64,000 nucleotides of DNA, from contig NZ_CP041661.1 of the NCBI RefSeq assembly GCF_007289895.1, positions 248,001-312,000 of the forward strand, given 5' to 3'. This document shows, piece after piece, positions 1 to 64,000 of the stretch (within the stretch, counting starts at the first letter, position 1; every line of letters starts with the position of its first letter). Source of the stretch: Catenovulum sediminis. GTDB taxonomy: Bacteria > Pseudomonadota > Gammaproteobacteria > Enterobacterales > Alteromonadaceae. The notes below the pieces were generated by a model, which did no database searches, was not told the DNA's origin, and saw nothing but the letters and a program-made list of their open reading frames with translations. The position numbers and the translations under genes are program-made.

Positions 1-1
1 A

Positions 2-1024
2 GTGACGCAAACCATCAGTAAGAGCGAAGGTTTCTCGACCGTTGTCAATGAAGACGGAGAACGCATTGTTAGTCCAGCCATTGCTAAAAACACCTATACA
101 GATGTACTACCTAATATTAGCTTTAGAGCGCAGTTGACAGATGATTTACAAATGCGTGGGGGATTTACCCAAACCCGCACTAAACCAAATTTTGGTGATT
201 TAAACCCAGCGCTCAACATCACCCAACGACAAGACACAGTTGACAACCCTAACATCCCAGACGGTGAACAGGTTCAAATCGATGCTTTTGGTTCATCCGG
301 CAATCCCGATTTGAAATCATTAACGTCTGATAATTACGATCTCAGCCTGGAATATTACTTCTCACAAACAGGCTATGTCAGTGGTGCACTCTTTTACAAA
401 GAATTGGATGGTTTTATCAATTGGTATACCAGATTTATTGAATCTGATAGATATGGTTTAGTGCAATTACATCGGCCCGAAAATGCAGCCGAAGGAAAAC
501 TGGAAGGCTGGGAAATTAACGCATCAACCTTTTTAGAATTTGATTTTATGCCAAAATTTATGCATGCCTTTGGTCTTTCTGCCAATGTTACCCAGTTAGA
601 GGGCTACAATAAAACACCTAAAGGGGATGGAACATTTGAAGAAGATCGCAAAATACCTGGGTTGTCAAAAATGACTTACAATGCGGCTGTTTTTTACGAA
701 AAAGATAATTTTTCAATGCGATTATCTTATAACAAACGTGATGCTTGGGTTAATTGGTATGGCTCTTCGCCAAGTCCTCAGCTAGACGGATTTCTTGGCA
801 ACCAAACCAAATCCAGAAACAGATTGGATTTTGGTATGAGCTACAATATAAACGATAATTTCACCGTTTATTTTGACATGGCAAATATATTGGCCAAACC
901 GTTTGAAAACTACACGGTCAATTCGTTTGGCCCATCCGATGAAGAACAGTACAGCGTAAGTTATGTCCAGGATTTACGTGAAGAAGGACGTTATTTTGGT
1001 GGCGGTGTGCGCTTTAGTTTTTAA
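2..1024 (+). CDS. TonB-dependent receptor, C-terminal part (5' end outside window)
   Basis: Outer-membrane TonB-dependent receptor; only the last ~340 residues are here and the reading frame is open to the window edge, so the first in-window GTG is not a real start. What is visible is beta-barrel sequence with alternating aromatic strands (SLEYYF, SGALFYKELDGF, FSMRLSYNKRDAWVNW) and the typical final strand ending in an aromatic residue (GRYFGGGVRFSF). It closely resembles the C-terminal third of the receptor encoded convergently next to it at 1106-4186, so the two are paralogues. Import of an algal oligosaccharide is inferred from context. Family assignment is secure; substrate is unknown. 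Confidence 0.93.
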   Translation: MTQTISKSEGFSTVVNEDGERIVSPAIAKNTYTDVLPNISFRAQLTDDLQMRGGFTQTRTKPNFGDLNPALNITQRQDTVDNPNIPDGEQVQIDAFGSSGNPDLKSLTSDNYDLSLEYYFSQTGYVSGALFYKELDGFINWYTRFIESDRYGLVQLHRPENAAEGKLEGWEINASTFLEFDFMPKFMHAFGLSANVTQLEGYNKTPKGDGTFEEDRKIPGLSKMTYNAAVFYEKDNFSMRLSYNKRDAWVNWYGSSPSPQLDGFLGNQTKSRNRLDFGMSYNINDNFTVYFDMANILAKPFENYTVNSFGPSDEEQYSVSYVQDLREEGRYFGGGVRFSF

Positions 1025-1049
1025 TTAACAAGTTGAGCCTATGTTTTAA

Positions 1050-1080
1050 TTAAACCGGCGTAAAATATACGCCGGTTTAA
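1050..1080. terminator. Bidirectional hairpin terminator between convergent TBDR genes
   Basis: Perfect 13-bp inverted repeat, TTAAACCGGCGTA (1050-1062) and its complement (1068-1080), around a 5-nt AT loop. It lies 25 bp from each of the two convergent stop codons and is flanked by A/T tracts on both sides, so it can serve both genes. Confidence 0.8.
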
Positions 1081-1105
1081 TTGAGCGGTCCGCCATACAC
1101 AGAGG

Positions 1106-4100
1106 TCAAAAATTAAAACGCATGCCCAGATTAAAATAACGACCTTCATCTCTTAAGTCGATATTATAGTATTGTGTGTCATTCAACTGGTTGTAATTTC
1201 TAAATGGGCGAGCGATTAAATTACTGATTTCGGCAAATACCGCATACTGTTTATTCAGTTGATAACTGGCAGACACATCTAACCTATCGCGCGCACGCGT
1301 TTTACGCCCCGTAAAACCACCACTTTCTGACAGACCCGTGTGCAAATTAATCCATGACGAACGATAGTTATAAGACAAGCGAATTGAAAATTTATCGGCT
1401 TCGTAAAACAAAACGGTGTTGTAGGTCCATTTTGATAAACCGGGGAATTCAGACAACTCAGTAAATTCACCTTGTTCATTGCGTTTATTCGACTGGCCCT
1501 GCAAATAGGTTAAGTTACAACTCAATCCCACGTTCTGGCCGATCACAGGGATAAAATCTAAAAAGGTTTGCCAATTCACTTCATACCCGTATATTCGCCC
1601 GTGCTGAGCATTTTCGGGTCTGAATATTTCGACCTGGCCATATTCCGGATCGTCAATGACACTGTGTAACCAGTGCGCAAAGCCATTTAAATCACGGTAA
1701 AAAAGTGCTCCACTTAAGTAACTCGAAAAACCATAATAATATTCTAAGCTGAGATCATAATTTTTAGAGGTGAGTGCTTTGATGTTCGGGTTCCCTCCAT
1801 AAGCTCGCGCGTTAATGCTACCATCCTGATGAATAGTCGGCGTGTCCAAGGATAACAATGAAATATTCATCGCCGGATTTAACAGCGCAAATCCCTGCCT
1901 ATTCATCGTTTTCGCATACCCTAAGCGTAGCTGTAGCGCGTCGCTATATTTAATCCGCATATTGAAACTGGGCAGATAATACATCTGGTTATGGTTAACG
2001 AAAGCTTGTTGTGTACGACTCGCTAATGCATCACGGATCGTGCTTGTACCAAACACATCGGAATGCACATTTAGAACACGCACGCCGATCCCGCCATCCA
2101 TCATAAAAGCGCCGATAGGGAGCTCGTAGTCTGCTTGCAGATAAAACGCATAACGAGTTTCGTTAGCAGCATAGTCACTGTCCGGATTTATCGGTATTTC
2201 TGCATTAGAGAATGCTTGTTGAGCTGGATATAAATCATCTTGTTCTGGGTGCTGTTCGATTAAATCTTCAATTGCAGTGAGTGTCATTAACCGTAAAGTT
2301 TCATGATTATCAGCAATACTCTCACGTGTCGGGGCCAGATATTGATTAAGCCCGCCAGTATCATTGCGAAACGGGTTTAATGTTTTTTCATATTCAATAA
2401 ATGCCAATTTATTTAAAGGTTGCGCTAAATATTGAGTATTAAAATAGCGCCAGCCAAACTTCGAACTTGCATCTCTTTTTGCGTAGCGCCAGCCCATATC
2501 AATACGATGAAAATAATCGAATGAAGTAAAATAAGTGGCGTCTGTTCGCCATTGAATTCCGCTACCGGCAGCTACATCCATTCGCTCAAAATAACCTCTC
2601 CACAGGTATTGCTCTGCTTCAAATGGTTGAAAGTCTGGCAACTTGATACGCACACCTTCTGGTGTATTAAACTCAACATCCACTCGCTGCGGTTTGTCTA
2701 ATATAAAGTCTAAACTCCAAATAGCATTGTTATAATCACTATTGGTATATGCCAGATCGGTTTGCAGTCGAACAGCGTTCCCCTGCCAAATGGCGCCCAT
2801 CGCTATTTGATTGGTATTTGTTTGTTCTTTATTTGCCAAACGATATCCAAACGGGGATAGGCCACCTTGTTTGCTAAAACTTTTAGCCTGTTTAAGTTCA
2901 AGGTGACTGTCAAACAACTGCAAATCATTAATCTGTATAGGCGGTAAAGATGCATCCCAGTGCGCTAAGTTTATGTCAAACTGGTCTTTGTAAGCTTTCG
3001 CTCTAAAACCTTGATAAATCCCCTCAAGATAATATTCAAAACCCTCAGACGGTTTCCATTGCAAAGCAAAATTCATTAAGGGGCGGCTTCGTTTGCCACC
3101 TTCATTATACAAACCCACATTTACTGGCATAAAAAAGTCAATATGTTGGTTTTCTGCCGGTGAAATTTGCCAATGTTCTGAAGCTTCAGGGTAATAAGTC
3201 CCAGTGTATTTAATGCCGTTGTAATAATAAGAGCGCGCAAAATTTGCATTAACCAATCCACCGAATTCACCCCACTGATTTTGCCAACGACTTGAAATAA
3301 GCAAGTTAGCTATAGGGGCGGCACGTTCAGTCTGGTCGTTGTAACCCAGTTGAATCGCCCCTGCAAATTTTGAACTGGCAAAATCAAAAGGCTTCCGGGT
3401 TACCGCATTAATAAGCCCACCCACACCCGACTCAAGTAATTTAGCCGTCCCCTGTTTGTATACTTCAATGGCAGACAAAGATTGTGACGGAAAATCCTGC
3501 AGTTGAACCCTGCGCAATTCAGCGGTGAAAATTTCTCGTCCGTTGTAGGTTGTCGTGTAATAAGGCAAACCCCGAATCACTAAACCATCTGCTTCATCTT
3601 TGTAGCGGGTGACTTGTATACCCGGTAAACGGGCAAGGCTTTCAACTGCCGTATTATCAGGCAGTTTACCAATATCTTCTGCAACAATGACATCAACAAT
3701 CGTGTTTGCATTTTGTTTGATATCCAAAGCTTTATCTAAGCTGTGCCGAATACCATCCACTCGGATGACTTCAGCAATGTTAGTTTGTTGAGCTGTGTTG
3801 TGGGGTGTTTGTGTACTTTGTGTTGTTTGAGCTGAGTCTGGATTGTTTTTTTGATGTTGAATCGCAGATATTTTAATTACATCTGGCGATATAAATTCGG
3901 CGCTTAAACCGCCACCCAACAAAATATAATGCAATGCATCCGCTAGACTAAAGTAGCCATGCAATGCATTTGCTTGATGCTGCTGTACTTGCTGGAAAGA
4001 ATATATCAGTACGCTATCTGTTTGTTGGGCGAGCTTATTTAAAGCGCTCGCCGCATCAGAACGTGGAATATTAAGATAATATACCTGCTGCTGTAGCTCA

Positions 4101-4186
4101 TTTTTTTTGAGGTTATTCTCAGCTTGCAGTTGGTTTGCAACACACCACACAAAAACTAAAAGCCATCCCAATTTACACCTTCGCAT
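1106..4186 (-). CDS. TonB-dependent receptor with N-terminal STN signalling domain
   Basis: A 1026-residue outer-membrane receptor. A signal peptide (MRRCKLGWLLVFVWCVANQLQA) is followed by a secretin/TonB short N-terminal (STN) domain at about residues 33-105 (YYLNIPRSDAASALNKLAQQT), the domain that contacts FecR proteins. The plug is at about 140-265 with the TonB-Xanth-Caul signature (IVAEDIGKLPDNTAVESLARLPGI), then a barrel ending in GRYFNLGMRFNF. The start has a good ribosome site (AAAGAAG, 4 nt upstream). It is the last gene of a sigma-FecR-receptor set on the same strand, 97 bp after fecR. It should both import a ligand and signal its presence inward. Substrate is unknown; algal oligosaccharide is inferred from the region. 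Confidence 0.93.
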   Translation of the reverse strand: MRRCKLGWLLVFVWCVANQLQAENNLKKNELQQQVYYLNIPRSDAASALNKLAQQTDSVLIYSFQQVQQHQANALHGYFSLADALHYILLGGGLSAEFISPDVIKISAIQHQKNNPDSAQTTQSTQTPHNTAQQTNIAEVIRVDGIRHSLDKALDIKQNANTIVDVIVAEDIGKLPDNTAVESLARLPGIQVTRYKDEADGLVIRGLPYYTTTYNGREIFTAELRRVQLQDFPSQSLSAIEVYKQGTAKLLESGVGGLINAVTRKPFDFASSKFAGAIQLGYNDQTERAAPIANLLISSRWQNQWGEFGGLVNANFARSYYYNGIKYTGTYYPEASEHWQISPAENQHIDFFMPVNVGLYNEGGKRSRPLMNFALQWKPSEGFEYYLEGIYQGFRAKAYKDQFDINLAHWDASLPPIQINDLQLFDSHLELKQAKSFSKQGGLSPFGYRLANKEQTNTNQIAMGAIWQGNAVRLQTDLAYTNSDYNNAIWSLDFILDKPQRVDVEFNTPEGVRIKLPDFQPFEAEQYLWRGYFERMDVAAGSGIQWRTDATYFTSFDYFHRIDMGWRYAKRDASSKFGWRYFNTQYLAQPLNKLAFIEYEKTLNPFRNDTGGLNQYLAPTRESIADNHETLRLMTLTAIEDLIEQHPEQDDLYPAQQAFSNAEIPINPDSDYAANETRYAFYLQADYELPIGAFMMDGGIGVRVLNVHSDVFGTSTIRDALASRTQQAFVNHNQMYYLPSFNMRIKYSDALQLRLGYAKTMNRQGFALLNPAMNISLLSLDTPTIHQDGSINARAYGGNPNIKALTSKNYDLSLEYYYGFSSYLSGALFYRDLNGFAHWLHSVIDDPEYGQVEIFRPENAQHGRIYGYEVNWQTFLDFIPVIGQNVGLSCNLTYLQGQSNKRNEQGEFTELSEFPGLSKWTYNTVLFYEADKFSIRLSYNYRSSWINLHTGLSESGGFTGRKTRARDRLDVSASYQLNKQYAVFAEISNLIARPFRNYNQLNDTQYYNIDLRDEGRYFNLGMRFNF

Positions 4187-4283
4187 ACACTTCTTTAATC
4201 AAATTAACAATTCATTAAAGAGGGCAGTATAGCGACATCATTTTAATTTTGCATCATTAAAACTATTGTATTATTAATCAAAC

Positions 4284-5423
4284 TTATGGTTTAGAAATAA
4301 TGACTTTCCCATCCGACTTTTTGACAATCTTTAAATTAAAGTTCGCTTTTAAATTTTCAAACAGGGTATCTGTTTGATTTGCTCTAAAACGTCCACCAAT
4401 TTGTAACGATTCTATCGCCGGATCGTCTATTATGATTTGCTCTGTTGTATATCGTTCTAATTCATTGACCACTTGGACCAAAGTTTGCCCAGTAAAAACC
4501 AATTCACCATTACGCCATGCTTGATCCGCTTCCAGCTCGATTTCAGATAATTTTCTGATGTTTTGCGTCACTTTAGCTTTTGTCTGTTGAAAATCTATAT
4601 TGTGTAGCAAAGTGATGTATTCGCCAGCTTCCATCTGTGTGAGCTCTTTCATCCGTTTTTTATAAGAAGTAAACAAACTCGGTTCGCCGCCTACAAATGC
4701 TTGAGTTAAGCGCTTGTTATTGTCTTCTCCCATCTCATCATTAATCTTTGATAAAGCGATACGCCCTTCTGTAACCACAACATTAATGTCGCCATTTGGC
4801 CGCAAATCAACTGAAAAAGCGGTTCCCACGGCCTCTACCCGACCTTTATTTGCATACACGCTAAATGGTCTGGACGGATCCTTTGCAACAGCAAAATAGG
4901 CTTCGCCTTTCATCAACCATATATCGCGGCTTCTATCCGAATAAAAAACCCGCATTTGGCTACCTGAGTTGAGGATGATTTTTGAGCCATCGGATAAGTC
5001 TATGTTTTTTTGCTGACCCATTTTAGTTAGGTATTCCTGGTTTAGGTAACTTGTCTTTTCAACTCCGCTTGGCTGGATCCAGTTGGTTGCAACAACTAAA
5101 CAAATTACCAGTAAAAAAGTAAAGGAAAATCCATATGCTGGATTCAGCCAGCTATGCTGTATTCCCTTTTTCTGTTTGGCCTTTCCCTGTTTAGACTTTC
5201 TCTGTTTGGCTGAAATGGCCAGTTCTGCCAATAAAGTATCGCCCCAAAACTCGTTTATTTTACGTATTTGTTCAATATGCGCAGGGCTTGCAGATAACCA
5301 CTCAATTAATTTCGATTTTTCGCGCGCTGTCATCGGTTCATCTGCATCTAAACGAATGGTCCAATCCCATGCTTCTGATTCAAGTTTGGACATACTTTGT
5401 TCAAATTCTTCAAAGCTTTTCAT
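4284..5423 (-). CDS. FecR-family anti-sigma/sigma regulator
   Basis: A 379-residue inner-membrane regulator. The N-terminal cytoplasmic DUF4880-type segment (about 1-70; W-x-W, LDADEPMTAREKSKLIEWL, SPAHIEQI) binds the sigma factor, one transmembrane helix follows at about 92-112 (FSFTFLLVICLVVATNWI), then a periplasmic FecR beta domain (YLTKMGQQKNIDLSDGSKI, VEAVGTAFSVDL) and a C-terminal STN-like/DUF4974 domain (about 295-375). Start ATG overlaps the sigma-factor stop codon as ATGA, so the two are translationally coupled. With the STN receptor downstream this forms a complete cell-surface signalling relay. A lysine-rich linker lies just before the membrane helix. Confidence 0.92.
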   Translation of the reverse strand: MKSFEEFEQSMSKLESEAWDWTIRLDADEPMTAREKSKLIEWLSASPAHIEQIRKINEFWGDTLLAELAISAKQRKSKQGKAKQKKGIQHSWLNPAYGFSFTFLLVICLVVATNWIQPSGVEKTSYLNQEYLTKMGQQKNIDLSDGSKIILNSGSQMRVFYSDRSRDIWLMKGEAYFAVAKDPSRPFSVYANKGRVEAVGTAFSVDLRPNGDINVVVTEGRIALSKINDEMGEDNNKRLTQAFVGGEPSLFTSYKKRMKELTQMEAGEYITLLHNIDFQQTKAKVTQNIRKLSEIELEADQAWRNGELVFTGQTLVQVVNELERYTTEQIIIDDPAIESLQIGGRFRANQTDTLFENLKANFNLKIVKKSDGKVIISKP

Positions 5424-6094
5424 CGTCCTTTCCTCATCTTTATTTGCGTGACGTTATTTGCTACTTGTACTGTTGGTTGTTTGTTCGCATGTTTATGTGC
5501 TTGTTTGTGCGCTTGATTGTTCGCTTGATTGTTCGCTTGACTGTTAGTTCGATTGCTTGTTTGGCCGTGCACTTGGTAGCACTTTTGAATAGATTCGCGT
5601 TGATGCTCTTGCATATATTGCTGGCAAAACGCCCCCCCCATCTTAAGATGTTTTTCGACACTGCTGAGTGAAATATTCAGTTTTGTCGCAATCTCTTGAT
5701 GTTTTAAACCATGCACTTTGCGCAACAAAAAAATGTGTTTACATTTATCTGGTAGCTGCTCTATGGCTTGGCAGTATATGTCCAAAGTTTCATTTGCTTC
5801 TGCCTCTGACTCTATCGATGCGGTTTTTTCAACCGGAATCGTAGCAATACAATCTTCAAGATAGCTTGTTACCAAGCGAGACTTTTTATTTAGTTCATCC
5901 AGCGCGAGGTTTTTTGCAACGCGAAACAAAAATGCTTTGGGTTGTTCAATCGCCTTTTCTTTTTCTGCATTGTGCGCTCTGATATATACTTCTTGTACAA
6001 TATCTTCTATGTCTTGTTTAGATGACATAAACCGCGTTAAAAACTTTTTTAAAAAAGCGTTATTTTCCACAAATACACGGAAAATCATCGACAT
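5420..6094 (-). CDS. FecI-like ECF RNA polymerase sigma factor with Q/N/H-rich tail
   Basis: A 224-residue ECF sigma factor. Region 2 is at about residues 5-75 (SSKQDIEDIVQEVYIRAHN, AFLFRVAKNLALDELNK) and region 4 at about 110-160 (IEQLPDKCKHIFLLRKVHGLKHQEIATKLNISLSSVEKHL, a helix-turn-helix). It is the first gene of the sigma-FecR-TBDR operon; the start has GGGGT 5 nt upstream. The family normally stops soon after region 4, but here about 45 extra residues follow, very rich in Gln, Asn, His and Lys and encoded by degenerate 12-bp repeats (about 5465-5570). The stop overlaps the fecR start. The likely target is the downstream receptor operon; that is inferred from gene order. Confidence 0.92.
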   Translation of the reverse strand: MSMIFRVFVENNAFLKKFLTRFMSSKQDIEDIVQEVYIRAHNAEKEKAIEQPKAFLFRVAKNLALDELNKKSRLVTSYLEDCIATIPVEKTASIESEAEANETLDIYCQAIEQLPDKCKHIFLLRKVHGLKHQEIATKLNISLSSVEKHLKMGGAFCQQYMQEHQRESIQKCYQVHGQTSNRTNSQANNQANNQAHKQAHKHANKQPTVQVANNVTQIKMRKGR

Positions 6095-6507
6095 TGTTTA
6101 CCCCAATATTGCAATGCCTGTTCGCAAAAGCGCAAAAGCAAAACTAAAAGTTGAATACCCATAAAACGAAATTTTTGCCAAAAACCGTAAAAATAAAGTT
6201 CATCTGACGTGTTGCAGCTCTATGTATGCCAATGAGTTTGGCAGACCTAAGTGACGCGATTAGTCAGGTCACCTAGGGCAACTTACAATGTAATGGATAG
6301 ATAAGCAGATTTACATATACTACATCAATAAAAGTCTGCGTTAATACTAAAGCATTAGAGGCAACATAAGCTTAAGGCGTATTGGGTGTGGTACAGAATA
6401 AGGTATTGGCATGAAAATAGACAAACATGAAAATAGACAAAGTTGATATCTGGTTTCAATAAAAAAATTATGTACAATTAAATGTCTCCTAAACTTATGG
6501 CAAGGTT
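6095..6507. other. Divergent intergenic region with a 16-bp tandem duplication
   Basis: About 410 bp between the divergent sigma operon and the helical-repeat gene; it must hold both promoters. The only structured element I see is a perfect tandem duplication of CATGAAAATAGACAAA at 6410-6425 and 6426-6441, about 70-100 bp upstream of the plus-strand gene. No gene supported. Confidence 0.5.
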
Positions 6508-7698
6508 ATGAAAGGTTCAATTGTAGCATTATCACTAATAATGCTTTGCATTGTTGGATTATTGTCTTTTTTCCTTCGTGAGCCTACTCACTCGCAAGCA
6601 TCAACAGCGGATACTGAAAATAGGGTTGGATCCCTAGTTCATACTGTAGATACACCTGATGCAACAAGTGGACACCTCAGCACAGAAACCGGCAACGAGC
6701 AAAAAATTACCCCTGCCGATTGCAAAGATGTAAATTTACAGTTAGAGAGTCCAGCGCAGATTAAAACGTGCATCAACTTGCTATCAACGAGCACTGGGCC
6801 GTCGATTGAGCATTTATTTAATTTGTATTCAGCTTGGGTCGTAATGGATGTAGACAAGGCTTTGTCTCATTTAATTTTGTTACCTTCAGAGTTATCGAGC
6901 TATTTAATTTACGATGTGGTAGCAGTTGCAAGTGCGGATGATTTAAATTCTGTTTTATCTTGGCTCGAATCACAAACACTTGAAACTCACGTGAAATCCG
7001 ATTTAGTTGTATCGGCTTACGTCGGTGCCAGCGCGCATAATCAAGCTTCGATACTATCACTAGCTGAGAGTCTGACTAATCCACAATTAAAAACGCAGGT
7101 AATAGACAGCATATTAGTCGATTGGGCAAAACAAGATTACAACGCAGTTTTGGCTTGGATTGATGGGCGCGAACGCCCGGATATGTATCACGCTGTCGCG
7201 AATAAGCTATTGTTAAACATGATAGAGCAACAACCAGCAGAAGCGCTGTATTATTTAGAATTAATGCCTGAAAACCCAACTAAAACTAAACTGATTGAGC
7301 ACTATGCGCACGTTGTTGCAAAACAAGATTTAACCTCAGCTATAGCGTGGGCCCAAAATTTAGATAATCCAACACTGCAAGCAGCCGCTTTAACCAGCAT
7401 TTTAGATTTAGCTGTATCTGACGCTCATAATCATCAATTTGTATTGCAATTTGCGTTAACTGAAAGCACCCCAAGTATTCAACAACAACTGTTGACCAAT
7501 ATTGCACATAACATAGTCAATCAGGATATTACTTGGCTGGTTGAACGATTTGATGTCATTCCAGCAAACTATCAAGCTGATATCGCCAGAATTATTATGA
7601 ATAAGTGGATGGAAACAGATGAAGATGCAGCGATTAACTGGGCTGATTCGTTAACTAACCCTGCAAGCCAAAAAGCTGCGAAAGAAAAATATAAATAA
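6508..7698 (+). CDS. Membrane-anchored alpha-helical repeat protein, function unknown
   Basis: A 396-residue protein. The N-terminal hydrophobic segment (about 4-23, VALSLIMLCIVGLLSFFL) is a signal anchor, followed by a Ser/Thr-rich linker to about residue 70. The rest is built of ~30-residue helical repeats with a recurring pattern of Trp, Asp/Glu and Pro (WAKQDYNAVLAWIDG; WAQNLDNPTLQAAAL; WADSLTNPASQKAA). This resembles the solenoid proteins common in marine bacteria, where W-A-x-x-L-x-x-P repeats stack. A second protein of the same design is encoded at 43212-44189. A periplasmic protein-interaction role is inferred; no catalytic motif is visible. It converges on the agarase gene across a shared hairpin. 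Confidence 0.75.
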   Translation: MKGSIVALSLIMLCIVGLLSFFLREPTHSQASTADTENRVGSLVHTVDTPDATSGHLSTETGNEQKITPADCKDVNLQLESPAQIKTCINLLSTSTGPSIEHLFNLYSAWVVMDVDKALSHLILLPSELSSYLIYDVVAVASADDLNSVLSWLESQTLETHVKSDLVVSAYVGASAHNQASILSLAESLTNPQLKTQVIDSILVDWAKQDYNAVLAWIDGRERPDMYHAVANKLLLNMIEQQPAEALYYLELMPENPTKTKLIEHYAHVVAKQDLTSAIAWAQNLDNPTLQAAALTSILDLAVSDAHNHQFVLQFALTESTPSIQQQLLTNIAHNIVNQDITWLVERFDVIPANYQADIARIIMNKWMETDEDAAINWADSLTNPASQKAAKEKYK

Positions 7699-7700
7699 TA

Positions 7701-7727
7701 CCCGCAACCATTTAAGACAGTTGCGGG
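7701..7727. terminator. Hairpin between helical-repeat gene and agarase
   Basis: Perfect 8-bp stem CCCGCAAC (7701-7708) / GTTGCGGG (7720-7727) with an 11-nt loop, 2 bp after the plus-strand stop and 15 bp beyond the minus-strand stop. No strong U-tract on either side, so efficiency is uncertain. Confidence 0.6.
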
Positions 7728-7742
7728 CAATTGCATGTTAAA

Positions 7743-9056
7743 TTACTGGAATTGCCATTGCTGATTATTGCCATTTCCACACGCCCACTGTTGCACGTTT
7801 GCACCATTGGTGGTTGCAGAATTTGCAATTTCTAAACACTTACCGCTATGTTTGGCTTGTAACTGGAACCAACCATTGCCTTTATCGAGTAGTTTAAATT
7901 GCTGGTTAGTCCCGTTGTAACAATTCCACTGCACTATATTCGCGCCATTAGTGGTTGCTTTACCGGCTACATCTACACATTTGTTGTGTTTGGTTTTCAT
8001 TTCGTAATAACCAGCACCTTTGGCAACAAAGGTTATATCTTGGTTTGTATTCGTTGCGCTACAATTCCATTGTTGCATGTTTGCACCATTTGCAGAATTA
8101 CCAGCAGATAAATCTAAGCATTTGTTACTATGTCTAACCTTGATAGAAGTTGCACCTGTAGGGGGTGTGGGTGCAGAAGCTGCTGAATCAACAGGCTTGT
8201 ATACACGGATCCAATCTACATAAAAAATACTTCTCGCAGGGTCTGCCAGCTCAGCGGGTGTTGGTTTAACATCGCGCCAGTCTTGGTGTTCCATATCAAT
8301 AATAATGTGCAGCGGCTTGTTTACACCCGTACCGTTGGTGTAATTGTGCGGATCGATCATTTGTTGGCCGGAAACACTTCTCACAAGCACACCATCTATG
8401 TAGTAATCAACATTCCAAGGATCTTTCCAATGCATCCCATAGTTATGATAGGCAACGCGCCAAGGCTCTTGCTCGTTGTATATCCAAGAGCCCTCATCTT
8501 TGGGCTGATAATCTTGGAATGGCTCGCGAATAAATACGTGATGGCTCACATGCATACGACGATCAAACCATTCTTGGCCCGGTCTATCACTGCCGTAAGC
8601 TTCCATTGCATCTAATTCTTGCGTTGAATCAGCACTTAACATCCAAACTGCATTGGCCATTGTATTATTGGTAGATTTTGCGCGTGCTTCTATATACAAC
8701 GGATAAGTGAATGTTTGTTTTGAAGAAATAATACCTGCATAAACCTTATCTGTGCCCGGTTTTTCAGCTGCTTGCAAAGCCAGTTTACCTGAATTTGTGT
8801 ACGAATGACCGGAGCTAAATTCTGTATCGCCAGGCCCTTTCCATGCATTGATATAGCTATCGTTCCAGCGGCTCGTAAAAGCGCTTGGTTTATTATTGGG
8901 TGAAGCTGTGTAGTTAAAGTCGTCTGATATGGATTGCAATTGCCAAGCTTTATTTTGGCCAGCAGGCGCGGGGATTGGTACGCCATCCCAATCTGCGGCA
9001 AAAACAGTTGTACTAGTTAGTACTAGAGACGCGCATAGTGTGATTTTCTTAAGCAT
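7743..9056 (-). CDS. Secreted GH16 beta-agarase with C-terminal ricin-type CBM13
   Basis: Hydrolyses beta-1,4 links of agarose, by family. I start at the ATG at 9056 because GAGGA lies 8 nt upstream and a clean signal peptide follows (MLKKITLCASLVLTSTTVFAA); a start 17 codons earlier is possible. Residues 22-295 form a GH16 jelly roll beginning ADWDGVPIPAPAG, a hallmark of agarases, with the catalytic motif ELDAMEAYG (nucleophile E147, D149, acid/base E152). A ~135-residue ricin B/CBM13 domain follows with three Q-x-W repeats (NMQQWNC, NIVQWNC, NVQQWAC). It stands alone, convergent with the upstream helical-repeat gene. Porphyranase activity cannot be excluded from sequence alone. Confidence 0.93.
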   Translation of the reverse strand: MLKKITLCASLVLTSTTVFAADWDGVPIPAPAGQNKAWQLQSISDDFNYTASPNNKPSAFTSRWNDSYINAWKGPGDTEFSSGHSYTNSGKLALQAAEKPGTDKVYAGIISSKQTFTYPLYIEARAKSTNNTMANAVWMLSADSTQELDAMEAYGSDRPGQEWFDRRMHVSHHVFIREPFQDYQPKDEGSWIYNEQEPWRVAYHNYGMHWKDPWNVDYYIDGVLVRSVSGQQMIDPHNYTNGTGVNKPLHIIIDMEHQDWRDVKPTPAELADPARSIFYVDWIRVYKPVDSAASAPTPPTGATSIKVRHSNKCLDLSAGNSANGANMQQWNCSATNTNQDITFVAKGAGYYEMKTKHNKCVDVAGKATTNGANIVQWNCYNGTNQQFKLLDKGNGWFQLQAKHSGKCLEIANSATTNGANVQQWACGNGNNQQWQFQ

Positions 9057-9415
9057 CAATTGAGTCCTCATTGTGTAAGTGAATTGAGCAAGATAATGAT
9101 TGATCACATACAGTTAAATGTAAACAATAAATCAAAGAAATTTTAACACGACTAAAATCACGACTCAGCGACGGCTCGCGACTGTGGTAAGGCAACATAG
9201 ATTGAAACTAAACAATAAAGTGTGAAACTGAGACAATAAAGTTTAGAACTTTCTGGAATGGTTTTTGTGGAAGCTCAAGCGTGAGATGTTTAATGTCGGC
9301 TATCGGATATTTAGCTGACTCAAGCAAAAGATGCGCAAAAAAATTTAACGCCGCGTTAACTGGTGAAGTGATGTTGGCGGCTTTGCTGCGTTTCTTTGCA
9401 ACAAAGGTGACAATA
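9057..9415. other. Intergenic region upstream of the agarase, cassette-array boundary
   Basis: Holds the agarase promoter. At 9343-9349 the minus strand reads GTTAAAT preceded by GGC, matching an attC R' consensus (GTTRRRY), but I cannot find a convincing partner R'' box next to the end of the 162-residue membrane-protein gene, so this may be a decayed cassette site. A 60-codon plus-strand frame across 9281-9463 has no protein-like features. Confidence 0.35.
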
Positions 9416-9904
9416 TTACTGGATCCATTTGACCGCCTTATTATGCTTATACTTTTGGTTTAATACTGTTGCATAGCCAAGTAAACCAAAGACTAAAACA
9501 CCTCCCGATATTGCACGAATTTGGTGGTTTCTACGAGTATAGTATTCATCAAAACCTATCTCATAATAATCTAAAGTATCCTTTTCTCTCGCATAAAACT
9601 TTCCATTATCAACTTTTGTCACACCACCAAACGCTGCACTATAGATAATGCTAAACATGAAGTAAAACACACCGAATAATATAAAGAGGAAAAATTTTCC
9701 GGTGATACGAGATAACGCAACTTCAAACAATGTGATCTCGTTTTGGGATATGTAATTATTTGATAAGTTAATCCCATAAGAACACAGACCAATACAAGCA
9801 ATTATAAATAAAACTAACACGATAATATTAGGTGCAATATTAAACCACGTTAATACGTGTATTACCCCTAAGCCGAATATGGGGATGGCTAGTAGATATT
9901 TCAT
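9416..9904 (-). CDS. Cassette-borne small membrane protein, function unknown
   Basis: A 162-residue protein with about four hydrophobic segments (roughly residues 3-20, 25-47, 68-92 and 128-148) and a charged segment between the third and fourth (YAREKDTLDYYEIGFDEYYTRRNHQ). I do not recognise a family. Its ATG is only 5 nt from the R' box of an attC-like site (9910-10011), the spacing expected of an integron gene cassette, and it lies in the same orientation as the two other cassette genes to the right. Function cannot be assigned. Confidence 0.6.
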   Translation of the reverse strand: MKYLLAIPIFGLGVIHVLTWFNIAPNIIVLVLFIIACIGLCSYGINLSNNYISQNEITLFEVALSRITGKFFLFILFGVFYFMFSIIYSAAFGGVTKVDNGKFYAREKDTLDYYEIGFDEYYTRRNHQIRAISGGVLVFGLLGYATVLNQKYKHNKAVKWIQ

Positions 9905-9909
9905 AGCTC

Positions 9910-10011
9910 TTCTAACGCCGCAATTACCGGCGGGAACGTAGTTGGTTAAAGTGTGCTATTAAAGCACACTTTAAGCGACGCAGTGGACGTCCGGTAATTG
10001 CTTTGTTACAC
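9910..10011 (-). repeat. attC-like cassette recombination site 1 (VCR-like)
   Basis: Read on the minus strand it begins GTGTAACAAAG and ends GCGGCGTTAGAA, the ends typical of Vibrio-type attC sites. Inner arms GCAATTACCGG (9920-9930 on plus) and complement (9991-10001) pair over 11 bp, and a second perfect 12-bp stem (9946-9957 with 9963-9974) lies at the centre. The total length of ~102 bp fits the class. Confidence 0.72.
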
Positions 10012-10068
10012 GCCGCCAGTTACACTATGCATTACCATGTATTACATAAGATGCATTTAGGTGGCATT

Positions 10069-10341
10069 ATGAAGACTGAAATGTTAAGTACCCGAATAGA
10101 CCATGATACCAAGGTAGCATTTACTAACGTTTGTGAGAATATGGGGCTAAGCACCTCCCAGGCACTAAAGCTATTCGCTAAAGCTGTGATTAATCACGGG
10201 GGTATACCGTTTGAACTTAAAGCCAAGACGCCAAACGCTTTGACCACTGCCGCAATCGAAGAATTGGAGTCTGGAAACGGAAATAAAGCTAAAAATGTAG
10301 AGCAGCTCTTTAACGATTTAGATATTGACAATATAGAATAA
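10069..10341 (+). CDS. dinJ: RelB/DinJ-family antitoxin
   Basis: A 90-residue antitoxin. The N-terminal ribbon-helix-helix (MKTEMLSTRIDHDTKVAFTNVCENMGLSTSQALKLFAKAVI) is classic RelB/DinJ and binds DNA as a dimer; the acidic C-terminus wraps the toxin. I choose the ATG at 10069 over an ATG 22 codons earlier because AGGTGG precedes it by 6 nt and the family begins M-K-x. Its stop overlaps the toxin ATG by one base (TAATG), so toxin is made only after antitoxin. It lies just after attC-like site 1 but points opposite to the cassette genes. Autoregulation at its own promoter is expected for the family; I could not define the operator. Confidence 0.92.
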   Translation: MKTEMLSTRIDHDTKVAFTNVCENMGLSTSQALKLFAKAVINHGGIPFELKAKTPNALTTAAIEELESGNGNKAKNVEQLFNDLDIDNIE

Positions 10342-10613
10342 TGTTAGCTCTAGAATACTCGACGCAATTCAAAAAAGACTTTAAAAAAATAGCCAAACTA
10401 CCAATCCCTGATGTGGTAGAGGTTGGTCATGTCATTAAACAGTTACAACTTGGCAAAGAACTACCAGAAAAATATTTAGATCACGCGCTTTCTGGAAATT
10501 GGCAAGGCTATCGCGATTGTCACGTTAAGCCTGATTTAGTTTTGATTTATAAATCAGAAGACGAGAGCCTGAAATTAGCCCGAATTGGAAGTCATAGCGA
10601 GTTGTTCCGGTAG
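10341..10613 (+). CDS. yafQ: YafQ-family mRNA-cleaving toxin
   Basis: A 90-residue RelE-fold endoribonuclease. Residues matching the YafQ active site are in place: H48, D59, H61, D65, H85 and F89 (E. coli numbering is two higher throughout). The motifs LPEKYLDHALSGNW, RDCHVKPDLVLIY and LARIGSHSELF are family hallmarks. It should cleave mRNA on the ribosome when not bound by the upstream antitoxin. The toxin appears intact. Such pairs are common in integron arrays, where they stabilise the array; this one sits between attC-like sites 1 and 2. Confidence 0.93.
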   Translation: MLALEYSTQFKKDFKKIAKLPIPDVVEVGHVIKQLQLGKELPEKYLDHALSGNWQGYRDCHVKPDLVLIYKSEDESLKLARIGSHSELFR

Positions 10614-10669
10614 GCATGTAACTTTTAAATAAGGGGCGCAGGCACGTAGGGCATAATGGCGAAGCCGCT

Positions 10670-10912
10670 ATGCGGCAGAATTTAACTTATATCAATGAGT
10701 TAAAATTGCTAGGTAAAAGCGATAAAACCATTGAGTGTTATAGTCGGGCCTTGCGCCAAACTGCTGACTTTTTTGATACTTGCCCAGATGACTTATCCGT
10801 TGAAGATTTGAAACGTTACTTCCTCTATCTGGTTGACAATAAATCATGGAGTGCGGTTAAAATTGCGCGTAATGCCATTCAATTTTGCTACAAGCACATA
10901 CTGCACCGCCCA
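10670..10912 (+). pseudogene. Tyrosine recombinase, N-terminal fragment
   Basis: Residues 1-80 read as the SAM-like N-terminal domain of a tyrosine recombinase (TYINELKLLGKSDKTIECYSRALRQTADFF; YFLYLVDNKSWSAVKIARNAIQFCYKHIL), of the kind linked to IS91-type transposases. After about HRP the frame runs into unrelated sequence because the following DNA encodes an IS91 transposase in another frame. The whole catalytic domain (R-H-R-Y) is missing. A deletion joined the two genes near 10910-10918. Confidence 0.75.
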
Positions 10913-10917
10913 TATAA

Positions 10918-11544
10918 GCCAATCAAATTCGACCTGAGCATCTTCGCGTACTGGATGACATTCAGCTTTGCCATACACAAGCGTTGGGGCGTATTGAATA
11001 TCAATGTCGTGATTGTAAAACGCTTCAACAAAATTACCCATCTTGTGGTAATCGCCATTGTCCAAGTTGTCAGCAACATCATAATATGCAGTGGTTGCAG
11101 CACCAGCAACAAAGGTTATTACCAACTCAATATTACTTAGTGACGTTTACCCTACCCAGTCAGTGGCGTGGGTTATGTTATGGGTACCAGAAAACAGTAT
11201 TTAATGCTTTATTTAACAGTGCGACCGATACCTTAGCCAGCTTTTTTAACCGAGATAAACAACTGGGCGCGCAATTTGGCTGTTGTATGGTGTTACATAC
11301 CCATTCTCGCCAACTTGAATTTCATCCGCATGTTCATTGTATCGTGCCTGCGCTGGCTCTGGATAAATCAGGGAAGCTGGTTAAGCAAAAACGCGGACGT
11401 TATTTGTTTAATGCCCAAAATTTAGCCAAAGTCTTTCGCGCTAAAATGCATCAAGCCTTAACCGATGCAAAACTCAAAGTACCACGCTCACCTAACAGCT
11501 GGATAGCAGATTGTCAGCATGTCGGGCAAGGTGAACAGGCGTAA
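10918..11544 (+). pseudogene. IS91-family transposase, truncated at both ends
   Basis: The open frame after a TAA at 10915 reads NQIRPEHLRVLDDIQLCHTQ, followed by the zinc-binding motif CRDC...CGNRHCPSCQ and the first part of the rolling-circle transposase domain (YYLVTFTLPSQWRGL; HPHVHCIVPALALD, the HUH-like metal site). It stops at WIADCQHVGQGEQA, about halfway through the usual ~400 residues, so the catalytic tyrosine region is lost. The N-terminus is also missing because a stop interrupts it where it is fused to the integrase fragment. Non-functional. Confidence 0.82.
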
Positions 11545-11944
11545 AATTACGAACACCAAGGCCGAAGGTTACTTGCCCGTGCTGCCATCATGAAATGGTG
11601 TGCACAGGCGTGATACGCAAACGAATAAATGTTGTGACGAGTTAAAACAAGGAAGTGTTCACGGCTGCATGGATGATGGCTCACCTAAAGCATTAAACAA
11701 ACAGACAGGAGAAAAAAAATAACATGAAAACAATGCGTTAGAAATCACGACCGAAAACGGTCTAGCTTCACTCGCCTTGAAAAAAGTCAGCCATGACGAC
11801 AAACCGATTTATTTCCTTATATAAGCAGAACTCAACACCGGGCTTGTGACGTGCAAGGATGCACTAATGCCGTGACTGCAGGATGCAGAAGAACGGTCCA
11901 ACAATAGGATTAAGTTGCGGCTTCGCGCAACATATCCTTATTTA
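11545..11944. other. Decayed region after the IS91 remnant
   Basis: No intact gene. One protein-like fragment of about 33 codons (ENNALEITTENGLASLALKKV...) lies at about 11725-11823 bounded by stops; I do not recognise it. A hairpin GTTGCG/CGCAAC with extra GGAT/ATCC pairing is at about 11910-11937 and could terminate the minus-strand gene whose stop is at 11945. Confidence 0.45.
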
Positions 11945-12355
11945 TTATAATTTTTTACACCCTGCGGTTTTTACATTGACTAATTTAGCCAATGATGAAA
12001 ATTTAAAAACCTTTGAGTCACCACGAGATGAATAATAAGCGATGAGAGTTGCATCTGCACCATTATTTATACCTTGTAAAAAACTAATTTCGACTTCATG
12101 TGACTTAGATGATGAATGAAACCTATTTTGTGACATGAGCGTTTTCTCACCTAAAAACGAATAGCTAACTAATGTGTTAGTTAATTCATAATCTTTAATC
12201 ATCGGTGGAAATACAATTATTAAATGATCATCTGCTAAGCTTGATATTTCAAAGCCTAAACATGGCAGGTTATCTATTGTTACATCTATTTCATCCGACA
12301 TAGCAAAAGATTTAAATGCTAGAAAGAAAAATAAAATACTAAGATATTTACTCAT
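11945..12355 (-). CDS. Cassette-borne secreted protein, function unknown
   Basis: A 136-residue protein if started at the ATG at 12355. That start gives a signal peptide (MSKYLSILFFFLAFKSFAM) and lies 13 nt from the R' box of attC-like site 2; the longer frame would read straight through the recombination site. The mature part contains two cysteines (LPCLGFEI and KTAGCKKL at the very end) that could form a disulphide, and beta-rich sequence (HEVEISFLQG). No family recognised. It is the second of three minus-strand cassette genes. Its own downstream attC seems lost, perhaps to the IS91/integrase insertion. Confidence 0.6.
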   Translation of the reverse strand: MSKYLSILFFFLAFKSFAMSDEIDVTIDNLPCLGFEISSLADDHLIIVFPPMIKDYELTNTLVSYSFLGEKTLMSQNRFHSSSKSHEVEISFLQGINNGADATLIAYYSSRGDSKVFKFSSLAKLVNVKTAGCKKL

Positions 12356-12368
12356 AGGCTTCCAAAAA

Positions 12369-12470
12369 TTATAACGCCGTTGTAAATTGCAGTTTTGGAG
12401 GAGCCCGTTTGTGCTATCAAGCACAAAAAGAAGCGACGGAAAAACTGTCAATTTGACAACTTTGTTAGAG
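12369..12470 (-). repeat. attC-like cassette recombination site 2
   Basis: On the minus strand it begins CTCTAACAAAG and ends CGGCGTTATAA. The arms GTTGTCAAATTGACAG and GTTGTAAATTGCAG pair except for two unpaired bases, the extrahelical bases that define attC. An inner hairpin TTTGTGCT/AGCACAAA forms the tip. The stop codon of the gene to its right (12465-12467) lies inside the R'' box, as in many cassettes. Confidence 0.78.
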
Positions 12471-12869
12471 CTTTTTGCGTTCACGACTGCTACCCAACCA
12501 AAAGAAAAATGCTCCTGCGGCCCCATACGCTACAAACAAACTGCGAAAATACGGATTGGCAGTATCTGTTAAGGCATAAAGGAAACCCGCGCCGCCTCCA
12601 ATTGTAACTATTAATACAGGGTTGACCCAGTTTAGCTTGCGTAAAACATAGTAAGTAGGCAACCCAATGATTGCGCAGAAGACTGCCATGTATAAAAAGC
12701 TGAAAATGCCAAATAGCAAGTAAGACCCAATAAACGTACCAAACATAGCGCCGAGGCCGTTGTAATTGAGTTCTTCAATAGCCGCCCAGATTGCTACCGC
12801 TCCACTTACCAAAAATGGAGAAAGGAAGCTAAATAAATATCCCGCTCGCATTTCGTTTCCGTAATTCAT
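12465..12869 (-). CDS. Cassette-borne small membrane protein, function unknown
   Basis: A 134-residue protein with about four transmembrane segments (roughly residues 10-32, 41-70, 84-100 and 108-124), Gly- and Phe-rich, ending in a basic tail (SSRERKKL). Family not recognised. The ATG is 11 nt from the R' box of attC-like site 3 and the TAA falls in the R'' box of site 2, so the gene fills one complete integron cassette (about 12370-12885). This tight fit is the best evidence that it is a real gene. Confidence 0.65.
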   Translation of the reverse strand: MNYGNEMRAGYLFSFLSPFLVSGAVAIWAAIEELNYNGLGAMFGTFIGSYLLFGIFSFLYMAVFCAIIGLPTYYVLRKLNWVNPVLIVTIGGGAGFLYALTDTANPYFRSLFVAYGAAGAFFFWLGSSRERKKL

Positions 12870-12880
12870 ACTAGGTATAG

Positions 12881-12938
12881 CTCTAACGCTTTAGTATTCA
12901 TGCACACGTAGTTTGTGTGAATGAATCATTTGTTGAAC
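12881..12938 (-). repeat. attC-like cassette recombination site 3 (short type)
   Basis: 58 bp. On the minus strand it starts GTTCAAC, an exact match to R'' RYYYAAC, and ends GCGTTAGAG. Arms ATTCATTCACAC and GTGTGCATGAAT pair with one mismatch. It immediately precedes the 134-residue membrane-protein gene. Confidence 0.72.
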
Positions 12939-13151
12939 GGGCAAACTACACAGTAGTTTGGTTTGATTTATGCTATAGGAATTTGCTTTTTTAAGCTCAG
13001 CTGGCATGACCGATTATTTCCTTGTTGTTTGCATTTTATCAATCCATTTAACTTGAGTTTGAGCTTTGAATTAACGGTAATTTAAGCTAATTTAGTCATT
13101 TTTTGCAACTTTATTTTTAATATGCACAGCAAGGTCTGACCCAACCTAATG
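12939..13151. other. AT-rich spacer between cassette site 3 and IS3 element
   Basis: No gene. A small perfect hairpin CAAACTAC/GTAGTTTG (12942-12960) follows the attC-like site. Any further cassettes upstream have probably been displaced or interrupted by the IS3 element. Confidence 0.4.
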
Positions 13152-13220
13152 GGCTGTTCTGGTCTAATGATAACGGACACTTAATTTGAGATAATACAAT
13201 CATAAAATTAAGAGGTCGTT

Positions 13221-13511
13221 ATGAGCTTAAAAAAATCACATAAAAGTTACCCGCAGGAATTTAAAGATGAAGCGGTCCTAATGGTTACTGAGCAAGGCTA
13301 TAGTGTTTCAGAGGCTGCAAAATCGCTAGGTATAGGTACAAGCCTTTTGTACAAATGGAAAGATAAGTATGATGCGCAACAACAAGGTATCTCATTAGAA
13401 GAATCAGAGCGTGAAGAATTAAAACGTTTGCGTAAAGAAAACAGGACCTTACGTATGGAGAAGGAGATCTTAAAAAAGGCCAGCGCCTTCTTTGCAAAAG
13501 AAATGAAGTAA
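13221..13511 (+). CDS. IS3-family transposase OrfA
   Basis: A 96-residue DNA-binding subunit: a helix-turn-helix (YPQEFKDEAVLMVTEQGYSVSEAAKSLGI...LLYKWKDKY, about 10-50) followed by a leucine-zipper-like coiled coil (LKRLRKENRTLRMEKEILKKA, about 67-88). The slippery heptamer A-AAA-AAG at 13472-13478 (codons TTA AAA AAG) is the standard -1 frameshift signal that would join OrfA to OrfB. Intact, but its OrfB partner is broken, so the element could move only with transposase supplied in trans. Confidence 0.9.
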   Translation: MSLKKSHKSYPQEFKDEAVLMVTEQGYSVSEAAKSLGIGTSLLYKWKDKYDAQQQGISLEESEREELKRLRKENRTLRMEKEILKKASAFFAKEMK

Positions 13512-14379
13512 GATATCGTTTCATTAAGAAACAAGCTGGTCAGTACCCTGTGGTTTTACTTTGCCGTGTTATGGAAGTAAGTAAATCCGGTTATACGACT
13601 GGCTGAATCGGCCTGCAAATCTGATAGATATCAACACATTGAAGCTTTACCGGCGTGTCCGGGACTTGTTTAAAAAAAGCCGAGGAAGCTTAGGCAACCG
13701 GGAAATGGTAAAGCGATTACGTAAAGAAGGCTATAAAGTTGGTCGGTATTTTGTGCGAAAAATTATGCACCGTTTGCGCCTTAAGGTGACCCAGAGAGTT
13801 GCTTATAAGGTTACAACCAAACGCAAACATACTGATACAGTCGCTGATAACCTTTTGAACATGAATTTCAATCCAACAGCTGCGAACCAGGTGTGGGCTG
13901 GAGATGTGAGCTATTTAAAAACCGGTGAAGGCTGGATGTATTTAGCTGTCGTTATGGACTTATATTCACGACGAATTGTCGGCTGGCACATAGACAAACG
14001 TATGACCGTTGATCTAGTGTCTAAAGCCTTGAAGAAAGCGCATAACTTACGTCAACCACCCAAAGGGGTGATTTTTCATAGTGATAGAGGCTCGCAATAC
14101 ACGAGCAAAGACTATCAAAAATTGTTGAGGCGTTATGGGATGCGGGCCAGCATGGGAGATGTGGGTGCGTGTTGGGATAATGCAGTGGTTGAGCGATTCT
14201 TCGGTAGTTTGAAGCATGATTGGATATTAAAGATCAACCAACCGACAAGGGCGTTTATAAAGCAGGATGTTACTGTTTACATTAAATATTACAACTTAGA
14301 AAGGCTGCATTCAGCTAACGGTGACTTGTCACCAATTGAGTTTGAAAATTCTAAACAAAATGTGTCCGATATTGCTTGA
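13511..14379 (+). pseudogene. IS3-family transposase OrfB, single-base frameshift
   Basis: The DDE integrase-fold subunit is complete in sequence but split. The -1 frame after the slippery site reads YRFIKKQAGQYPVVLLCRV...SKSGY and then hits TGA; one base downstream-shifted it continues as YDWLNRPANLIDI...KLYRRVRDLF and runs to the end. A single T appears deleted at about 13591-13594 (TATACGAC where TATTACGAC is expected). The downstream part has all three catalytic residues: D in WAGDVSYLKT, D in FHSDRGSQY, E in NAVVERFFGSLK. An internal ATG at 13639 would lack the N-terminal helices. Confidence 0.85.
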
Positions 14380-14440
14380 CCAGTACAGCCTGTCAGAAAC
14401 AGGCTAGTCAAATTAGCATTACACGCCTAGCTTAATAAGT

Positions 14441-15205
14441 TTAATCACGGGCGGATAAATTTAATTGATACGACCCTAAGTTTTGATATTCAATCTCAAC
14501 CGAGGAAAAATCGACTTCTACAATACCGGCAAATGAGCCAGTAATAATGGCCTGCCCTGCTTTAAAACTAACACCGCGTTGGGTCATAAAATTAATTAGC
14601 CAAACCAATGGCTTGCTGGCAGTCGGGTTAGGGTGTTTACCATCAAATTGCTGAACTTTTTCACCTTGAGTAAAAGATATTTGCACATTTGATAATTCAA
14701 ACGCTTGGTTTTTATCCACTTCAGGGCCAATGTATAACCCCTGATTAACCAAGCCATCAGCCAACTTTTCTGCAAAAGTACTGGGTAAGTCGGGCTGGTA
14801 ACGGCTTTGCATTAACTCCAGCGCCATATGACAAGATTTAACCGCTGCTTTGACTTCGTCTGCAGTGTAAGGCGTATCTTTCGCCACGAGGTCTTGACCT
14901 AAAACAAAAGCAATTTCTGGCTCTAATCGGGCTTTTCCATTATCTGCAAACAAGCTGCAATTCGCGCCAGAATGCACTGTGTCAGAAAATATGGGGGCAA
15001 CTACCACCTTGTCATCAGCTGGCGGTAATAAGCACTTCCAGCCGCCGACAGCGCCACCTTTTAAATCAATCATAGCTTGGTGGATCGCCAAAGCATCTTC
15101 TATTGACTGTGGCCTAAGGTTTTCGGCTAAACGATCGTATTGTGCGTCTTTGTGCCGTCTTTTTAACAAACATTCAGCGGCTTGTTGATATGGCTTGTTT
15201 GACAT
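14441..15205 (-). CDS. 2-keto-4-pentenoate hydratase/FAH-family enzyme
   Basis: A 254-residue cytosolic enzyme of the MhpD hydratase group in the fumarylacetoacetase superfamily. Metal-binding acidic motif LEPEIAFVLG and the conserved GGWKCLLP and ASKPLVWLINFM segments are visible. I start at the ATG at 15205, where GAGGA lies 4 nt upstream; an ATG 11 codons earlier lacks a ribosome site. It is the last gene of the tpiA-fbaA-fbp cluster, 108 bp after fbp. Family members hydrate or decarboxylate 2-keto acids; here a role with a sugar-derived 2-keto acid is possible but is inference only. Confidence 0.82.
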   Translation of the reverse strand: MSNKPYQQAAECLLKRRHKDAQYDRLAENLRPQSIEDALAIHQAMIDLKGGAVGGWKCLLPPADDKVVVAPIFSDTVHSGANCSLFADNGKARLEPEIAFVLGQDLVAKDTPYTADEVKAAVKSCHMALELMQSRYQPDLPSTFAEKLADGLVNQGLYIGPEVDKNQAFELSNVQISFTQGEKVQQFDGKHPNPTASKPLVWLINFMTQRGVSFKAGQAIITGSFAGIVEVDFSSVEIEYQNLGSYQLNLSARD

Positions 15206-15313
15206 GTCATCCTCAGTTTCGGAGATATTTAAATTCAATTTGCAGAACAGCTATTTTACACAATTAAAGGTTCTTCCTTGAACTCTGCTTTTGATATCCA
15301 ATGTTTATGGCGA

Positions 15314-16282
15314 TTATTTATAAAAAGATTTAGCAAATTCCACTTCTTCTGCACTCCCCATGATGACAGGCACACGTTGATGCAAATCGCTTGTTTCTAA
15401 ATCTAATATGTTTTCTGTGCCCGTAGATGCAGCGCCGCCTGCGTTTTCTAGCAACATCGCCATTGGATTTGCCTCATACAATAATCTTAGTTTGGCAGGT
15501 TTAGCTGGATCACGCTTATCCGATGGATATAAGAAAATACCACCCCGCACTAATATTCGGTGAATATCGCCAACCATAGCGGCATTCCAACGCATGTTAT
15601 ACCGTTTATTACGCTCGCCCTCTTCACCTTCTAGCAAGATATTGATGTAGGTCTGGGTTGGTTCAAACCAAAAACGAGAATTTGCCATATTGATTGAAAA
15701 CTCAGCCGTTTTTTCTGGTACGGCAACCTTGTCATTCGTTAACAAGAAACCACCATGAGTGCGATCGAGTGTGAAACAGCGAGTTTCTTTGCCTGTGGTT
15801 AACATTAACATGGTTGACGGCCCATAAAGCACATAGCCGGCCGCTAATTGACTGCGACCAGTTTGATGAAACTGTGCGGGATCATTTGCCGCTAAACTGG
15901 GTTTGGCCGGATAAATGGTAAAAATCGTTCCGATTTGTCCGTTAATATCAATATTGGATGAACCATCAAGCGGATCAAATGCAACAATAAAACGTCCGTC
16001 CGGGTCACCCGCTACTACATCATCTTCTTCTTCTGATGCAATTGAGCGCACGTTTGCATCACTTAACAACATGTTTTTGATCAGTTGATTCGCAATCACA
16101 TCTAGTTTTTTCTGCTGTTCGCCCTGAATATTTTCATCCAGCGTTGAGCCTAATACATCACCCAGCGCCCCTTGGCTAACACGAAAAGATATCTCTTTAG
16201 TTGCCGCCAAAATGGTGCGAATAAGCATAAGTAATTCAAGATCAACCTGATCTTTTCTGAGTGTGGGTATCAGTCGCTGCAT
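15314..16282 (-). CDS. fbp: Fructose-1,6-bisphosphatase, class I
   Basis: Converts fructose-1,6-bisphosphate to fructose-6-phosphate, the committed step of gluconeogenesis, in the cytoplasm. The 322-residue length is normal. The metal/phosphate motif [20 protein letters not shown] (about residue 105) and EEEDD just before it are diagnostic, as are the substrate loops [18 protein letters not shown] and [22 protein letters not shown] lies 7 nt before the ATG. Only 2 bp separate it from the upstream aldolase gene, so they are co-transcribed. Confidence 0.96.
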
Positions 16283-16284
16283 GC

Positions 16285-17370
16285 TTAATCTCCTAGCCTG
16301 TTAACACAGTTTAAATCTGCAAAGGTTTTTGCCAAACGGCTGGCCATGCTTTCTTCTGCTTTGCGTAACCAGGCGCGTGGATCGTAGTATTTTTTATTCG
16401 GTTTATCTTCGCCTTCTGGATTACCAATTTGATTTTGTAAATAGCTTTCGTTCTGCTTGTAATAGTCAAGCACGCCATGCCAGCTGGCCCATTGTGTATC
16501 TGTGTCAATATTCATTTTAATCACACCATAGCTGATTGCAGCTTGAATATCTTTTAAATCAGAGCCGGACCCACCATGAAAAACAAAATCTAAACTGTTT
16601 GGCGTTAAATCGAATTTTTCACAGACATGCGCCTGAGAATTTTTTAAAATTTCCGGTCGAAGTTTTACGTTACCCGGTTTGTACACGCCATGAACATTGC
16701 CAAATGATGCTGCTATCGTAAAGTTATGACTGATTGCACTTAACTTTTCGTACGCATAAGCCACATCTTCTGGCTGTGTATATAAGGCCGAACTATCGAT
16801 ACCCGTGTTATCGACACCATCTTCTTCGCCACCGGTACAACCTAACTCTATTTCTAAAGTCATATCAATCTTGCTCATCCGCGCCAAATAACGGCTACAA
16901 ATCTCGATATTTTCTTCTAATGATTCTTCTGATAAATCAATCATGTGCGAGCTAAATAAAGGCTTACCTGTTTGTTGATAAAAAGCCTCGCCCGCATCCA
17001 ATAAGCCGTCTATCCAGGGCAACAATTTTTTCGCCGCGTGATCGGTGTGCAAAATAACAGGTACACCATAAACTTTAGCGGCATAATGCACATAATGAGC
17101 ACCGGCAATCGCCCCTTCTATAGCCGCTTGCTGGCTATCTAAACCACTCCCCTTGCCAATAAAAAAGCCAGCACCACCATTTGAAAACTGAATAATAACG
17201 GGTGAATTGGCTTTTTTTGCGGCCTCCAATGTTGCGTTAACAGATTGCGTGCCGACCACATTAACAGCCGGATAGGCAAAACCTTGCTGTTTCGCCAATT
17301 GTAAAAGTGTCTGTAATTGTTCGCCGGTCGCGACGCCGGCTACTACCGCGTTATTCTGAGTTAGTTTCAT
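16285..17370 (-). CDS. fbaA: Fructose-bisphosphate aldolase, class II
   Basis: A zinc-dependent aldolase interconverting fructose-1,6-bisphosphate and triose phosphates. Its 361 residues match the long class IIA form. Zinc ligands appear in LHTDHAAKK, in the GCTGGEEDG loop and in NVHG and FHGGSGS, with NIDTDTQWA near the C-terminus binding the phosphate. Ribosome site AAGGA is 6 nt before the ATG. It sits between tpiA (33 bp upstream) and fbp (2 bp downstream), an order that turns glyceraldehyde-3-phosphate into fructose-6-phosphate in three consecutive steps. Confidence 0.96.
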
Positions 17371-17403
17371 ATCACATCCTTAGATTATCCATCGCAATAT
17401 AGA

Positions 17404-18180
17404 CTAGTTTGATAGCTGTGCTTCAGCTTGTTTAGTTGCCTGCTGGCAAATGGTTAAAAAGTGGTCCGGGTCTAAACTCGCGCCGCCCACTAACAAGCCG
17501 TCAATATCAGTTTGAGTCAAAAGTTGTTTAGCGTTGTCTTTATTAACACTACCACCATATAACAAACGAATTGATTGAGCTTGCGTTTCACCATATTGTG
17601 CACTTAATTCATGACGAATAAATTGATGAACTTCTTGTGCCATTTCAGGCGTTGCAGCTTTACCTGTACCAATCGCCCAGACCGGTTCATACGCGATACA
17701 AATTGAGCCATCCTCTAGTTTAATACCTTCTAAAGATTCAGTAATTTGTCTAATTAATACGTCTTTTGTGACATTGTTTTCGCGTTCTTGTTGGTTTTCG
17801 CCGACACACAATACAGGTGTTAATCCATTTTCCAGTGCTCGTTGAACTTTTATCTGGCAACTGGCATTGTTTTCTCTGAACATCGCGCGGCGCTCAGAGT
17901 GGCCTATCAAACAATATTTACAACCCGCTTCTTTTAACATCTGTGCTGAGGTTTCGCCTGTGTAAGCTCCAGAGGCGTATTTACTCACATTTTGACTACC
18001 AATATTGATTTCAGAATGTTGTAAAAAATTCAACATATCGCGGATATAGATGTAAGGCGGGCATACTACAATTTCTGCTTCGTAATGTTTCCCAATAAAT
18101 GAAGCCACCGAACTACATAAAAGATCGATACCTCCGTTTAACTTCCAGTTTGCAATGACTATAGGTCTTCTCGCATTCAT
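17404..18180 (-). CDS. tpiA: Triosephosphate isomerase
   Basis: A 258-residue TIM barrel interconverting glyceraldehyde-3-phosphate and dihydroxyacetone phosphate. Catalytic Lys in ANWKLNGG, His in IGHSERR and Glu in AYEPVWAIGTG are all present, as is the phosphate loop LYGGSVNKDNA. I choose the ATG at 18180 since AAGGG lies 7 nt upstream; a GTG two codons earlier would be too close. First gene of the tpiA-fbaA-fbp-hydratase operon. Organisms usually have a tpiA elsewhere on the chromosome, so this may be a second, catabolism-linked copy. Confidence 0.95.
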   Translation of the reverse strand: MNARRPIVIANWKLNGGIDLLCSSVASFIGKHYEAEIVVCPPYIYIRDMLNFLQHSEINIGSQNVSKYASGAYTGETSAQMLKEAGCKYCLIGHSERRAMFRENNASCQIKVQRALENGLTPVLCVGENQQERENNVTKDVLIRQITESLEGIKLEDGSICIAYEPVWAIGTGKAATPEMAQEVHQFIRHELSAQYGETQAQSIRLLYGGSVNKDNAKQLLTQTDIDGLLVGGASLDPDHFLTICQQATKQAEAQLSN

Positions 18181-18412
18181 ATTCACACCCTTGAAAAAAG
18201 AAACGTCCAGTTTAACTTTAGCTTGTCTACAAGCGACAAACTACAGAAAATTCATTTTTTTTGTCAAGCGATCAGATTTATAGCCGACGATAAGCTCTTT
18301 AGGGTGAAAAATGCGTTAAGAAAATACTTTTTATTTAGAAGGAGTACGGTGAGGAAAAACAAAACAGTAAAAATGTTACAGGTAACAATAAGTGTGTTTT
18401 CATATAAAACTT
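18181..18412. other. tpiA operon upstream region
   Basis: AT-rich leader containing the tpiA promoter on the minus strand. No gene. It contains the operator-like palindrome at 18373-18388 and abuts the 7-bp tandem repeat. Confidence 0.5.
18373..18388. promoter_or_regulatory. LacI-type (GntR-like) operator candidate
   Basis: ATGTTACAGGTAACAA is a 14-bp core palindrome with a 2-bp centre. It differs by one central base from TGTTACCGGTAACA, the operator of the LacI-family gluconate repressor GntR. It lies about 195 bp upstream of tpiA. The resemblance is from memory of the E. coli site; function is inferred. Confidence 0.45.
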
Positions 18413-18579
18413 CGAAGCTCGAAGCTCGAAGCTCGAAGCTCGAAGCTCGAAGCTCGAAGCTCGAAGCTCGAAGCTCGAAGCTCGAAGCTCGAAGCTCGAA
18501 GCTCGAAGCTCGAAGCTCGAAGCTCGAAGCTCGAAGCTCGAAGCTCGAAGCTCGAAGCTCGAAGCTCGAAGCTCGAAGC
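18413..18579. repeat. 24-copy tandem 7-bp repeat (GAAGCTC)n
   Basis: 167 bp of perfect CGAAGCT units without a single variant. Because 7 is not a multiple of 3 it is open in all frames as Ser-Lys-Leu-Glu-Ala-Arg-Ser repeats, which explains several spurious open frames here. The complementary unit GAGCTTCGAG recurs singly just before each of the long repeats at 20.8-21.3 kb. It lies between parB and the tpiA operon, just past the parB stop. Confidence 0.93.
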
Positions 18580-18604
18580 ACAAAAAGTGGACTAGATAAT
18601 CGAC

Positions 18605-19801
18605 TTAAATAGACGAAAGTTTATCGTTGAGTAATTGATATTTTTCACTTAGCGGTAAATCTTGATATTCGCCATTTGGAAAAACGATATCAAATAAACG
18701 TGTAAACTTATTCTCATCTTTTATGATTGACGTCATTAATTTACTGGTTTGTTTTATTTTGTTGTGAATAACCAAAGTGTCAGGTTGTGCCTGAGGTTTA
18801 GGCTTAGTTGTTTCAGAGCCTTTGGCTGCCAGTTTTTTGCTTAATGCTGTACGAAATAACTCAGGATCAGACTCTAAATCAGCCAGCCCATCGACGATTG
18901 CAGAGATGCTTTCAAGTGCATAATTATCCAAAATAGATTGGTTTTGTTTAATCACATCGATGACAATTGGGCGTTTTAAAATTTTAACAATTTTAAAATA
19001 CCAAGATTTAGACAATAATAATTTTTGTCTGATTTTCACCTGATCTAAATTCTGCTTGGCTAAATGCATATACAATCGATGTTGACCAAGCAGTTTTTCA
19101 AATTTAGATTCAGTAAATTTACTATTGTTCTCAATGTATAGCTCTAACATTGAGTCGACATTATTAGGTTCTACTTCGATTTCTTGATTAGACTGCCAAC
19201 CATCCACATAAGCCAGTGCGATAACTCGTCTATGACCACCAGAGCTGATGATGTACTTTTGCCCACGAATATTCATAGTTTTGATTTTATCTTGCAACAA
19301 ACTGCCATCTTTAATGTTGTTTGTCATATCCAAAATTGAATCAACAAACTCAGCGGCTAGAGCAGATAATCGTTCATCACTAAAACGGCTAAAGATAAAC
19401 TGCTTGCCAACATATATACCGTCATCCGGTTTAAGTTGATATAACTCACGAATATCGTTTACTAAGTCTCGCTCGATACCAAATACAGATAACTCATCGT
19501 TATCTCCATCAAGGTAATCTAATATTTCATTATTGGCGACCTGCCCTGCCCAATCGGAAAATTTATTTTCGATCTCAGGCTCAGATAGTTTATCTAACGC
19601 AAACTCTTGGATGGTCGAGTCGTTAACGCGCCGAATTAAAGACGTAGCGATACGGATATTCAGCGGGTTAAATTGAATATTGTTTAATACCGTTGAGGTT
19701 GTTTTATTACTTTTAAATCGCTTTACTTCATTTATCACCGGAGCAGACGTATCTTTACCAATTGAGTCAAATGAGCGTCTTTTAGGTTTAACTTGCTCCA
19801 T
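18605..19801 (-). CDS. parB: ParB-family partition protein
   Basis: A 398-residue centromere-binding protein. The N-terminal ~60 residues are basic, the ParB/sulfiredoxin-type domain lies at about 80-220 and carries SSGGHRRVIALAYVDG, the equivalent of the ParB CTP/arginine motif (G-E/G-x-R-R), and a helical DNA-binding part follows at about 225-310 (FEKLLGQHRLYMHLAK; KIRQKLLLSKSWYFKIVKIL). The C-terminal ~70 residues should dimerise. Its ATG overlaps the parA stop by one base (TAATG). It probably binds the 16-bp RGTCTCGTACGAGACY palindromes found upstream, but that is inference from proximity. Confidence 0.88.
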   Translation of the reverse strand: MEQVKPKRRSFDSIGKDTSAPVINEVKRFKSNKTTSTVLNNIQFNPLNIRIATSLIRRVNDSTIQEFALDKLSEPEIENKFSDWAGQVANNEILDYLDGDNDELSVFGIERDLVNDIRELYQLKPDDGIYVGKQFIFSRFSDERLSALAAEFVDSILDMTNNIKDGSLLQDKIKTMNIRGQKYIISSGGHRRVIALAYVDGWQSNQEIEVEPNNVDSMLELYIENNSKFTESKFEKLLGQHRLYMHLAKQNLDQVKIRQKLLLSKSWYFKIVKILKRPIVIDVIKQNQSILDNYALESISAIVDGLADLESDPELFRTALSKKLAAKGSETTKPKPQAQPDTLVIHNKIKQTSKLMTSIIKDENKFTRLFDIVFPNGEYQDLPLSEKYQLLNDKLSSI

Positions 19802-20688
19802 TATGCAACCTCTACATCTTCTAATTTACTGTCAATCTTAGCGATAAAGTTTTTCACCATATCGTAAGTTTCCTGATTTTTTACGTACTCAAAATTATTG
19901 GGGTCATCCGGTAAAGAATACAATTCAAACGCGGTACGTTTAGTAAAAGCTTCTTGCTGAATTAAAGGGGCGGCATTTGGCATCGCAGAAAGAATTTCAT
20001 AACATGCAGATTCACGCGTGGTAAATCGTTTAGACACTTTATTTAAAAACAAGCCAACAAAATCGTGCTCTGTCTTTCGATACTGAGATTGTATATTTTG
20101 AATATCCCCTAATACGGCTGGCACGCCCTGCTCTACATTCCATAGATCTAAATTCACTGGGACTATCACTTGATCAGCAACTGCGATTGCAGCATAGGCG
20201 GCATAAGTTCTTGACGGTGGTGTGTCGATAATCATCACATCATAATCGTCTTGTACCAACTGGCATAATCCTTTGAACTGTTCGATAACAGCATTCAATG
20301 GTGTATTTTCAATTTCGCCAGATTTAAACTTACCGTTAAAGGTATCAATGCCACCATCGGATGGAATAATATTAAGGTTAGGAATAGTGGTAGGATATTC
20401 CAAAAAATCTTGTCCGTGAAAAATATCTGAAATTGAATAGGTACCACTGCGCTCACAATCAGGATGCGCAGGTAAAGGCCATTGTTCGGCTGTCTGATAA
20501 ACCGTTTGCGGAGATAAATATTTTAAAAAGTAATAAGTCGAGTTTTGTTGGCTATCACCATCTACATATAAAACTCTGCGTGGTTTAACATTTTCTCCGA
20601 TACCTTTAGCTAAATGAACGGCCAAAGTTGTACCAAAAAAAGTTTTTCCAACGCCCCCTTTTCTCGCTGCGACAGCAATCACTTTCAT
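19801..20688 (-). CDS. parA: ParA-family partition ATPase
   Basis: A 295-residue deviant-Walker ATPase. Started at the ATG at 20688 it reads MKVIAVAARKGGVGKT, placing the P-loop KGGVGKT at residues 10-16 as in type Ib ParA without an N-terminal DNA-binding domain; AGGGG lies about 9 nt upstream. Walker A' (MIIDTPPSRTYAAYAA, about 155) and the conserved VPVNLDLWNVEQG follow. It drives segregation of the replicon together with ParB, with which it overlaps. A start 14 codons earlier is possible but adds no family sequence. Confidence 0.94.
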   Translation of the reverse strand: MKVIAVAARKGGVGKTFFGTTLAVHLAKGIGENVKPRRVLYVDGDSQQNSTYYFLKYLSPQTVYQTAEQWPLPAHPDCERSGTYSISDIFHGQDFLEYPTTIPNLNIIPSDGGIDTFNGKFKSGEIENTPLNAVIEQFKGLCQLVQDDYDVMIIDTPPSRTYAAYAAIAVADQVIVPVNLDLWNVEQGVPAVLGDIQNIQSQYRKTEHDFVGLFLNKVSKRFTTRESACYEILSAMPNAAPLIQQEAFTKRTAFELYSLPDDPNNFEYVKNQETYDMVKNFIAKIDSKLEDVEVA

Positions 20689-20840
20689 TGTAATGAACCC
20701 CTTTTTTATTGTATGGGGCAATATTACCAACCGATTTCTATTTTTAATAATTTTCTTTTATTTTTATTAAAAATAGAAAACTTCGAATGCACTTTGAGAT
20801 GCATAGGTCGACGAGTTTCAAGTTTCGAGCTTCGAGCAGT
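20689..20840. other. parA upstream region
   Basis: AT-rich stretch with the minus-strand promoter of parAB (poly-T/A around 20740-20775). No gene. GAGCTTCGAG at about 20827-20836 is one copy of the motif that forms the 7-bp repeat array near parB. Confidence 0.45.
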
Positions 20841-21000
20841 GTAGGTCGACCGTTTAGGGCGACATCTTGTATATCGCAAGATTTAACAAGCTAAAACCGC
20901 GAGCTACAGGGCGGTAATATTAATTCGGTATTTGTGTTGCTTGCTTTGACGGACTAAAGTCCGACCTACATTGTCGGCGTAAACACCGCTCTACATTGTG
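20841..21000. repeat. Long direct repeat, copy A
   Basis: About 160 bp from GTAGGTCGAC through TTTAGGGCGACAT, AAAACCGCGAGCTACAGGG, the hairpin CGGACTAAAGTCCG and GTCGGCGTAAACACCG. Copies B and C follow at spacings of 193 and 229 bp. Not coding. Confidence 0.85.
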
Positions 21001-21033
21001 GTCATCCCTGTAGCGCGACGAGCTTCGAGCAAT

Positions 21034-21192
21034 GTAGGTCGACCCTTTAGGGCGACATTGTGCATATTGCAAGATTAACAGGCTAAAACCGCGAGCTACA
21101 GGGTGATAATATTAATTCGACATTTGTGTTGCTTGCTTTGACGGACTAAAGTCCGACCTACATTGTCGGCGTAAACACCGATCTACATTGTG
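21034..21192. repeat. Long direct repeat, copy B
   Basis: Nearly identical to copy A over ~159 bp, preceded by CGAGCTTCGAGC. Contains the same CGGACTAAAGTCCG hairpin. Confidence 0.85.
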
Positions 21193-21262
21193 CTCTCCCC
21201 TTTAGGGCGATAAGTTGCGAACTGTGTAGGTCGGCCCTTTAGGGCGACGAGCTTCGAGCTGT

Positions 21263-21419
21263 GTAGGTCGACCCTTTAGGGCGACATCGAGCATATCGCA
21301 AGATTTAACAGGCTAAAACCGCGAGCTACAGGGTGATAATATTAATTCGACATTTGTGTTGCTTGCTTTGACGGACTAAAGTCCGACCTACACGTCGGGC
21401 TGAAGTCGCGACCTACATT
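21263..21419. repeat. Long direct repeat, copy C
   Basis: Matches copy B until the CGGACTAAAGTCCG hairpin, then diverges to GTCGGGCTGAAGTCGCGACC. A partial extra start (GTAGGTCGGCCCTTTAGGGCGACGAGC) lies at about 21226-21252 between copies B and C. Confidence 0.82.
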
Positions 21420-21564
21420 TTAGTTTTAAGCTACGTGTTTTGAGCTACAAGTTTCGCGTCACGAGTTTCAGGTTTCGAGTTGTTGCAGCGGAGACGATTT
21501 ACAAATAAACCCGACTGCAAGCAAGGTTAGCGACTTTCAAATATTGTTAATAATACAACCAGAT

Positions 21565-21580
21565 GGTCTCGTACGAGACT
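21565..21580. promoter_or_regulatory. 16-bp palindrome, site 1 (parS or operator candidate)
   Basis: GGTCTCGTACGAGACT, core GTCTCGTACGAGAC perfectly palindromic. First of four in the origin region. Confidence 0.7.
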
Positions 21581-21702
21581 CATATAATCTATATCATCTA
21601 CTAAAAACAATCACATTCAAAAAGTCTACAAATTACTTAGCGAATCAGTAAGCAAAGCTAACAAACAGAAACGAGTAGAGACACTATAAAATAATCTACA
21701 AT

Positions 21703-21750
21703 TAAATAAGTAAATAAGTAAATAAGTAAATAAGTAAATAAGTAAATAAG
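21703..21750. repeat. Six tandem 8-bp iterons (TAAATAAG)
   Basis: Six perfect head-to-tail TAAATAAG units followed by a partial TAAAG. The AT-only sequence could serve as initiator-binding iterons or as an easily melted element. Confidence 0.85.
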
Positions 21751-21935
21751 TAAAGTTTGAAATGCGGCCTAAAAACGCTCTACAAAACAGTGTATGATTT
21801 TATGATCAAGTTTGTAAATTTCGTCCACTTACTCAATTCTCCGGAGCCAAACTCGAAATACTTTATAATACGTTCAATGGGCTGAATAAGCAGTATATAA
21901 ATGAAATCAATACACTCAGTATAAAACGCCTTAAC

Positions 21936-21951
21936 AGTCTCGTACGAGACT
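21936..21951. promoter_or_regulatory. 16-bp palindrome, site 2
   Basis: AGTCTCGTACGAGACT, fully palindromic over 16 bp. Confidence 0.7.
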
Positions 21952-22035
21952 CATACACTCAAATTGCCCTGTTAATTATTATATAGCTAGTCTCTTATTC
22001 GTTCATTTAACAAAATAATCGCAACGCAACTTGCA

Positions 22036-22051
22036 GGTCTCGTACGAGACC
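22036..22051. promoter_or_regulatory. 16-bp palindrome, site 3
   Basis: GGTCTCGTACGAGACC, fully palindromic over 16 bp, exactly 100 bp after site 2. Confidence 0.7.
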
Positions 22052-22512
22052 TTTGTGAAAAGTTACACACTTATCTAACCTAATAACAAAGTATATGTAT
22101 GTTCAAATACTGACTTCAGGCAAGATTAAAACAAGCATGGCTCAGAACTAAGGCAGTTAAAGGAAATATTAAGTTTAAAATGATGGGGGCTGTTTGTCTT
22201 TCGAGTACAATTTTTTTCCTAACTGAACGTTTTCATATCGCGGCGCGGGGGCTGTAGTATAGTTATACTGTGTGAGTATTTTCACCCATTAGCCAAACAA
22301 AGAGTTGGAAGCGTTCAGGTCGCACGATCTGCATTGCATAAAAATTAACACACAAAATTCTAATCCGAACGCAAGATAACAAACAAGTCTGATACAGTTA
22401 ATTTACGATTATTCGTATAACTGAAGTTGCTATTTAAGCTTATCCGAATTAATTCCTCCGTTTGACTTATGTACTTAATCAACTTACCCACTTAATTAAG
22501 TTACAATAAATG

Positions 22513-22528
22513 AGTCTCGTACGAGACC
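22513..22528. promoter_or_regulatory. 16-bp palindrome, site 4, upstream of rep-like gene
   Basis: AGTCTCGTACGAGACC, ending 24 bp before the start of the putative initiator gene, a position suited to autoregulation. Confidence 0.7.
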
Positions 22529-22552
22529 AATCTTAAAGAAACTCCAAAGGGT

Positions 22553-23710
22553 TTGAGAAAAAACAACATGCTGAGAGATCTAAACCAAGAAATTGATTTA
22601 AACAAATTAGGGAAACCACCCTACTTAGATCTATCTAACCTAAACCAAAATATTGAAGTAGAGCAGTTTAATAACTCACAAATTTTGTTTTACCAAGCCG
22701 CTAAAGAACTAAAGGCAGATAACGAACATATTGTTTCATTAAACAAAATTGCTGATAGAGTAGGGCGTAAATTAATAACCGTACGTTTGCTTGCTTTAGA
22801 GCTTTGTGAACAAGGTATTCTAGTGCGCAACAAGTGCAAGGGTAGGGGCAATAAGCCCATCGATTTGTTTACTTTCGCAAAAAACCAGAGTGTAGATTTA
22901 TTCCTTAAGCAAAACGTTAACCATCAAAAACGACTGAAACATTTTACGGAACTGTTTTGTGGCAACTGGGTAGGGCTGTTGCTGACGGAACGTAAATCAA
23001 CAAAAATCAAAATATTAACTGACGCTATTGATGCGAAAACAACTGACAAGATAGATTACTTTGATTTGGTTATATTTGTAAAATTACTAGCGCGAGTACA
23101 CGAATATAAAATTAGCCAACTTGAATTATATAAAGATGGTGAAATAGCCTCTGCTGACATGTTAAACAGCAAAATCACTTTAGATGTTTCTGCTGTTCAC
23201 AAAGATCAAAAACACCTACTTTCAAGATTGCAAAAGTTATCTGAGCTTAAAATAAGTTACCAACTCGACCGATATTTTTTTTATAGCCGATTTATACAAT
23301 TAAACTGGATATGCCAAGAACAAAATCAATTATGGATTGAGTTTGAATTAAGTGCATCGACAGTCGCGAGTCTAGTTGAATCAAGTTATAAAAACGCCTT
23401 TAAACTAATAGAATTTTGGCAAAATTTAGAAACTGACACACACAAAAATCGTCTAAAAATTTGGCTAATTCTATATTTTGTTTTAAATAATAAGCAAAAA
23501 ATAAGTATGAGTTTGACGGAACTTACTGACTTAATCGGGCTGGGGAGTCATTTAGACCAGGCGTTAACTAAGGAGCTAAAGGACGGGCTAATTATTAGAT
23601 TTCAAAAAGCGCATGAAAACACCGAGTTAAGTAAACACCTAAATATCAAGCAAATTAGTAGATTTAAATTACTATTAGATAATGGTATTTTTATTTGTGA
23701 AGCGAACTAA
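22553..23710 (+). CDS. Putative replication initiator (winged-helix type)
   Basis: A 385-residue protein I cannot place firmly in a named Rep family. Evidence for an initiator is positional: it follows an iteron- and palindrome-bearing AT-rich region and lies divergent from parAB. Two possible winged-helix modules are visible: about residues 40-105 (ILFYQAAKELKADNEHIVSLNKIADRVGRKLITVRLLALELCEQGILV) and about 265-370 (YKNAFKLIEFWQNLE...ISMSLTELTDLIGL), an arrangement like the tandem WH domains of RepA/RepE-type initiators. The start is either TTG 22553 or ATG 22568; neither has ideal ribosome-site spacing. Alternative: a replicon-encoded transcription regulator. Confidence 0.6.
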   Translation: MRKNNMLRDLNQEIDLNKLGKPPYLDLSNLNQNIEVEQFNNSQILFYQAAKELKADNEHIVSLNKIADRVGRKLITVRLLALELCEQGILVRNKCKGRGNKPIDLFTFAKNQSVDLFLKQNVNHQKRLKHFTELFCGNWVGLLLTERKSTKIKILTDAIDAKTTDKIDYFDLVIFVKLLARVHEYKISQLELYKDGEIASADMLNSKITLDVSAVHKDQKHLLSRLQKLSELKISYQLDRYFFYSRFIQLNWICQEQNQLWIEFELSASTVASLVESSYKNAFKLIEFWQNLETDTHKNRLKIWLILYFVLNNKQKISMSLTELTDLIGLGSHLDQALTKELKDGLIIRFQKAHENTELSKHLNIKQISRFKLLLDNGIFICEAN

Positions 23711-23729
23711 AAAGCTTAACTAAATATTG

Positions 23730-23745
23730 AGTCTCGTACGAGACT
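23730..23745. promoter_or_regulatory. 16-bp palindrome, site 5, between rep-like gene and next gene
   Basis: AGTCTCGTACGAGACT, located 20 bp after the rep-like stop and 19 bp before the ATG of the following gene. Confidence 0.7.
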
Positions 23746-23764
23746 ATCAGAAAAGGAAACATTT

Positions 23765-24661
23765 ATGAGTTGGTTTTTTGATACACAGTTTAAAGCTATC
23801 AAACAACAAACACTTGCGTCATATCAAAAACTAACCGGCAAAGCCGCCGTGTTTTCTAAAGTCATAAGCGGTTTGCCTCTACTCGCATCAGCTGAAGTGT
23901 CGACAGATACAAAATACGATGACAAACACTATTTTGTAATTCCATTCAAATTATCAGAACATGGTGTCGCATTACACACAATGAGGTCTTTACCTGAAGG
24001 TGTGCCGGAATTCAACGACCTGCCCAAACGAAGAATATTCCATTTCGCCAACCCGCATGGCGAAGCTCAATTAAAAGAATTATTGCTGAAACAAGCGATT
24101 GATACAGTAACAGAAAAATCACAGGGGAATATCAGTACCTTAGAATCACTCGCCGACAGCATAGATGCAATCGATAGCAAATTAACTTATGGAATGTTAT
24201 TAGTAGGCGGATTGGCTGCTCTAGTTAATCCGATATTGGGTGCAGGTATTGCTGCAAAAGCGATTATTCCAAGTGCATCGGGATTGCTCAACAAACACGG
24301 AATTCGCCCACTTGGAGAAAAACTAACGCAAAAACAACTTGAAACTGAAATCAATCAAGCACAAAAAAATATTCAGGCACAATTTTCTGAAGCAAACACA
24401 TTAAAAATAATTAACCCTATTTTGCAAGAATTAGAATTCACCCTAAACACAACAGAGCAACAACACGACCCTCTAATAGATTTTGATCTTTCAAAACTTA
24501 ATATTGAAGAACTTGCTGAAAATTATTGGCGTGAACACACAATAACAGCCATCAAGCATGTATACAACGAAGTGCTAAAAAACCCCAAGCTGCAAACTAA
24601 AGCACACTTGGAAGCAAAAACGCTGCGTTGGTTAAAGGTAATGTTGACCCAGCAAAGTTAA
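23765..24661 (+). CDS. Unknown protein with Gly/Ala-rich hydrophobic segment, in the rep region
   Basis: A 298-residue protein of unrecognised family. AAGGA lies 8 nt before the ATG and site 5 of the palindrome family is immediately upstream, so it may share control with the rep-like gene. Residues ~100-135 are predicted helical and amphipathic, and residues ~138-170 form a Gly/Ala-rich hydrophobic stretch (YGMLLVGGLAALVNPILGAG) that could be one or two membrane helices, resembling the membrane-inserting part of EcsC-like or colicin-like proteins; the similarity is only in character. The C-terminal third is charged and helical. Replicon maintenance is a guess. Confidence 0.5.
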   Translation: MSWFFDTQFKAIKQQTLASYQKLTGKAAVFSKVISGLPLLASAEVSTDTKYDDKHYFVIPFKLSEHGVALHTMRSLPEGVPEFNDLPKRRIFHFANPHGEAQLKELLLKQAIDTVTEKSQGNISTLESLADSIDAIDSKLTYGMLLVGGLAALVNPILGAGIAAKAIIPSASGLLNKHGIRPLGEKLTQKQLETEINQAQKNIQAQFSEANTLKIINPILQELEFTLNTTEQQHDPLIDFDLSKLNIEELAENYWREHTITAIKHVYNEVLKNPKLQTKAHLEAKTLRWLKVMLTQQS

Positions 24662-24736
24662 TAACACTCATTCTTGCTGTAAAACTTAAACCACTTATGC
24701 AAAAATAGCCCGCTTGTTGTCACTGTTAAAAGCATT

Positions 24737-24961
24737 ATGAACCCACTCGAAAAACTACCACCTATCTTAAAAAAAGATTTAGACTGCAATTTATGTGTCT
24801 GCAATGAAGTGATTAAAATTGATATTATCGAGGCAATTGCCAGTGGCGCAATGTCGATTGAAGAGGTAAGACGACAAACCTATGCAACAGACGGTAATGG
24901 CTGCTGTAAACAACAAGTTAGCCGCCTGATTGAATGTATTCACGATATTGAACTTCTCTAA
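24737..24961 (+). CDS. BFD-like [2Fe-2S]-binding protein
   Basis: A 74-residue protein matching the bacterioferritin-associated-ferredoxin-like [2Fe-2S] domain: CNLCVCNEV at residues 17-25 and GNGCCKQQVSRLIE at residues 54-67, with the helical IIEAIASGAMSIEEV between. In this family four cysteines ligate the cluster, so C20/C22 and C56/C57 are the likely ligands and C17 an extra one. Stand-alone members occur with ferritins or as accessory modules of assimilatory reductases; nothing nearby indicates which. It faces the GH29 gene across a long hairpin. The ribosome site is weak. Confidence 0.75.
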   Translation: MNPLEKLPPILKKDLDCNLCVCNEVIKIDIIEAIASGAMSIEEVRRQTYATDGNGCCKQQVSRLIECIHDIELL

Positions 24962-25009
24962 ACTTGTCGCTTTAATAAGGCAGGGTTAAGCAACAAGAAT
25001 AGAGAAGTT
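24951..25009. terminator. Long hairpin between BFD-like gene and GH29 gene
   Basis: AACTTCTCTA (24951-24960) pairs with TAGAGAAGTT (25000-25009), and the inner CTTGTCGCTTTA pairs with TAAGCAACAAG with one mismatch, giving an extended stem. It sits between convergent genes and overlaps the plus-strand stop region. Confidence 0.55.
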
Positions 25010-25025
25010 TAAATAATCAACCGCA

Positions 25026-26636
25026 CTATTTAGCGATAATTTTTAATACCTGAGCATGTTCAGTTGCAGGCTCAGCAGGTAAAACAACTTTTAAACCATT
25101 GGCGGTTTGTTCAAATTGTATTTCAGCCGAACTGCCCAGCATTTCAATTTTTGCGATTTCTTGTGGGTAATTTTTCGCATTAATCGATTTAACTGTAATA
25201 GTTTCACCCGCACCCGGCCAAGCTAACAAGGTCGCAAAGAGCGCTTCTTCATTTTTGGTAAATCGAATGTCTTTATGGGTGAAATCTTTACGATGTTTTT
25301 CAGCATCGTTTGAGTGTTTACCGTCAATCACTTCGGTTTCACCTTCACCAAAAGTAACCCAAGGACGCGTTGAATAAATGGCTTCACCATTTACCTTTAG
25401 CCAGTCACCAATTTCTTTAAGCAGTTTAACTTCCGCTTCTGGAATGGTGCCGTCAGGTTTTGGCCCAATATTTAATAACAAGGAACCATTTTTACTCACG
25501 ATATCAATTAAGTCATCAACCAGTGAATTTGCAGTCCGGTATTTGTGGTTAGTTACATAACCCCAAGATGTTTTAGAAACAGAAGTATCGGTTTGCCAGA
25601 AATATTCACGCGTATCGGATAATTGACCACGCTCTATATCTAACACAGCAGAGCCATCCGGATACGAGCGCATATCACCATGTTCTTTATAGTTAATGGC
25701 TGGCATATTTTCCCAGCTAACGCCCTTGTTATAATAATAACTGGTGAATAATTTGACATGCTCATGAAACGGCTCTGATGCCATCCACCAGTCAAACCAA
25801 ATCAGTTCAGGCTCATACTTATCAACAATTTCAATTGTTCGTACTAACCAATCGTCCATAAACGCTTGATCCGGAGGCGTTTCGCCATTTTCAGATGCTT
25901 CTTTGTCCATTGCCGGGCCATATAAATCTCGGTATGCATCATCTTGAACGTCTGAAGGCATTGTGCGCCCTCGTCCGAAGAACCACCAGTTTTCAGCGCG
26001 GTGGCTGGATAAACCAAAATGAATATCTGTTTTATCGGTAGCTTCTTTTAACTCAGCAATAATATCTCGTTTGGGCCCCATTTCAGTCGAGTCCCAGCGT
26101 GTATAACTGTTGTCATACATTGAGAAACCATCATGATGCTCAGCAACCGGAACTATGTATTTTGCACCTGAGTCTTCAATAATTTTTAACCACTGATCCG
26201 CATCAAACTTTTCAGCTTTAAACATAGGAATAAAATCTTTATAGCCAAATTCGGTTACCGGCCCATAATTTTCAACATGATGTTTATGATAATCCCAGTA
26301 ATCCGCGTCATACATCCAGCGTGGATACCACTCCCCATTGTGCGCAGGAACGGAATAGACCCCCCAGTGAATAAAGATGCCGAATTTAGCATCCTGATAC
26401 CATGCTGGAATTTCGTATTGTGAAAATGAATCCCACTCAGGTTTGAATGGACCTTTATTCGCAACCGTTTTGATTTCTTCTAATTTAGTCTCAATCCGCT
26501 TAGCAAGGTTTTGCTCGTTTTGTTGAGCCGCCTGTTGTGCAGGTTGATTGTTTTTATCTGAACCACAAGCGGTCAATAACAAACCTAAAGACATTGCGAT
26601 ACTGGTGCTTAAAACAGATTTTTTAAAATATTTCAT
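25026..26636 (-). CDS. GH29 alpha-L-fucosidase/alpha-L-galactosidase, lipoprotein
   Basis: A 536-residue exo-glycosidase. Started at the ATG at 26636 it has a lipoprotein signal with lipobox LLTAC, so it should sit in the periplasm or outer membrane. The GH29 barrel shows FGIFIHWGVYSVPAHNGEWYPRWMY near the N-terminus and the nucleophile Asp in LIWFDWWM (about D282), plus HHDGFSMYDSYTRW-like sequence binding the substrate. A beta-sandwich follows from about 420. It is downstream of a GH2 gene on the same strand (122 bp). Some GH29 members in porphyran loci remove alpha-L-galactose rather than fucose, which fits the agar-type setting. A second GH29 is at 53638-55260. Confidence 0.9.
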   Translation of the reverse strand: MKYFKKSVLSTSIAMSLGLLLTACGSDKNNQPAQQAAQQNEQNLAKRIETKLEEIKTVANKGPFKPEWDSFSQYEIPAWYQDAKFGIFIHWGVYSVPAHNGEWYPRWMYDADYWDYHKHHVENYGPVTEFGYKDFIPMFKAEKFDADQWLKIIEDSGAKYIVPVAEHHDGFSMYDNSYTRWDSTEMGPKRDIIAELKEATDKTDIHFGLSSHRAENWWFFGRGRTMPSDVQDDAYRDLYGPAMDKEASENGETPPDQAFMDDWLVRTIEIVDKYEPELIWFDWWMASEPFHEHVKLFTSYYYNKGVSWENMPAINYKEHGDMRSYPDGSAVLDIERGQLSDTREYFWQTDTSVSKTSWGYVTNHKYRTANSLVDDLIDIVSKNGSLLLNIGPKPDGTIPEAEVKLLKEIGDWLKVNGEAIYSTRPWVTFGEGETEVIDGKHSNDAEKHRKDFTHKDIRFTKNEEALFATLLAWPGAGETITVKSINAKNYPQEIAKIEMLGSSAEIQFEQTANGLKVVLPAEPATEHAQVLKIIAK

Positions 26637-26758
26637 AATTAAACTCTGGTTTTTAGTTATCAATATGTTAACCAATCATACTTTGAAAATAAAAACACAT
26701 CAAATATAAATTAATGTTTTTATATTTACCCCAATAATTTATTTGTAATTTATCTAGC

Positions 26759-29296
26759 TTATTGAGCTCTGATGACGACCTCTGCTGATTGCAACTGCCC
26801 CATTTTCGCGCTTACGTTTATTTCACCGGTTTGTGAATTAGACTGCAAAAGCAGGGTGGCTCTACCGCGATCAGTTATCAGCTTAGATGAAAGCACATCT
26901 TGAATATTGTATTCGCTACCGTTATCTACCGCTAAAATGCGGGCAGGCCCGTCAACCGTAAACTCAACTTTTTGTTGAGCATCTGCAACCCAGTTGCCGT
27001 GTTGATCCAGTAATTTTAAATGCAGATAAACGGTGTCATATCCGTCTGCTTTAATTTGGCTTTTCTCAGCCTCAAGCGCGATCTGCTCTATCGAAGACGG
27101 AGTATTTAAAATACTTTCAGTCACTTTTTTGCCCTGATTGTAACCAACCACTTTTAACTCGCCTTGCTGATAGGGCACTCGCCACTTGATCACTCTGTCG
27201 TCAAAATCAGTTAACGTTTTTTCACCTAATGAACGACCATTTAAAAATAGTTCAGCTGATTCAGTATTCGTGTAGCTTTGCACTATCACCTGTTCATTTG
27301 GCTTATAGCGCCAAATAGGTTCTACGTCGTACCATTCCCACATTCTGATTTTATCCCAAATATGTGGCGGGTAAGTACGAGGGGTAAATGTCCAACCGGC
27401 ATTTTTGTCGTAGCTAAACTCTGATTTTTGCGCAGCCGTTGTCCCCAACCATATCTTAGGTTTGCTTTGCCACAAGGTTTCAAAAAAATGCCCGCGCGGT
27501 GTTTTATTACCGGCAAAATCAAACAGTGAAATGTTCAGTCCCATTCGTGGTAGCGGGCCAGCTTCCCCTTTATAAGCAAACCCAGTCCAGATAAAAATAC
27601 CTGCAACATAGTCTTTATCTTTTGCATCACGCCACTCTCGCCATGCCCCCCAGTTTTCTGAGCCGTAAATAATTTTATTCGGGTAAGTTTCATGTGCTTT
27701 TTGATACGCTGCCGCGCGATAGTTAAAACCCACTAAATCAAGAGCATCGGCATAGCCAGTCGCAAAACCAACGGAAGGATGTGTCAATCCTGCCGTTACA
27801 GGGCGACTCGTATCCACTTCTTTAACCCATTTAGATAACTGATTGGCAATCACAACTAGGTTATCGACCTGATCAGGATTATATTTCTCTATTTTTTTCA
27901 TGATGCGTGATTTAGAAAAATCCGGTGCATCTTCATAATAACTGGTGCCATCTTCATGGTGCGATACGGCTTTGGGGTAATAAGGGTAAGTCCATTCTAT
28001 TTCGTTGCCAATACTCCACATTATGATAGACGGATGATTAAAATCTCTTTTAATAAAGTCTTTTAAATCACGTTCAGCCCAAACATTAAAGTGTTCGGCG
28101 TATGACTTTGCAGCCTCGCCCGATGCTTTGTTGTCGCCTAAATACGCTTTGCTTTTCTTTTTTGCCCTGTCCCAATCGTCAAATGCTTCAGCATTCACTA
28201 AAAAGCCCATTTCATCGGCCAGTTGCAAAATTTCCGGTGCATGTGGGTTGTGGGATAATCGTAGTGCATTAACACCGATAGACTTCAGTTTGTCTAAACG
28301 ACTGCGCCATACACTTTTTGGCACTGCCGCACCAACCGCGCCTGCATCGTGATGTAAATTAACGCCTTTTATTTTGATATTATGGTTATTTAAGAAAAAT
28401 CCATTGTTTGCATCAAAACGAATATCGCGTATACCAAACGTGGCGGTATCCAAGCCAATTATCTTGCCTTTATAAAAAACAGTAACTTGCGCTGTATGTA
28501 AAGCAGGGTGCTTAAGCGACCACAAAGCAGGCTTTGTTATCTCAATTTCCTGCTTAACAAAATTCTTCGCTTTTAACTTTACGTCTTGACTAGATGCTTG
28601 AATCTTTTCGCCGTAAGGATCAAATATTGTGGTCGTAACTTGAACAGTATCGCCCTGCGCAATCTCAGCATTAATCGATGTACGGATCTTAACTTTGGCA
28701 TTTTCTGTTGAAACTTCAGGCGTAGTAATTTGAATGCCCCACTGCGGAATATAAATGGGGTTAGCTTTCACTAAACGTACGTTTCGATAAATACCCGAGC
28801 CGGTATACCAGCGAGAATCTGCGTAAGCGGTACGGTTAACCCGCACCGCGATTAGGTTTTGTTGCCCATCATAATTTAAATACTGGCTTAAATTAACCTG
28901 AAAACTAGCATATCCGTAAGGTCTCCCCCCCACGTGATGGCCATTAACCCAAATATCTGAATTGTTATAAATACCATCAAATTCAAGCCAAATTACTTTC
29001 CCTTGCTCCTGCTCAGATAGATTAAAAGTTTTGCGATACCATCCAATCCCGCCGAGTTTAAAACCTGTGCTGGCTGCACCTTCTTTTGTATAAGGCAATG
29101 CAACCGACCAATCATGAGGCAATCTAACTTGTTGCCAGTGGTTATCCTTGTATGCAGGTTGATGCGCGGCTTGCTGTTTGTGCAAACTGAATCGCCAGCC
29201 ATGATTAAAATCTAAAACTTCTTTAGCATTAAGTAGCGGATTGAACACTAAACAGACTAAAGCTATAACAAAATAGGTATATTTCTTCACTTTCAC
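26759..29296 (-). CDS. GH2 beta-galactosidase-like enzyme, secreted
   Basis: An 845-residue GH2 enzyme with signal peptide (YFVIALVCLVFNPLLNAKE). Sugar-binding domain (about 25-180: FNHGWRFSLHK, LPHDWSVALPY, GIGWYRKTF), immunoglobulin-like domain, then the TIM barrel with acid/base Glu in SIGNEIEW (about E429) and nucleophile Glu in IIYGSENWGAW (about E546). C-terminal DUF4982-like (VIVQSYTNTESAELFLNGRSLG) and Ig-like domains follow, as in BgaA-type enzymes of marine bacteria. The start codon is GTG. It precedes the GH29 gene on the same strand. Galactose removal from agar or porphyran oligomers is likely; exact specificity is not readable. Confidence 0.88.
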   Translation of the reverse strand: MKVKKYTYFVIALVCLVFNPLLNAKEVLDFNHGWRFSLHKQQAAHQPAYKDNHWQQVRLPHDWSVALPYTKEGAASTGFKLGGIGWYRKTFNLSEQEQGKVIWLEFDGIYNNSDIWVNGHHVGGRPYGYASFQVNLSQYLNYDGQQNLIAVRVNRTAYADSRWYTGSGIYRNVRLVKANPIYIPQWGIQITTPEVSTENAKVKIRTSINAEIAQGDTVQVTTTIFDPYGEKIQASSQDVKLKAKNFVKQEIEITKPALWSLKHPALHTAQVTVFYKGKIIGLDTATFGIRDIRFDANNGFFLNNHNIKIKGVNLHHDAGAVGAAVPKSVWRSRLDKLKSIGVNALRLSHNPHAPEILQLADEMGFLVNAEAFDDWDRAKKKSKAYLGDNKASGEAAKSYAEHFNVWAERDLKDFIKRDFNHPSIIMWSIGNEIEWTYPYYPKAVSHHEDGTSYYEDAPDFSKSRIMKKIEKYNPDQVDNLVVIANQLSKWVKEVDTSRPVTAGLTHPSVGFATGYADALDLVGFNYRAAAYQKAHETYPNKIIYGSENWGAWREWRDAKDKDYVAGIFIWTGFAYKGEAGPLPRMGLNISLFDFAGNKTPRGHFFETLWQSKPKIWLGTTAAQKSEFSYDKNAGWTFTPRTYPPHIWDKIRMWEWYDVEPIWRYKPNEQVIVQSYTNTESAELFLNGRSLGEKTLTDFDDRVIKWRVPYQQGELKVVGYNQGKKVTESILNTPSSIEQIALEAEKSQIKADGYDTVYLHLKLLDQHGNWVADAQQKVEFTVDGPARILAVDNGSEYNIQDVLSSKLITDRGRATLLLQSNSQTGEINVSAKMGQLQSAEVVIRAQ

Positions 29297-29589
29297 AAAC
29301 TCACCATTAAAACATTTAAATCAAATTTAAATGTTATTTCATTGTTAATATACTCTAATCCTTTTATAAAATATCAAGCTCTTGCTTTTTATTCAGAATT
29401 CAGCGGACTTTTAAGTAGTCAAGGCGACATTTGTGTATTAAATTATCTATTTTTTGTATGATGCTTTTAAAAAATTAAATTCATAGGCAAAAAACCAGCG
29501 AAATCTATGTTTAAATAACGTTTAAATCACGCTTTTAAATTAAAATATAAAAACATAAAATCAAATGCAAATATAATGAGTGAGAAAAA
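29297..29589. promoter_or_regulatory. Divergent promoter region, GH2 / DUF1080
   Basis: 293 bp, very AT-rich, between divergent genes. It carries ATTGTTAATA at about 29342-29351, a partial match to the AATGTTAACAA motif seen in other divergent promoters of this locus. No gene. Confidence 0.4.
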
Positions 29590-30345
29590 ATGAGCTTTAT
29601 TAAATCAACCAGTGCCGCAATCATTATGATGAATGTCAGCTTTTGGACGACCACCAGCGTTAACAGTGCACCTGACACGCAACAGATTTCCCCACAAGAA
29701 ACCGAATATTGGACGCCGGTTCCGCAAAAAGTCAATCCGGATCCGGTGCCATCAGATGCAATTGTTTTATTTGATGGCGCGCACACTAACAAGTGGCAAC
29801 ACCCAGATAAAAGTGCCGTTCAATGGACTTTAGAAGATGGCATACTCACCACGAAAAGTGGCACTAAAAGCATACAAACAAAAGAGAACTTTTGTGATAT
29901 ACAACTGCATTTAGAATTTAAAGCGCCCAAACACACAGGTAAACCAATCGGCCAACGGCAAGGCAACAGTGGTATTTATATTCAAGGCCGATACGAAGTA
30001 CAAATTCTCGATTCGTACGACAATCCGACCTATGTCAATGGCCAAGCGGCTTCGGTTTACAAACAAAGCCCGCCACTAGTCAATGCGAGCAGACCCTCTG
30101 GTCACTGGCAAAGCTACGATATTATTTTTCATGCACCCGAATTTAATGACGCGGGCGATATCACCGAAAAAGCAACCGTGACCGTATTACATAACGGCGT
30201 ATTAGTACAAGATCATTTCGAGATTCAAGGAGGTACGCGTTATAGAGGGTATCCGGAATATAAAAAACATGGGTGCGCACCAATCGTTTTACAAAATCAC
30301 GGCCAAGTGGTGAGCTTTAGAAATATCTGGGTTAGAAAATTGTAG
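29590..30345 (+). CDS. DUF1080 (3-keto-disaccharide hydrolase-like) secreted protein
   Basis: A 251-residue beta-jelly-roll protein. The start of the domain (IVLFDGAHTNKWQHPDKSAVQWTLEDGILTT), QGNSGIYIQGRYEVQILDS in the middle and the end VVLQNHGQVVSFRNIWVRKL are characteristic of DUF1080, some of whose members cleave 3-keto-glycosides. The N-terminus is a likely signal peptide (AAIIMMNVSFWTTTSVNSA). It is the first gene of a plus-strand set with a sulfatase and a GntR regulator. Whether it is a hydrolase or a binding protein here is unknown. Confidence 0.85.
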   Translation: MSFIKSTSAAIIMMNVSFWTTTSVNSAPDTQQISPQETEYWTPVPQKVNPDPVPSDAIVLFDGAHTNKWQHPDKSAVQWTLEDGILTTKSGTKSIQTKENFCDIQLHLEFKAPKHTGKPIGQRQGNSGIYIQGRYEVQILDSYDNPTYVNGQAASVYKQSPPLVNASRPSGHWQSYDIIFHAPEFNDAGDITEKATVTVLHNGVLVQDHFEIQGGTRYRGYPEYKKHGCAPIVLQNHGQVVSFRNIWVRKL

Positions 30346-30429
30346 ACAAAATTTTTAAAACAATTGTGTCATTTATTTAATGTACTTACATCAGGGTATA
30401 GAGCAACAATAAACATTAGGTAGATGTAC

Positions 30430-32370
30430 ATGAAGTATAGTTTTTTATTTAAATTTGCTTTTTTATCTTCGGTACTCGCATTGGGCGTCGCGTGTTCGAT
30501 AAAAACAGCAACAAACGGGGAAGCAACCCAAACGCTGAAACATCAGGATAAATACACTTATATTAATCAAAAAAGTACGCCCAATATATTGTGGATTATC
30601 ACAGATGATCAGAGACCGGACTCGGTCTCTGCTTATAACCAAGCTGTTTTTGGTACTAAAAACAGCCCACTGGGGTACGTTGAATCGCCCAATGTTGACG
30701 CCTTAGCAAAAGAAGGTATTTTATTTACCCGCGCTTTTACCAATTCGCCTGTATGCGGGCCTTCACGCGGTACGCTTTCAACGGGTCGATATCCATTTAG
30801 AAATGGTCACTATGCGTTTGAATTAACCCACCAAAATCCAGATTTTGTGACACCGACTGTCTCTCAAACACTTAGAGACAAAGGTTACGGCACCGCAGTG
30901 TTTGGCAAAGAAGACTCGTATATTTTTAAATGGGGTCCGGGTCAGGGATTTCATGACGCTAACCTGTTCGACTATAAAGTACACTTTAAGCATGACTTAC
31001 AAGCAAACGGGTTAGGTGAGTTATTTGTTAAAGCCGGATATGACTACACGAGCGGCAGCCCTGTGATGGCGGGTTTAAAAGAGAATGTAGTTTATCCAAA
31101 TGGTGAAAAACGCGCTTATTATTTAAAGCGTAAAACAGGCGAGTTAACGCAAGATGATCTTGCGCAAAAACAGCAAACAACTGAAGAGTTTGAGCTTTTA
31201 CGCGCTTATACCCGCAGTCAGAAAGATCTCATTTTAGGCGGAGTCAATCCAAAACCGGCGGGTGAAACCGTAGATGCCTATATCGTAAAAGAATTACAAA
31301 ATTATTTAGCACATGCTGACCAAACCTTTAAAACCAGTTGGGGCAAACAAGCACAAGGCGCAGACACTTCACAACCGCAATTTATTCAATTGGGCTTTCA
31401 CCTGCCGCATACCCCCGTCTTGCCGCCTAAAGAATTCAGAGACAGATTTAAAGACAAAATTTACGATATCCCTGAATTTGAAAAATCAGAGCTTCAATAT
31501 CTGCCAAAACAGCTAAAAAGCGTCTACAACGCGATGAAAACAGACGATATGAGCTATCAAGAAAAACAACAAGCCATTCGGGACTATTATGCGTTTTGCG
31601 CCTATGGTGATGCCCTGATTGGTCAAGCCGTAGCGTCTTTTAAAGACTATAGCGAAGCCAACAATCAACCTTATTTAATTGTTTTTACCGTCGGTGATCA
31701 TGGCTGGCATCTTGGTGAGCAGGGCATAACGGCCAAATTTGGCCCTTGGATTCAGTCGGTTGAAAATGCAGCAATCATTGTTAGCTCTGACAAAAGTCTG
31801 GTTCCAGCGGGCAAAATAAACCGCAAAATGGTCGAGTTTGTTGATTTTTCGCCGACCATTTTGGCCAGTGCGGGCGTTGACATCAAACAACCAGAGTTTG
31901 CATATTTAGACGGCTTTAACCTGCTGGATGTAATGAACAATCAAGCACCAAGACGCGATTATATTCTCGGTGAAATTAACCTTGTCGGCGGCCCGCGTGC
32001 CTATATGCACACTGAAAGATTTAGATTTTCAATGCGCACGCGCCCGTTTAATGGGCCTGTAAGCGCTGATTATCTGGGCAAAGATCTAAAATGGCCACTG
32101 AATGTGTCGGCAGAAGAAGCTGAATTGGCACTTTATGATTTAGCGGTAGATCCAAATGAGCAAAGAAACCTTGCGTACCATCCAAAATATGCGCCACTAG
32201 CCAATTGGTTTAGGCATAGGCTGGGCAATATTGTGTTGGGGGATGGTCGGGTTGAGGCTGATTGGTCTCAGGCAAATGCTTATCACATCAGCAATTTTGC
32301 AAAAGGTGCGGACAATAAAATTGCCAACATACCGGCAAAATTAATTCCACCGGCTCGTGCGTTTAAATAA
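30430..32370 (+). CDS. Formylglycine-dependent sulfatase, lipoprotein
   Basis: A 646-residue sulfatase (S1 family, iduronate-2-sulfatase-like). The signature [11 protein letters not shown] gives the Cys (about C109) that is converted to formylglycine. Metal-binding residues are visible in [11 protein letters not shown] near the N-terminus and in [16 protein letters not shown] start at the second ATG (30430), with AGG 9 nt upstream and a lipobox ALGVACS; an ATG two codons earlier is alternative. It lies 84 bp after the DUF1080 gene. It should desulfate a red-algal galactan oligosaccharide; the position specificity is not known. A maturase is not in this window. Confidence 0.92.
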
Positions 32371-32480
32371 TGTGCAGAGCACATAAAGGAACACATTCGA
32401 ACCACTAATTTAGGTAAATCAGGCAAATAACAAGGACGCTCATTTGCCTTTATACACGCCACTTGGCATTGGAGTTGTTT

Positions 32481-33059
32481 ATGAATACTCACAAAATAAG
32501 TTCAGTTCAAAATCAGATAGAAAATGTGCTCAGAGATCAAATTCTTTCTGGTGCACTTCAGCCTGGCAATAAAATAACCGCACAGGAATTAGCCAGTCAG
32601 TTAGGGTTATCCAGAACACCGGTACAAACGGCATTAAAAGCGTTAATTAAAGAAGGTTTAATTGAAAACCGCACCGTTAATGCAAATTATGTTGCCGACG
32701 CGCCAAGTGATAGCAACAAAATGTTATTGAACAATATCAAAAAACAAGTTGAAGATTTCTGCTTGCAACAGTTCAGGTTAAACTATTCGGCCGACGATAT
32801 TAAAGAATTAGAAGCCTACCACCTAGAGGCAAAAAGAGCGTTATCAACTCACGATAGTTTAAGCTTTATCAATGGCTGCATGGCGTTTCACAAACACTAT
32901 ATTGATGCAGCGGGGCAAGATATGACAAATATCTGGTATCCCATTGCTTTGCGCTTACGTTTGGGTGATGGTAAGCCAGTCTATAACGAAAAAGAATTGC
33001 TTAGCATAGAAGACATTCTGCATGACTTAAAAGGGCAAGCAGAAAGTCAGGCAAGTTAG
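32481..33059 (+). CDS. GntR-family transcriptional regulator
   Basis: A 192-residue regulator. The N-terminal winged helix is clear (VENVLRDQILSGALQPGNKITAQELASQLGLSRTPVQTALKALIKEGLIENRTV-type pattern, residues ~5-60). The C-terminal helical FadR/FCD-like ligand domain is shortened (about 75-190 against ~150 usual), with FINGCMAFHKHYIDAAG. Start at ATG 32481 with GGAG 6 nt upstream. It follows the sulfatase gene and is the only classical repressor inside the polysaccharide region, so it is a candidate regulator of the surrounding CAZyme genes; the effector would be a sugar or sugar acid. Confidence 0.88.
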   Translation: MNTHKISSVQNQIENVLRDQILSGALQPGNKITAQELASQLGLSRTPVQTALKALIKEGLIENRTVNANYVADAPSDSNKMLLNNIKKQVEDFCLQQFRLNYSADDIKELEAYHLEAKRALSTHDSLSFINGCMAFHKHYIDAAGQDMTNIWYPIALRLRLGDGKPVYNEKELLSIEDILHDLKGQAESQAS

Positions 33060-33143
33060 TTTACTTTGGGTTTTTCAATACGAATTTGACTTCGATATGA
33101 CAATCCCCCATTACAGTGGGTGATTCCGAATGGTCAAGGGGAA
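33060..33143. other. Spacer after GntR gene
   Basis: Non-coding. Contains a short imperfect hairpin CCCCCATTACAGTGGG at about 33105-33120. Confidence 0.35.
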
Positions 33144-33413
33144 CTAGGGCGTGTTTATCTTTGTATTATTTTTGAGCAATAGGCTATTTTAATCATTAAC
33201 AAAGCAGAATGAGTGGGGTTTAGTCATTCTAAATAAACGAATTCTAATGCCGTTAAGGGTTAAAATAGCCATTGCCCTTCGGGCTGAGGCCAAAATGGTC
33301 TTATGCAGCGTTAGAAATAACTTATTTAGATGACTAAACTTCATTATTTCTGCCTTGCCTAAGACCATTTTTTCTCTCAGCTCAAATTATAAACAAAGAT
33401 AAACACGCCCTAG
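33144..33413. mobile_element. MITE, 17-bp terminal inverted repeats, CTAG target duplication
   Basis: GGCGTGTTTATCTTTGT at 33148-33164 is repeated as its exact complement at 33393-33409, and each end is flanked by CTAG, a probable 4-bp target duplication. The ~260-bp body has no coding frame and further imperfect internal inverted repeats (TTTAGTCATTCTAAATAA against TTATTTAGATGACTAAA). Size, ends and lack of a gene define a miniature inverted-repeat element, mobilised presumably by an IS5-like transposase elsewhere. Confidence 0.85.
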
Positions 33414-33423
33414 AGTAGAATAC

Positions 33424-33449
33424 AAAAAACGGCCTTTCGGCCGTTTTTT
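33424..33449. terminator. Strong bidirectional rho-independent terminator
   Basis: Perfect 11-bp stem AAAAAACGGCC / GGCCGTTTTTT with a 4-nt loop (TTTC). A- and T-tracts serve both strands; it lies 25 bp after the stop of the LacZ-type gene. Confidence 0.93.
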
Positions 33450-33474
33450 ATTATCAAAACAAATTCAGCTCAGC

Positions 33475-36816
<3,342 letters not shown>

Positions 36817-36841
36817 TTATGGTTTTTCATTTATCCAGCAT

Positions 36842-39166
36842 TTACTGATTAAAACGATTTAATTCAACAGAGCTTTCAAATACCTGCATAGTGACACTAG
36901 AAACAAAACCACCGGCATCTGGAAACTGTACTTTCACCAGATTGTTTTGTTGCAGCGCACTGTACGGTACAGGCACTTCAATCACACCAAAAAAGCTATC
37001 ACGCGTGTCTTGGCTGTAACCTCTAAAATCACTGGGTACGGGGATTTCTGTACCATTTACTGTAACACTCGGTGTTAAAGATAAATTATGCGCGCGACCT
37101 ATCCCTAAACGTAAAACCGCTTCACCATTGGCGGTGCCTTTTTGTACTGAATTGATTGCGAAATCAACTGCCGTATTGGCTTTAATCGGCTGCTTGAATT
37201 TATCAGCATAGTATTTAGTTTCGGTCATCTCTTCATTAATGGTTAATGCTGAAGCGTAATCTACTTTCAAAATTACGGTTGCAAAGGCATTGACAGTAAA
37301 CTCAGTTGTGTCTTTTGTTAAATCACCTTGATCATGTACCGGCGCATTTTGTGCTTCATCAAAATATAAGTGTTTATAGCTAATGCCATTAACCGGCGTG
37401 TTATGTTTATCTATTAAATTAAAGTTAAAGGTGACGTCTTCATGCTCTAGATTATTGACGATAAAATACAAGGTGTTGCCATCAATATAGGCATCGGTCT
37501 GCAAATCTAAATCAGACGGTTTGCTATCAACGCGTTTACCCTTTACGTCCGACCATAACTCGTAGAATTTTTTCAGCTCAGAGTAAACCCAATTACCGCC
37601 ATTATCAGTAACATTAATGCTACCATCGAGCTCTTCTTCTAAGACAAATAAGCGGGACGGGTAGCGATGTCCTTCCTCATCGACCCCATTGTTACCTGAC
37701 CACAAAGCTTTAAGGATAAAAAATGGCATTGACGTCATAATTTGATCCGGCTTATCCATTAACTGCATCATGATTGAAGAAAAAGAGCGTAAATTCCACC
37801 AGTCTTCTTTTTTAGAATAAGGTGTACTTTTATAAAACGGAGAGTAAAACCCATACTCAGAAATCACCCAAGGTTTAGCTTCGCCAACTTGCAATACGCT
37901 GTAGTGTTCAATCATATCGAGTATTGCTTCAATGTTTGCACCCGATCTAAACATCGCTTCGCTATTGTTGTGGCCATCGTATAAATGTATGGAATAAAAA
38001 TCGACGGCGTCACCTGCATTATCGATAAAGGTTTTCCACGTATTATCAAACAAGTCAAAGTTTGAATTATTGGCTTCTAGCGCTGGATAAGCGGCGGTAT
38101 AGCCCCCCACTTTGATACCGGGGTGATCCTGGTGTAAACGTTCGGCGACCACCTTATGTAGCTCTGTAATATTGGCATTGCTTGAATTTAAATCGTCTGA
38201 GTGAACAAAAGGTTCGTTCATTACCTCTATGATTTGAGGTTTCTTTTCACCCGTAGTCCCCCCGTCACCAAAGTACTTGCTTAACCACTCGCTGACAAAA
38301 CGGGCGTACTCATCATAACCAGCAACCCAATCATTTCCGTAACAGTTTGTAGCGCTGCAGGTATCATATTCTTTATGCGGATACATAGACGGTTGACCAC
38401 CGTACATCATATTGCTCATTCTGTTTTCAAACTGATGTTCAAAAGTATCATTTGCATAATTATTTTTGGTTTGATTACCAAATGTTGTCATTTGCGCATC
38501 ATCAACCACACCATTTACCGCAGTATCTTTAAGGCGATTGAGCTGCCAGGGCAAAACGCCGTTATTTCGCCCATAATAAACATCATAATCTTCGATAAAT
38601 TGTTTTTGGGTTTGATTATCAGGCCATTCATTGTCTCGGGTTCCAATATGCATCGTGATATAGCGGCTACGGTCAAACGAATCAACCCCGCCTTTTTTAT
38701 GACTAAGATTTAAATTAACATCAACCTGATACTCAACAGAATCGGTTGTCACAACAAAATCACGTGACAGTGTGCCTATGGTCAGTGTTACTTTTTGACT
38801 TGTGCCGTATTGTTGCGCGGCCGTTGTGCGCAAAACAATGTTCTGACCATTTTTAACAAATCCATTTTCACTAGTGAATTCACCACCCGCGATAGAATAT
38901 TCTCCGCCTTGAACGGAAACTGCGGTTTTTACATTAATGCCCGTTACCGAAATAGGTGAACTTTGTACCTGTTCGCCCGGCGTGACAGCTTGCATTTCAG
39001 CGATACTGAATACCTCGGGTGTGGTGTCTGGTGTAACTTGCACAGGCTCGTCTGTATTGGAATTGTTTGAATCTTGACTACTACTGCTACCACAAGCTGT
39101 AACTGACAAGGCAAAAATAATAGATAAACTGAGTTGAGATAAGCGAATTTTGTTGCACTTTTTCAT
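36842..39166 (-). CDS. GH86 beta-agarase/porphyranase, lipoprotein
   Basis: A 774-residue endo-acting enzyme. Lipoprotein signal with lipobox SVTACGS, a Ser/Asn-rich linker, a small beta domain (about 45-145), and a TIM barrel with catalytic Glu in EVMNEPFVH (about E318) and EYG in WVISEYGFYSP (about E437). The segments RYITMHIGTRDNEWP and PYSKKEDWWNLRSFSSIMMQL are GH86 hallmarks. Two C-terminal beta-sandwich domains follow. GAGAG precedes the ATG. It starts the GH86-GH2 transcript. Agarose and porphyran cleavage both occur in the family, and I cannot tell them apart here. Confidence 0.9.
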   Translation of the reverse strand: MKKCNKIRLSQLSLSIIFALSVTACGSSSSQDSNNSNTDEPVQVTPDTTPEVFSIAEMQAVTPGEQVQSSPISVTGINVKTAVSVQGGEYSIAGGEFTSENGFVKNGQNIVLRTTAAQQYGTSQKVTLTIGTLSRDFVVTTDSVEYQVDVNLNLSHKKGGVDSFDRSRYITMHIGTRDNEWPDNQTQKQFIEDYDVYYGRNNGVLPWQLNRLKDTAVNGVVDDAQMTTFGNQTKNNYANDTFEHQFENRMSNMMYGGQPSMYPHKEYDTCSATNCYGNDWVAGYDEYARFVSEWLSKYFGDGGTTGEKKPQIIEVMNEPFVHSDDLNSSNANITELHKVVAERLHQDHPGIKVGGYTAAYPALEANNSNFDLFDNTWKTFIDNAGDAVDFYSIHLYDGHNNSEAMFRSGANIEAILDMIEHYSVLQVGEAKPWVISEYGFYSPFYKSTPYSKKEDWWNLRSFSSIMMQLMDKPDQIMTSMPFFILKALWSGNNGVDEEGHRYPSRLFVLEEELDGSINVTDNGGNWVYSELKKFYELWSDVKGKRVDSKPSDLDLQTDAYIDGNTLYFIVNNLEHEDVTFNFNLIDKHNTPVNGISYKHLYFDEAQNAPVHDQGDLTKDTTEFTVNAFATVILKVDYASALTINEEMTETKYYADKFKQPIKANTAVDFAINSVQKGTANGEAVLRLGIGRAHNLSLTPSVTVNGTEIPVPSDFRGYSQDTRDSFFGVIEVPVPYSALQQNNLVKVQFPDAGGFVSSVTMQVFESSVELNRFNQ

Positions 39167-39629
39167 AATATACTCTCTAAGTTAAACGTTTCTAAACTTC
39201 CCCGCAAATTCATATAGAGAATATTCATTTTATATACAAATGCAAGTTATTTAAATCCATATGCTTATCTGAACCTCATTGCTAAGATACATGTTTCTTT
39301 ATATATCAATAGTATAGATTTAAATCCACCCTAAAGTGTAAATTGTTGACAACAATTTAACCAATGTTAACAATCAAATCAACCAGTTTATATATTAGGT
39401 TATCGTGGATAACATGTAATAAATTCCTCCAGCCTAATACTTTGTATTATTTGCGTTTTGTTAATTCAGTCGTAACCAGCAATACCTGGCAGACAAAATA
39501 TATCACCGATGCTAGCGCTGGCAGAAAACCAAGACTCATATATAAAAATTGATGCTCACAAGCAAACCTGATAGCATTGTTAACAGTTTGCATTATTTGT
39601 TAGCCAATTTTAAATTAAGGGGAAGGGTT
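39167..39629. promoter_or_regulatory. Divergent promoter region, GH86 / beta-helix gene
   Basis: About 460 bp, AT-rich. It contains GTTGACAACAAT (39345-39356), which with its flank is a near-perfect palindrome ATTGTTGACAACAAT, and the AATGTTAACAAT box at 39363-39374. No supported gene; a short plus-strand frame from 39364 has no protein character. Confidence 0.5.
39363..39374. promoter_or_regulatory. AATGTTAACAAT box (shared operator candidate)
   Basis: Palindromic core TGTTAACA. Same box occurs at 49095 and 57047, each time in the divergent promoter region of CAZyme or transport genes. Confidence 0.5.
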
Positions 39630-41891
39630 GTGTTATTAAAAAAACAAATCGCACTGAGCTTATTCAGTTTAGTGATCCTATGCGGGTGCGGCGGTGGTTC
39701 AGGCTCAACGGCAAAGGATGAAACTGATACAACCATTGAAGATACGGATATGGATGGCATTGCCGACGCACAAGATGCATGCCCTAATGAAGCAGGGATC
39801 TCAGCCAACAATGGATGCCCAGACAAAGATACAGACCAAGACACTGTTATTGACCGGTTAGACAACTGCCCTAACGAAGCGGGCAATGCAGATAATCAGG
39901 GTTGTCCGGTTATTGCACAAAAAGACACAGATTCAGACGGCATAATGGATGAGGATGATGCCTGTGTTGAACAAAAAGGGCCGGAAAGTTTAGCTGGCTG
40001 CCCATACCCTAAAGATGATGATTATGATGGTGTTGCAAACACCGACGATAATTGCCCGCAAGTAAAAGGCGTGGCAGAGCATCAAGGTTGTCCGGCTCCA
40101 GAACCGGATACCGCATACTACGTTTCGTTACAAGGTGATGATGCAAATGATGGTTCAAAAGAAAACCCCTTTAAAACATTTGCCAAAGCTCAGTCAGTGA
40201 TGCAACCGGGTGATACCTGTATTGTCAGAGGCGGGGTATATCACGAAGTACTTAAAATTGATGCAAATGGCACGGAACAAGCACCGATTTTGTTTCAAGC
40301 CGCCAATGGTGAAGATGTTTATTTAAAAGGTACCCAAACAGTCAATAACTGGCAGTTGCACGAAGGTCGTATTTATAAAACCCAAGTTAAAATGTCGTTG
40401 GGCGATACCCATAATCAGGTTTATCACCAAGGCAAAATAATGGATTTAGCCCGATGGCCGAACAATACTGACGATGATAGGTTTACCATCGATGCTCACC
40501 CAATAGATGGCGGAGATGGCTCAGTGATCGAAGCGAGTGGTTTACCGGATAATTTAACAGATGGTTATGTATGGTATTTAGGGGCACACTCAGGCACCAG
40601 TTGGACACGTAAAATAACCGATCAACAACCCGGTAAACTTTATTACCAAGCCATTGATATTAACAAGTGGCCTTTTTCGCCACATAACCCAAGCATTTAC
40701 CGTAACGAGAACTATGGCCGTTTGTATGTGTTCGGCAAGCTGAATTTGTTAGATCACGCCAATGAATGGTTTTATGACGCGCAAACTGAAACTTTATATT
40801 TACAAACCGCCAATGGTGAAAAACCAGCAGATGATACGGTCGAAATTGCTACACAAAAAGACGCGATAATCATTAATGGTGAGCACGTTGAAGTGCGTGC
40901 TTTTAAAGTATTTGGTGCAGGTATTGTGGTGAACGGCAATTACGCAAAAGTAACCGACAACATCATTACGCACGGACGTGAACGATTAGATGAACTGGAT
41001 AATACAGATGCCCAAGTGGGAGATGGTTCAATTTTAGTCAGTGCGCATCATGCCACTATAGCCGGCAATATATTAGAACACGGCTCACTGGTTGCTATTA
41101 ATATCTTAGGTTGGGGCGGAAAAGGGGTTGGCTCAATTGTCAAAAACAATGTCATCCGCTATTTTAATTCAGTGGGTATACACGCATCAGCAATCAGAAC
41201 CGGCGCGGATAACGTCAAAATATTAAAAAATACCATTTCACATTTTGGGCGTGATGGTATTTTTTATCCGGGCCAAAATGGTGAAATCGCCTATAACGAC
41301 GTTTCACACGGAATGCTGATCAATAACGACGGCGGTGTATTTTATACTGTCGGCAATAACGATTTAAAAAATACCTCAATTCACCATAATTGGTTTCATG
41401 ACTCTTACGGCCCTGACTACGCCGATGGTCGTGCGGCCGGTATTTATTTAGACAATAACAGTAAAGGTTATTTGGTACACCACAACGTGGTCTGGAATGT
41501 GACCTGGTCTGGCTTACAATTAAACTGGGCCATTTGGCAAAACGATATGTATCACAACACCTTATGGAATCCTGGAAATGCGATGGATGCATGGGTAAAT
41601 GGTTACGAGCAAAAAGATAACCGAGTATGGAATAATTACTCAAGCAAAGCCGATTGGTTGAAAACCGCGGCCTACGACTTACAAAATAACATTATTGACA
41701 GCGAATCGCCTTTTATGGATGCGGAGGGCGGAAACTTTATGCCTAAACCCGATAGTGTATTAATTGATGCTGCGATGGATATCAGTGGATTTGCTAAAAA
41801 TGTTGTGGGTGAAGCACCTGATGTCGGCGCGTATGAAAGAGGCTCTGTACAATGGACGGCAGGCGTACATGCAATTATCGACCAAGAGTAG
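39630..41891 (+). CDS. Lipoprotein with thrombospondin-3 calcium repeats and parallel beta-helix
   Basis: A 753-residue surface or periplasmic protein. I start at GTG 39630, which has AAGGGG 7 nt upstream and gives a lipoprotein signal (LSLFSLVILCGCGGG). Residues ~30-150 are four thrombospondin-type-3 calcium repeats (DTDMDGIADAQDACPNEAG and similar, each ending N-x-G-CP). A right-handed parallel beta-helix follows: the start YYVSLQGDDANDGSKENPFKT is typical of DUF1565-type polysaccharide enzymes, with helix rungs such as HATIAGNILEH and GIYLDNNSKGYLVHHNVVWN. Probably a lyase or glycosidase acting on algal polysaccharide; the catalytic class is not identifiable. Confidence 0.8.
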   Translation: MLLKKQIALSLFSLVILCGCGGGSGSTAKDETDTTIEDTDMDGIADAQDACPNEAGISANNGCPDKDTDQDTVIDRLDNCPNEAGNADNQGCPVIAQKDTDSDGIMDEDDACVEQKGPESLAGCPYPKDDDYDGVANTDDNCPQVKGVAEHQGCPAPEPDTAYYVSLQGDDANDGSKENPFKTFAKAQSVMQPGDTCIVRGGVYHEVLKIDANGTEQAPILFQAANGEDVYLKGTQTVNNWQLHEGRIYKTQVKMSLGDTHNQVYHQGKIMDLARWPNNTDDDRFTIDAHPIDGGDGSVIEASGLPDNLTDGYVWYLGAHSGTSWTRKITDQQPGKLYYQAIDINKWPFSPHNPSIYRNENYGRLYVFGKLNLLDHANEWFYDAQTETLYLQTANGEKPADDTVEIATQKDAIIINGEHVEVRAFKVFGAGIVVNGNYAKVTDNIITHGRERLDELDNTDAQVGDGSILVSAHHATIAGNILEHGSLVAINILGWGGKGVGSIVKNNVIRYFNSVGIHASAIRTGADNVKILKNTISHFGRDGIFYPGQNGEIAYNDVSHGMLINNDGGVFYTVGNNDLKNTSIHHNWFHDSYGPDYADGRAAGIYLDNNSKGYLVHHNVVWNVTWSGLQLNWAIWQNDMYHNTLWNPGNAMDAWVNGYEQKDNRVWNNYSSKADWLKTAAYDLQNNIIDSESPFMDAEGGNFMPKPDSVLIDAAMDISGFAKNVVGEAPDVGAYERGSVQWTAGVHAIIDQE

Positions 41892-42074
41892 GGACTAGGA
41901 GCAAGTACTAGAAGCAAGTACTAGAAGTAAGCTTCCAGAGTAAGAAAAATAATAAATAGAACGCATTAGATTAATACAATTAACGCACTGGGCGAGTTAA
42001 CATCATTTTCAGTAGTTCGCTCGCCCCGTTCGCTTGCGCCATAGGCTATATTAACAGTATGAAACTGGCGGACT
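41892..42074. other. Spacer with a short tandem repeat
   Basis: GCAAGTACTAGAA is repeated in tandem at 41901-41913 and 41914-41926, with a third decayed copy after it, directly behind the beta-helix stop. No gene. Confidence 0.5.
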
Positions 42075-43034
42075 TTAGCGGCCTTCTTTCTTATTTTCAT
42101 ACATTACAGTGTCAGCTTGCGCAATCATATCCTCCAGAGATAACTCTGAATCATACGCAAAGCTTGCCACTCCGCAGGTATATTCAATACGGTAAGGTTT
42201 GTTAATCGCCTGATTCATAGCGTCCATTTCAGTTTTAAAGCGTTCCATAATAATTTCAATGCCTTGTTCATCGGTATCCGATAACAGAACAACAAACTCA
42301 TCCCCGCCGAGTCTGCCTATCACATCACTTTCGCGAAAAACACTGCGCATCACCTCGGCAAACTGCCGTAACGCAAAATCACCTTCATGATGTCCATGAT
42401 TATCATTAATAGGTTTGAAGTCATTCAGATCAAACAAAATCACTGACATAGGCGTTTGTTTACGGCGACACACCTTTTGACTATGCTCAGCGAGTGTCAA
42501 AAAGCCCCTTCGGTTCGATATCAATGTTAACTCATCTAGTGTGGCTAATTGAATTGATCTAATCTCTTGCTCAATCATAGCGCCTAAGTCATTTAATAAT
42601 TGGACATCTTCTTTATTTAAGTGCTTTGGTTTTGAATCGATTAGACATAGTGTTCCCAAGTAGATGCCGTGTCGCAACTTCAGCGGATACCCTGCATAAA
42701 ATCGAATATTGGGTGCATCTGTCACTAAAGGATTATCAGCAAACCGCTCATCTTCAATAGCGTTTGGAATGATGAATAATCCCTCTTGGTTGATAGCGTG
42801 ACCACAAAATGATATTTCGCGTGGTGTCTCAGATGCATCTAAACCTTGCTTAGATTTAAACCACTGTCTGTTCTCATCAATCAAGCTCACCAGTGAAATT
42901 TCTACACCAAAAATACGTTTAGCCATTCGGGTGACGCGATCAAATCTTTCTTCATGAGACGTATCAAGAATTTCAAGTGTTCTTAATGCATGAAGCCGCT
43001 CTGCTTCATTTTCTGGTAATTCAGGTTTAATCAT
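42075..43034 (-). CDS. GAF-GGDEF diguanylate cyclase
   Basis: A 319-residue cytosolic signalling protein. The GAF domain (about 15-150: RLHALRTLEILDTSHEERFDRVTRMAKRIF, SFCGHAI, RFYAGYPL, LCLIDSKP) senses a ligand or redox state, and the GGDEF domain (about 165-319) carries the intact active-site motif RLGGDEFVVLL, with RESDVIGR before it, so it should make cyclic di-GMP. No RxxD inhibitory site is obvious. I use ATG 43034; a GTG eight codons earlier is possible. It is not obviously co-transcribed with its neighbours. Its position in the polysaccharide locus hints at attachment control, which is inference. Confidence 0.93.
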   Translation of the reverse strand: MIKPELPENEAERLHALRTLEILDTSHEERFDRVTRMAKRIFGVEISLVSLIDENRQWFKSKQGLDASETPREISFCGHAINQEGLFIIPNAIEDERFADNPLVTDAPNIRFYAGYPLKLRHGIYLGTLCLIDSKPKHLNKEDVQLLNDLGAMIEQEIRSIQLATLDELTLISNRRGFLTLAEHSQKVCRRKQTPMSVILFDLNDFKPINDNHGHHEGDFALRQFAEVMRSVFRESDVIGRLGGDEFVVLLSDTDEQGIEIIMERFKTEMDAMNQAINKPYRIEYTCGVASFAYDSELSLEDMIAQADTVMYENKKEGR

Positions 43035-43211
43035 TTCTATGCCAAATGCCAATATCACAGATTATATTAAACTAAGTATAGAATGTTCTCAGCTTTTAGC
43101 AGACTCGAAAAGTTTTAAAATCACTTTATCTGAAACTATTATAATAGGGCACCAATATACGAGGATAAACATTGACGTAGCGCTTTAAGCAAACCCTTAG
43201 CCGATAAAGGT

Positions 43212-44189
43212 TTAATGAGGGAATATACCAACCGCTTCTTCTATGCGAGATTTTAGTTCAGGCTCATCAATTTTTGCAATCCAACTACGGTAGGTTTCGG
43301 GTGACTTGCGGGCCAGTTCTTGCGCGGTTGCATAAATCGCCATATAACGACTTTCAGGGTTTTCTATCTTTTCCGCCCATTCTAGTACTTGTTCTGGATT
43401 GCTTTCTTTATGCTGGTGAACATACTGACTGATCACTCTGTCATATGCAGGCCGGTGCGCTTGAATACTCAGGTAATTTAGTAATCCGTTGGGATCGGTT
43501 TGCAGCCATTGCTCAAGTGCACCATATAGCAATGACTCTTTATTTTTGATATTCGGCATGCTCGCAATTGTGTCTGCGACCCAGGCCGAGTCTGCTTTAT
43601 TCTTCATCATCTGCCGCCCGACGGAGGGTGTAGCTTTTAGTGCAATGCTAGTGTGTTTGTCTTGGCTTATAAAGGCTATCAGGGTAGTTGGGCTCATATG
43701 ACTGGCGTGATAACTTAATAGGCCAGCGGCAACATCCTCATATAAAAAATGCGCTTGACTGTTTTTGAACATTTCTAAGTGGCTGATACTATCAATAATA
43801 TCAGGGTATTGCGCAAAGTGCGTCACCAAAAGCCTGCCGATACGACGCCCGCTAAAAATCAAATAATCGAGATTTTTCAGCGCTTCCAGTGCAGCCTGTT
43901 CATCTTCTGCTAACAGCTCTGTCAGCTTTTTAAGTAGCTCGTTGTCATTTGAACTTTCGCTCATCTGCTGCAAATAATAATCGGCTTTGGATAAAGCATT
44001 CTGCTTGCTCTCTTTTTCCACAGTGTTTTGTTGAATTGGCTGGCTTTGTCGCTTTTCTAATGGTGGTACTTGCGATAATTTGTGGTGGGTTAGCGCCGGA
44101 TTGTCGCTAAATTTTACGGACAAATAAGACCCAATAATAAAGGTTATCAATAATAGGGCAGACGTTTTAATAATGCTCTGTTTATTCAT
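43212..44189 (-). CDS. Membrane-anchored alpha-helical repeat protein, paralogue of 6508-7698
   Basis: A 325-residue protein with an N-terminal anchor (IIKTSALLLITFIIGSYLSV) and a charged linker, then helical repeats of the W-x-x-x-(D/E)-P type (LEQWLQTDPNGLLNYL; VLEWAEKIENPESRYMAI; YRSWIAKIDEPELKSRI). The layout matches the protein at 6508-7698: anchor, ~50-residue linker, ~30-residue repeats rich in Trp and Pro. No enzyme motif. The family is unnamed to me; a periplasmic scaffold is a guess. ATG 44189 is preferred to a GTG three codons earlier, although neither has a strong ribosome site. Confidence 0.72.
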   Translation of the reverse strand: MNKQSIIKTSALLLITFIIGSYLSVKFSDNPALTHHKLSQVPPLEKRQSQPIQQNTVEKESKQNALSKADYYLQQMSESSNDNELLKKLTELLAEDEQAALEALKNLDYLIFSGRRIGRLLVTHFAQYPDIIDSISHLEMFKNSQAHFLYEDVAAGLLSYHASHMSPTTLIAFISQDKHTSIALKATPSVGRQMMKNKADSAWVADTIASMPNIKNKESLLYGALEQWLQTDPNGLLNYLSIQAHRPAYDRVISQYVHQHKESNPEQVLEWAEKIENPESRYMAIYATAQELARKSPETYRSWIAKIDEPELKSRIEEAVGIFPH

Positions 44190-44221
44190 TTTTATCACAA
44201 ATCTTTGTTTTTAAGTAAAAG

Positions 44222-44253
44222 ATAAGAAGCAGCATTATCATGCCGCTTCTTAT
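44222..44253. terminator. Hairpin terminator after secreted beta-helix gene
   Basis: ATAAGAAGCAGCA (44222-44234) pairs with TGCCGCTTCTTAT (44241-44253) except for one base, with a 6-nt loop and T-rich sequence on both sides. It lies about 50 bp past the stop of the minus-strand beta-helix gene. Confidence 0.75.
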
Positions 44254-44303
44254 TTTATTTAGCGGTTAAGCATGCCGTTAAGCGCAACACTTATAGCCGC
44301 ATT

Positions 44304-45710
44304 TTAAGGTTGGCCCCAGCCATAAAAGAATTTCGCCCACTTGTCTCCTGTCGTCCAAAAATCATTATTAGCATCCGTCCCCCAAAGTTTATGGTTAGCA
44401 TCAGCTTCCGCCACGCCAACAGTTCGTACATAAACCGGTGGGTTAACACCTGCGCCTAAACTTACTTCTTCATCTTGAAAACGCCAGTCTTGAATATCTT
44501 TTCCAACTAAATGATTAGACGGAAATCCCATATATTTATTCTGTTTTGCCAGCACAGTTTTAATGGCACCTTGGGTTTTATGCCCGAAACTTGCCGATAT
44601 ATGGCTAGAATCCGTGACTATCTCACCGTCCACTCTATAAATATTGATGTCGTTATCGATAATTTTGATATCACTGGATTTAGCTTCGAAGTGGATCATA
44701 TTGATATAGTTTTTACGATATCGACCCCCTTTAAAACTATTACCTTGACCAAGCTTTCCGATGAAAACATTTTTGACGCGATTAAACCCAACATTAAAAG
44801 TTGAAAGCGCATCAAAATTATTGTTAAGCACTTCACTGTCTAAAAAGTCGATAGGGCCTGGACCGTTTTGCGGATCGGCAGTATGTGCGTAGTTTCCATA
44901 GTCAAAAGTGAAACCGCGCGCCGAGCAAAAATTTTTGGCTTTCCATTGGTAAGCAACAATATGGTTGTTTTTTATCACCATTTTACTATCCAGTGCAGTT
45001 TCAGAGGGTGCTGTGCTGGCACTTTCGGCGCTGTTTATAATGCCGCGCCCACCGGTTAGCGTACTGTTACTCAGTGTTAATCCATGTGGTAATCTATCTC
45101 TGTCGTAATTAATCACCACATTCACTTTATCCACCTTTACATCGTCGACTGTCAGCGTTTTGCCAGAACCGACACTGATCCCCATTTCGACCCCCGTCGC
45201 CACTCGGGTGCCTTCACCGTCAACACTTGAAACATTGTTTTTTAACAGTGGCCAATTAGAAGCAGTTAAGTGAATGTTTTTAATGGTGACATCATCCGCT
45301 ACAACCCGAAAAATAGATGAATTGGGCGCATTAACATCTATTTTATTGCTATCGGTAACCGGATTCATATCGTTCCAGTTTCCAGGTGCTGTTGTTGTAT
45401 AGTTTGCATGCGTTTTGGTGAAGGTACGCATACCCGAAGCATCATCAATTCCGATAATTGTGAGGCCTTTAGTTGTGATCGTTAGATTGGCCGTGGTTGT
45501 TAAGGTTTGGTCAAAATTAATCGTGCCATACAGGCCAGCAGCATTTTGCGCATTATTAAACTCCCCCCAACTCAGCACACCATCTGAGCCACTATAACTG
45601 CTTATATTGACAGTAGCAGCTTTAACCGACAACGCCGCGAACGATAGCGCGGCTATCGTAAGGGTTTGAGCTAAGCACTTATATTTACTTAATTTATTAG
45701 ATTTAAACAT
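44304..45710 (-). CDS. Secreted parallel beta-helix protein, candidate polysaccharide lyase
   Basis: A 468-residue exported protein with signal peptide (LAQTLTIAALSFAALSVKAA) and ribosome site AAGGAAG 7 nt before the ATG at 45710. The body is a repetitive beta-solenoid (TINFDQTLTTTANLTITTKGLTIIG; DDVTIKNIHLTASNW; LTLSNSTLTGGRGIIN; SEVLNNNFDALSTFNVGFNRV), as in pectate-lyase-like folds. It lacks catalytic motifs I can link to a known CAZy family. The Trp-rich C-terminus (DFWTTGDKWAKFFYGWGQP) may bind sugar. It is downstream of a TBDR gene on the same strand. A polysaccharide-active role is likely from context only. Confidence 0.7.
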   Translation of the reverse strand: MFKSNKLSKYKCLAQTLTIAALSFAALSVKAATVNISSYSGSDGVLSWGEFNNAQNAAGLYGTINFDQTLTTTANLTITTKGLTIIGIDDASGMRTFTKTHANYTTTAPGNWNDMNPVTDSNKIDVNAPNSSIFRVVADDVTIKNIHLTASNWPLLKNNVSSVDGEGTRVATGVEMGISVGSGKTLTVDDVKVDKVNVVINYDRDRLPHGLTLSNSTLTGGRGIINSAESASTAPSETALDSKMVIKNNHIVAYQWKAKNFCSARGFTFDYGNYAHTADPQNGPGPIDFLDSEVLNNNFDALSTFNVGFNRVKNVFIGKLGQGNSFKGGRYRKNYINMIHFEAKSSDIKIIDNDINIYRVDGEIVTDSSHISASFGHKTQGAIKTVLAKQNKYMGFPSNHLVGKDIQDWRFQDEEVSLGAGVNPPVYVRTVGVAEADANHKLWGTDANNDFWTTGDKWAKFFYGWGQP

Positions 45711-45724
45711 GATTAACTTCCTTA

Positions 45725-45817
45725 TTATTGTAAACAAGATTTATTCGAGTTCCAATCGACCGCTTGTACTGATGCGCACGCTAACAAACTGCCGCTAAGC
45801 GTTAACAATTTATTCAT
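45725..45817 (-). CDS. 30-residue ORF consisting of a signal peptide and short tail
   Basis: ATG at 45817 with AAAGGA 6 nt upstream encodes MNKLLTLSGSLLACASVQA, a convincing signal peptide, plus 11 residues VDWNSNKSCLQ, then TAA. It ends 14 bp before the start of the secreted beta-helix gene. Either it is a decapitated remnant of another secreted enzyme (many begin A-x-DW), or a small secreted peptide or translational leader of the next gene. Too short for family recognition. Its ribosome site and signal peptide argue against chance. Confidence 0.45.
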   Translation of the reverse strand: MNKLLTLSGSLLACASVQAVDWNSNKSCLQ

Positions 45818-46206
45818 TTTATATCCTTTGTTGGTGTAAGTTTTTAAACTTAATTACCATTTAAATGATGATTATTAACAATTATCATTTAAACACAAAC
45901 ACCCGTCAAGGATAAAGATTAATTTTTAACCTTAAAAATTAATCTTGAAAAAATATGTAAATTTATAAACAAGTTAGCAGTTAGAGTTATGTGTTTTTGA
46001 TATTAGACAGAGGGTTTTTAAGGTAATTTTGGTGTGTTAACTGCCGTAGTACCGCGCCACTTAACCAGCATTAAAGTGTAAAACTTGCCTAGTTTGGCCA
46101 ACGCCAACTATGGCATACTCCTGAAGCTGCAAATTATCCTTATATTGCAAATTTAAAACTCCGTTCCCCGACGCAAACGTGTCGGGGGATGAGTAGGCTG
46201 CAAAGG
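45818..46206. other. Intergenic region between TBDR and beta-helix genes
   Basis: About 390 bp with the promoter of the minus-strand peptide/beta-helix transcript. Near 45866-45888 ATGATTATTAACAATTATCAT is an imperfect palindrome that includes a TTAACAAT half-site like the shared AATGTTAACAAT box. No gene seen. Confidence 0.45.
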
Positions 46207-49023
46207 CTAATATTTAACAGTAATACCTGCTTGGAATCGACGCCCTGAATATGAAAGCAAAGTAACACGCTCCCGAATATCTGCATATTCTAAGCTGTTT
46301 TCATTGGTCATATTGATAACTTCCGCGCTCAGTGTGATATGGTCGTTTAGATCGTAAGAAGTACTGAAATCTAACTGTCCATAAGCATCGATATGATGAG
46401 GTAAACTACCGCCGTTGTTACCCTGACGTAAATTTAAAAATTTATCGCGCCAGTTGTAGGCAATTCTGGCCTGAAAACCATCTTTATCGTAAAAAGCAAT
46501 TAGGTTGTAAGCATGTTTTGATAAACCTTCAACACCAGTGCCGGGTGATTGCACGTTTTCTTGCTCAAATGTATCAACATTGTCGTCCTCACTTTCACTA
46601 TAGGTGTAGTTAGCTTGTACACCAAAACCGCTTAACCAACCCGGTAAATAGTCAAAATAATGCAAACCTGCAACCTCAACACCTGTCACTGTACCACCAG
46701 AACGGTTGGTTTTCTCTGTCACCAGTTCATCTAACGGTCCCCAGTCTTCTATCGTTACACCTGTCGGTATTTTGCTAACGGATTGAGAAATAAATGAGCT
46801 GATTTGTTTATGGAATACACCGAGGCTATAGCTATTTCCGGAATCGCCATAGTGTTCTAAAGAGAGATCGAATTGATTGGCTTCGTATGGTTGCAAAAAC
46901 GGGTTTCCACCCGTTTGCGCAAAATCCCCCGCCCGTACATCTGAATAACTTCGGTTGACGCCGACATCTTCAATAGCTGGGCGTGTAATCACTTTAGCCG
47001 CGCCACCTTTTAAATAAAAACCATTGTCGAAATCTAAACTGATATTCAAACTTGGTAAAAATTTATTGTAACTTGTTCCTTTATTCAGTTCGCCCGGCTC
47101 AGTGTATTCAACCGCTAACAATACGCCATCTGTACTGGTTCCGTTTGAAGTATCTCGAGCGATAGAAATACGCTCTTTACCATGTCCGAACGATTCTGTT
47201 TCAGTCGCTATGTAGCGTACCCCAAAATTACCTGACCATAAAAAGTGATTTGACTCACCTTCAAAGTTTGCTTGTGAATAGATCGCGATGGTTTCTTCAG
47301 TGTTTTTAACTGATTCCGTAGGGCGAGCAGATTCAAACGCCCAATTGGGCTCTTTTCTTAAATCACCGATTGCGTTTTTATAACCGGCTAAATCGGTAAT
47401 TAACACAAAGTCTCTTGGAAAATCACCCGCAACATCAGACAGGAAGTCGGCTTCGGTGTTTATCGCAAAAAACGAATCATCTAAGTCCATTGAAGTACCA
47501 CAAATATTAACGCGATCTTCTTCAGGTAAACTTTCGTTTGAACAGTGATATAAATTATTAAATACCTGCTGTGACTTTTCACGGTCAGTATACGCACCCC
47601 CCATATCGATGGAGCGGATGTATTCTCCTTCTAGTTCATAACTGGCGTCTAATTTAAGTTCTAGCACTTCATCTTCTAATTTTCGGTAATCTGTATCATT
47701 CCAATGTGCTCTGATAGCCGAGGGATCGCTGGTATCAACCGTTGAGTCGATACTAATCACGTCGCCGCCTCGGCTGTCAAATTTAATGAAATCCTGACCT
47801 ATAATTAAACCCAGTTCCTGATTGGGTTGATAACCTGGATCGCCCGGCTGAACGCTTTGATCAACATCAGGATTAACAAAATGAGGAACATACTGGTTCA
47901 ACGTGGGTGTCGCTTTCGCTTTTGAATACGCAAGATCTAAATTAAATTTCCACTGCTCTAAATAATATTCAGTATTCCACCCCACAGCCAGTGTATCTGA
48001 AGATTCGCCGCGCTGCTGGAACAAACCATCAATCGGACTAGCCGGTTTAGTCGCCGCCAACGCCGTGCCACTTGGTGATACTGTAACATCTTGCCAGCCA
48101 GCATACTGCAAAGGCACTTGAATGCCATTACTAACCGCTTTTCGGCTAAAATCTGAATATAATAAATCCACTGTATGAGTCAAATCGAGTGATGGTGCCC
48201 ATTGAATTGTGCTGTTAAAACTGGTGCGCTCGCGCGATTCAGTATCCGAACTATAAAAAGCTCTGCCCGGATACCATATTTTACCAGCTGACACAGCATT
48301 GCCATCAGTATCGTTAATGGGGCCCGGTGCCCACTCTGTGTTTGAAGCTTCAAAAGTTTCCCAAAAATTTGAGCCCGCAGAATCTATTCGGTTTGTTACA
48401 GATAAATGCGATATTCCCACTAGCACACCAAAGGTATTGTCTAGAAATGTATTGCTGACAATACCGGAATATTTAGGATCAACTTCCTCTGATAAATCGT
48501 TATATTTCGCGTGAATAGAGCCCGCCGCCTGCAAACCCGGTGTACGCAATGGACGTGCGGTTGTAACATTTACATAAGCCCCTAAACTGCCTTCTGCAAT
48601 ATTCGCCCGAGACGCTTTTATTACGTTGGCACCTGAAATAAGCTCTGAGGGCAGTACCTGAAAATCAAATTCTCTTCCTCGATCTGTTGTTGCGATCGTT
48701 CTGCTATTTACCTTAACTGCGTTAAATTTCGGACCAAAACCACGCACTGTAACTTTAGCACCTTCACCATTAGTGCGAGAAATAGAAACCCCGGTTATAC
48801 GCTGCAATGATTCGGCGACATTCTGATCGGGAAACTTACCAATATCCTCAGCAACAATACTATCTTGGATGGATGGGGCATTTTTTTTCAAATCCATAGA
48901 CTCAGTCAGACTACTTCGAATACCACTGACTTGAATAACTTCGGTCGGCTGCTGTGCAGCCTGAGTTTGCAATGCAATGCTTACCGCAACGGCGGCGGGC
49001 AATTGTGTGAATTTTAGTTTCAT
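46207..49023 (-). CDS. TonB-dependent receptor (TonB-Xanth-Caul type)
   Basis: A 938-residue outer-membrane importer without an STN domain, so it does not signal through FecR. Signal peptide (LPAAVAVSIALQTQAA), then the family's N-terminal motif IRSSLTESMDLKKNAPSIQDSIVAEDIGKFPDQNVAESLQRITGVSI-like plug (about 30-160) and a barrel ending RRFQAGITVKY. GGAAG is just upstream of the ATG. Divergent from the GPH symporter-GH43 operon with the AATGTTAACAAA box between them, so the receptor and the operon may be co-regulated. Probable import of a xylose- or arabinose-containing, or agar-derived, oligosaccharide. Confidence 0.94.
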   Translation of the reverse strand: MKLKFTQLPAAVAVSIALQTQAAQQPTEVIQVSGIRSSLTESMDLKKNAPSIQDSIVAEDIGKFPDQNVAESLQRITGVSISRTNGEGAKVTVRGFGPKFNAVKVNSRTIATTDRGREFDFQVLPSELISGANVIKASRANIAEGSLGAYVNVTTARPLRTPGLQAAGSIHAKYNDLSEEVDPKYSGIVSNTFLDNTFGVLVGISHLSVTNRIDSAGSNFWETFEASNTEWAPGPINDTDGNAVSAGKIWYPGRAFYSSDTESRERTSFNSTIQWAPSLDLTHTVDLLYSDFSRKAVSNGIQVPLQYAGWQDVTVSPSGTALAATKPASPIDGLFQQRGESSDTLAVGWNTEYYLEQWKFNLDLAYSKAKATPTLNQYVPHFVNPDVDQSVQPGDPGYQPNQELGLIIGQDFIKFDSRGGDVISIDSTVDTSDPSAIRAHWNDTDYRKLEDEVLELKLDASYELEGEYIRSIDMGGAYTDREKSQQVFNNLYHCSNESLPEEDRVNICGTSMDLDDSFFAINTEADFLSDVAGDFPRDFVLITDLAGYKNAIGDLRKEPNWAFESARPTESVKNTEETIAIYSQANFEGESNHFLWSGNFGVRYIATETESFGHGKERISIARDTSNGTSTDGVLLAVEYTEPGELNKGTSYNKFLPSLNISLDFDNGFYLKGGAAKVITRPAIEDVGVNRSYSDVRAGDFAQTGGNPFLQPYEANQFDLSLEHYGDSGNSYSLGVFHKQISSFISQSVSKIPTGVTIEDWGPLDELVTEKTNRSGGTVTGVEVAGLHYFDYLPGWLSGFGVQANYTYSESEDDNVDTFEQENVQSPGTGVEGLSKHAYNLIAFYDKDGFQARIAYNWRDKFLNLRQGNNGGSLPHHIDAYGQLDFSTSYDLNDHITLSAEVINMTNENSLEYADIRERVTLLSYSGRRFQAGITVKY

Positions 49024-49340
49024 GTTCCACTTCCATTATATAAAAAACAACATTCATATATAAATTTACACTATAAGAAAAAAATTAACAGTGAAATGTT
49101 AACAAAAAGTATCGATTATTTGTCATGGCGCATAAATGGAATAGAATCTGGAATAATGGTTGGTATATTGTGTTATCCCTAAAATGTTATTCTTTGATAG
49201 GAATTGATGTATCGCTTCAAGTCTATCTATATTCAGTAAATCCCATCAATGAAAAACTAATTGATATAAAGATTGCTTTATGGTCATTTAGACATTATCA
49301 TTATAATGTAAAATATATGTCATATTTAAGGAATAACCCT
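49024..49340. promoter_or_regulatory. Divergent promoter region, TBDR / GPH symporter
   Basis: About 315 bp. Box AATGTTAACAAA at 49095-49106. An in-frame extension of the symporter gene covers 49125-49340 but its residues are unlike the family, so I treat it as leader. No other gene. Confidence 0.5.
49095..49106. promoter_or_regulatory. AATGTTAACAAA box (shared operator candidate)
   Basis: Core TGTTAACA identical to the boxes at 39363 and 57047; 72 bp upstream of the TBDR start. Confidence 0.5.
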
Positions 49341-50741
49341 ATGTCGAGTAGTGCCAAAAGTCTGTCGGTCAAAGAAAAACTAGCATATGGCCTGGGAGAC
49401 ACCGCCAGCAATATCGTTTTTCAAGTTGTTGCCAATTTTATGTTAATTTTCTATACCGATGTATTTGGCATAGGCGCAGCGGCAGCCGGTACCTTATTAT
49501 TAGTCGTTCGTATATTTGATGCTATTACCGACCCGTTAATGGGCGGTATTGCAGACAGAACGCGCTCGCGTTTTGGTTCGTACCGACCTTATTTACTATA
49601 TTTAGCCGTGCCCTACGGCATTATGGCAGTAATGGCATTTAGTGTGCCTGATTTTTCAGATAGTGGAAAACTCATCTATGCGTATGTGAGTTATGCCGCA
49701 ATGATGCTGTTATATACCTGCATAAATATTCCCTATGCAGCATTAGGGGGGGTATTAACATCAAATACAAAAGAGCGAGCTTCTTTACAATCATATCGAT
49801 TCGCTATGGCGATGACTGGTTTATTGCTGGTTGTTTCGGGTGTGCCATTGTTAGTTGACTGGTTAGGCCAAGGTGATAAAGCGGCAGGTTATCAATATGC
49901 GATGATGGTTTTGGCAGTCATCGCAATATTATGTTTTCTTGCCTGTTTTCGCTTTACCAAAGAGAAACAAATACCTCAGCCGATAGAGCAGGGCAGAACG
50001 ATATACGGTGACTTTTTTAGCTTGTTCAAAAATGACCAATGGGTATTGATCTCAGCCGTGAGTGTCTGCTTACTTACTCTGGTTGCGCTTAGAGGCTCAG
50101 TGACACCACATTATGTAAAGTATTACTTGGGCGATGAATCACTGATGGCGAGTTTTATGACATTAGGTGGCATTGCTTCGGTTTTAGGTGCGGTGTGTAC
50201 CATCTTATTTTCCAAATATGTTGATAATAAAAAGTTATTTATAGCTGGCTTGGCGGTTGGCATTGTTTCTCACGCTTTATTATTTGTTTTGCCCAGCGAT
50301 CAGGTTGAAGCCATATACGCTGCGTTTATTGTTGCTAATTTTGCGCATATGGTTGTGACCCCAATTTTGTTTAGCATGGTTGCTGACACGGTCGATTATG
50401 GCGCGTTAAAAACCGGTCGCCGAATTATGGCGATGACATTTTCGGGCCACCTGTTAGCGATTAAACTCGGTTTTGCGATTGGTGGAGCCTCAGCAGGCTG
50501 GTTATTGGCGGCGTATGGTTATATACCCAATCAAGCCCAGTCGGCTGATACGTTGCAAGGCATCCTTATCGCATTTTCAGCAGTTCCGGTTGTACTCCTA
50601 ACTGCCAGCTTGCTTTTAATCTTTAAATATAAATTAACTGAAGGTTATTTACGCGATGTACAAAACAAACTAGAGCAACAAACATTAAAAACTGAACAGT
50701 CAACCATGAACGTTTCCGAGCCAGCACCCGTTCAAGCGTAA
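49341..50741 (+). CDS. GPH-family sugar:cation symporter (MFS)
   Basis: A 466-residue inner-membrane transporter with 12 predicted helices of the glycoside-pentoside-hexuronide type. Diagnostic: SVKEKLAYGLGDTASNIVFQ at the N-terminus, then DAITDPLMGGIADRTRSRFGSYRPYL (loop 2-3) and VADTVDYGALKTGRR near helix 10-11. The start at 49341 has AAGGA 8 nt upstream; longer versions add non-family sequence. It heads a plus-strand operon with two GH43 genes that lack signal peptides, so it should bring in xylo- or arabino-oligosaccharides that are then cleaved in the cytoplasm. Confidence 0.93.
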   Translation: MSSSAKSLSVKEKLAYGLGDTASNIVFQVVANFMLIFYTDVFGIGAAAAGTLLLVVRIFDAITDPLMGGIADRTRSRFGSYRPYLLYLAVPYGIMAVMAFSVPDFSDSGKLIYAYVSYAAMMLLYTCINIPYAALGGVLTSNTKERASLQSYRFAMAMTGLLLVVSGVPLLVDWLGQGDKAAGYQYAMMVLAVIAILCFLACFRFTKEKQIPQPIEQGRTIYGDFFSLFKNDQWVLISAVSVCLLTLVALRGSVTPHYVKYYLGDESLMASFMTLGGIASVLGAVCTILFSKYVDNKKLFIAGLAVGIVSHALLFVLPSDQVEAIYAAFIVANFAHMVVTPILFSMVADTVDYGALKTGRRIMAMTFSGHLLAIKLGFAIGGASAGWLLAAYGYIPNQAQSADTLQGILIAFSAVPVVLLTASLLLIFKYKLTEGYLRDVQNKLEQQTLKTEQSTMNVSEPAPVQA

Positions 50742-50841
50742 AAGACAAAAAACCATTTAAAACAACCTCATTACGGGTTGTTGTATGCAAAAACGTTATT
50801 GTCAAACAGACAATTTAAAAACTCAGAAGTAAGGTAAAGAT

Positions 50842-51870
50842 ATGACGCCTAGCGATGCAGAAGTCACTAATCAGATCGATATACAAAGAGCTAAAGAATT
50901 GAAAGGTATTTCAGAGCCTTTGGTTACCCATATGTACACAGCTGATCCGTCTGCACATGTATTTAATGGTACGCTGTATATATATCCGTCACACGACATT
51001 GAAACGAATGAACCCATGAATGACGATGGTGATCATTTTGCGATGCGTGATTATCACGTTTTTTCATTAGAACAGCCGCAGGGAATAGCGAAAGATCATG
51101 GTGTTGCATTAGATATAGCCGATGTCCCGTGGGCGAGCAAACAAATGTGGGCACCGGATGCAGCTGAAAAAGACGGAACTTATTATTTATATTTTCCGGC
51201 ACGTGACAAAGCTGGGATTTTTAGAATAGGTGTTGCAAGCAGTCAAACACCATATGGTCCTTTTGTCGCGCAAGATGACTACATTCAAGGCACCTACAGT
51301 ATTGACCCAGCTGTATATAACGACAATGGCGACTATTACCTTTATTTCGGTGGCATTTGGGGTGGACAGTTACAGCGTTGGCATAATAACGAATTGAGTG
51401 ATGAACGTTACCCAGCAGAAAACGAAGTCGCCATCAAACCAAGAGTCGCCAAATTAACTAATGATATGATTTCTCTGGCCGAGCAGGTTCGTGAGATCAC
51501 TTTATTAGATGAACAAGGGCAAGAAATTTTAGCTGGCGATACCGATCGTCGTTTTTTTGAAGGTCCTTGGTTACACAAATATGCAGGTACATATTACTTT
51601 TCATATTCTACCGGCGATACACATAAAATTGTTTATGCGACGTCTGACAACCCGTACGGTCCCTTTACTTATAAAGGTGTTATCTTAAATCCAGTGTTGG
51701 GTTGGACAACGCACCACTCTATTGCCCAATATCAGGGCAAATGGTATTTATTTTATCACGACAGCTCGTTATCAGGCGGACAAACTCATTTACGCAGTAT
51801 TAAAATGACAGAGCTTATACATCAGGCAGATGGCACCATTAAAACCATCGACCCTTACGAGCAGATATAA
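50842..51870 (+). CDS. Cytoplasmic GH43 glycosidase
   Basis: A 342-residue five-bladed beta-propeller. Catalytic triad: general base D35 (YTADPSAHVF), pKa modulator D155 (TYSIDPAVY), acid E240 (RFFEGPWLH). No signal peptide, so intracellular. Related GH43 members are beta-xylosidases or alpha-L-arabinofuranosidases. AAGGT precedes the ATG by 6 nt. It lies 100 bp after the symporter gene and 32 bp before a second GH43 gene, all on one strand. The distinct bound-metal pattern of the subfamily is not readable, so the substrate is open. Confidence 0.92.
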   Translation: MTPSDAEVTNQIDIQRAKELKGISEPLVTHMYTADPSAHVFNGTLYIYPSHDIETNEPMNDDGDHFAMRDYHVFSLEQPQGIAKDHGVALDIADVPWASKQMWAPDAAEKDGTYYLYFPARDKAGIFRIGVASSQTPYGPFVAQDDYIQGTYSIDPAVYNDNGDYYLYFGGIWGGQLQRWHNNELSDERYPAENEVAIKPRVAKLTNDMISLAEQVREITLLDEQGQEILAGDTDRRFFEGPWLHKYAGTYYFSYSTGDTHKIVYATSDNPYGPFTYKGVILNPVLGWTTHHSIAQYQGKWYLFYHDSSLSGGQTHLRSIKMTELIHQADGTIKTIDPYEQI

Positions 51871-51902
51871 CCCTGAATTGAGTTGCTAATGCAGAGGTGC
51901 CT

Positions 51903-53564
51903 GTGAAGCAAATTAAAAACCCCATTTTAACGGGGTTTAACCCAGATCCGAGCATTATCCGAGTAAAAGACGATTATTACATTGTCACCTCAACTTTTGA
52001 GTGGTTTCCAGGTTGTCAAATCCACCACTCAAAAAATCTCATTGATTGGCAGCTAATTAGCCGCCCACTCAATCGCGTGTCTCAATTGGATATGCGCGGT
52101 AATCCGGATTCATGTGGTGTGTGGGCACCTTGCCTATCGTACAAAGATGGTGTGTTTTATCTGTTGTACAGTAATGTTCGAAGTTTTTACGGTAACTGGA
52201 AAGACACGCCCAATTATCTGGTTACAGCAACTGATATCAAGGGGCCTTGGTCTGATCCTGTGTTTGTAAATGCCAGCGGCTTTGATGCGTCATTATTTCA
52301 TGATGATGACGGCCGGACTTATTGTATAAATATGTTAGTTGATCATCGACAAGGCAAATTTTTTGGCGGTATTGTGCTGCAAGAATACTGTCTTAAGCGC
52401 AAACAATTAGTAGGCCAACCTCACCATATCTTTTCTGGCAGCCAACATGGTTGCACTGAAGGTCCGCATATTTATAAACGTAATGGATACTACTATCTGC
52501 TAACCGCAGAAGGTGGGACGGGATATGAGCATTGTGTCACGCTGGCACGCTCAAAAAATATCTTAGGACCGTACGATCTGCATCCCGATAACCCGATACT
52601 CACCGCTAAAAAGGAAGCCAACGCATATTTACAAAAAACAGGTCATGCTGATCTAGTCGAAACCCCAGAAGGGGAGTGGTATATGGTATTTTTAGCATCA
52701 CGCCCACTGACACCGCGCGGACGCTGTATATTAGGACGAGAAACTGCGATAGAAAAAATGCAGTGGCATGCAGACAACTGGTTATACCTGGCAAATGGTA
52801 ATCAACTTGCAAGTATACAGGTAGAAGCACCAGCAGGTGCTACACAATCCGCTGGTGCGTCTAACAATAGCGACGTGATGTGTCATTTTGATAAACCTGA
52901 ATTAGATATTCAGTTTCAATCGTTACGTGTTCCGATCACAGACGACTGGGCAAATACGACCGACAACCCGGGTTACTTAAGATTATATGGCCGCGAGTCG
53001 CTCAGCTCTTGTTTTGAGCAAAGTTTGCTTGGGCGGCGAATTCAAGCACATAAGAGCGAAGCGCAAACCTGCATTGAATTTAGCCCAGATCATTTTCAGC
53101 AAATGGCTGGTTTAGCTTGTTACTACAATACCTTCCATTATTTTTATTTGCATATACATGGAGGGGACTTTGCCGAGAACACTGCCAATAAAACTACAAA
53201 GAGCTCAGTAAATAACACAGCGCACAGTAAAAAGGAAAAATGGCTCAGTCTGCTGGTTTGTGACAAACACCAAACCTATCAAGCATGCCAACCAGTTGAC
53301 CTATCCAGCGCTGGAAAAGTATTTTTAAAAGCTGAATTTTATGGGGCAGATTTGCAGTTTTATTATGCAACACTCGATGGACAGTGGTTAAAAATAGGCC
53401 CTGTTTTAGACGGCAGTATTTTATCTGATGATTATGTGGTTCAGTCAGATTACGGCTATCAGCCATGCTTTACCGGCGCTTTTTATGCGCTCGCCTGTCA
53501 GGATTTATCTGGGCAAAAGCAACACGCTGATTTTAGTTACTTTAAATACACTGAAGTCTTTTAA
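51903..53564 (+). CDS. Cytoplasmic GH43 beta-xylosidase-like enzyme with C-terminal beta-sandwich
   Basis: A 553-residue enzyme of the XynB type. The propeller (about 1-295) has D15 (GFNPDPSIIRV), D128 (SGFDASLFHDDDGRTY) and E186 (HGCTEGPHIYKRNGYYYL); a C-terminal beta-sandwich (about 320-553) as in beta-xylosidases completes the active site. I choose GTG 51903, with GCAGAGG 5 nt upstream, over GTG 51897. No export signal. An insertion of low-complexity Asn/Thr/Lys (NKTTKSSVNNTAHSKKEK, about 437-455) interrupts the sandwich. Last gene of the symporter operon. Confidence 0.93.
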   Translation: MKQIKNPILTGFNPDPSIIRVKDDYYIVTSTFEWFPGCQIHHSKNLIDWQLISRPLNRVSQLDMRGNPDSCGVWAPCLSYKDGVFYLLYSNVRSFYGNWKDTPNYLVTATDIKGPWSDPVFVNASGFDASLFHDDDGRTYCINMLVDHRQGKFFGGIVLQEYCLKRKQLVGQPHHIFSGSQHGCTEGPHIYKRNGYYYLLTAEGGTGYEHCVTLARSKNILGPYDLHPDNPILTAKKEANAYLQKTGHADLVETPEGEWYMVFLASRPLTPRGRCILGRETAIEKMQWHADNWLYLANGNQLASIQVEAPAGATQSAGASNNSDVMCHFDKPELDIQFQSLRVPITDDWANTTDNPGYLRLYGRESLSSCFEQSLLGRRIQAHKSEAQTCIEFSPDHFQQMAGLACYYNTFHYFYLHIHGGDFAENTANKTTKSSVNNTAHSKKEKWLSLLVCDKHQTYQACQPVDLSSAGKVFLKAEFYGADLQFYYATLDGQWLKIGPVLDGSILSDDYVVQSDYGYQPCFTGAFYALACQDLSGQKQHADFSYFKYTEVF

Positions 53565-53591
53565 CTGAACTTTTAATTCACCATTAAAACA

Positions 53592-53617
53592 AGCCAACCT
53601 GTTTTTGCAGGTTGGCT
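53592..53617. terminator. Bidirectional terminator after GH43 / GH29 genes
   Basis: Perfect 10-bp stem AGCCAACCTG / CAGGTTGGCT with a 6-nt loop, followed by ATTAAAA; convergent genes end 27 bp and 20 bp away. Confidence 0.85.
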
Positions 53618-53637
53618 ATTAAAAACTTAAAGACCCT

Positions 53638-55260
53638 TTATTGTGGATCGTCTTCGCCGCCAATACCTATCTCTTTGGCAATTTTTAAGTTGATTTTGTA
53701 ACCGACTGCATAATCATTTGGGATCGTATGCGGCTTATTAATGACAAGCCCTTCGCTATTGTGCTGCCAATGCACTTTTTGTCCGCTGCCCAGCATTTCA
53801 ATGCTGTCTATTTCACCATCGAGCAAAGTTAAATCGGTACTTAAAGTTTTAACAATGATGTCTGCTTGTGGTTTATCTAAGACAAACATATACAGGGTAT
53901 TATCGCCTTTACGGGTAAAACGAATATCTTTGTCAGTGTAAGCTATTTTTTGCTTTTCAACCTTGTGGCCGCCCGCTCTAATGCGCGTTGGGCCTTCACC
54001 AAATGCTTTCCACGGACGGGTTTCGTAAATACCTTCACCATTCATGTTCAACCATTGCCCAATATTTAATAACATGTCCTGCATTTCTTGCGGAATTGAA
54101 CCGTCAGGATTAGGCGGCACATTTAGTAGCATCAAACCATTTTTAGAAACAATATCAATTAAAATATCGATTATCTCGTTTGGTTCAACAAATTGCGCAT
54201 TTTGACGGTAGAACCAAGCACCTGGCGAGGTATCTGTCATCCAATATTCGTCTTTAAGTTTGTTAGGTCGGCCACGCTCATAATCGTATACACCGACTGA
54301 GCTTGGAAACGATGTGTTTTTATAACTCACAACCACATCTTTACCCCACTCAGCCCCTTTATTGTAATAATAAGCGATGAATTTTTTGCGGTATTCTTCG
54401 TCTAGTTCTTCAACCCACCAGTCAAACCAGATAACTTCGGGTTGATATTTATCAACCACTTCAACTAATTTTGCATACCATTCGTCATGGAATCTTTTCG
54501 ACGGTTTAAAATCGGTTAACGCATGGCGATCGGTGTACAAGTCAGCGGTTTCTTCCGTTGCGTCAAATTGGTAGGCGTTGGCATAGTACACCCAGGTAAA
54601 TGCATGATGGAACGAAGCTAAAAATTTCATTCCGCGCTTTTCAATCGATGTTTTTAGCTCACCCGTGACATCGATGCCGTTAAAATCTTTAACATTCCAG
54701 CGTGTCACTTCACTGTCCCACATCGCAAAATTGTCATGGTGCATGGCAACCGGCCCGGCAAATTTCGCACCGGATTTTGCAAATAGCTCTGCCCACAATT
54801 CTGCATCAAATTGTGATGGGTTAAATTTCTTGATGATGTCTTTATAACCCACCTTAGAAGGATGGCCATGGTTTTTAGTGTGTTGCTTATAAATACCAGA
54901 AGGAAAGGTTTTACCGTTTCGTTTGCGTTTGATGCCGTTTTTCCAATCGTACGCTTCGTCCATATACATCATTAAACCGTACCAGCCGGCACCTTGCTCC
55001 AACCCAATGTTGGCCGTAGAAACCGGCCCCCAATGCGTATAAATGCCAAATTTAGCATCTTGAAACCATTTAGGTCTTTCGTCTACTTGCGCTAAATCGT
55101 CCCAAGATTCTGCATACTTAGCGCCCGTATCCTGAGCGCCCGTATCACGGGTATCTGTCGCGCGATTATCTGCAGTGCGAGTGGACGTTTTATCAGAAAC
55201 GTTAGAGCATGCGGTTAAAGCAACCGAGATGGCAACTGCCATCAGCGTTAATTTTTTCAT
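53638..55260 (-). CDS. GH29 alpha-L-fucosidase/alpha-L-galactosidase, lipoprotein
   Basis: A 540-residue enzyme with lipoprotein signal (LMAVAISVALTACSN). The GH29 signature FGIYTHWGPVSTANIGLEQGAGWYG and the nucleophile Asp in VIWFDWWVEEL (about D280) are clear; GPVAMHHDNFAMWDSEVTRW binds substrate. It differs substantially from the first GH29 in this window (25026-26636), for example in having Thr-His-Trp-Gly and an IGLEQG insertion. It follows a sulfatase gene by 27 bp on the same strand, suggesting stepwise removal of sulfate and then alpha-L-fucose or alpha-L-galactose from porphyran-like chains. Low-complexity TRATDTRDTG repeats occupy residues ~25-45. Confidence 0.9.
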   Translation of the reverse strand: MKKLTLMAVAISVALTACSNVSDKTSTRTADNRATDTRDTGAQDTGAKYAESWDDLAQVDERPKWFQDAKFGIYTHWGPVSTANIGLEQGAGWYGLMMYMDEAYDWKNGIKRKRNGKTFPSGIYKQHTKNHGHPSKVGYKDIIKKFNPSQFDAELWAELFAKSGAKFAGPVAMHHDNFAMWDSEVTRWNVKDFNGIDVTGELKTSIEKRGMKFLASFHHAFTWVYYANAYQFDATEETADLYTDRHALTDFKPSKRFHDEWYAKLVEVVDKYQPEVIWFDWWVEELDEEYRKKFIAYYYNKGAEWGKDVVVSYKNTSFPSSVGVYDYERGRPNKLKDEYWMTDTSPGAWFYRQNAQFVEPNEIIDILIDIVSKNGLMLLNVPPNPDGSIPQEMQDMLLNIGQWLNMNGEGIYETRPWKAFGEGPTRIRAGGHKVEKQKIAYTDKDIRFTRKGDNTLYMFVLDKPQADIIVKTLSTDLTLLDGEIDSIEMLGSGQKVHWQHNSEGLVINKPHTIPNDYAVGYKINLKIAKEIGIGGEDDPQ

Positions 55261-55287
55261 TAGATTCAGCTTACTTTAAAATGCTAC

Positions 55288-56847
55288 TTAACGCTGAGTT
55301 TTGGCAACCAGCTGCTCAATTCTTTGCTGCATCTGTTTTACCCGCTGTGGATGTAATGCCGCGATATTGTGTCGCTCAGAAGGATCTTTACTTAAATCGT
55401 AAAGCTGAGGCACATTAATTAAACCACTTTCAATGCCTTTATCTCTTATCCACCCATCTTTATTGGTGCTCGGTGAAATATACTTCCAATCACCTTGACG
55501 TAAAGACAAGGTAAATGCTTCTTCTATTAATTCTTCGCGCCCACTGACAGATCCATCTAACCAAGCAGCAATATGATTCTGACTGTCAATGGCTTCATTT
55601 TCGGCTAATTCGATGCCCAATAAATTTGCCACTGAAGCATATATGTCAACCTGACTCATCAATGCATTGCTAACAGCAGGTTTCACCCGGTTAGGGTAGT
55701 GAACAATGGTTGGCACTCTTGTACCTGCTTCATATGCACTATATTTACCGCCACGGTAAACACCGCCCGGCTGATGTTGACCTAACAACTCTACCGCTTG
55801 ATCTTCATAACCATCGTTTAATACTGGGCCATTGTCGCTGGTAAAAATAACCAGTGTATTGTCTAGAATTCCGGCTTGTTCCAGTTTATTGATGACCTGA
55901 CCTGTTATGTAATCCATTTGCACAATAGCATCGCCCCGTAAGCCCATTTCGCTTTTTCCGATAAAGCGTTCATGCGGTAATCTGGGTACGTGTATGTCAT
56001 GAAATGAAAAGAATAGAAAAAACGGATTGTTTTTATTGTCTTCAATAAACTGATTGGCTTTATCGGTAAAGACAGTATAAAAGTCTTCATCTTTCCACTC
56101 GGCCGATTTTCCACCTTGCATCCAACCGATACGACTAATACCGTTTATGATGGTTTTATTGTGTTGATCGTCTGCGACTTGTCTGCGCAGTTCTGGATTT
56201 TCATAACCGGTTGGTCGATCGCCAATTTTTTTAGTGTAATCAACGTATAACGGGTCGTTAGCAGATAGGTTAATCACCTTGTGATTTTCCATATACACCG
56301 CCGGTACACGATCACCGGTCGCCGGCAGTAAAAAGCTATAATCAAAACCAATTTCCAATGGGCCTGGTTTTATTTCACTATTCCAGTCAATCGGTTTTGT
56401 ACCATCGCCTAAACCCAAATGCCATTTACCCACAACCGCACTGGTATAACCGGCTTTTTTAAGCATTGAAGGCAAAGTGGGTTGAGCCGGATCAATGAGT
56501 AGCGCGGCGTCCCCTTTTAAAACCTGTGCTTTTTTTCTAAAGGCATATTCGCCAGTTAACAACGAATAGCGCGAGGGCGTACAGGTTGCAGCAGAGCTGT
56601 GACCATCGGTAAAGCGCACACCATTTTCTGCTAAGCGATCAACATTTGGCGTTTTAACACCAATTGCACCATAACTACTTAAATCTGCGTAACCTAAATC
56701 ATCAACATAAAAAATGACAATGTTTGGTTTTTCTGTTTTTGTATCGAATTGCGTGCTGTTTTCAGTTGTGGTTTGGCTACAAGCCGTTAATACACAAGCT
56801 ATTAACCCTGCAGTAAAATTAACTGGCCGTTTATTCAGTAATCTCAT
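55288..56847 (-). CDS. Formylglycine-dependent sulfatase, lipoprotein
   Basis: A 519-residue arylsulfatase-type enzyme. Signature C-T-P-S-R-Y-S-L-L-T-G with the formylglycine Cys at about C89; N-terminal metal site in FYVDDLGYADLSSYG and C-terminal in FTSDNGPV and the Lys/His of VVGKWHLGLG. Lipoprotein signal (LIACVLTACSQ). I start at ATG 56847, where AAGGTG lies 5 nt upstream. First gene of the sulfatase-GH29 transcript and divergent from the GH50 exo-agarase gene. Likely removes sulfate from a red-algal galactan; S1 subfamily not determined. Confidence 0.92.
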   Translation of the reverse strand: MRLLNKRPVNFTAGLIACVLTACSQTTTENSTQFDTKTEKPNIVIFYVDDLGYADLSSYGAIGVKTPNVDRLAENGVRFTDGHSSAATCTPSRYSLLTGEYAFRKKAQVLKGDAALLIDPAQPTLPSMLKKAGYTSAVVGKWHLGLGDGTKPIDWNSEIKPGPLEIGFDYSFLLPATGDRVPAVYMENHKVINLSANDPLYVDYTKKIGDRPTGYENPELRRQVADDQHNKTIINGISRIGWMQGGKSAEWKDEDFYTVFTDKANQFIEDNKNNPFFLFFSFHDIHVPRLPHERFIGKSEMGLRGDAIVQMDYITGQVINKLEQAGILDNTLVIFTSDNGPVLNDGYEDQAVELLGQHQPGGVYRGGKYSAYEAGTRVPTIVHYPNRVKPAVSNALMSQVDIYASVANLLGIELAENEAIDSQNHIAAWLDGSVSGREELIEEAFTLSLRQGDWKYISPSTNKDGWIRDKGIESGLINVPQLYDLSKDPSERHNIAALHPQRVKQMQQRIEQLVAKTQR

Positions 56848-57113
56848 GGTGGCACCTTGCATTGCTATAAATTATATTTTATATGTAAATTAAATATATT
56901 ATATTTGATTTAACATGAAAGATAAACGATACTTTAATAAAAGTTTGTCTAATTTGTTAAAAAATCATTCTGAAAAGATAAAAAATGAGCTGATTTTGTT
57001 TCAGTTTAGCACCTAAGAACAGCCACAAACAGATTGACAACAATACAATGTTAACAATAATGTCGTTATATTAGTATGTGAAATATTAAAATTATGAGTA
57101 ATAGGGGATTGAG
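56848..57113. promoter_or_regulatory. Divergent promoter region, sulfatase / GH50
   Basis: 266 bp. Holds TTGACA (57034-57039), a candidate -35 with AATAAT as the -10 (57056-57061) at 16-17-bp spacing, and between them the AATGTTAACAAT box. Confidence 0.5.
57047..57058. promoter_or_regulatory. AATGTTAACAAT box (shared operator candidate)
   Basis: Identical to the box at 39363. It sits between the putative -35 and -10 of the GH50 promoter, a repressor position; preceded by TTGACAACAAT as at 39346. Confidence 0.55.
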
Positions 57114-59456
57114 GTGGTTAATAAATTAAAAATATCGGTTGTCTGCATGAGTTTGGCACTCGCTGCTTGCAGCGATCCGGGTCATAAAACAGAAAATACA
57201 AATATGTTAACGCCGGCTAAACAGAGCGTAACAATAGATTCTGTGCTGACCTTAGAAAATTTCGAACAACCTGATGCAATGTTGCAAATAGTACAAGAAG
57301 GCGCACAGAGTAAACTTGTTTCCAGTGGTGAAAATACATCGTTAAAAATAACCTTTGAGCAAAGTGCATTAGAGTCGTACGTTTCTTTAAAACCGCAAAC
57401 ACCATGGGATTGGAGCACTTTAGGCGATATTAATCTTGCGGCAGACATTAAAAACACCTCTGACACGTCCATACAAATTTACGTTCAAATTTTTAATCCG
57501 TATGGCGCGTTTCATGAACGCAGCATCAGTATTCCAGCGGGTTATCAAGGCACTTACTACGGTGTATTAACCGGCGAACAAATGACCATAGATAGTGGTT
57601 TAAGAGAAGATCCAAAATCATGGGAAACTGACGACCATAAAATGTTTTGGATGCGGGGTTACAAAGGCATGCAAATGAATGCTATTAGTGAAATTCGTTT
57701 TAAGACCCTTGCACGTAAATATGAAAAATCCATTGAAATTGATAATTTAAGAATAAGACAAAACCCAGAATTTAATTTAGCTTATTTACGCGATTTAGCC
57801 GATAAATTTGGCCAGAGCCATAAATTTGATTACCCGACCAAAATAAAAACTGACGCTCAGCTTAAAGCAGTCGCCGAAGCCGAAATTAAACAGTTAGAAG
57901 AAGAAGGCACCATGGCCGACCGAAGTGAATTTGGCGGTTGGGCAAGCGGCCCTAAATTAGAAGCTACTGGTTTTTTCAGAACAGAAAAAGTAGATGGTAA
58001 GTGGGCCATTATCGATCCGCAAGGTCACCTGTTTTTCTCGTCTGCGTTAGCCAACATACGTATTGCGAATACAACCACCTATACAGGTGTCGATTTTAAA
58101 GATGATTCTGTACGCTACAAAGACCCAGAAGATGTCACCCCTGAAGATTCGTTGGGGATACGTCCGGTGTCAAAAGAAGCGCAAAAAACAGCATTTGTGA
58201 CCTCAGAATTAAGAAACAAAATGTTCACTTGGTTGCCCGACTACGATGACCCTTTAGCCAATCACTACAGTTATCGTCGCGAATCACATAAAGGCCCAAT
58301 TGAACATGGTGAAACTTTTAGTTTTTATCAAGCAAACCTTGAACGTCGATATGGTGAGTCTTACCCAGATTCATACTTAGATAAATGGCGTGATGTAACC
58401 ATTAAACGCTTCAAAAACTGGGGGTTCACTTCAACCGGTAACTGGGCAGACGCCAGTTTTTACCAAATGAACCGGATCCCATATTTTGCCAATGGATGGA
58501 TCATAGGTGATTTTAAAACCGTCACTTCGGGTAATGATATTTGGTCACGCATGCCAGATCCGTTTGATCCAGAATTTAAACGCCGGGCACGAGTAACAGT
58601 AGAAGTTATCGCAGAAGAAGTACAAAACAATCCGTATTGTATTGGCATATTTGTCGATAATGAAAAAAGTTGGGGTAATAACTCGAGCTTACAAAAACGT
58701 TACGCCATCGTGTTACATACGCTTAAAAACAAATTGCAAGATAGCCCAGCTAAAACGCACTTTGTCAAAATGCTAAGAGAAAAACACGCATCAATTGATG
58801 ATCTAAACAATGCCTGGGGAACCCAAATCGCGTCATGGCAAGCTTTAGATGAAGGTGTCGATATTGTTCGCCACCCGATTAATGATGCAATGCAGCAGGA
58901 TTTATCAGATTTATCTTTTGCCTATGCCGAAGCTTACTTTAAAACAGTACATGATGAATTAGAAAAAGTGTTACCTAATCACATGTACATGGGTGTCCGT
59001 ATGGCAGCTTGGGGTTTAACGCATGAAGCAGCTCAAGCCGCGGCTAAATATGCAGATATCATGAGTTATAACTATTATCGTGAATACGCGCATGAAAAAG
59101 CATGGGCTTTCTTAGAAAAACTAGATAAACCTAGCTTAATTGGTGAATATCACATAGGTGCAACCAGTGACACGGGTTTATATCATCCAGGTTTAATTCA
59201 TGCTGCTAACCAACAAGACAGGGCGCGAATGTATAAAGATTACATGCAAAGCGTTATTGATAACCCTTACATGGTCGGCGCACATTGGTTTCAGTATTTA
59301 GATTCACCCATTACAGGTCGGGCGCACGATGGTGAAAACTATAATACAGGTTTTGTCACGATGGCAGACGTACCATATGCAGAAATGGTTGACGCAGCAA
59401 AAGAAATTAACCGCCAACTATACCAACGAAAGTTTGGCGATGTAAAAGTGAAATAA
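57114..59456 (+). CDS. GH50 exo-beta-agarase, lipoprotein
   Basis: A 780-residue enzyme releasing neoagarobiose from agarose ends, by family. GTG start with AGGGG 6 nt upstream; lipoprotein signal (VVCMSLALAACSD). An N-terminal CBM-like beta-sandwich (about 45-220), then the TIM barrel beginning GGWASGPKLEATGFFRTEKVDGKW, with catalytic Glu in VDNEKSWG (about E517) and IGEYHIGA (about E678). Barrel segments WGFTSTGNWAD and MSYNYYREY are typical of GH50. Divergent from the sulfatase-GH29 transcript. No GH117 to finish neoagarobiose hydrolysis lies in the window. Confidence 0.93.
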   Translation: MVNKLKISVVCMSLALAACSDPGHKTENTNMLTPAKQSVTIDSVLTLENFEQPDAMLQIVQEGAQSKLVSSGENTSLKITFEQSALESYVSLKPQTPWDWSTLGDINLAADIKNTSDTSIQIYVQIFNPYGAFHERSISIPAGYQGTYYGVLTGEQMTIDSGLREDPKSWETDDHKMFWMRGYKGMQMNAISEIRFKTLARKYEKSIEIDNLRIRQNPEFNLAYLRDLADKFGQSHKFDYPTKIKTDAQLKAVAEAEIKQLEEEGTMADRSEFGGWASGPKLEATGFFRTEKVDGKWAIIDPQGHLFFSSALANIRIANTTTYTGVDFKDDSVRYKDPEDVTPEDSLGIRPVSKEAQKTAFVTSELRNKMFTWLPDYDDPLANHYSYRRESHKGPIEHGETFSFYQANLERRYGESYPDSYLDKWRDVTIKRFKNWGFTSTGNWADASFYQMNRIPYFANGWIIGDFKTVTSGNDIWSRMPDPFDPEFKRRARVTVEVIAEEVQNNPYCIGIFVDNEKSWGNNSSLQKRYAIVLHTLKNKLQDSPAKTHFVKMLREKHASIDDLNNAWGTQIASWQALDEGVDIVRHPINDAMQQDLSDLSFAYAEAYFKTVHDELEKVLPNHMYMGVRMAAWGLTHEAAQAAAKYADIMSYNYYREYAHEKAWAFLEKLDKPSLIGEYHIGATSDTGLYHPGLIHAANQQDRARMYKDYMQSVIDNPYMVGAHWFQYLDSPITGRAHDGENYNTGFVTMADVPYAEMVDAAKEINRQLYQRKFGDVKVK

Positions 59457-59797
59457 CAACATTTGTGTTTATACCGCTTACTAGGGTCTCGCACGAGACC
59501 CTATGCACCTTCGTTTAGCTTTAATCAATGTTTTATCCTTTACCGCAAAGACACCATAGCAGCCTACAAAAAGATATCTAATCCTTCACTCGCACAAATT
59601 TTGTGAACAATGCACAGTTAACCAACAGCAAAAACGAAGGTAAACTAATTGCTTTAAAATTGTTATTAATTTTCAAATATAGTAACGCATTCTCACATCA
59701 TGTTGACCGCATCAGCATGTCTTGCGTATCGGATTTCTATTAGCTATGTGGTCGCAACACCCGATAGGATTTATGAGGTAAAAGAAGGAGACTTTCT
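59457..59797. other. Intergenic region with isolated palindrome
   Basis: About 340 bp between GH50 and the LuxR-type gene. Contains palindrome site 6; otherwise AT-rich without a gene. The promoter of the small regulator should lie at about 59690-59780. Confidence 0.5.
59485..59500. promoter_or_regulatory. 16-bp palindrome, site 6 (variant), distant from origin
   Basis: GGTCTCGCACGAGACC, one central base different from the origin sites; with its flanks it is TAGGGTCTCG-CA-CGAGACCCTA, also capable of forming a hairpin 29 bp after the GH50 stop. Confidence 0.5.
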
Positions 59798-60001
59798 GTG
59801 AGAGACACAGCAACCATATCTCAGTTATCGAGCAGGGAACAACAAGTCCTGCAATGTATAATTCAGGGGCTATCAAACAGTTTAATCGCTCAACGATTAC
59901 ATGTAACTGAACACACAGTTAAATTTCATTGCAAAAACATATACTCAAAATTGCAAGTTAAAAATAGAGTTGAGCTAATTTGCACGGCTAGAAACGGCTG
60001 A
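59798..60001 (+). CDS. Stand-alone LuxR-type HTH protein
   Basis: A 67-residue protein consisting only of a GerE/LuxR DNA-binding domain (LSSREQQVLQCIIQGLSNSLIAQRLHVTEHTVKFHCKNIYSKLQVKNRVEL), with no receiver or ligand domain. GTG start preceded by GAAGGAG at 7 nt, a strong ribosome site, which argues that it is a real gene and not the tail of a larger one. It converges on the LamG-like gene. Such single-domain GerE-type proteins act as transcription regulators whose activity is set by their level or by partners. The targets are unknown; adjacent TBDR and CAZyme genes are candidates. Confidence 0.85.
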   Translation: MRDTATISQLSSREQQVLQCIIQGLSNSLIAQRLHVTEHTVKFHCKNIYSKLQVKNRVELICTARNG

Positions 60002-60052
60002 TACATTAAACAGACTTGACAGCCTCCAGACAAAACATACAGTAAAAAATAC

Positions 60053-60736
60053 TTATTGCAGTTTAAATTGGCTAGCAGACAATACTCGATTTGAGTAACA
60101 AATTTGACCAATCTCACCTTTAAACCAATGAACTTTGTTCAATCTCGCGGCAACCGAGCCAGTGATATGCTCACCAAGTCCGTTAAAATAAAATGATTGA
60201 CTAAGCTCTTTTTTTCCTTGTACCCAAGTGGAAAACCAATGGCCATCATATGTAATTGCGACATTGTACCAACGTTCTGTGGCGTGAAGCTTATTGGGGT
60301 CAACAAGCGTTAACCCTTCTTTTCCATTTTTTAGGAAAGCATCAAAGTACCAGTTGTTATCTTCGGTAATACGCATTTCCATAGTGATCCGCTTATTTCC
60401 ATCTTCAGTTGATTCAAAGTGCAATAATCTTGGCTCACTATTTTTTTCGGAAAAGGCATATGGATGTACCTCCATCTCTATAGTAAACCCAGTGTAATTG
60501 TGAACAGGACTTTTGGTGATAAACAATCTGTCATTTATACCATTAAATACCAAAGCACTATCCTTGTCTGAGGATTTTTTTGGGCTACCTACAATCTCTA
60601 TGTTTGACTGAGTAATATTAAGAAAATGAGCTAATCTCCAACATTCGCTATCGCTATCAACGCTTGGCGAACCGATAGCCATACTAGTCAACGCACAACT
60701 AAGTAGGCATACCTGTACTAATCTATTTATTTGCAT
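60053..60736 (-). CDS. Secreted LamG/concanavalin-like lectin-domain protein
   Basis: A 227-residue exported protein with signal peptide (LVQVCLLSCALTSMAIGS) if started at ATG 60736 (GAGGT 4-5 nt upstream). The rest is a LamG/ConA-like jelly roll: ALVFNGINDRLFI, FTIEMEVHPYAF, RWYNVAITYDGHWFSTWVQGKKE and GSVAARLNKVHWFKGEIGQICYSNRVLS are the standard strands. No catalytic residues, so it is probably a sugar- or matrix-binding module. It lies 63 bp after the last TBDR gene on the same strand and may be its surface partner. Confidence 0.82.
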   Translation of the reverse strand: MQINRLVQVCLLSCALTSMAIGSPSVDSDSECWRLAHFLNITQSNIEIVGSPKKSSDKDSALVFNGINDRLFITKSPVHNYTGFTIEMEVHPYAFSEKNSEPRLLHFESTEDGNKRITMEMRITEDNNWYFDAFLKNGKEGLTLVDPNKLHATERWYNVAITYDGHWFSTWVQGKKELSQSFYFNGLGEHITGSVAARLNKVHWFKGEIGQICYSNRVLSASQFKLQ

Positions 60737-60799
60737 AATTACCTCGATTAAAAACTTACACGCAATGAGCACATCCACCATAATGCGGCAGTACTACTA

Positions 60800-63700
60800 T
60801 TAATTAAATTGACTCTTTATTCCAACCATGAGGCTGCGCCCCTGCAACAAATACTCAACCGGTTGTCGATTGTATAAATTACCCCACTGAATTTTAGGCT
60901 CATTAGTAATATTGTTGATATCAATTGATAAAACGGTATCATCCATTAGATTGATATGGCCTGATATTTTCCACACATTAGTACTCTCGTACCCTCGAAC
61001 AAAAGTACCTTCATCTTTATATTCATTACGATACTGTTTAACGAACCCTTGGCGGTAGTTATAACCCAAGCGAACTCCCCATTGATTACCTTCATAATAC
61101 AGAGTCGCATGAAACATATTTTTTGAAGAATCCTCTTCCGTTAAGGTCATTATTTGCTGTGTCATCGGGTCTTGAACATCTCTGGTATAATCAACATATG
61201 TATAATTTGCTTTTATACCCAAGCCATCAAAAGGCGCGGGCAAAAAGGTAAACGGTTGTTGATATACAAATTCAACACCCCACATAGTTTGCGGAGGCGT
61301 GTTAGCAATACTTTCGATAGACCATTCATAATTATCAGATACTTTTTGCGGATCTATGCCTAAACTGCGCATTTCTGTCGCTGACAAAATCTGCGTTGTT
61401 TTTTCTGTAGTAATACTCGTGATATTTTTATAAAAAAATGCGCCAGCTAAAAGTGCGCCGTCTGCAAAGTACCAATCCAACGCTAAATCCATTTGCGTTG
61501 ATTCATAAGGTTTTAGAGTTGGCCCCGCACCTCGTTTAATCAAACCACCTTCAACCTCACCAGTGTCTGAATTTTCCGATGGCATTCCTATTGATACCTT
61601 TGACGTGAAAACATCTAGAGAAGGTCGAGTAATTGCTTTGGCAACGCTAATACGAGCTAAAGTTGTATCAGTTAAGTCTAGTGATAAATTAAATGAAGGC
61701 AGTAAGTTAGAATCTTTGTTTACCTTACTGTTCCAGTTGTAACTTTCCGCCTTAAAATAATCTTTAATATAACTGCTGGAATCTATTACTGATGAAGTCG
61801 TGGTATTTTGAATATGGCGTAAACCAATATTACCTCTGACACCATAGTTAAAAATTGTCGAATCCCAATCTAGTTGTACATAGCTTGCAATAACCTCTTC
61901 TTTTACAACGTATGCTTGATCAAATCGCTCTCGCCGTTGCATAAAATCCATTTGCCCAAAAGATTGCATAAGTTTGTCAAAATCAGGAATCAACCAAGTA
62001 TTTTCATTTAAACTGGAAGTAACTGGAATAGATACGGCATTGCCAAAATCAACGCCTGATGCATGCAAATTTGAAGAAAAGCGTTCACCATTTAAACTAG
62101 GTATTTCTATTTGTTCTCCTAGCTCATTTATATAAATTAATTTATCCCCGTCGCTAAACGTGTAACTGTTAATCCAAGCTTCAGCTCTATCGCCTTGAGT
62201 GCCGAAACCATCTTGACTCAAACGCTTATAATAATTTCTATAGTTATGTCTCTCGGCTTTAAATGAACGAATATTTGAACCAAGTTTCAATCGAAAAGCA
62301 GTATCAATTGAATATAAAAAATCCAATTTAATGCTATAATTTTCACTCGTTCCAACCTCAGCTTCAGTCCTAGTTAAAGCTAAATGGTAATTGCGGCCGT
62401 TGCTCGTTTCCTGCTTTGCATTAACGAGAGTATAGCGATCTCCATTATAATCCTTGTCAGTGGCCTCACGATGATTAGGTAACCAAACAAAAGAAGGAAT
62501 CGATGCATTCATTGTACCTCTACTAAAATCAAGGCCTTGCTCATTTATTAATCTAATTGGTTCTATACTCGTATCCCAACTGTATGCGACGATTGAATTA
62601 TGGGCATCTAATGCAAACATATTTTGATAAGGAACGTCCAACTCTGATTGCCCGTAACCCGTTAGTATTTTCGCCTTCAAACTGTCGTTCACTTTCCAAT
62701 TGACATCGATAGTAGCTTGCTCAAACTGAGATTGAGCAATCCCTTGATTCACTTCAGAGCGAATTCTTGCATTCGAAAATGCTCCTGCAACTATATTATT
62801 CGAAACATCTACAACTACATTTTCTGGATAAATCTGTGGGTTATCTTTATTATCACGGAACAATATCGAATTTTGGTATTCATTTGCGACTGACTTTATC
62901 GATGCATACAACCAATCAATATTTAGACTGAAATCATCAAATGGAAAGTATTGAATTGCTGCAGTTGTACCAAAACGTTCTTGTTCTCGAGTGAATATAG
63001 AGTAACGAGGAATACGCGGAATCCATTTTCCATCAAGACCTTCATTTGTATAGGGTCCAGACTCCGAAATCGTCGTAATAGGTTCAGCCAACAACCGGTT
63101 AGTTCCACCATCATGGACAGATGTACTATTTTCATCCCACTTAGGATTAAGCACGGTCCACCTAACCGTACTTGCCCCTTCGAAATGAGAAAGCCCTTTG
63201 GAATAAGCAATCGACCCTAATATGCCAAATTTATTATTCCAATTTTTGCTCGCCATAAACGACATGCGAGGCTTAATTTTAGAGCTGATTTCGTAATATC
63301 TACCGCTAAAACTATACGAAAACATAGAACCATCATATTGAAAAGGTCGAGCTGCTTGTAGATTTACATTGCCACCAATACCCCCATCTTCAATTTCAGC
63401 CGAAGGTGTCTTTTCGATCTCTATTTGAGTAAATAACTCTGAAGCAAAAATCCCAAAATCTAAAGATCGAGTATTACTCGAACCACCCACAACACTTGAA
63501 TTTGTACCCGATGCCGCCGATTCCATGCCATTAATAGTGGTCTTAATATAACGAGGTCCGAGTCCTCGCATTGAAACCTGTCGGCCGCTGTCAGAGCTTT
63601 CGTCAATTGACACGCCTGGCACTCTTGATAAAGATTCAGCTAAGTCTGCATCGCTATAACGATCCGCCCCTTGAACCGAAATAACCTCTTGGGTTCCTAC

Positions 63701-63838
63701 TGTATCTTTTTTACTGACTAGCTCAATTTGTTGCTCTGAATCATTTGCATAACTTAGCGTTGGCATGCATAGCATAAACCCCAAACAAGTGGTTTGAATC
63801 ACAGCCTTGTGCAAATTTATAATATTGTTAAATTCCAT
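60800..63838 (-). CDS. TonB-dependent receptor
   Basis: A 1012-residue outer-membrane importer. Start at ATG 63838 with GAGAG 4 nt upstream and a signal peptide (QTTCLGFMLCMPTLSYAN). No STN domain. Plug at about 45-170 (VISVQGADRYSDADLAESLSRVPGVSIDESSDSGRQVSMRGLGPRY), a TonB-Xanth-Caul type domain, and a barrel ending YLLQGRSLMVGIKSQFN. It is more divergent than the receptors at 46207 and 1106, so its ligand may differ. Followed by the LamG-like gene, probably in the same transcript. The substrate is unknown. Confidence 0.94.
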   Translation of the reverse strand: MEFNNIINLHKAVIQTTCLGFMLCMPTLSYANDSEQQIELVSKKDTVGTQEVISVQGADRYSDADLAESLSRVPGVSIDESSDSGRQVSMRGLGPRYIKTTINGMESAASGTNSSVVGGSSNTRSLDFGIFASELFTQIEIEKTPSAEIEDGGIGGNVNLQAARPFQYDGSMFSYSFSGRYYEISSKIKPRMSFMASKNWNNKFGILGSIAYSKGLSHFEGASTVRWTVLNPKWDENSTSVHDGGTNRLLAEPITTISESGPYTNEGLDGKWIPRIPRYSIFTREQERFGTTAAIQYFPFDDFSLNIDWLYASIKSVANEYQNSILFRDNKDNPQIYPENVVVDVSNNIVAGAFSNARIRSEVNQGIAQSQFEQATIDVNWKVNDSLKAKILTGYGQSELDVPYQNMFALDAHNSIVAYSWDTSIEPIRLINEQGLDFSRGTMNASIPSFVWLPNHREATDKDYNGDRYTLVNAKQETSNGRNYHLALTRTEAEVGTSENYSIKLDFLYSIDTAFRLKLGSNIRSFKAERHNYRNYYKRLSQDGFGTQGDRAEAWINSYTFSDGDKLIYINELGEQIEIPSLNGERFSSNLHASGVDFGNAVSIPVTSSLNENTWLIPDFDKLMQSFGQMDFMQRRERFDQAYVVKEEVIASYVQLDWDSTIFNYGVRGNIGLRHIQNTTTSSVIDSSSYIKDYFKAESYNWNSKVNKDSNLLPSFNLSLDLTDTTLARISVAKAITRPSLDVFTSKVSIGMPSENSDTGEVEGGLIKRGAGPTLKPYESTQMDLALDWYFADGALLAGAFFYKNITSITTEKTTQILSATEMRSLGIDPQKVSDNYEWSIESIANTPPQTMWGVEFVYQQPFTFLPAPFDGLGIKANYTYVDYTRDVQDPMTQQIMTLTEEDSSKNMFHATLYYEGNQWGVRLGYNYRQGFVKQYRNEYKDEGTFVRGYESTNVWKISGHINLMDDTVLSIDINNITNEPKIQWGNLYNRQPVEYLLQGRSLMVGIKSQFN

Positions 63839-64000
63839 AATTCTCTCTGTCAATACTTACCCACTCAAGCAAACCGTTGCGCAGAAACGCAGGAATAAAG
63901 TTGACACGTGAACACAAATAACCATTACTTTCTTCCAGCACAGGGCCCCCCACGCCAGACCTAAAACCAACGAAAAAACTAAATGTGCTATTTATGTCTT
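63839..64000. other. Upstream region of last TBDR
   Basis: Contains the TBDR promoter on the minus strand. No gene visible up to the window edge. Confidence 0.4.

Follow-up and report, generated by a model that had tools for sequence, protein, structure and literature searches.

A probable parABS partition locus on a chromid-like secondary replicon of Catenovulum sediminis

The window (the whole 64,000-nucleotide stretch of DNA analysed) carries two overlapping genes with the appearance of a parBA pair, which diverge from the gene of a winged-helix protein, rep385, across about 1.82-1.88 kb of non-coding DNA and are followed on the far side of rep385 by an orphan open reading frame (Table 1). 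An earlier sequence-only reading had described parAB diverging from a rep-like gene, and this arrangement is confirmed, the latter being an ORF of 380 or 385 residues. The locus looks like the partition locus of a secondary replicon in a seaweed-degrading marine bacterium.

Table 1. Features of the partition region and of the proposed origin; coordinates are those of the window unless prefixed by C2, the contig that carries it.
Feature	Position	Strand	Remarks
parB	18605..19801	-	398-aa ParB-like protein, by position and motif; one-base overlap with parA
parA	19801..20688	-	295-aa partition ATPase of Walker type; starts at ATG, or possibly at TTG 20730
Three-repeat block	20807..21478	.	Between parA and first parS; partly on a REP-like dispersed motif
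Predicted parS site 1, GTCTCGTACGAGAC	21566..21579	.	Exact palindrome copy
Six tandem copies of 8-bp TAAATAAG	21703..21750	+	Sole place on C2
Predicted parS site 2	21937..21950	.	Exact GTCTCGTACGAGAC copy
Predicted parS site 3	22037..22050	.	Exact GTCTCGTACGAGAC copy
Predicted parS site 4	22514..22527	.	Exact GTCTCGTACGAGAC copy, 40 bp upstream of rep385 ATG
rep385	22568..23710	+	Winged-helix protein; 380 aa with the ATG start, 385 aa with TTG 22553
Predicted parS site 5	23731..23744	.	Between rep385 and next gene, 20 bp before the latter's ATG
298-aa orphan ORF	23765..24661	+	Downstream of rep385
parS-like site GTCTCGCACGAGAC	59486..59499	.	One mismatch; about 36 kb from last parS
Rep375 (initiator candidate)	C2:403128-404255		RepA-type by distant relatives
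12 iterons, 21-bp	C2:404369-404954		Motif also upstream of Rep375 in three relatives

The ATPase is recognised as a Walker-type ParA by Pfam (AAA_31, 1.5e-25) and by PHROGs (ParA-like partition protein, 2.5e-32), and is 76-78% identical to its counterpart in C. agarivorans. The 398-aa gene is regarded as ParB-like on its position and on motifs read by eye: it is 48-50% identical to the same-position gene in C. agarivorans YM01 and DS-2, and its GGHRR and ENNSK stretches, which we take to be ParB motifs, are invariant across the three proteins (window, YM01, and DS-2). A weak match of 24% was also obtained to the gene following a related parA in another genome (G010). No partition-family match was returned for ParB by Pfam, NCBIfam, or PHROGs, nor any match to PDB sequences at E 1, and AF2 gave only a poor model of it, with a pLDDT of 48.5. 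C. sediminis WS1-A (NZ_CP041661.1) was left out of a published set as being without a ParBc match, according to the available portion of that paper (PMC10272867). The anatomy of the locus as a partition module is supported.

The palindromes that had been pointed out in the non-coding region are present, and one of them, the 14-bp GTCTCGTACGAGAC, occurs in five exact copies in the 4,868,003-bp genome, all within this region; C2 has 79 perfect 14-bp palindromes, and no other exceeds two copies. A repeated, replicon-specific palindrome is thus found near parAB, as in a parABS system. GTCTCGTACGAGAC is very probably parS, a prediction from sequence made because two C. agarivorans genomes also carry it, next to their related parAB-rep385 genes, whereas the remaining 57 of the 60 genomes lack it. 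The form GTCTCGYRCGAGAC has 15 sites (7, 4, and 4), every one on a contig carrying the parAB-rep385 module, and none in the other nine of 12 genomes. The GTCTCGCACGAGAC site sits in a longer hairpin just beyond a gene end, and the two outlying one-mismatch parS-like sites (C2:243567 and 307486) may be terminators. A full-text literature search did not find the GTCTCGTACGAGAC parS sequence in print. It is unlikely that the GTCTCGTACGAGAC sites are instead operators of rep385, as a winged-helix autorepressor, with ParB binding elsewhere and the location of the origin left open. Sites do lie just upstream of rep385 and of the next gene, and rep385 seems to carry a DNA-binding domain; however, GTCTCGTACGAGAC is identical in three species, even though rep385 reaches only 27-28% identity and ParB about 50%, and both C. 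agarivorans genomes have a site inside parB, with another in YM01 112 bp past parB.

The remaining repeats of the non-coding region do not bear the appearance of an origin. The six-copy repeat of the sequence-only reading was recovered as the TAAATAAG tandem, with no occurrence in 252 kb of chromosome sample. The iterons it had proposed were rejected, since the long repeats at 20.8-21.5 kb amount to three units about 190-230 bp apart and are partly dispersed: a 24-mer of the unit (up to four mismatches) has 22 copies on C2, four of them in the region, and 20 in the 252-kb chromosome sample, and two further segments of it, of 23 and 19 nt (up to three mismatches), occur three times on C2, in the region only, and once in the chromosome sample. 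No DnaA-box-like site was found in the intergenic region, nothing in the window matched the iterons of the proposed C2 origin with a score of 18 or more, and no skew change is visible at C2 270 kb, where the earlier reading had suggested looking for one. Neither iterons and DnaA boxes conserved in relatives nor an initiator of a known Rep family was found here, and the claim that the region is an origin did not hold, a better candidate lying 134 kb away.

That candidate, the best on C2 and the most likely origin, is at 403-407 kb, where an initiator homologue (Rep375), iterons, and DnaA-like boxes (four, vs none in the window region) come together as in a RepA/iteron origin, beside a Tus-like gene. 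Rep375 is 80% identical to its counterpart on C. adriaticum pCadTS8_2, and counterparts at this identity are present in three of the seven other genomes of the genus. It is named by no family library and its best relative is annotated as a hypothetical protein, the case for an initiator being drawn from more distant annotated initiators and the iterons; of the 247 plasmid records that it matches, some carry the annotation 'replication protein A', and in one the match lies between an AAA ATPase and Tus; it is 27% identical to the initiator of P. xiamenensis. In three relatives (G001, G005, and G007), Rep375 adjoins its own parAB; this accompanying parAB was not found on C2, the par module of which is of an unrelated type and 134 kb from Rep375.

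The nature of rep385 was pursued through sequence and structure searches of the 385-residue protein, as the sequence-only reading had suggested. No match was obtained in Pfam and NCBIfam at E 1, in PHROGs and PADLOC at E 0.1, or among plasmids at E 0.01. A profile search of the PDB gave an HTH repressor at best (E 0.53), and comparison with the winged-helix gene beside parAB in another genome (G022) was negative (probability 1.5). The AF2 model, of low confidence (pLDDT 58.9), shows an N-terminal winged helix and a possible C-terminal one; Foldseek returned no match at E 0.001, and its weak matches include DnaD at rank 2 (E 0.038), RepE at rank 14 (E 0.22), and primosomal DnaB at rank 18. In the searches made, homologues were limited to C. 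agarivorans DS-2 and YM01 (27-28% identical, each adjoining parAB), a first contig scan with rep385 alone having found no relative in 16 candidate stretches and an alignment-based second scan two; across 369 genomes of the class, the profile gave, apart from the genome of the window, just two weak matches, both interrupted by stops. The two homologues reach the HrcA winged helix at 3e-4, just under the Pfam cut-off, and that of DS-2 a PHROG 'replication initiation' family at E 0.097. Between the two C. agarivorans loci, identity falls from ParA (92%) and Rep_3 (89%) through ParB (69%), p191 (56%), and Tus (53%) to rep385 (41%); on these searches and alignments, rep385 is a genus-restricted and fast-evolving gene, the least conserved of the six compared. 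The 298-aa ORF has no Pfam, PHROG, or plasmid match and no counterpart in the two C. agarivorans loci (DS-2 and YM01; L027/L028).

The proposal that rep385 is the initiator was not upheld, given the Rep375 origin candidate 134 kb off, the want of a match to any known Rep family, and the possession by YM01 of a Rep_3-like initiator besides its rep385. The protein is probably a partner of the par module and not the initiator; a role in partition, as DNA-binding partner or as regulator, is the more likely because rep385 remains linked to parAB where the module and the origin lie apart. Quite unlikely is a true or second origin here, in which rep385, as a diverged initiator with two winged helices, would act in the 1.8-kb intergenic region and C2 would have two origins. 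The long non-coding region with repeats, the winged helices of the low-confidence model, the appearance of DnaD, RepE, and DnaB among the weak structural matches, and the adjacency of rep385 to the origin candidate in C. agarivorans speak for it. Against it stand the low conservation of rep385, the lack of DnaA-like boxes in the window region, and the unchanged skew at C2 270 kb, as well as the gap between parA and rep385 in YM01, which spans only 278 bp, two parS sites included. Both C. agarivorans loci, moreover, have a separate Rep_3-like initiator preceded by iteron-like repeats, these in YM01 lying on the other side of rep385 from parA.

The assignment of the window to a secondary replicon is supported. 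C2 is a separate contig of 759,041 bp, alongside a 4.1-Mb chromosome (C1) that holds both DnaA-family matches and all six 16S genes, and its two ends join within an open reading frame; the window does not lie within the main chromosome. GC skew on C1 is positive in nine of 10 stretches sampled at 1.6-3.4 Mb and negative in all 10 of the remainder. That C2 is a chromosomal arm left apart by the assembly, with parAB as an integrated plasmid remnant, is highly improbable and was rejected: its nearly one-sign skew does resemble one replichore and no open frame of at least 100 aa was found across the C1 end-join, but the C2 ends join in an ORF, the C1 arms roughly balance without it (about 2.2 and 1.9 Mb, from the sampled skew flips), and it has its own iterons, Tus-like gene, and initiator candidate, the last 80% identical to that of a circular 646,854-bp C. 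adriaticum plasmid. That C2 is a simple fusion between two replicons of the C. adriaticum type was likewise rejected after comparison of ORFs, in which C2 gave, at 60% identity or more, 35 matches to pCadTS8_2 (252,854 bases compared) and nine to pCadTS8_1 (160,000 bases; both sequences partial), tpiA being the single pCadTS8_1 match near the C2 par locus.

Unidirectional replication of C2 is suggested because its GC skew is nearly of one sign: in 10-kb bins, 70 of 76 are negative, five positive, and one zero, with values near zero between 330 and 470 kb. The skew is partly a gene-strand effect (280 minus vs 153 plus ORFs) and the one-sign pattern weakens when split by gene strand, the third-position skew being -0.11 in plus genes and 0.00 in minus genes (+0.03 in minus genes of the right half). 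A search of C2 for dif gave only matches with at least eight mismatches to the E. coli consensus. The notion that Tus beside an origin means unidirectional replication was discarded; Tus alone is no predictor of it because YM01, with Tus at the origin, shows a skew flip nearby.

It is thus with fair assurance that the region is viewed as the parABS partition module of a 759-kb chromid-like secondary replicon, about 134 kb from its origin. By analogy with the families concerned, ParB would load on the five GTCTCGTACGAGAC sites and ParA would pull the ParB-parS complexes apart along the nucleoid; with parS upstream of rep385, ParB could also regulate promoters there. Replication most likely begins near C2 404.3-405 kb, where the RepA-type initiator would bind the 21-bp iterons, probably with DnaA, and the skew suggests one fork travelling leftwards round almost the whole circle and passing the centromere early. 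The C. agarivorans-like module would replace the parAB that accompanies the RepA-type initiator in related species. A bolder scenario, tentative and on balance doubtful, is that C2 lost its resident parAB and took on a foreign parABS-rep385 module in its stead, 134 kb along a single replichore, that replication became one-way in the same course, next to a recently gained Tus, and that rep385 is a new kind of partition co-factor; if true, it would be an independent parallel to the off-origin parS and one-way coverage of pAMI4 and A. vitis Chr2, as far as the available text on these describes them.

The point of interest is an off-origin centromere on what is probably a unidirectional chromid. 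Centromere and origin are usually together on large bacterial replicons, and off-origin parS has been speculated to be linked with a specific replication mode (both in the accessible part of PMC9040568). The C2 locus is a natural separation of the two, and relatives keep an 80%-identical initiator beside their own parAB, one of them with two-way skew, so the link between off-origin parS and replication mode becomes testable. The locus also supplies a predicted parS sequence and a winged-helix partition partner found, in the searches made, in one genus only.

Among known systems, the module of C. agarivorans YM01 and DS-2 shares the parB-parA order, the divergent rep385, and the identical parS sequence, but forms one continuous block with a Tus-family gene, a gene of 191 or 205 aa, and a Rep_3-like initiator accompanied by iteron-like repeats, whereas on C2 no homologue of that initiator was found and the origin candidate lies apart. 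C. adriaticum pCadTS8_2 (NZ_CP109967.1) has the same iteron motif as C2 besides the similar initiator, but differs in that its own parAB adjoins the initiator; its skew is positive on one side (11 of 11 stretches) and negative on the other (nine of nine), and no Tus gene was found in the 24.9 kb of flanks searched. The Pseudoalteromonas chromid (RepA, ori2, Tus, parA2B2) resembles C2 in its RepA-type initiator, adjoining Tus, and one-sign skew; its parA2B2 adjoins ori2 (PMC7858055, available excerpt), whereas C2 has a par module of a different type, away from the origin. Clusters of parS outside the origin are described for pAMI4 and Allorhizobium vitis chromosome 2 (PMC9040568, in the portion available) and single-slope coverage for pAMI4 and A. 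ampelinum Chr2 (PMC13342612, likewise in part). Like C2, pAMI4 and A. vitis Chr2 have a long non-coding region, distant from the initiator, that contains several parS; they are, however, repABC replicons with the partition genes in the initiator operon, whereas on C2 parA, parB, and parS are all off-origin.

The genome of Catenovulum sediminis (4,868,003 bp) consists of two contigs, the main chromosome C1 (4,108,962 bp) and C2 (759,041 bp), the latter carrying the window at positions 248001-312000. C1 carries the two DnaA-family matches and the six 16S rRNA genes of the genome, and C2 none. GC skew on C1 was positive in nine of ten sampled stretches at 1.6-3.4 Mb (the exception, at 1.8 Mb, being -0.018) and negative in all ten of the remaining stretches; given these flips and a dnaA at 1.586 Mb, the C1 arms are roughly balanced without C2. 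The assignment of the region to a secondary replicon in the sequence-only reading was therefore borne out. C2 is likely a circle, since its ends meet within an open flagellar-hook-like frame (named by eye). The join falls in a repeat at least 5.4 kb long and 97.6% identical to C2:674,863-680,294, so that C2 holds two copies of a block of flagellar-type genes (names by eye). The gene at window 17404-18186, named by eye as triosephosphate isomerase, has a second C2 copy (86% alike) and a C1 copy (45%), making three in all, and hence need not be essential. A tandem array of the 7-bp unit TCGAAGC occupies window 18410-18579, with repeats resembling it in sequence at C2 164-170, 556, and 586 kb.

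The partition locus reads as a parABS module, ordinary in kind and unusual both in its location and in its companion gene, rep385, which encodes a winged-helix protein of 380 or 385 residues. The divergent arrangement proposed earlier stands, with parB and parA (overlapping by one base) read leftwards and rep385 rightwards. ParA is clearly a partition ATPase. The predicted ParB was recognised in none of the libraries searched (Pfam, NCBIfam, PHROGs, and PDB); its gene is kept in the same place in both C. agarivorans genomes (48-50% identity), and in a further genome, G010, a weak 24% ParB match follows a related parA (44%).

Features of the partition locus (window positions) and of the proposed origin (C2 positions)
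Feature	Position	Strand	Remark
parB	18605-19801	-	ParB-like by conserved place
parA	19801-20688	-	clear partition ATPase family matches
rep385	22568 or 22553 to 23710	+	divergent from parAB
orphan ORF, 298 aa	23765-24661	+	
Rep375, 375 aa	C2:403128-404255	-	initiator candidate, part of L048
iterons, 12 x ~21 bp	C2:404369-404954		upstream of Rep375
Tus-like gene	C2:405427-406323		NCBIfam Tus model 2.7e-8, below the model's cut-off; 40% to Tus-family protein of C. agarivorans DS-2
198-aa gene	after Tus-like gene		relative also adjoins C. agarivorans origin
L048, proposed true origin	C2:403128-407108		RepA-type gene, 12 iterons, DnaA-like boxes, Tus-like gene, 198-aa gene

The 14-bp palindrome GTCTCGTACGAGAC occurs at window 21566, 21937, 22037, 22514, and 23731 and, by whole-genome count, nowhere else in the genome; it was present in three of 60 genomes, namely those carrying this module. 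The form GTCTCGYRCGAGAC gave seven sites in C. sediminis and four each in C. agarivorans YM01 and DS-2, all on module-bearing contigs, and none in the other nine of the 12 genomes. In both C. agarivorans genomes, sites are found in the parA-rep385 gap as well as within parB, with YM01 having an additional one 112 bp past parB. Such a distribution matches that of a parS centromere, of which these are the predicted sites. The two extra GTCTCGYRCGAGAC sites on C2 (243567 and 307486) stand just past gene ends within longer hairpins and may be terminators. A full-text literature search returned no match to the palindrome, and a search for Catenovulum with parS no paper titled on that subject; Catenovulum matches have been reported for ParA, ParB, and RepA of the Pseudoalteromonas chromid (PMC8496264).

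The sequence-only reading had also placed the origin here, with iterons between parAB and rep385 and the latter as initiator, none of which was sustained. The repeats at 20.8-21.5 kb include a genome-dispersed REP-like motif (22 copies on C2 and 20 in 252 kb of C1), other parts of the repeat unit being confined, on C2, to this region; the parA-rep385 gap is 278 bp in total in YM01 and 2.2 kb in DS-2; and the window intergenic region holds no DnaA-like box, versus four (one perfect) in a 1.17-kb region at C2 404 kb. On these grounds the repeats are rejected as iterons. Repeat density alone is not decisive, as the 404-kb array (score 7) and the window region (score 5) were both outscored by simple-sequence and other repeats in a C2 scan for 19-mers recurring within 1.2 kb.

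The better candidate is the Rep375/iteron region near 404 kb, with its 12 iterons and DnaA-like boxes, at which C2 replication probably starts. Rep375 shares 80% identity with the first gene of pCadTS8_2 (646,854 bp) from C. adriaticum TS8, annotated as a hypothetical protein, and likewise to genes in two further genomes (G001 and G005), and the iteron motif recurs upstream of the Rep375 gene in all three. Rep375 matched 247 of 72,556 plasmid records, some among the 20 listed being annotated as replication protein or replication protein A. Five Rep375 iterons in opposite orientation also lie outside the window at C2:49078-49505 (L033), almost diametrically opposite the proposed origin at a distance of 355 kb; apart from the origin array, no other such cluster on C2 reaches a score of 18, and one could guess at a role in titration or timing.

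In both C. agarivorans genomes, the gene order runs parB, parA, rep385, iteron-like repeats, a Rep_3-like gene, a Tus-family gene, and a gene of 191/205 aa. The Rep_3-like protein has no match in C. sediminis, where relatives of the C. agarivorans tus and small gene adjoin Rep375. With par and rep385 at 268-272 kb and tus and the small gene at 405-407 kb, gene order indicates that a C. agarivorans-like block is split in C. sediminis. In C. adriaticum, G001, and G005, the Rep375 gene follows a parAB of its own, and no Tus gene was found beside it (within 24.9 kb in the first and 19-kb flanks in each of the others). C2 yielded no such parAB: the parA query of this type gave a 19% match to the window's parA alone, and the parB query none.

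That rep385 remained beside par where the block is split, and that it is the most divergent of the six compared between YM01 and DS-2 (ParA 92%, Rep_3 89%, ParB 69%, p191 56%, Tus 53%, and rep385 41% identity), argues for a putative partition partner rather than an initiator; it is also separated from the origin candidate. Among 196 relatives searched, rep385 matched its own genome and two others, with no match in plasmid records; a class-wide draw of 369 genomes gave its own genome and two weak matches with internal stops, and nothing more. A first pass of the genome-contig scan with the window protein alone detected no relative, and an alignment-based second pass two loci, both in C. agarivorans. 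The alignment-based structure model was weak (pLDDT 58.9), the N-terminal winged helix being among its better parts, and Foldseek returned nothing at E 0.001, with DnaD ranked second (E 0.038) and RepE 14th (E 0.22). At L030:8984-14284 of another genome, G022, parAB is divergent from a 488-aa winged-helix-like protein followed by an HTH_36 protein; similarity of the former to rep385 was not significant.

GC skew on C2 in 10-kb bins was negative in 70 of 76, positive in five, and zero in one, and lay near zero at 330-470 kb; 2-kb bins were mostly positive at 400-408 and 418-436 kb, stretches that surround the proposed origin and extend to its right and are separated by negative bins. For comparison, pCadTS8_2 was positive in 11/11 stretches on one side and negative in 9/9 on the other, and the two sides of pCadTS8_1 gave 8/8 and 8/8. 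ORFs on C2 number 280 on the minus strand versus 153 on the plus, and GGGNAGGG octamers 8 versus 24. Third-position skew was -0.11 in plus and 0.00 in minus genes, weaker than the chromosomal values (-0.19/-0.10 and +0.10/+0.10), and by halves (plus/minus genes) -0.10/-0.03 left of the origin and -0.13/+0.03 right of it. It is therefore likely that C2 replicates one way, leftwards. The notion that Tus beside an origin denotes unidirectional replication is contradicted by YM01, which has such a Tus and whose contig shows a skew flip near 120 kb; Tus is thus not sufficient for one-way replication.

Off-origin parS clusters have been described 11.5 kb from repC in pAMI4 and at a distance of 30-90 kb on A. 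vitis chromosome 2, and a specific replication mode was speculated for such replicons by the authors (PMC9040568). Single-slope coverage is reported for pAMI4 and A. ampelinum Chr2 (PMC13342612); judged by titles and abstract starts, none of the papers listed in the searches joins the two features. RepA with ori2 of the Pseudoalteromonas chromid was shown to replicate (PMC7858055). In Pseudoalteromonas xiamenensis, a Rep375 homologue (27%) lies between a Tus gene and an AAA ATPase matching ParA, and this order of ATPase, homologue, and Tus resembles that of the cluster described for the Pseudoalteromonas chromid (PMC7858055).
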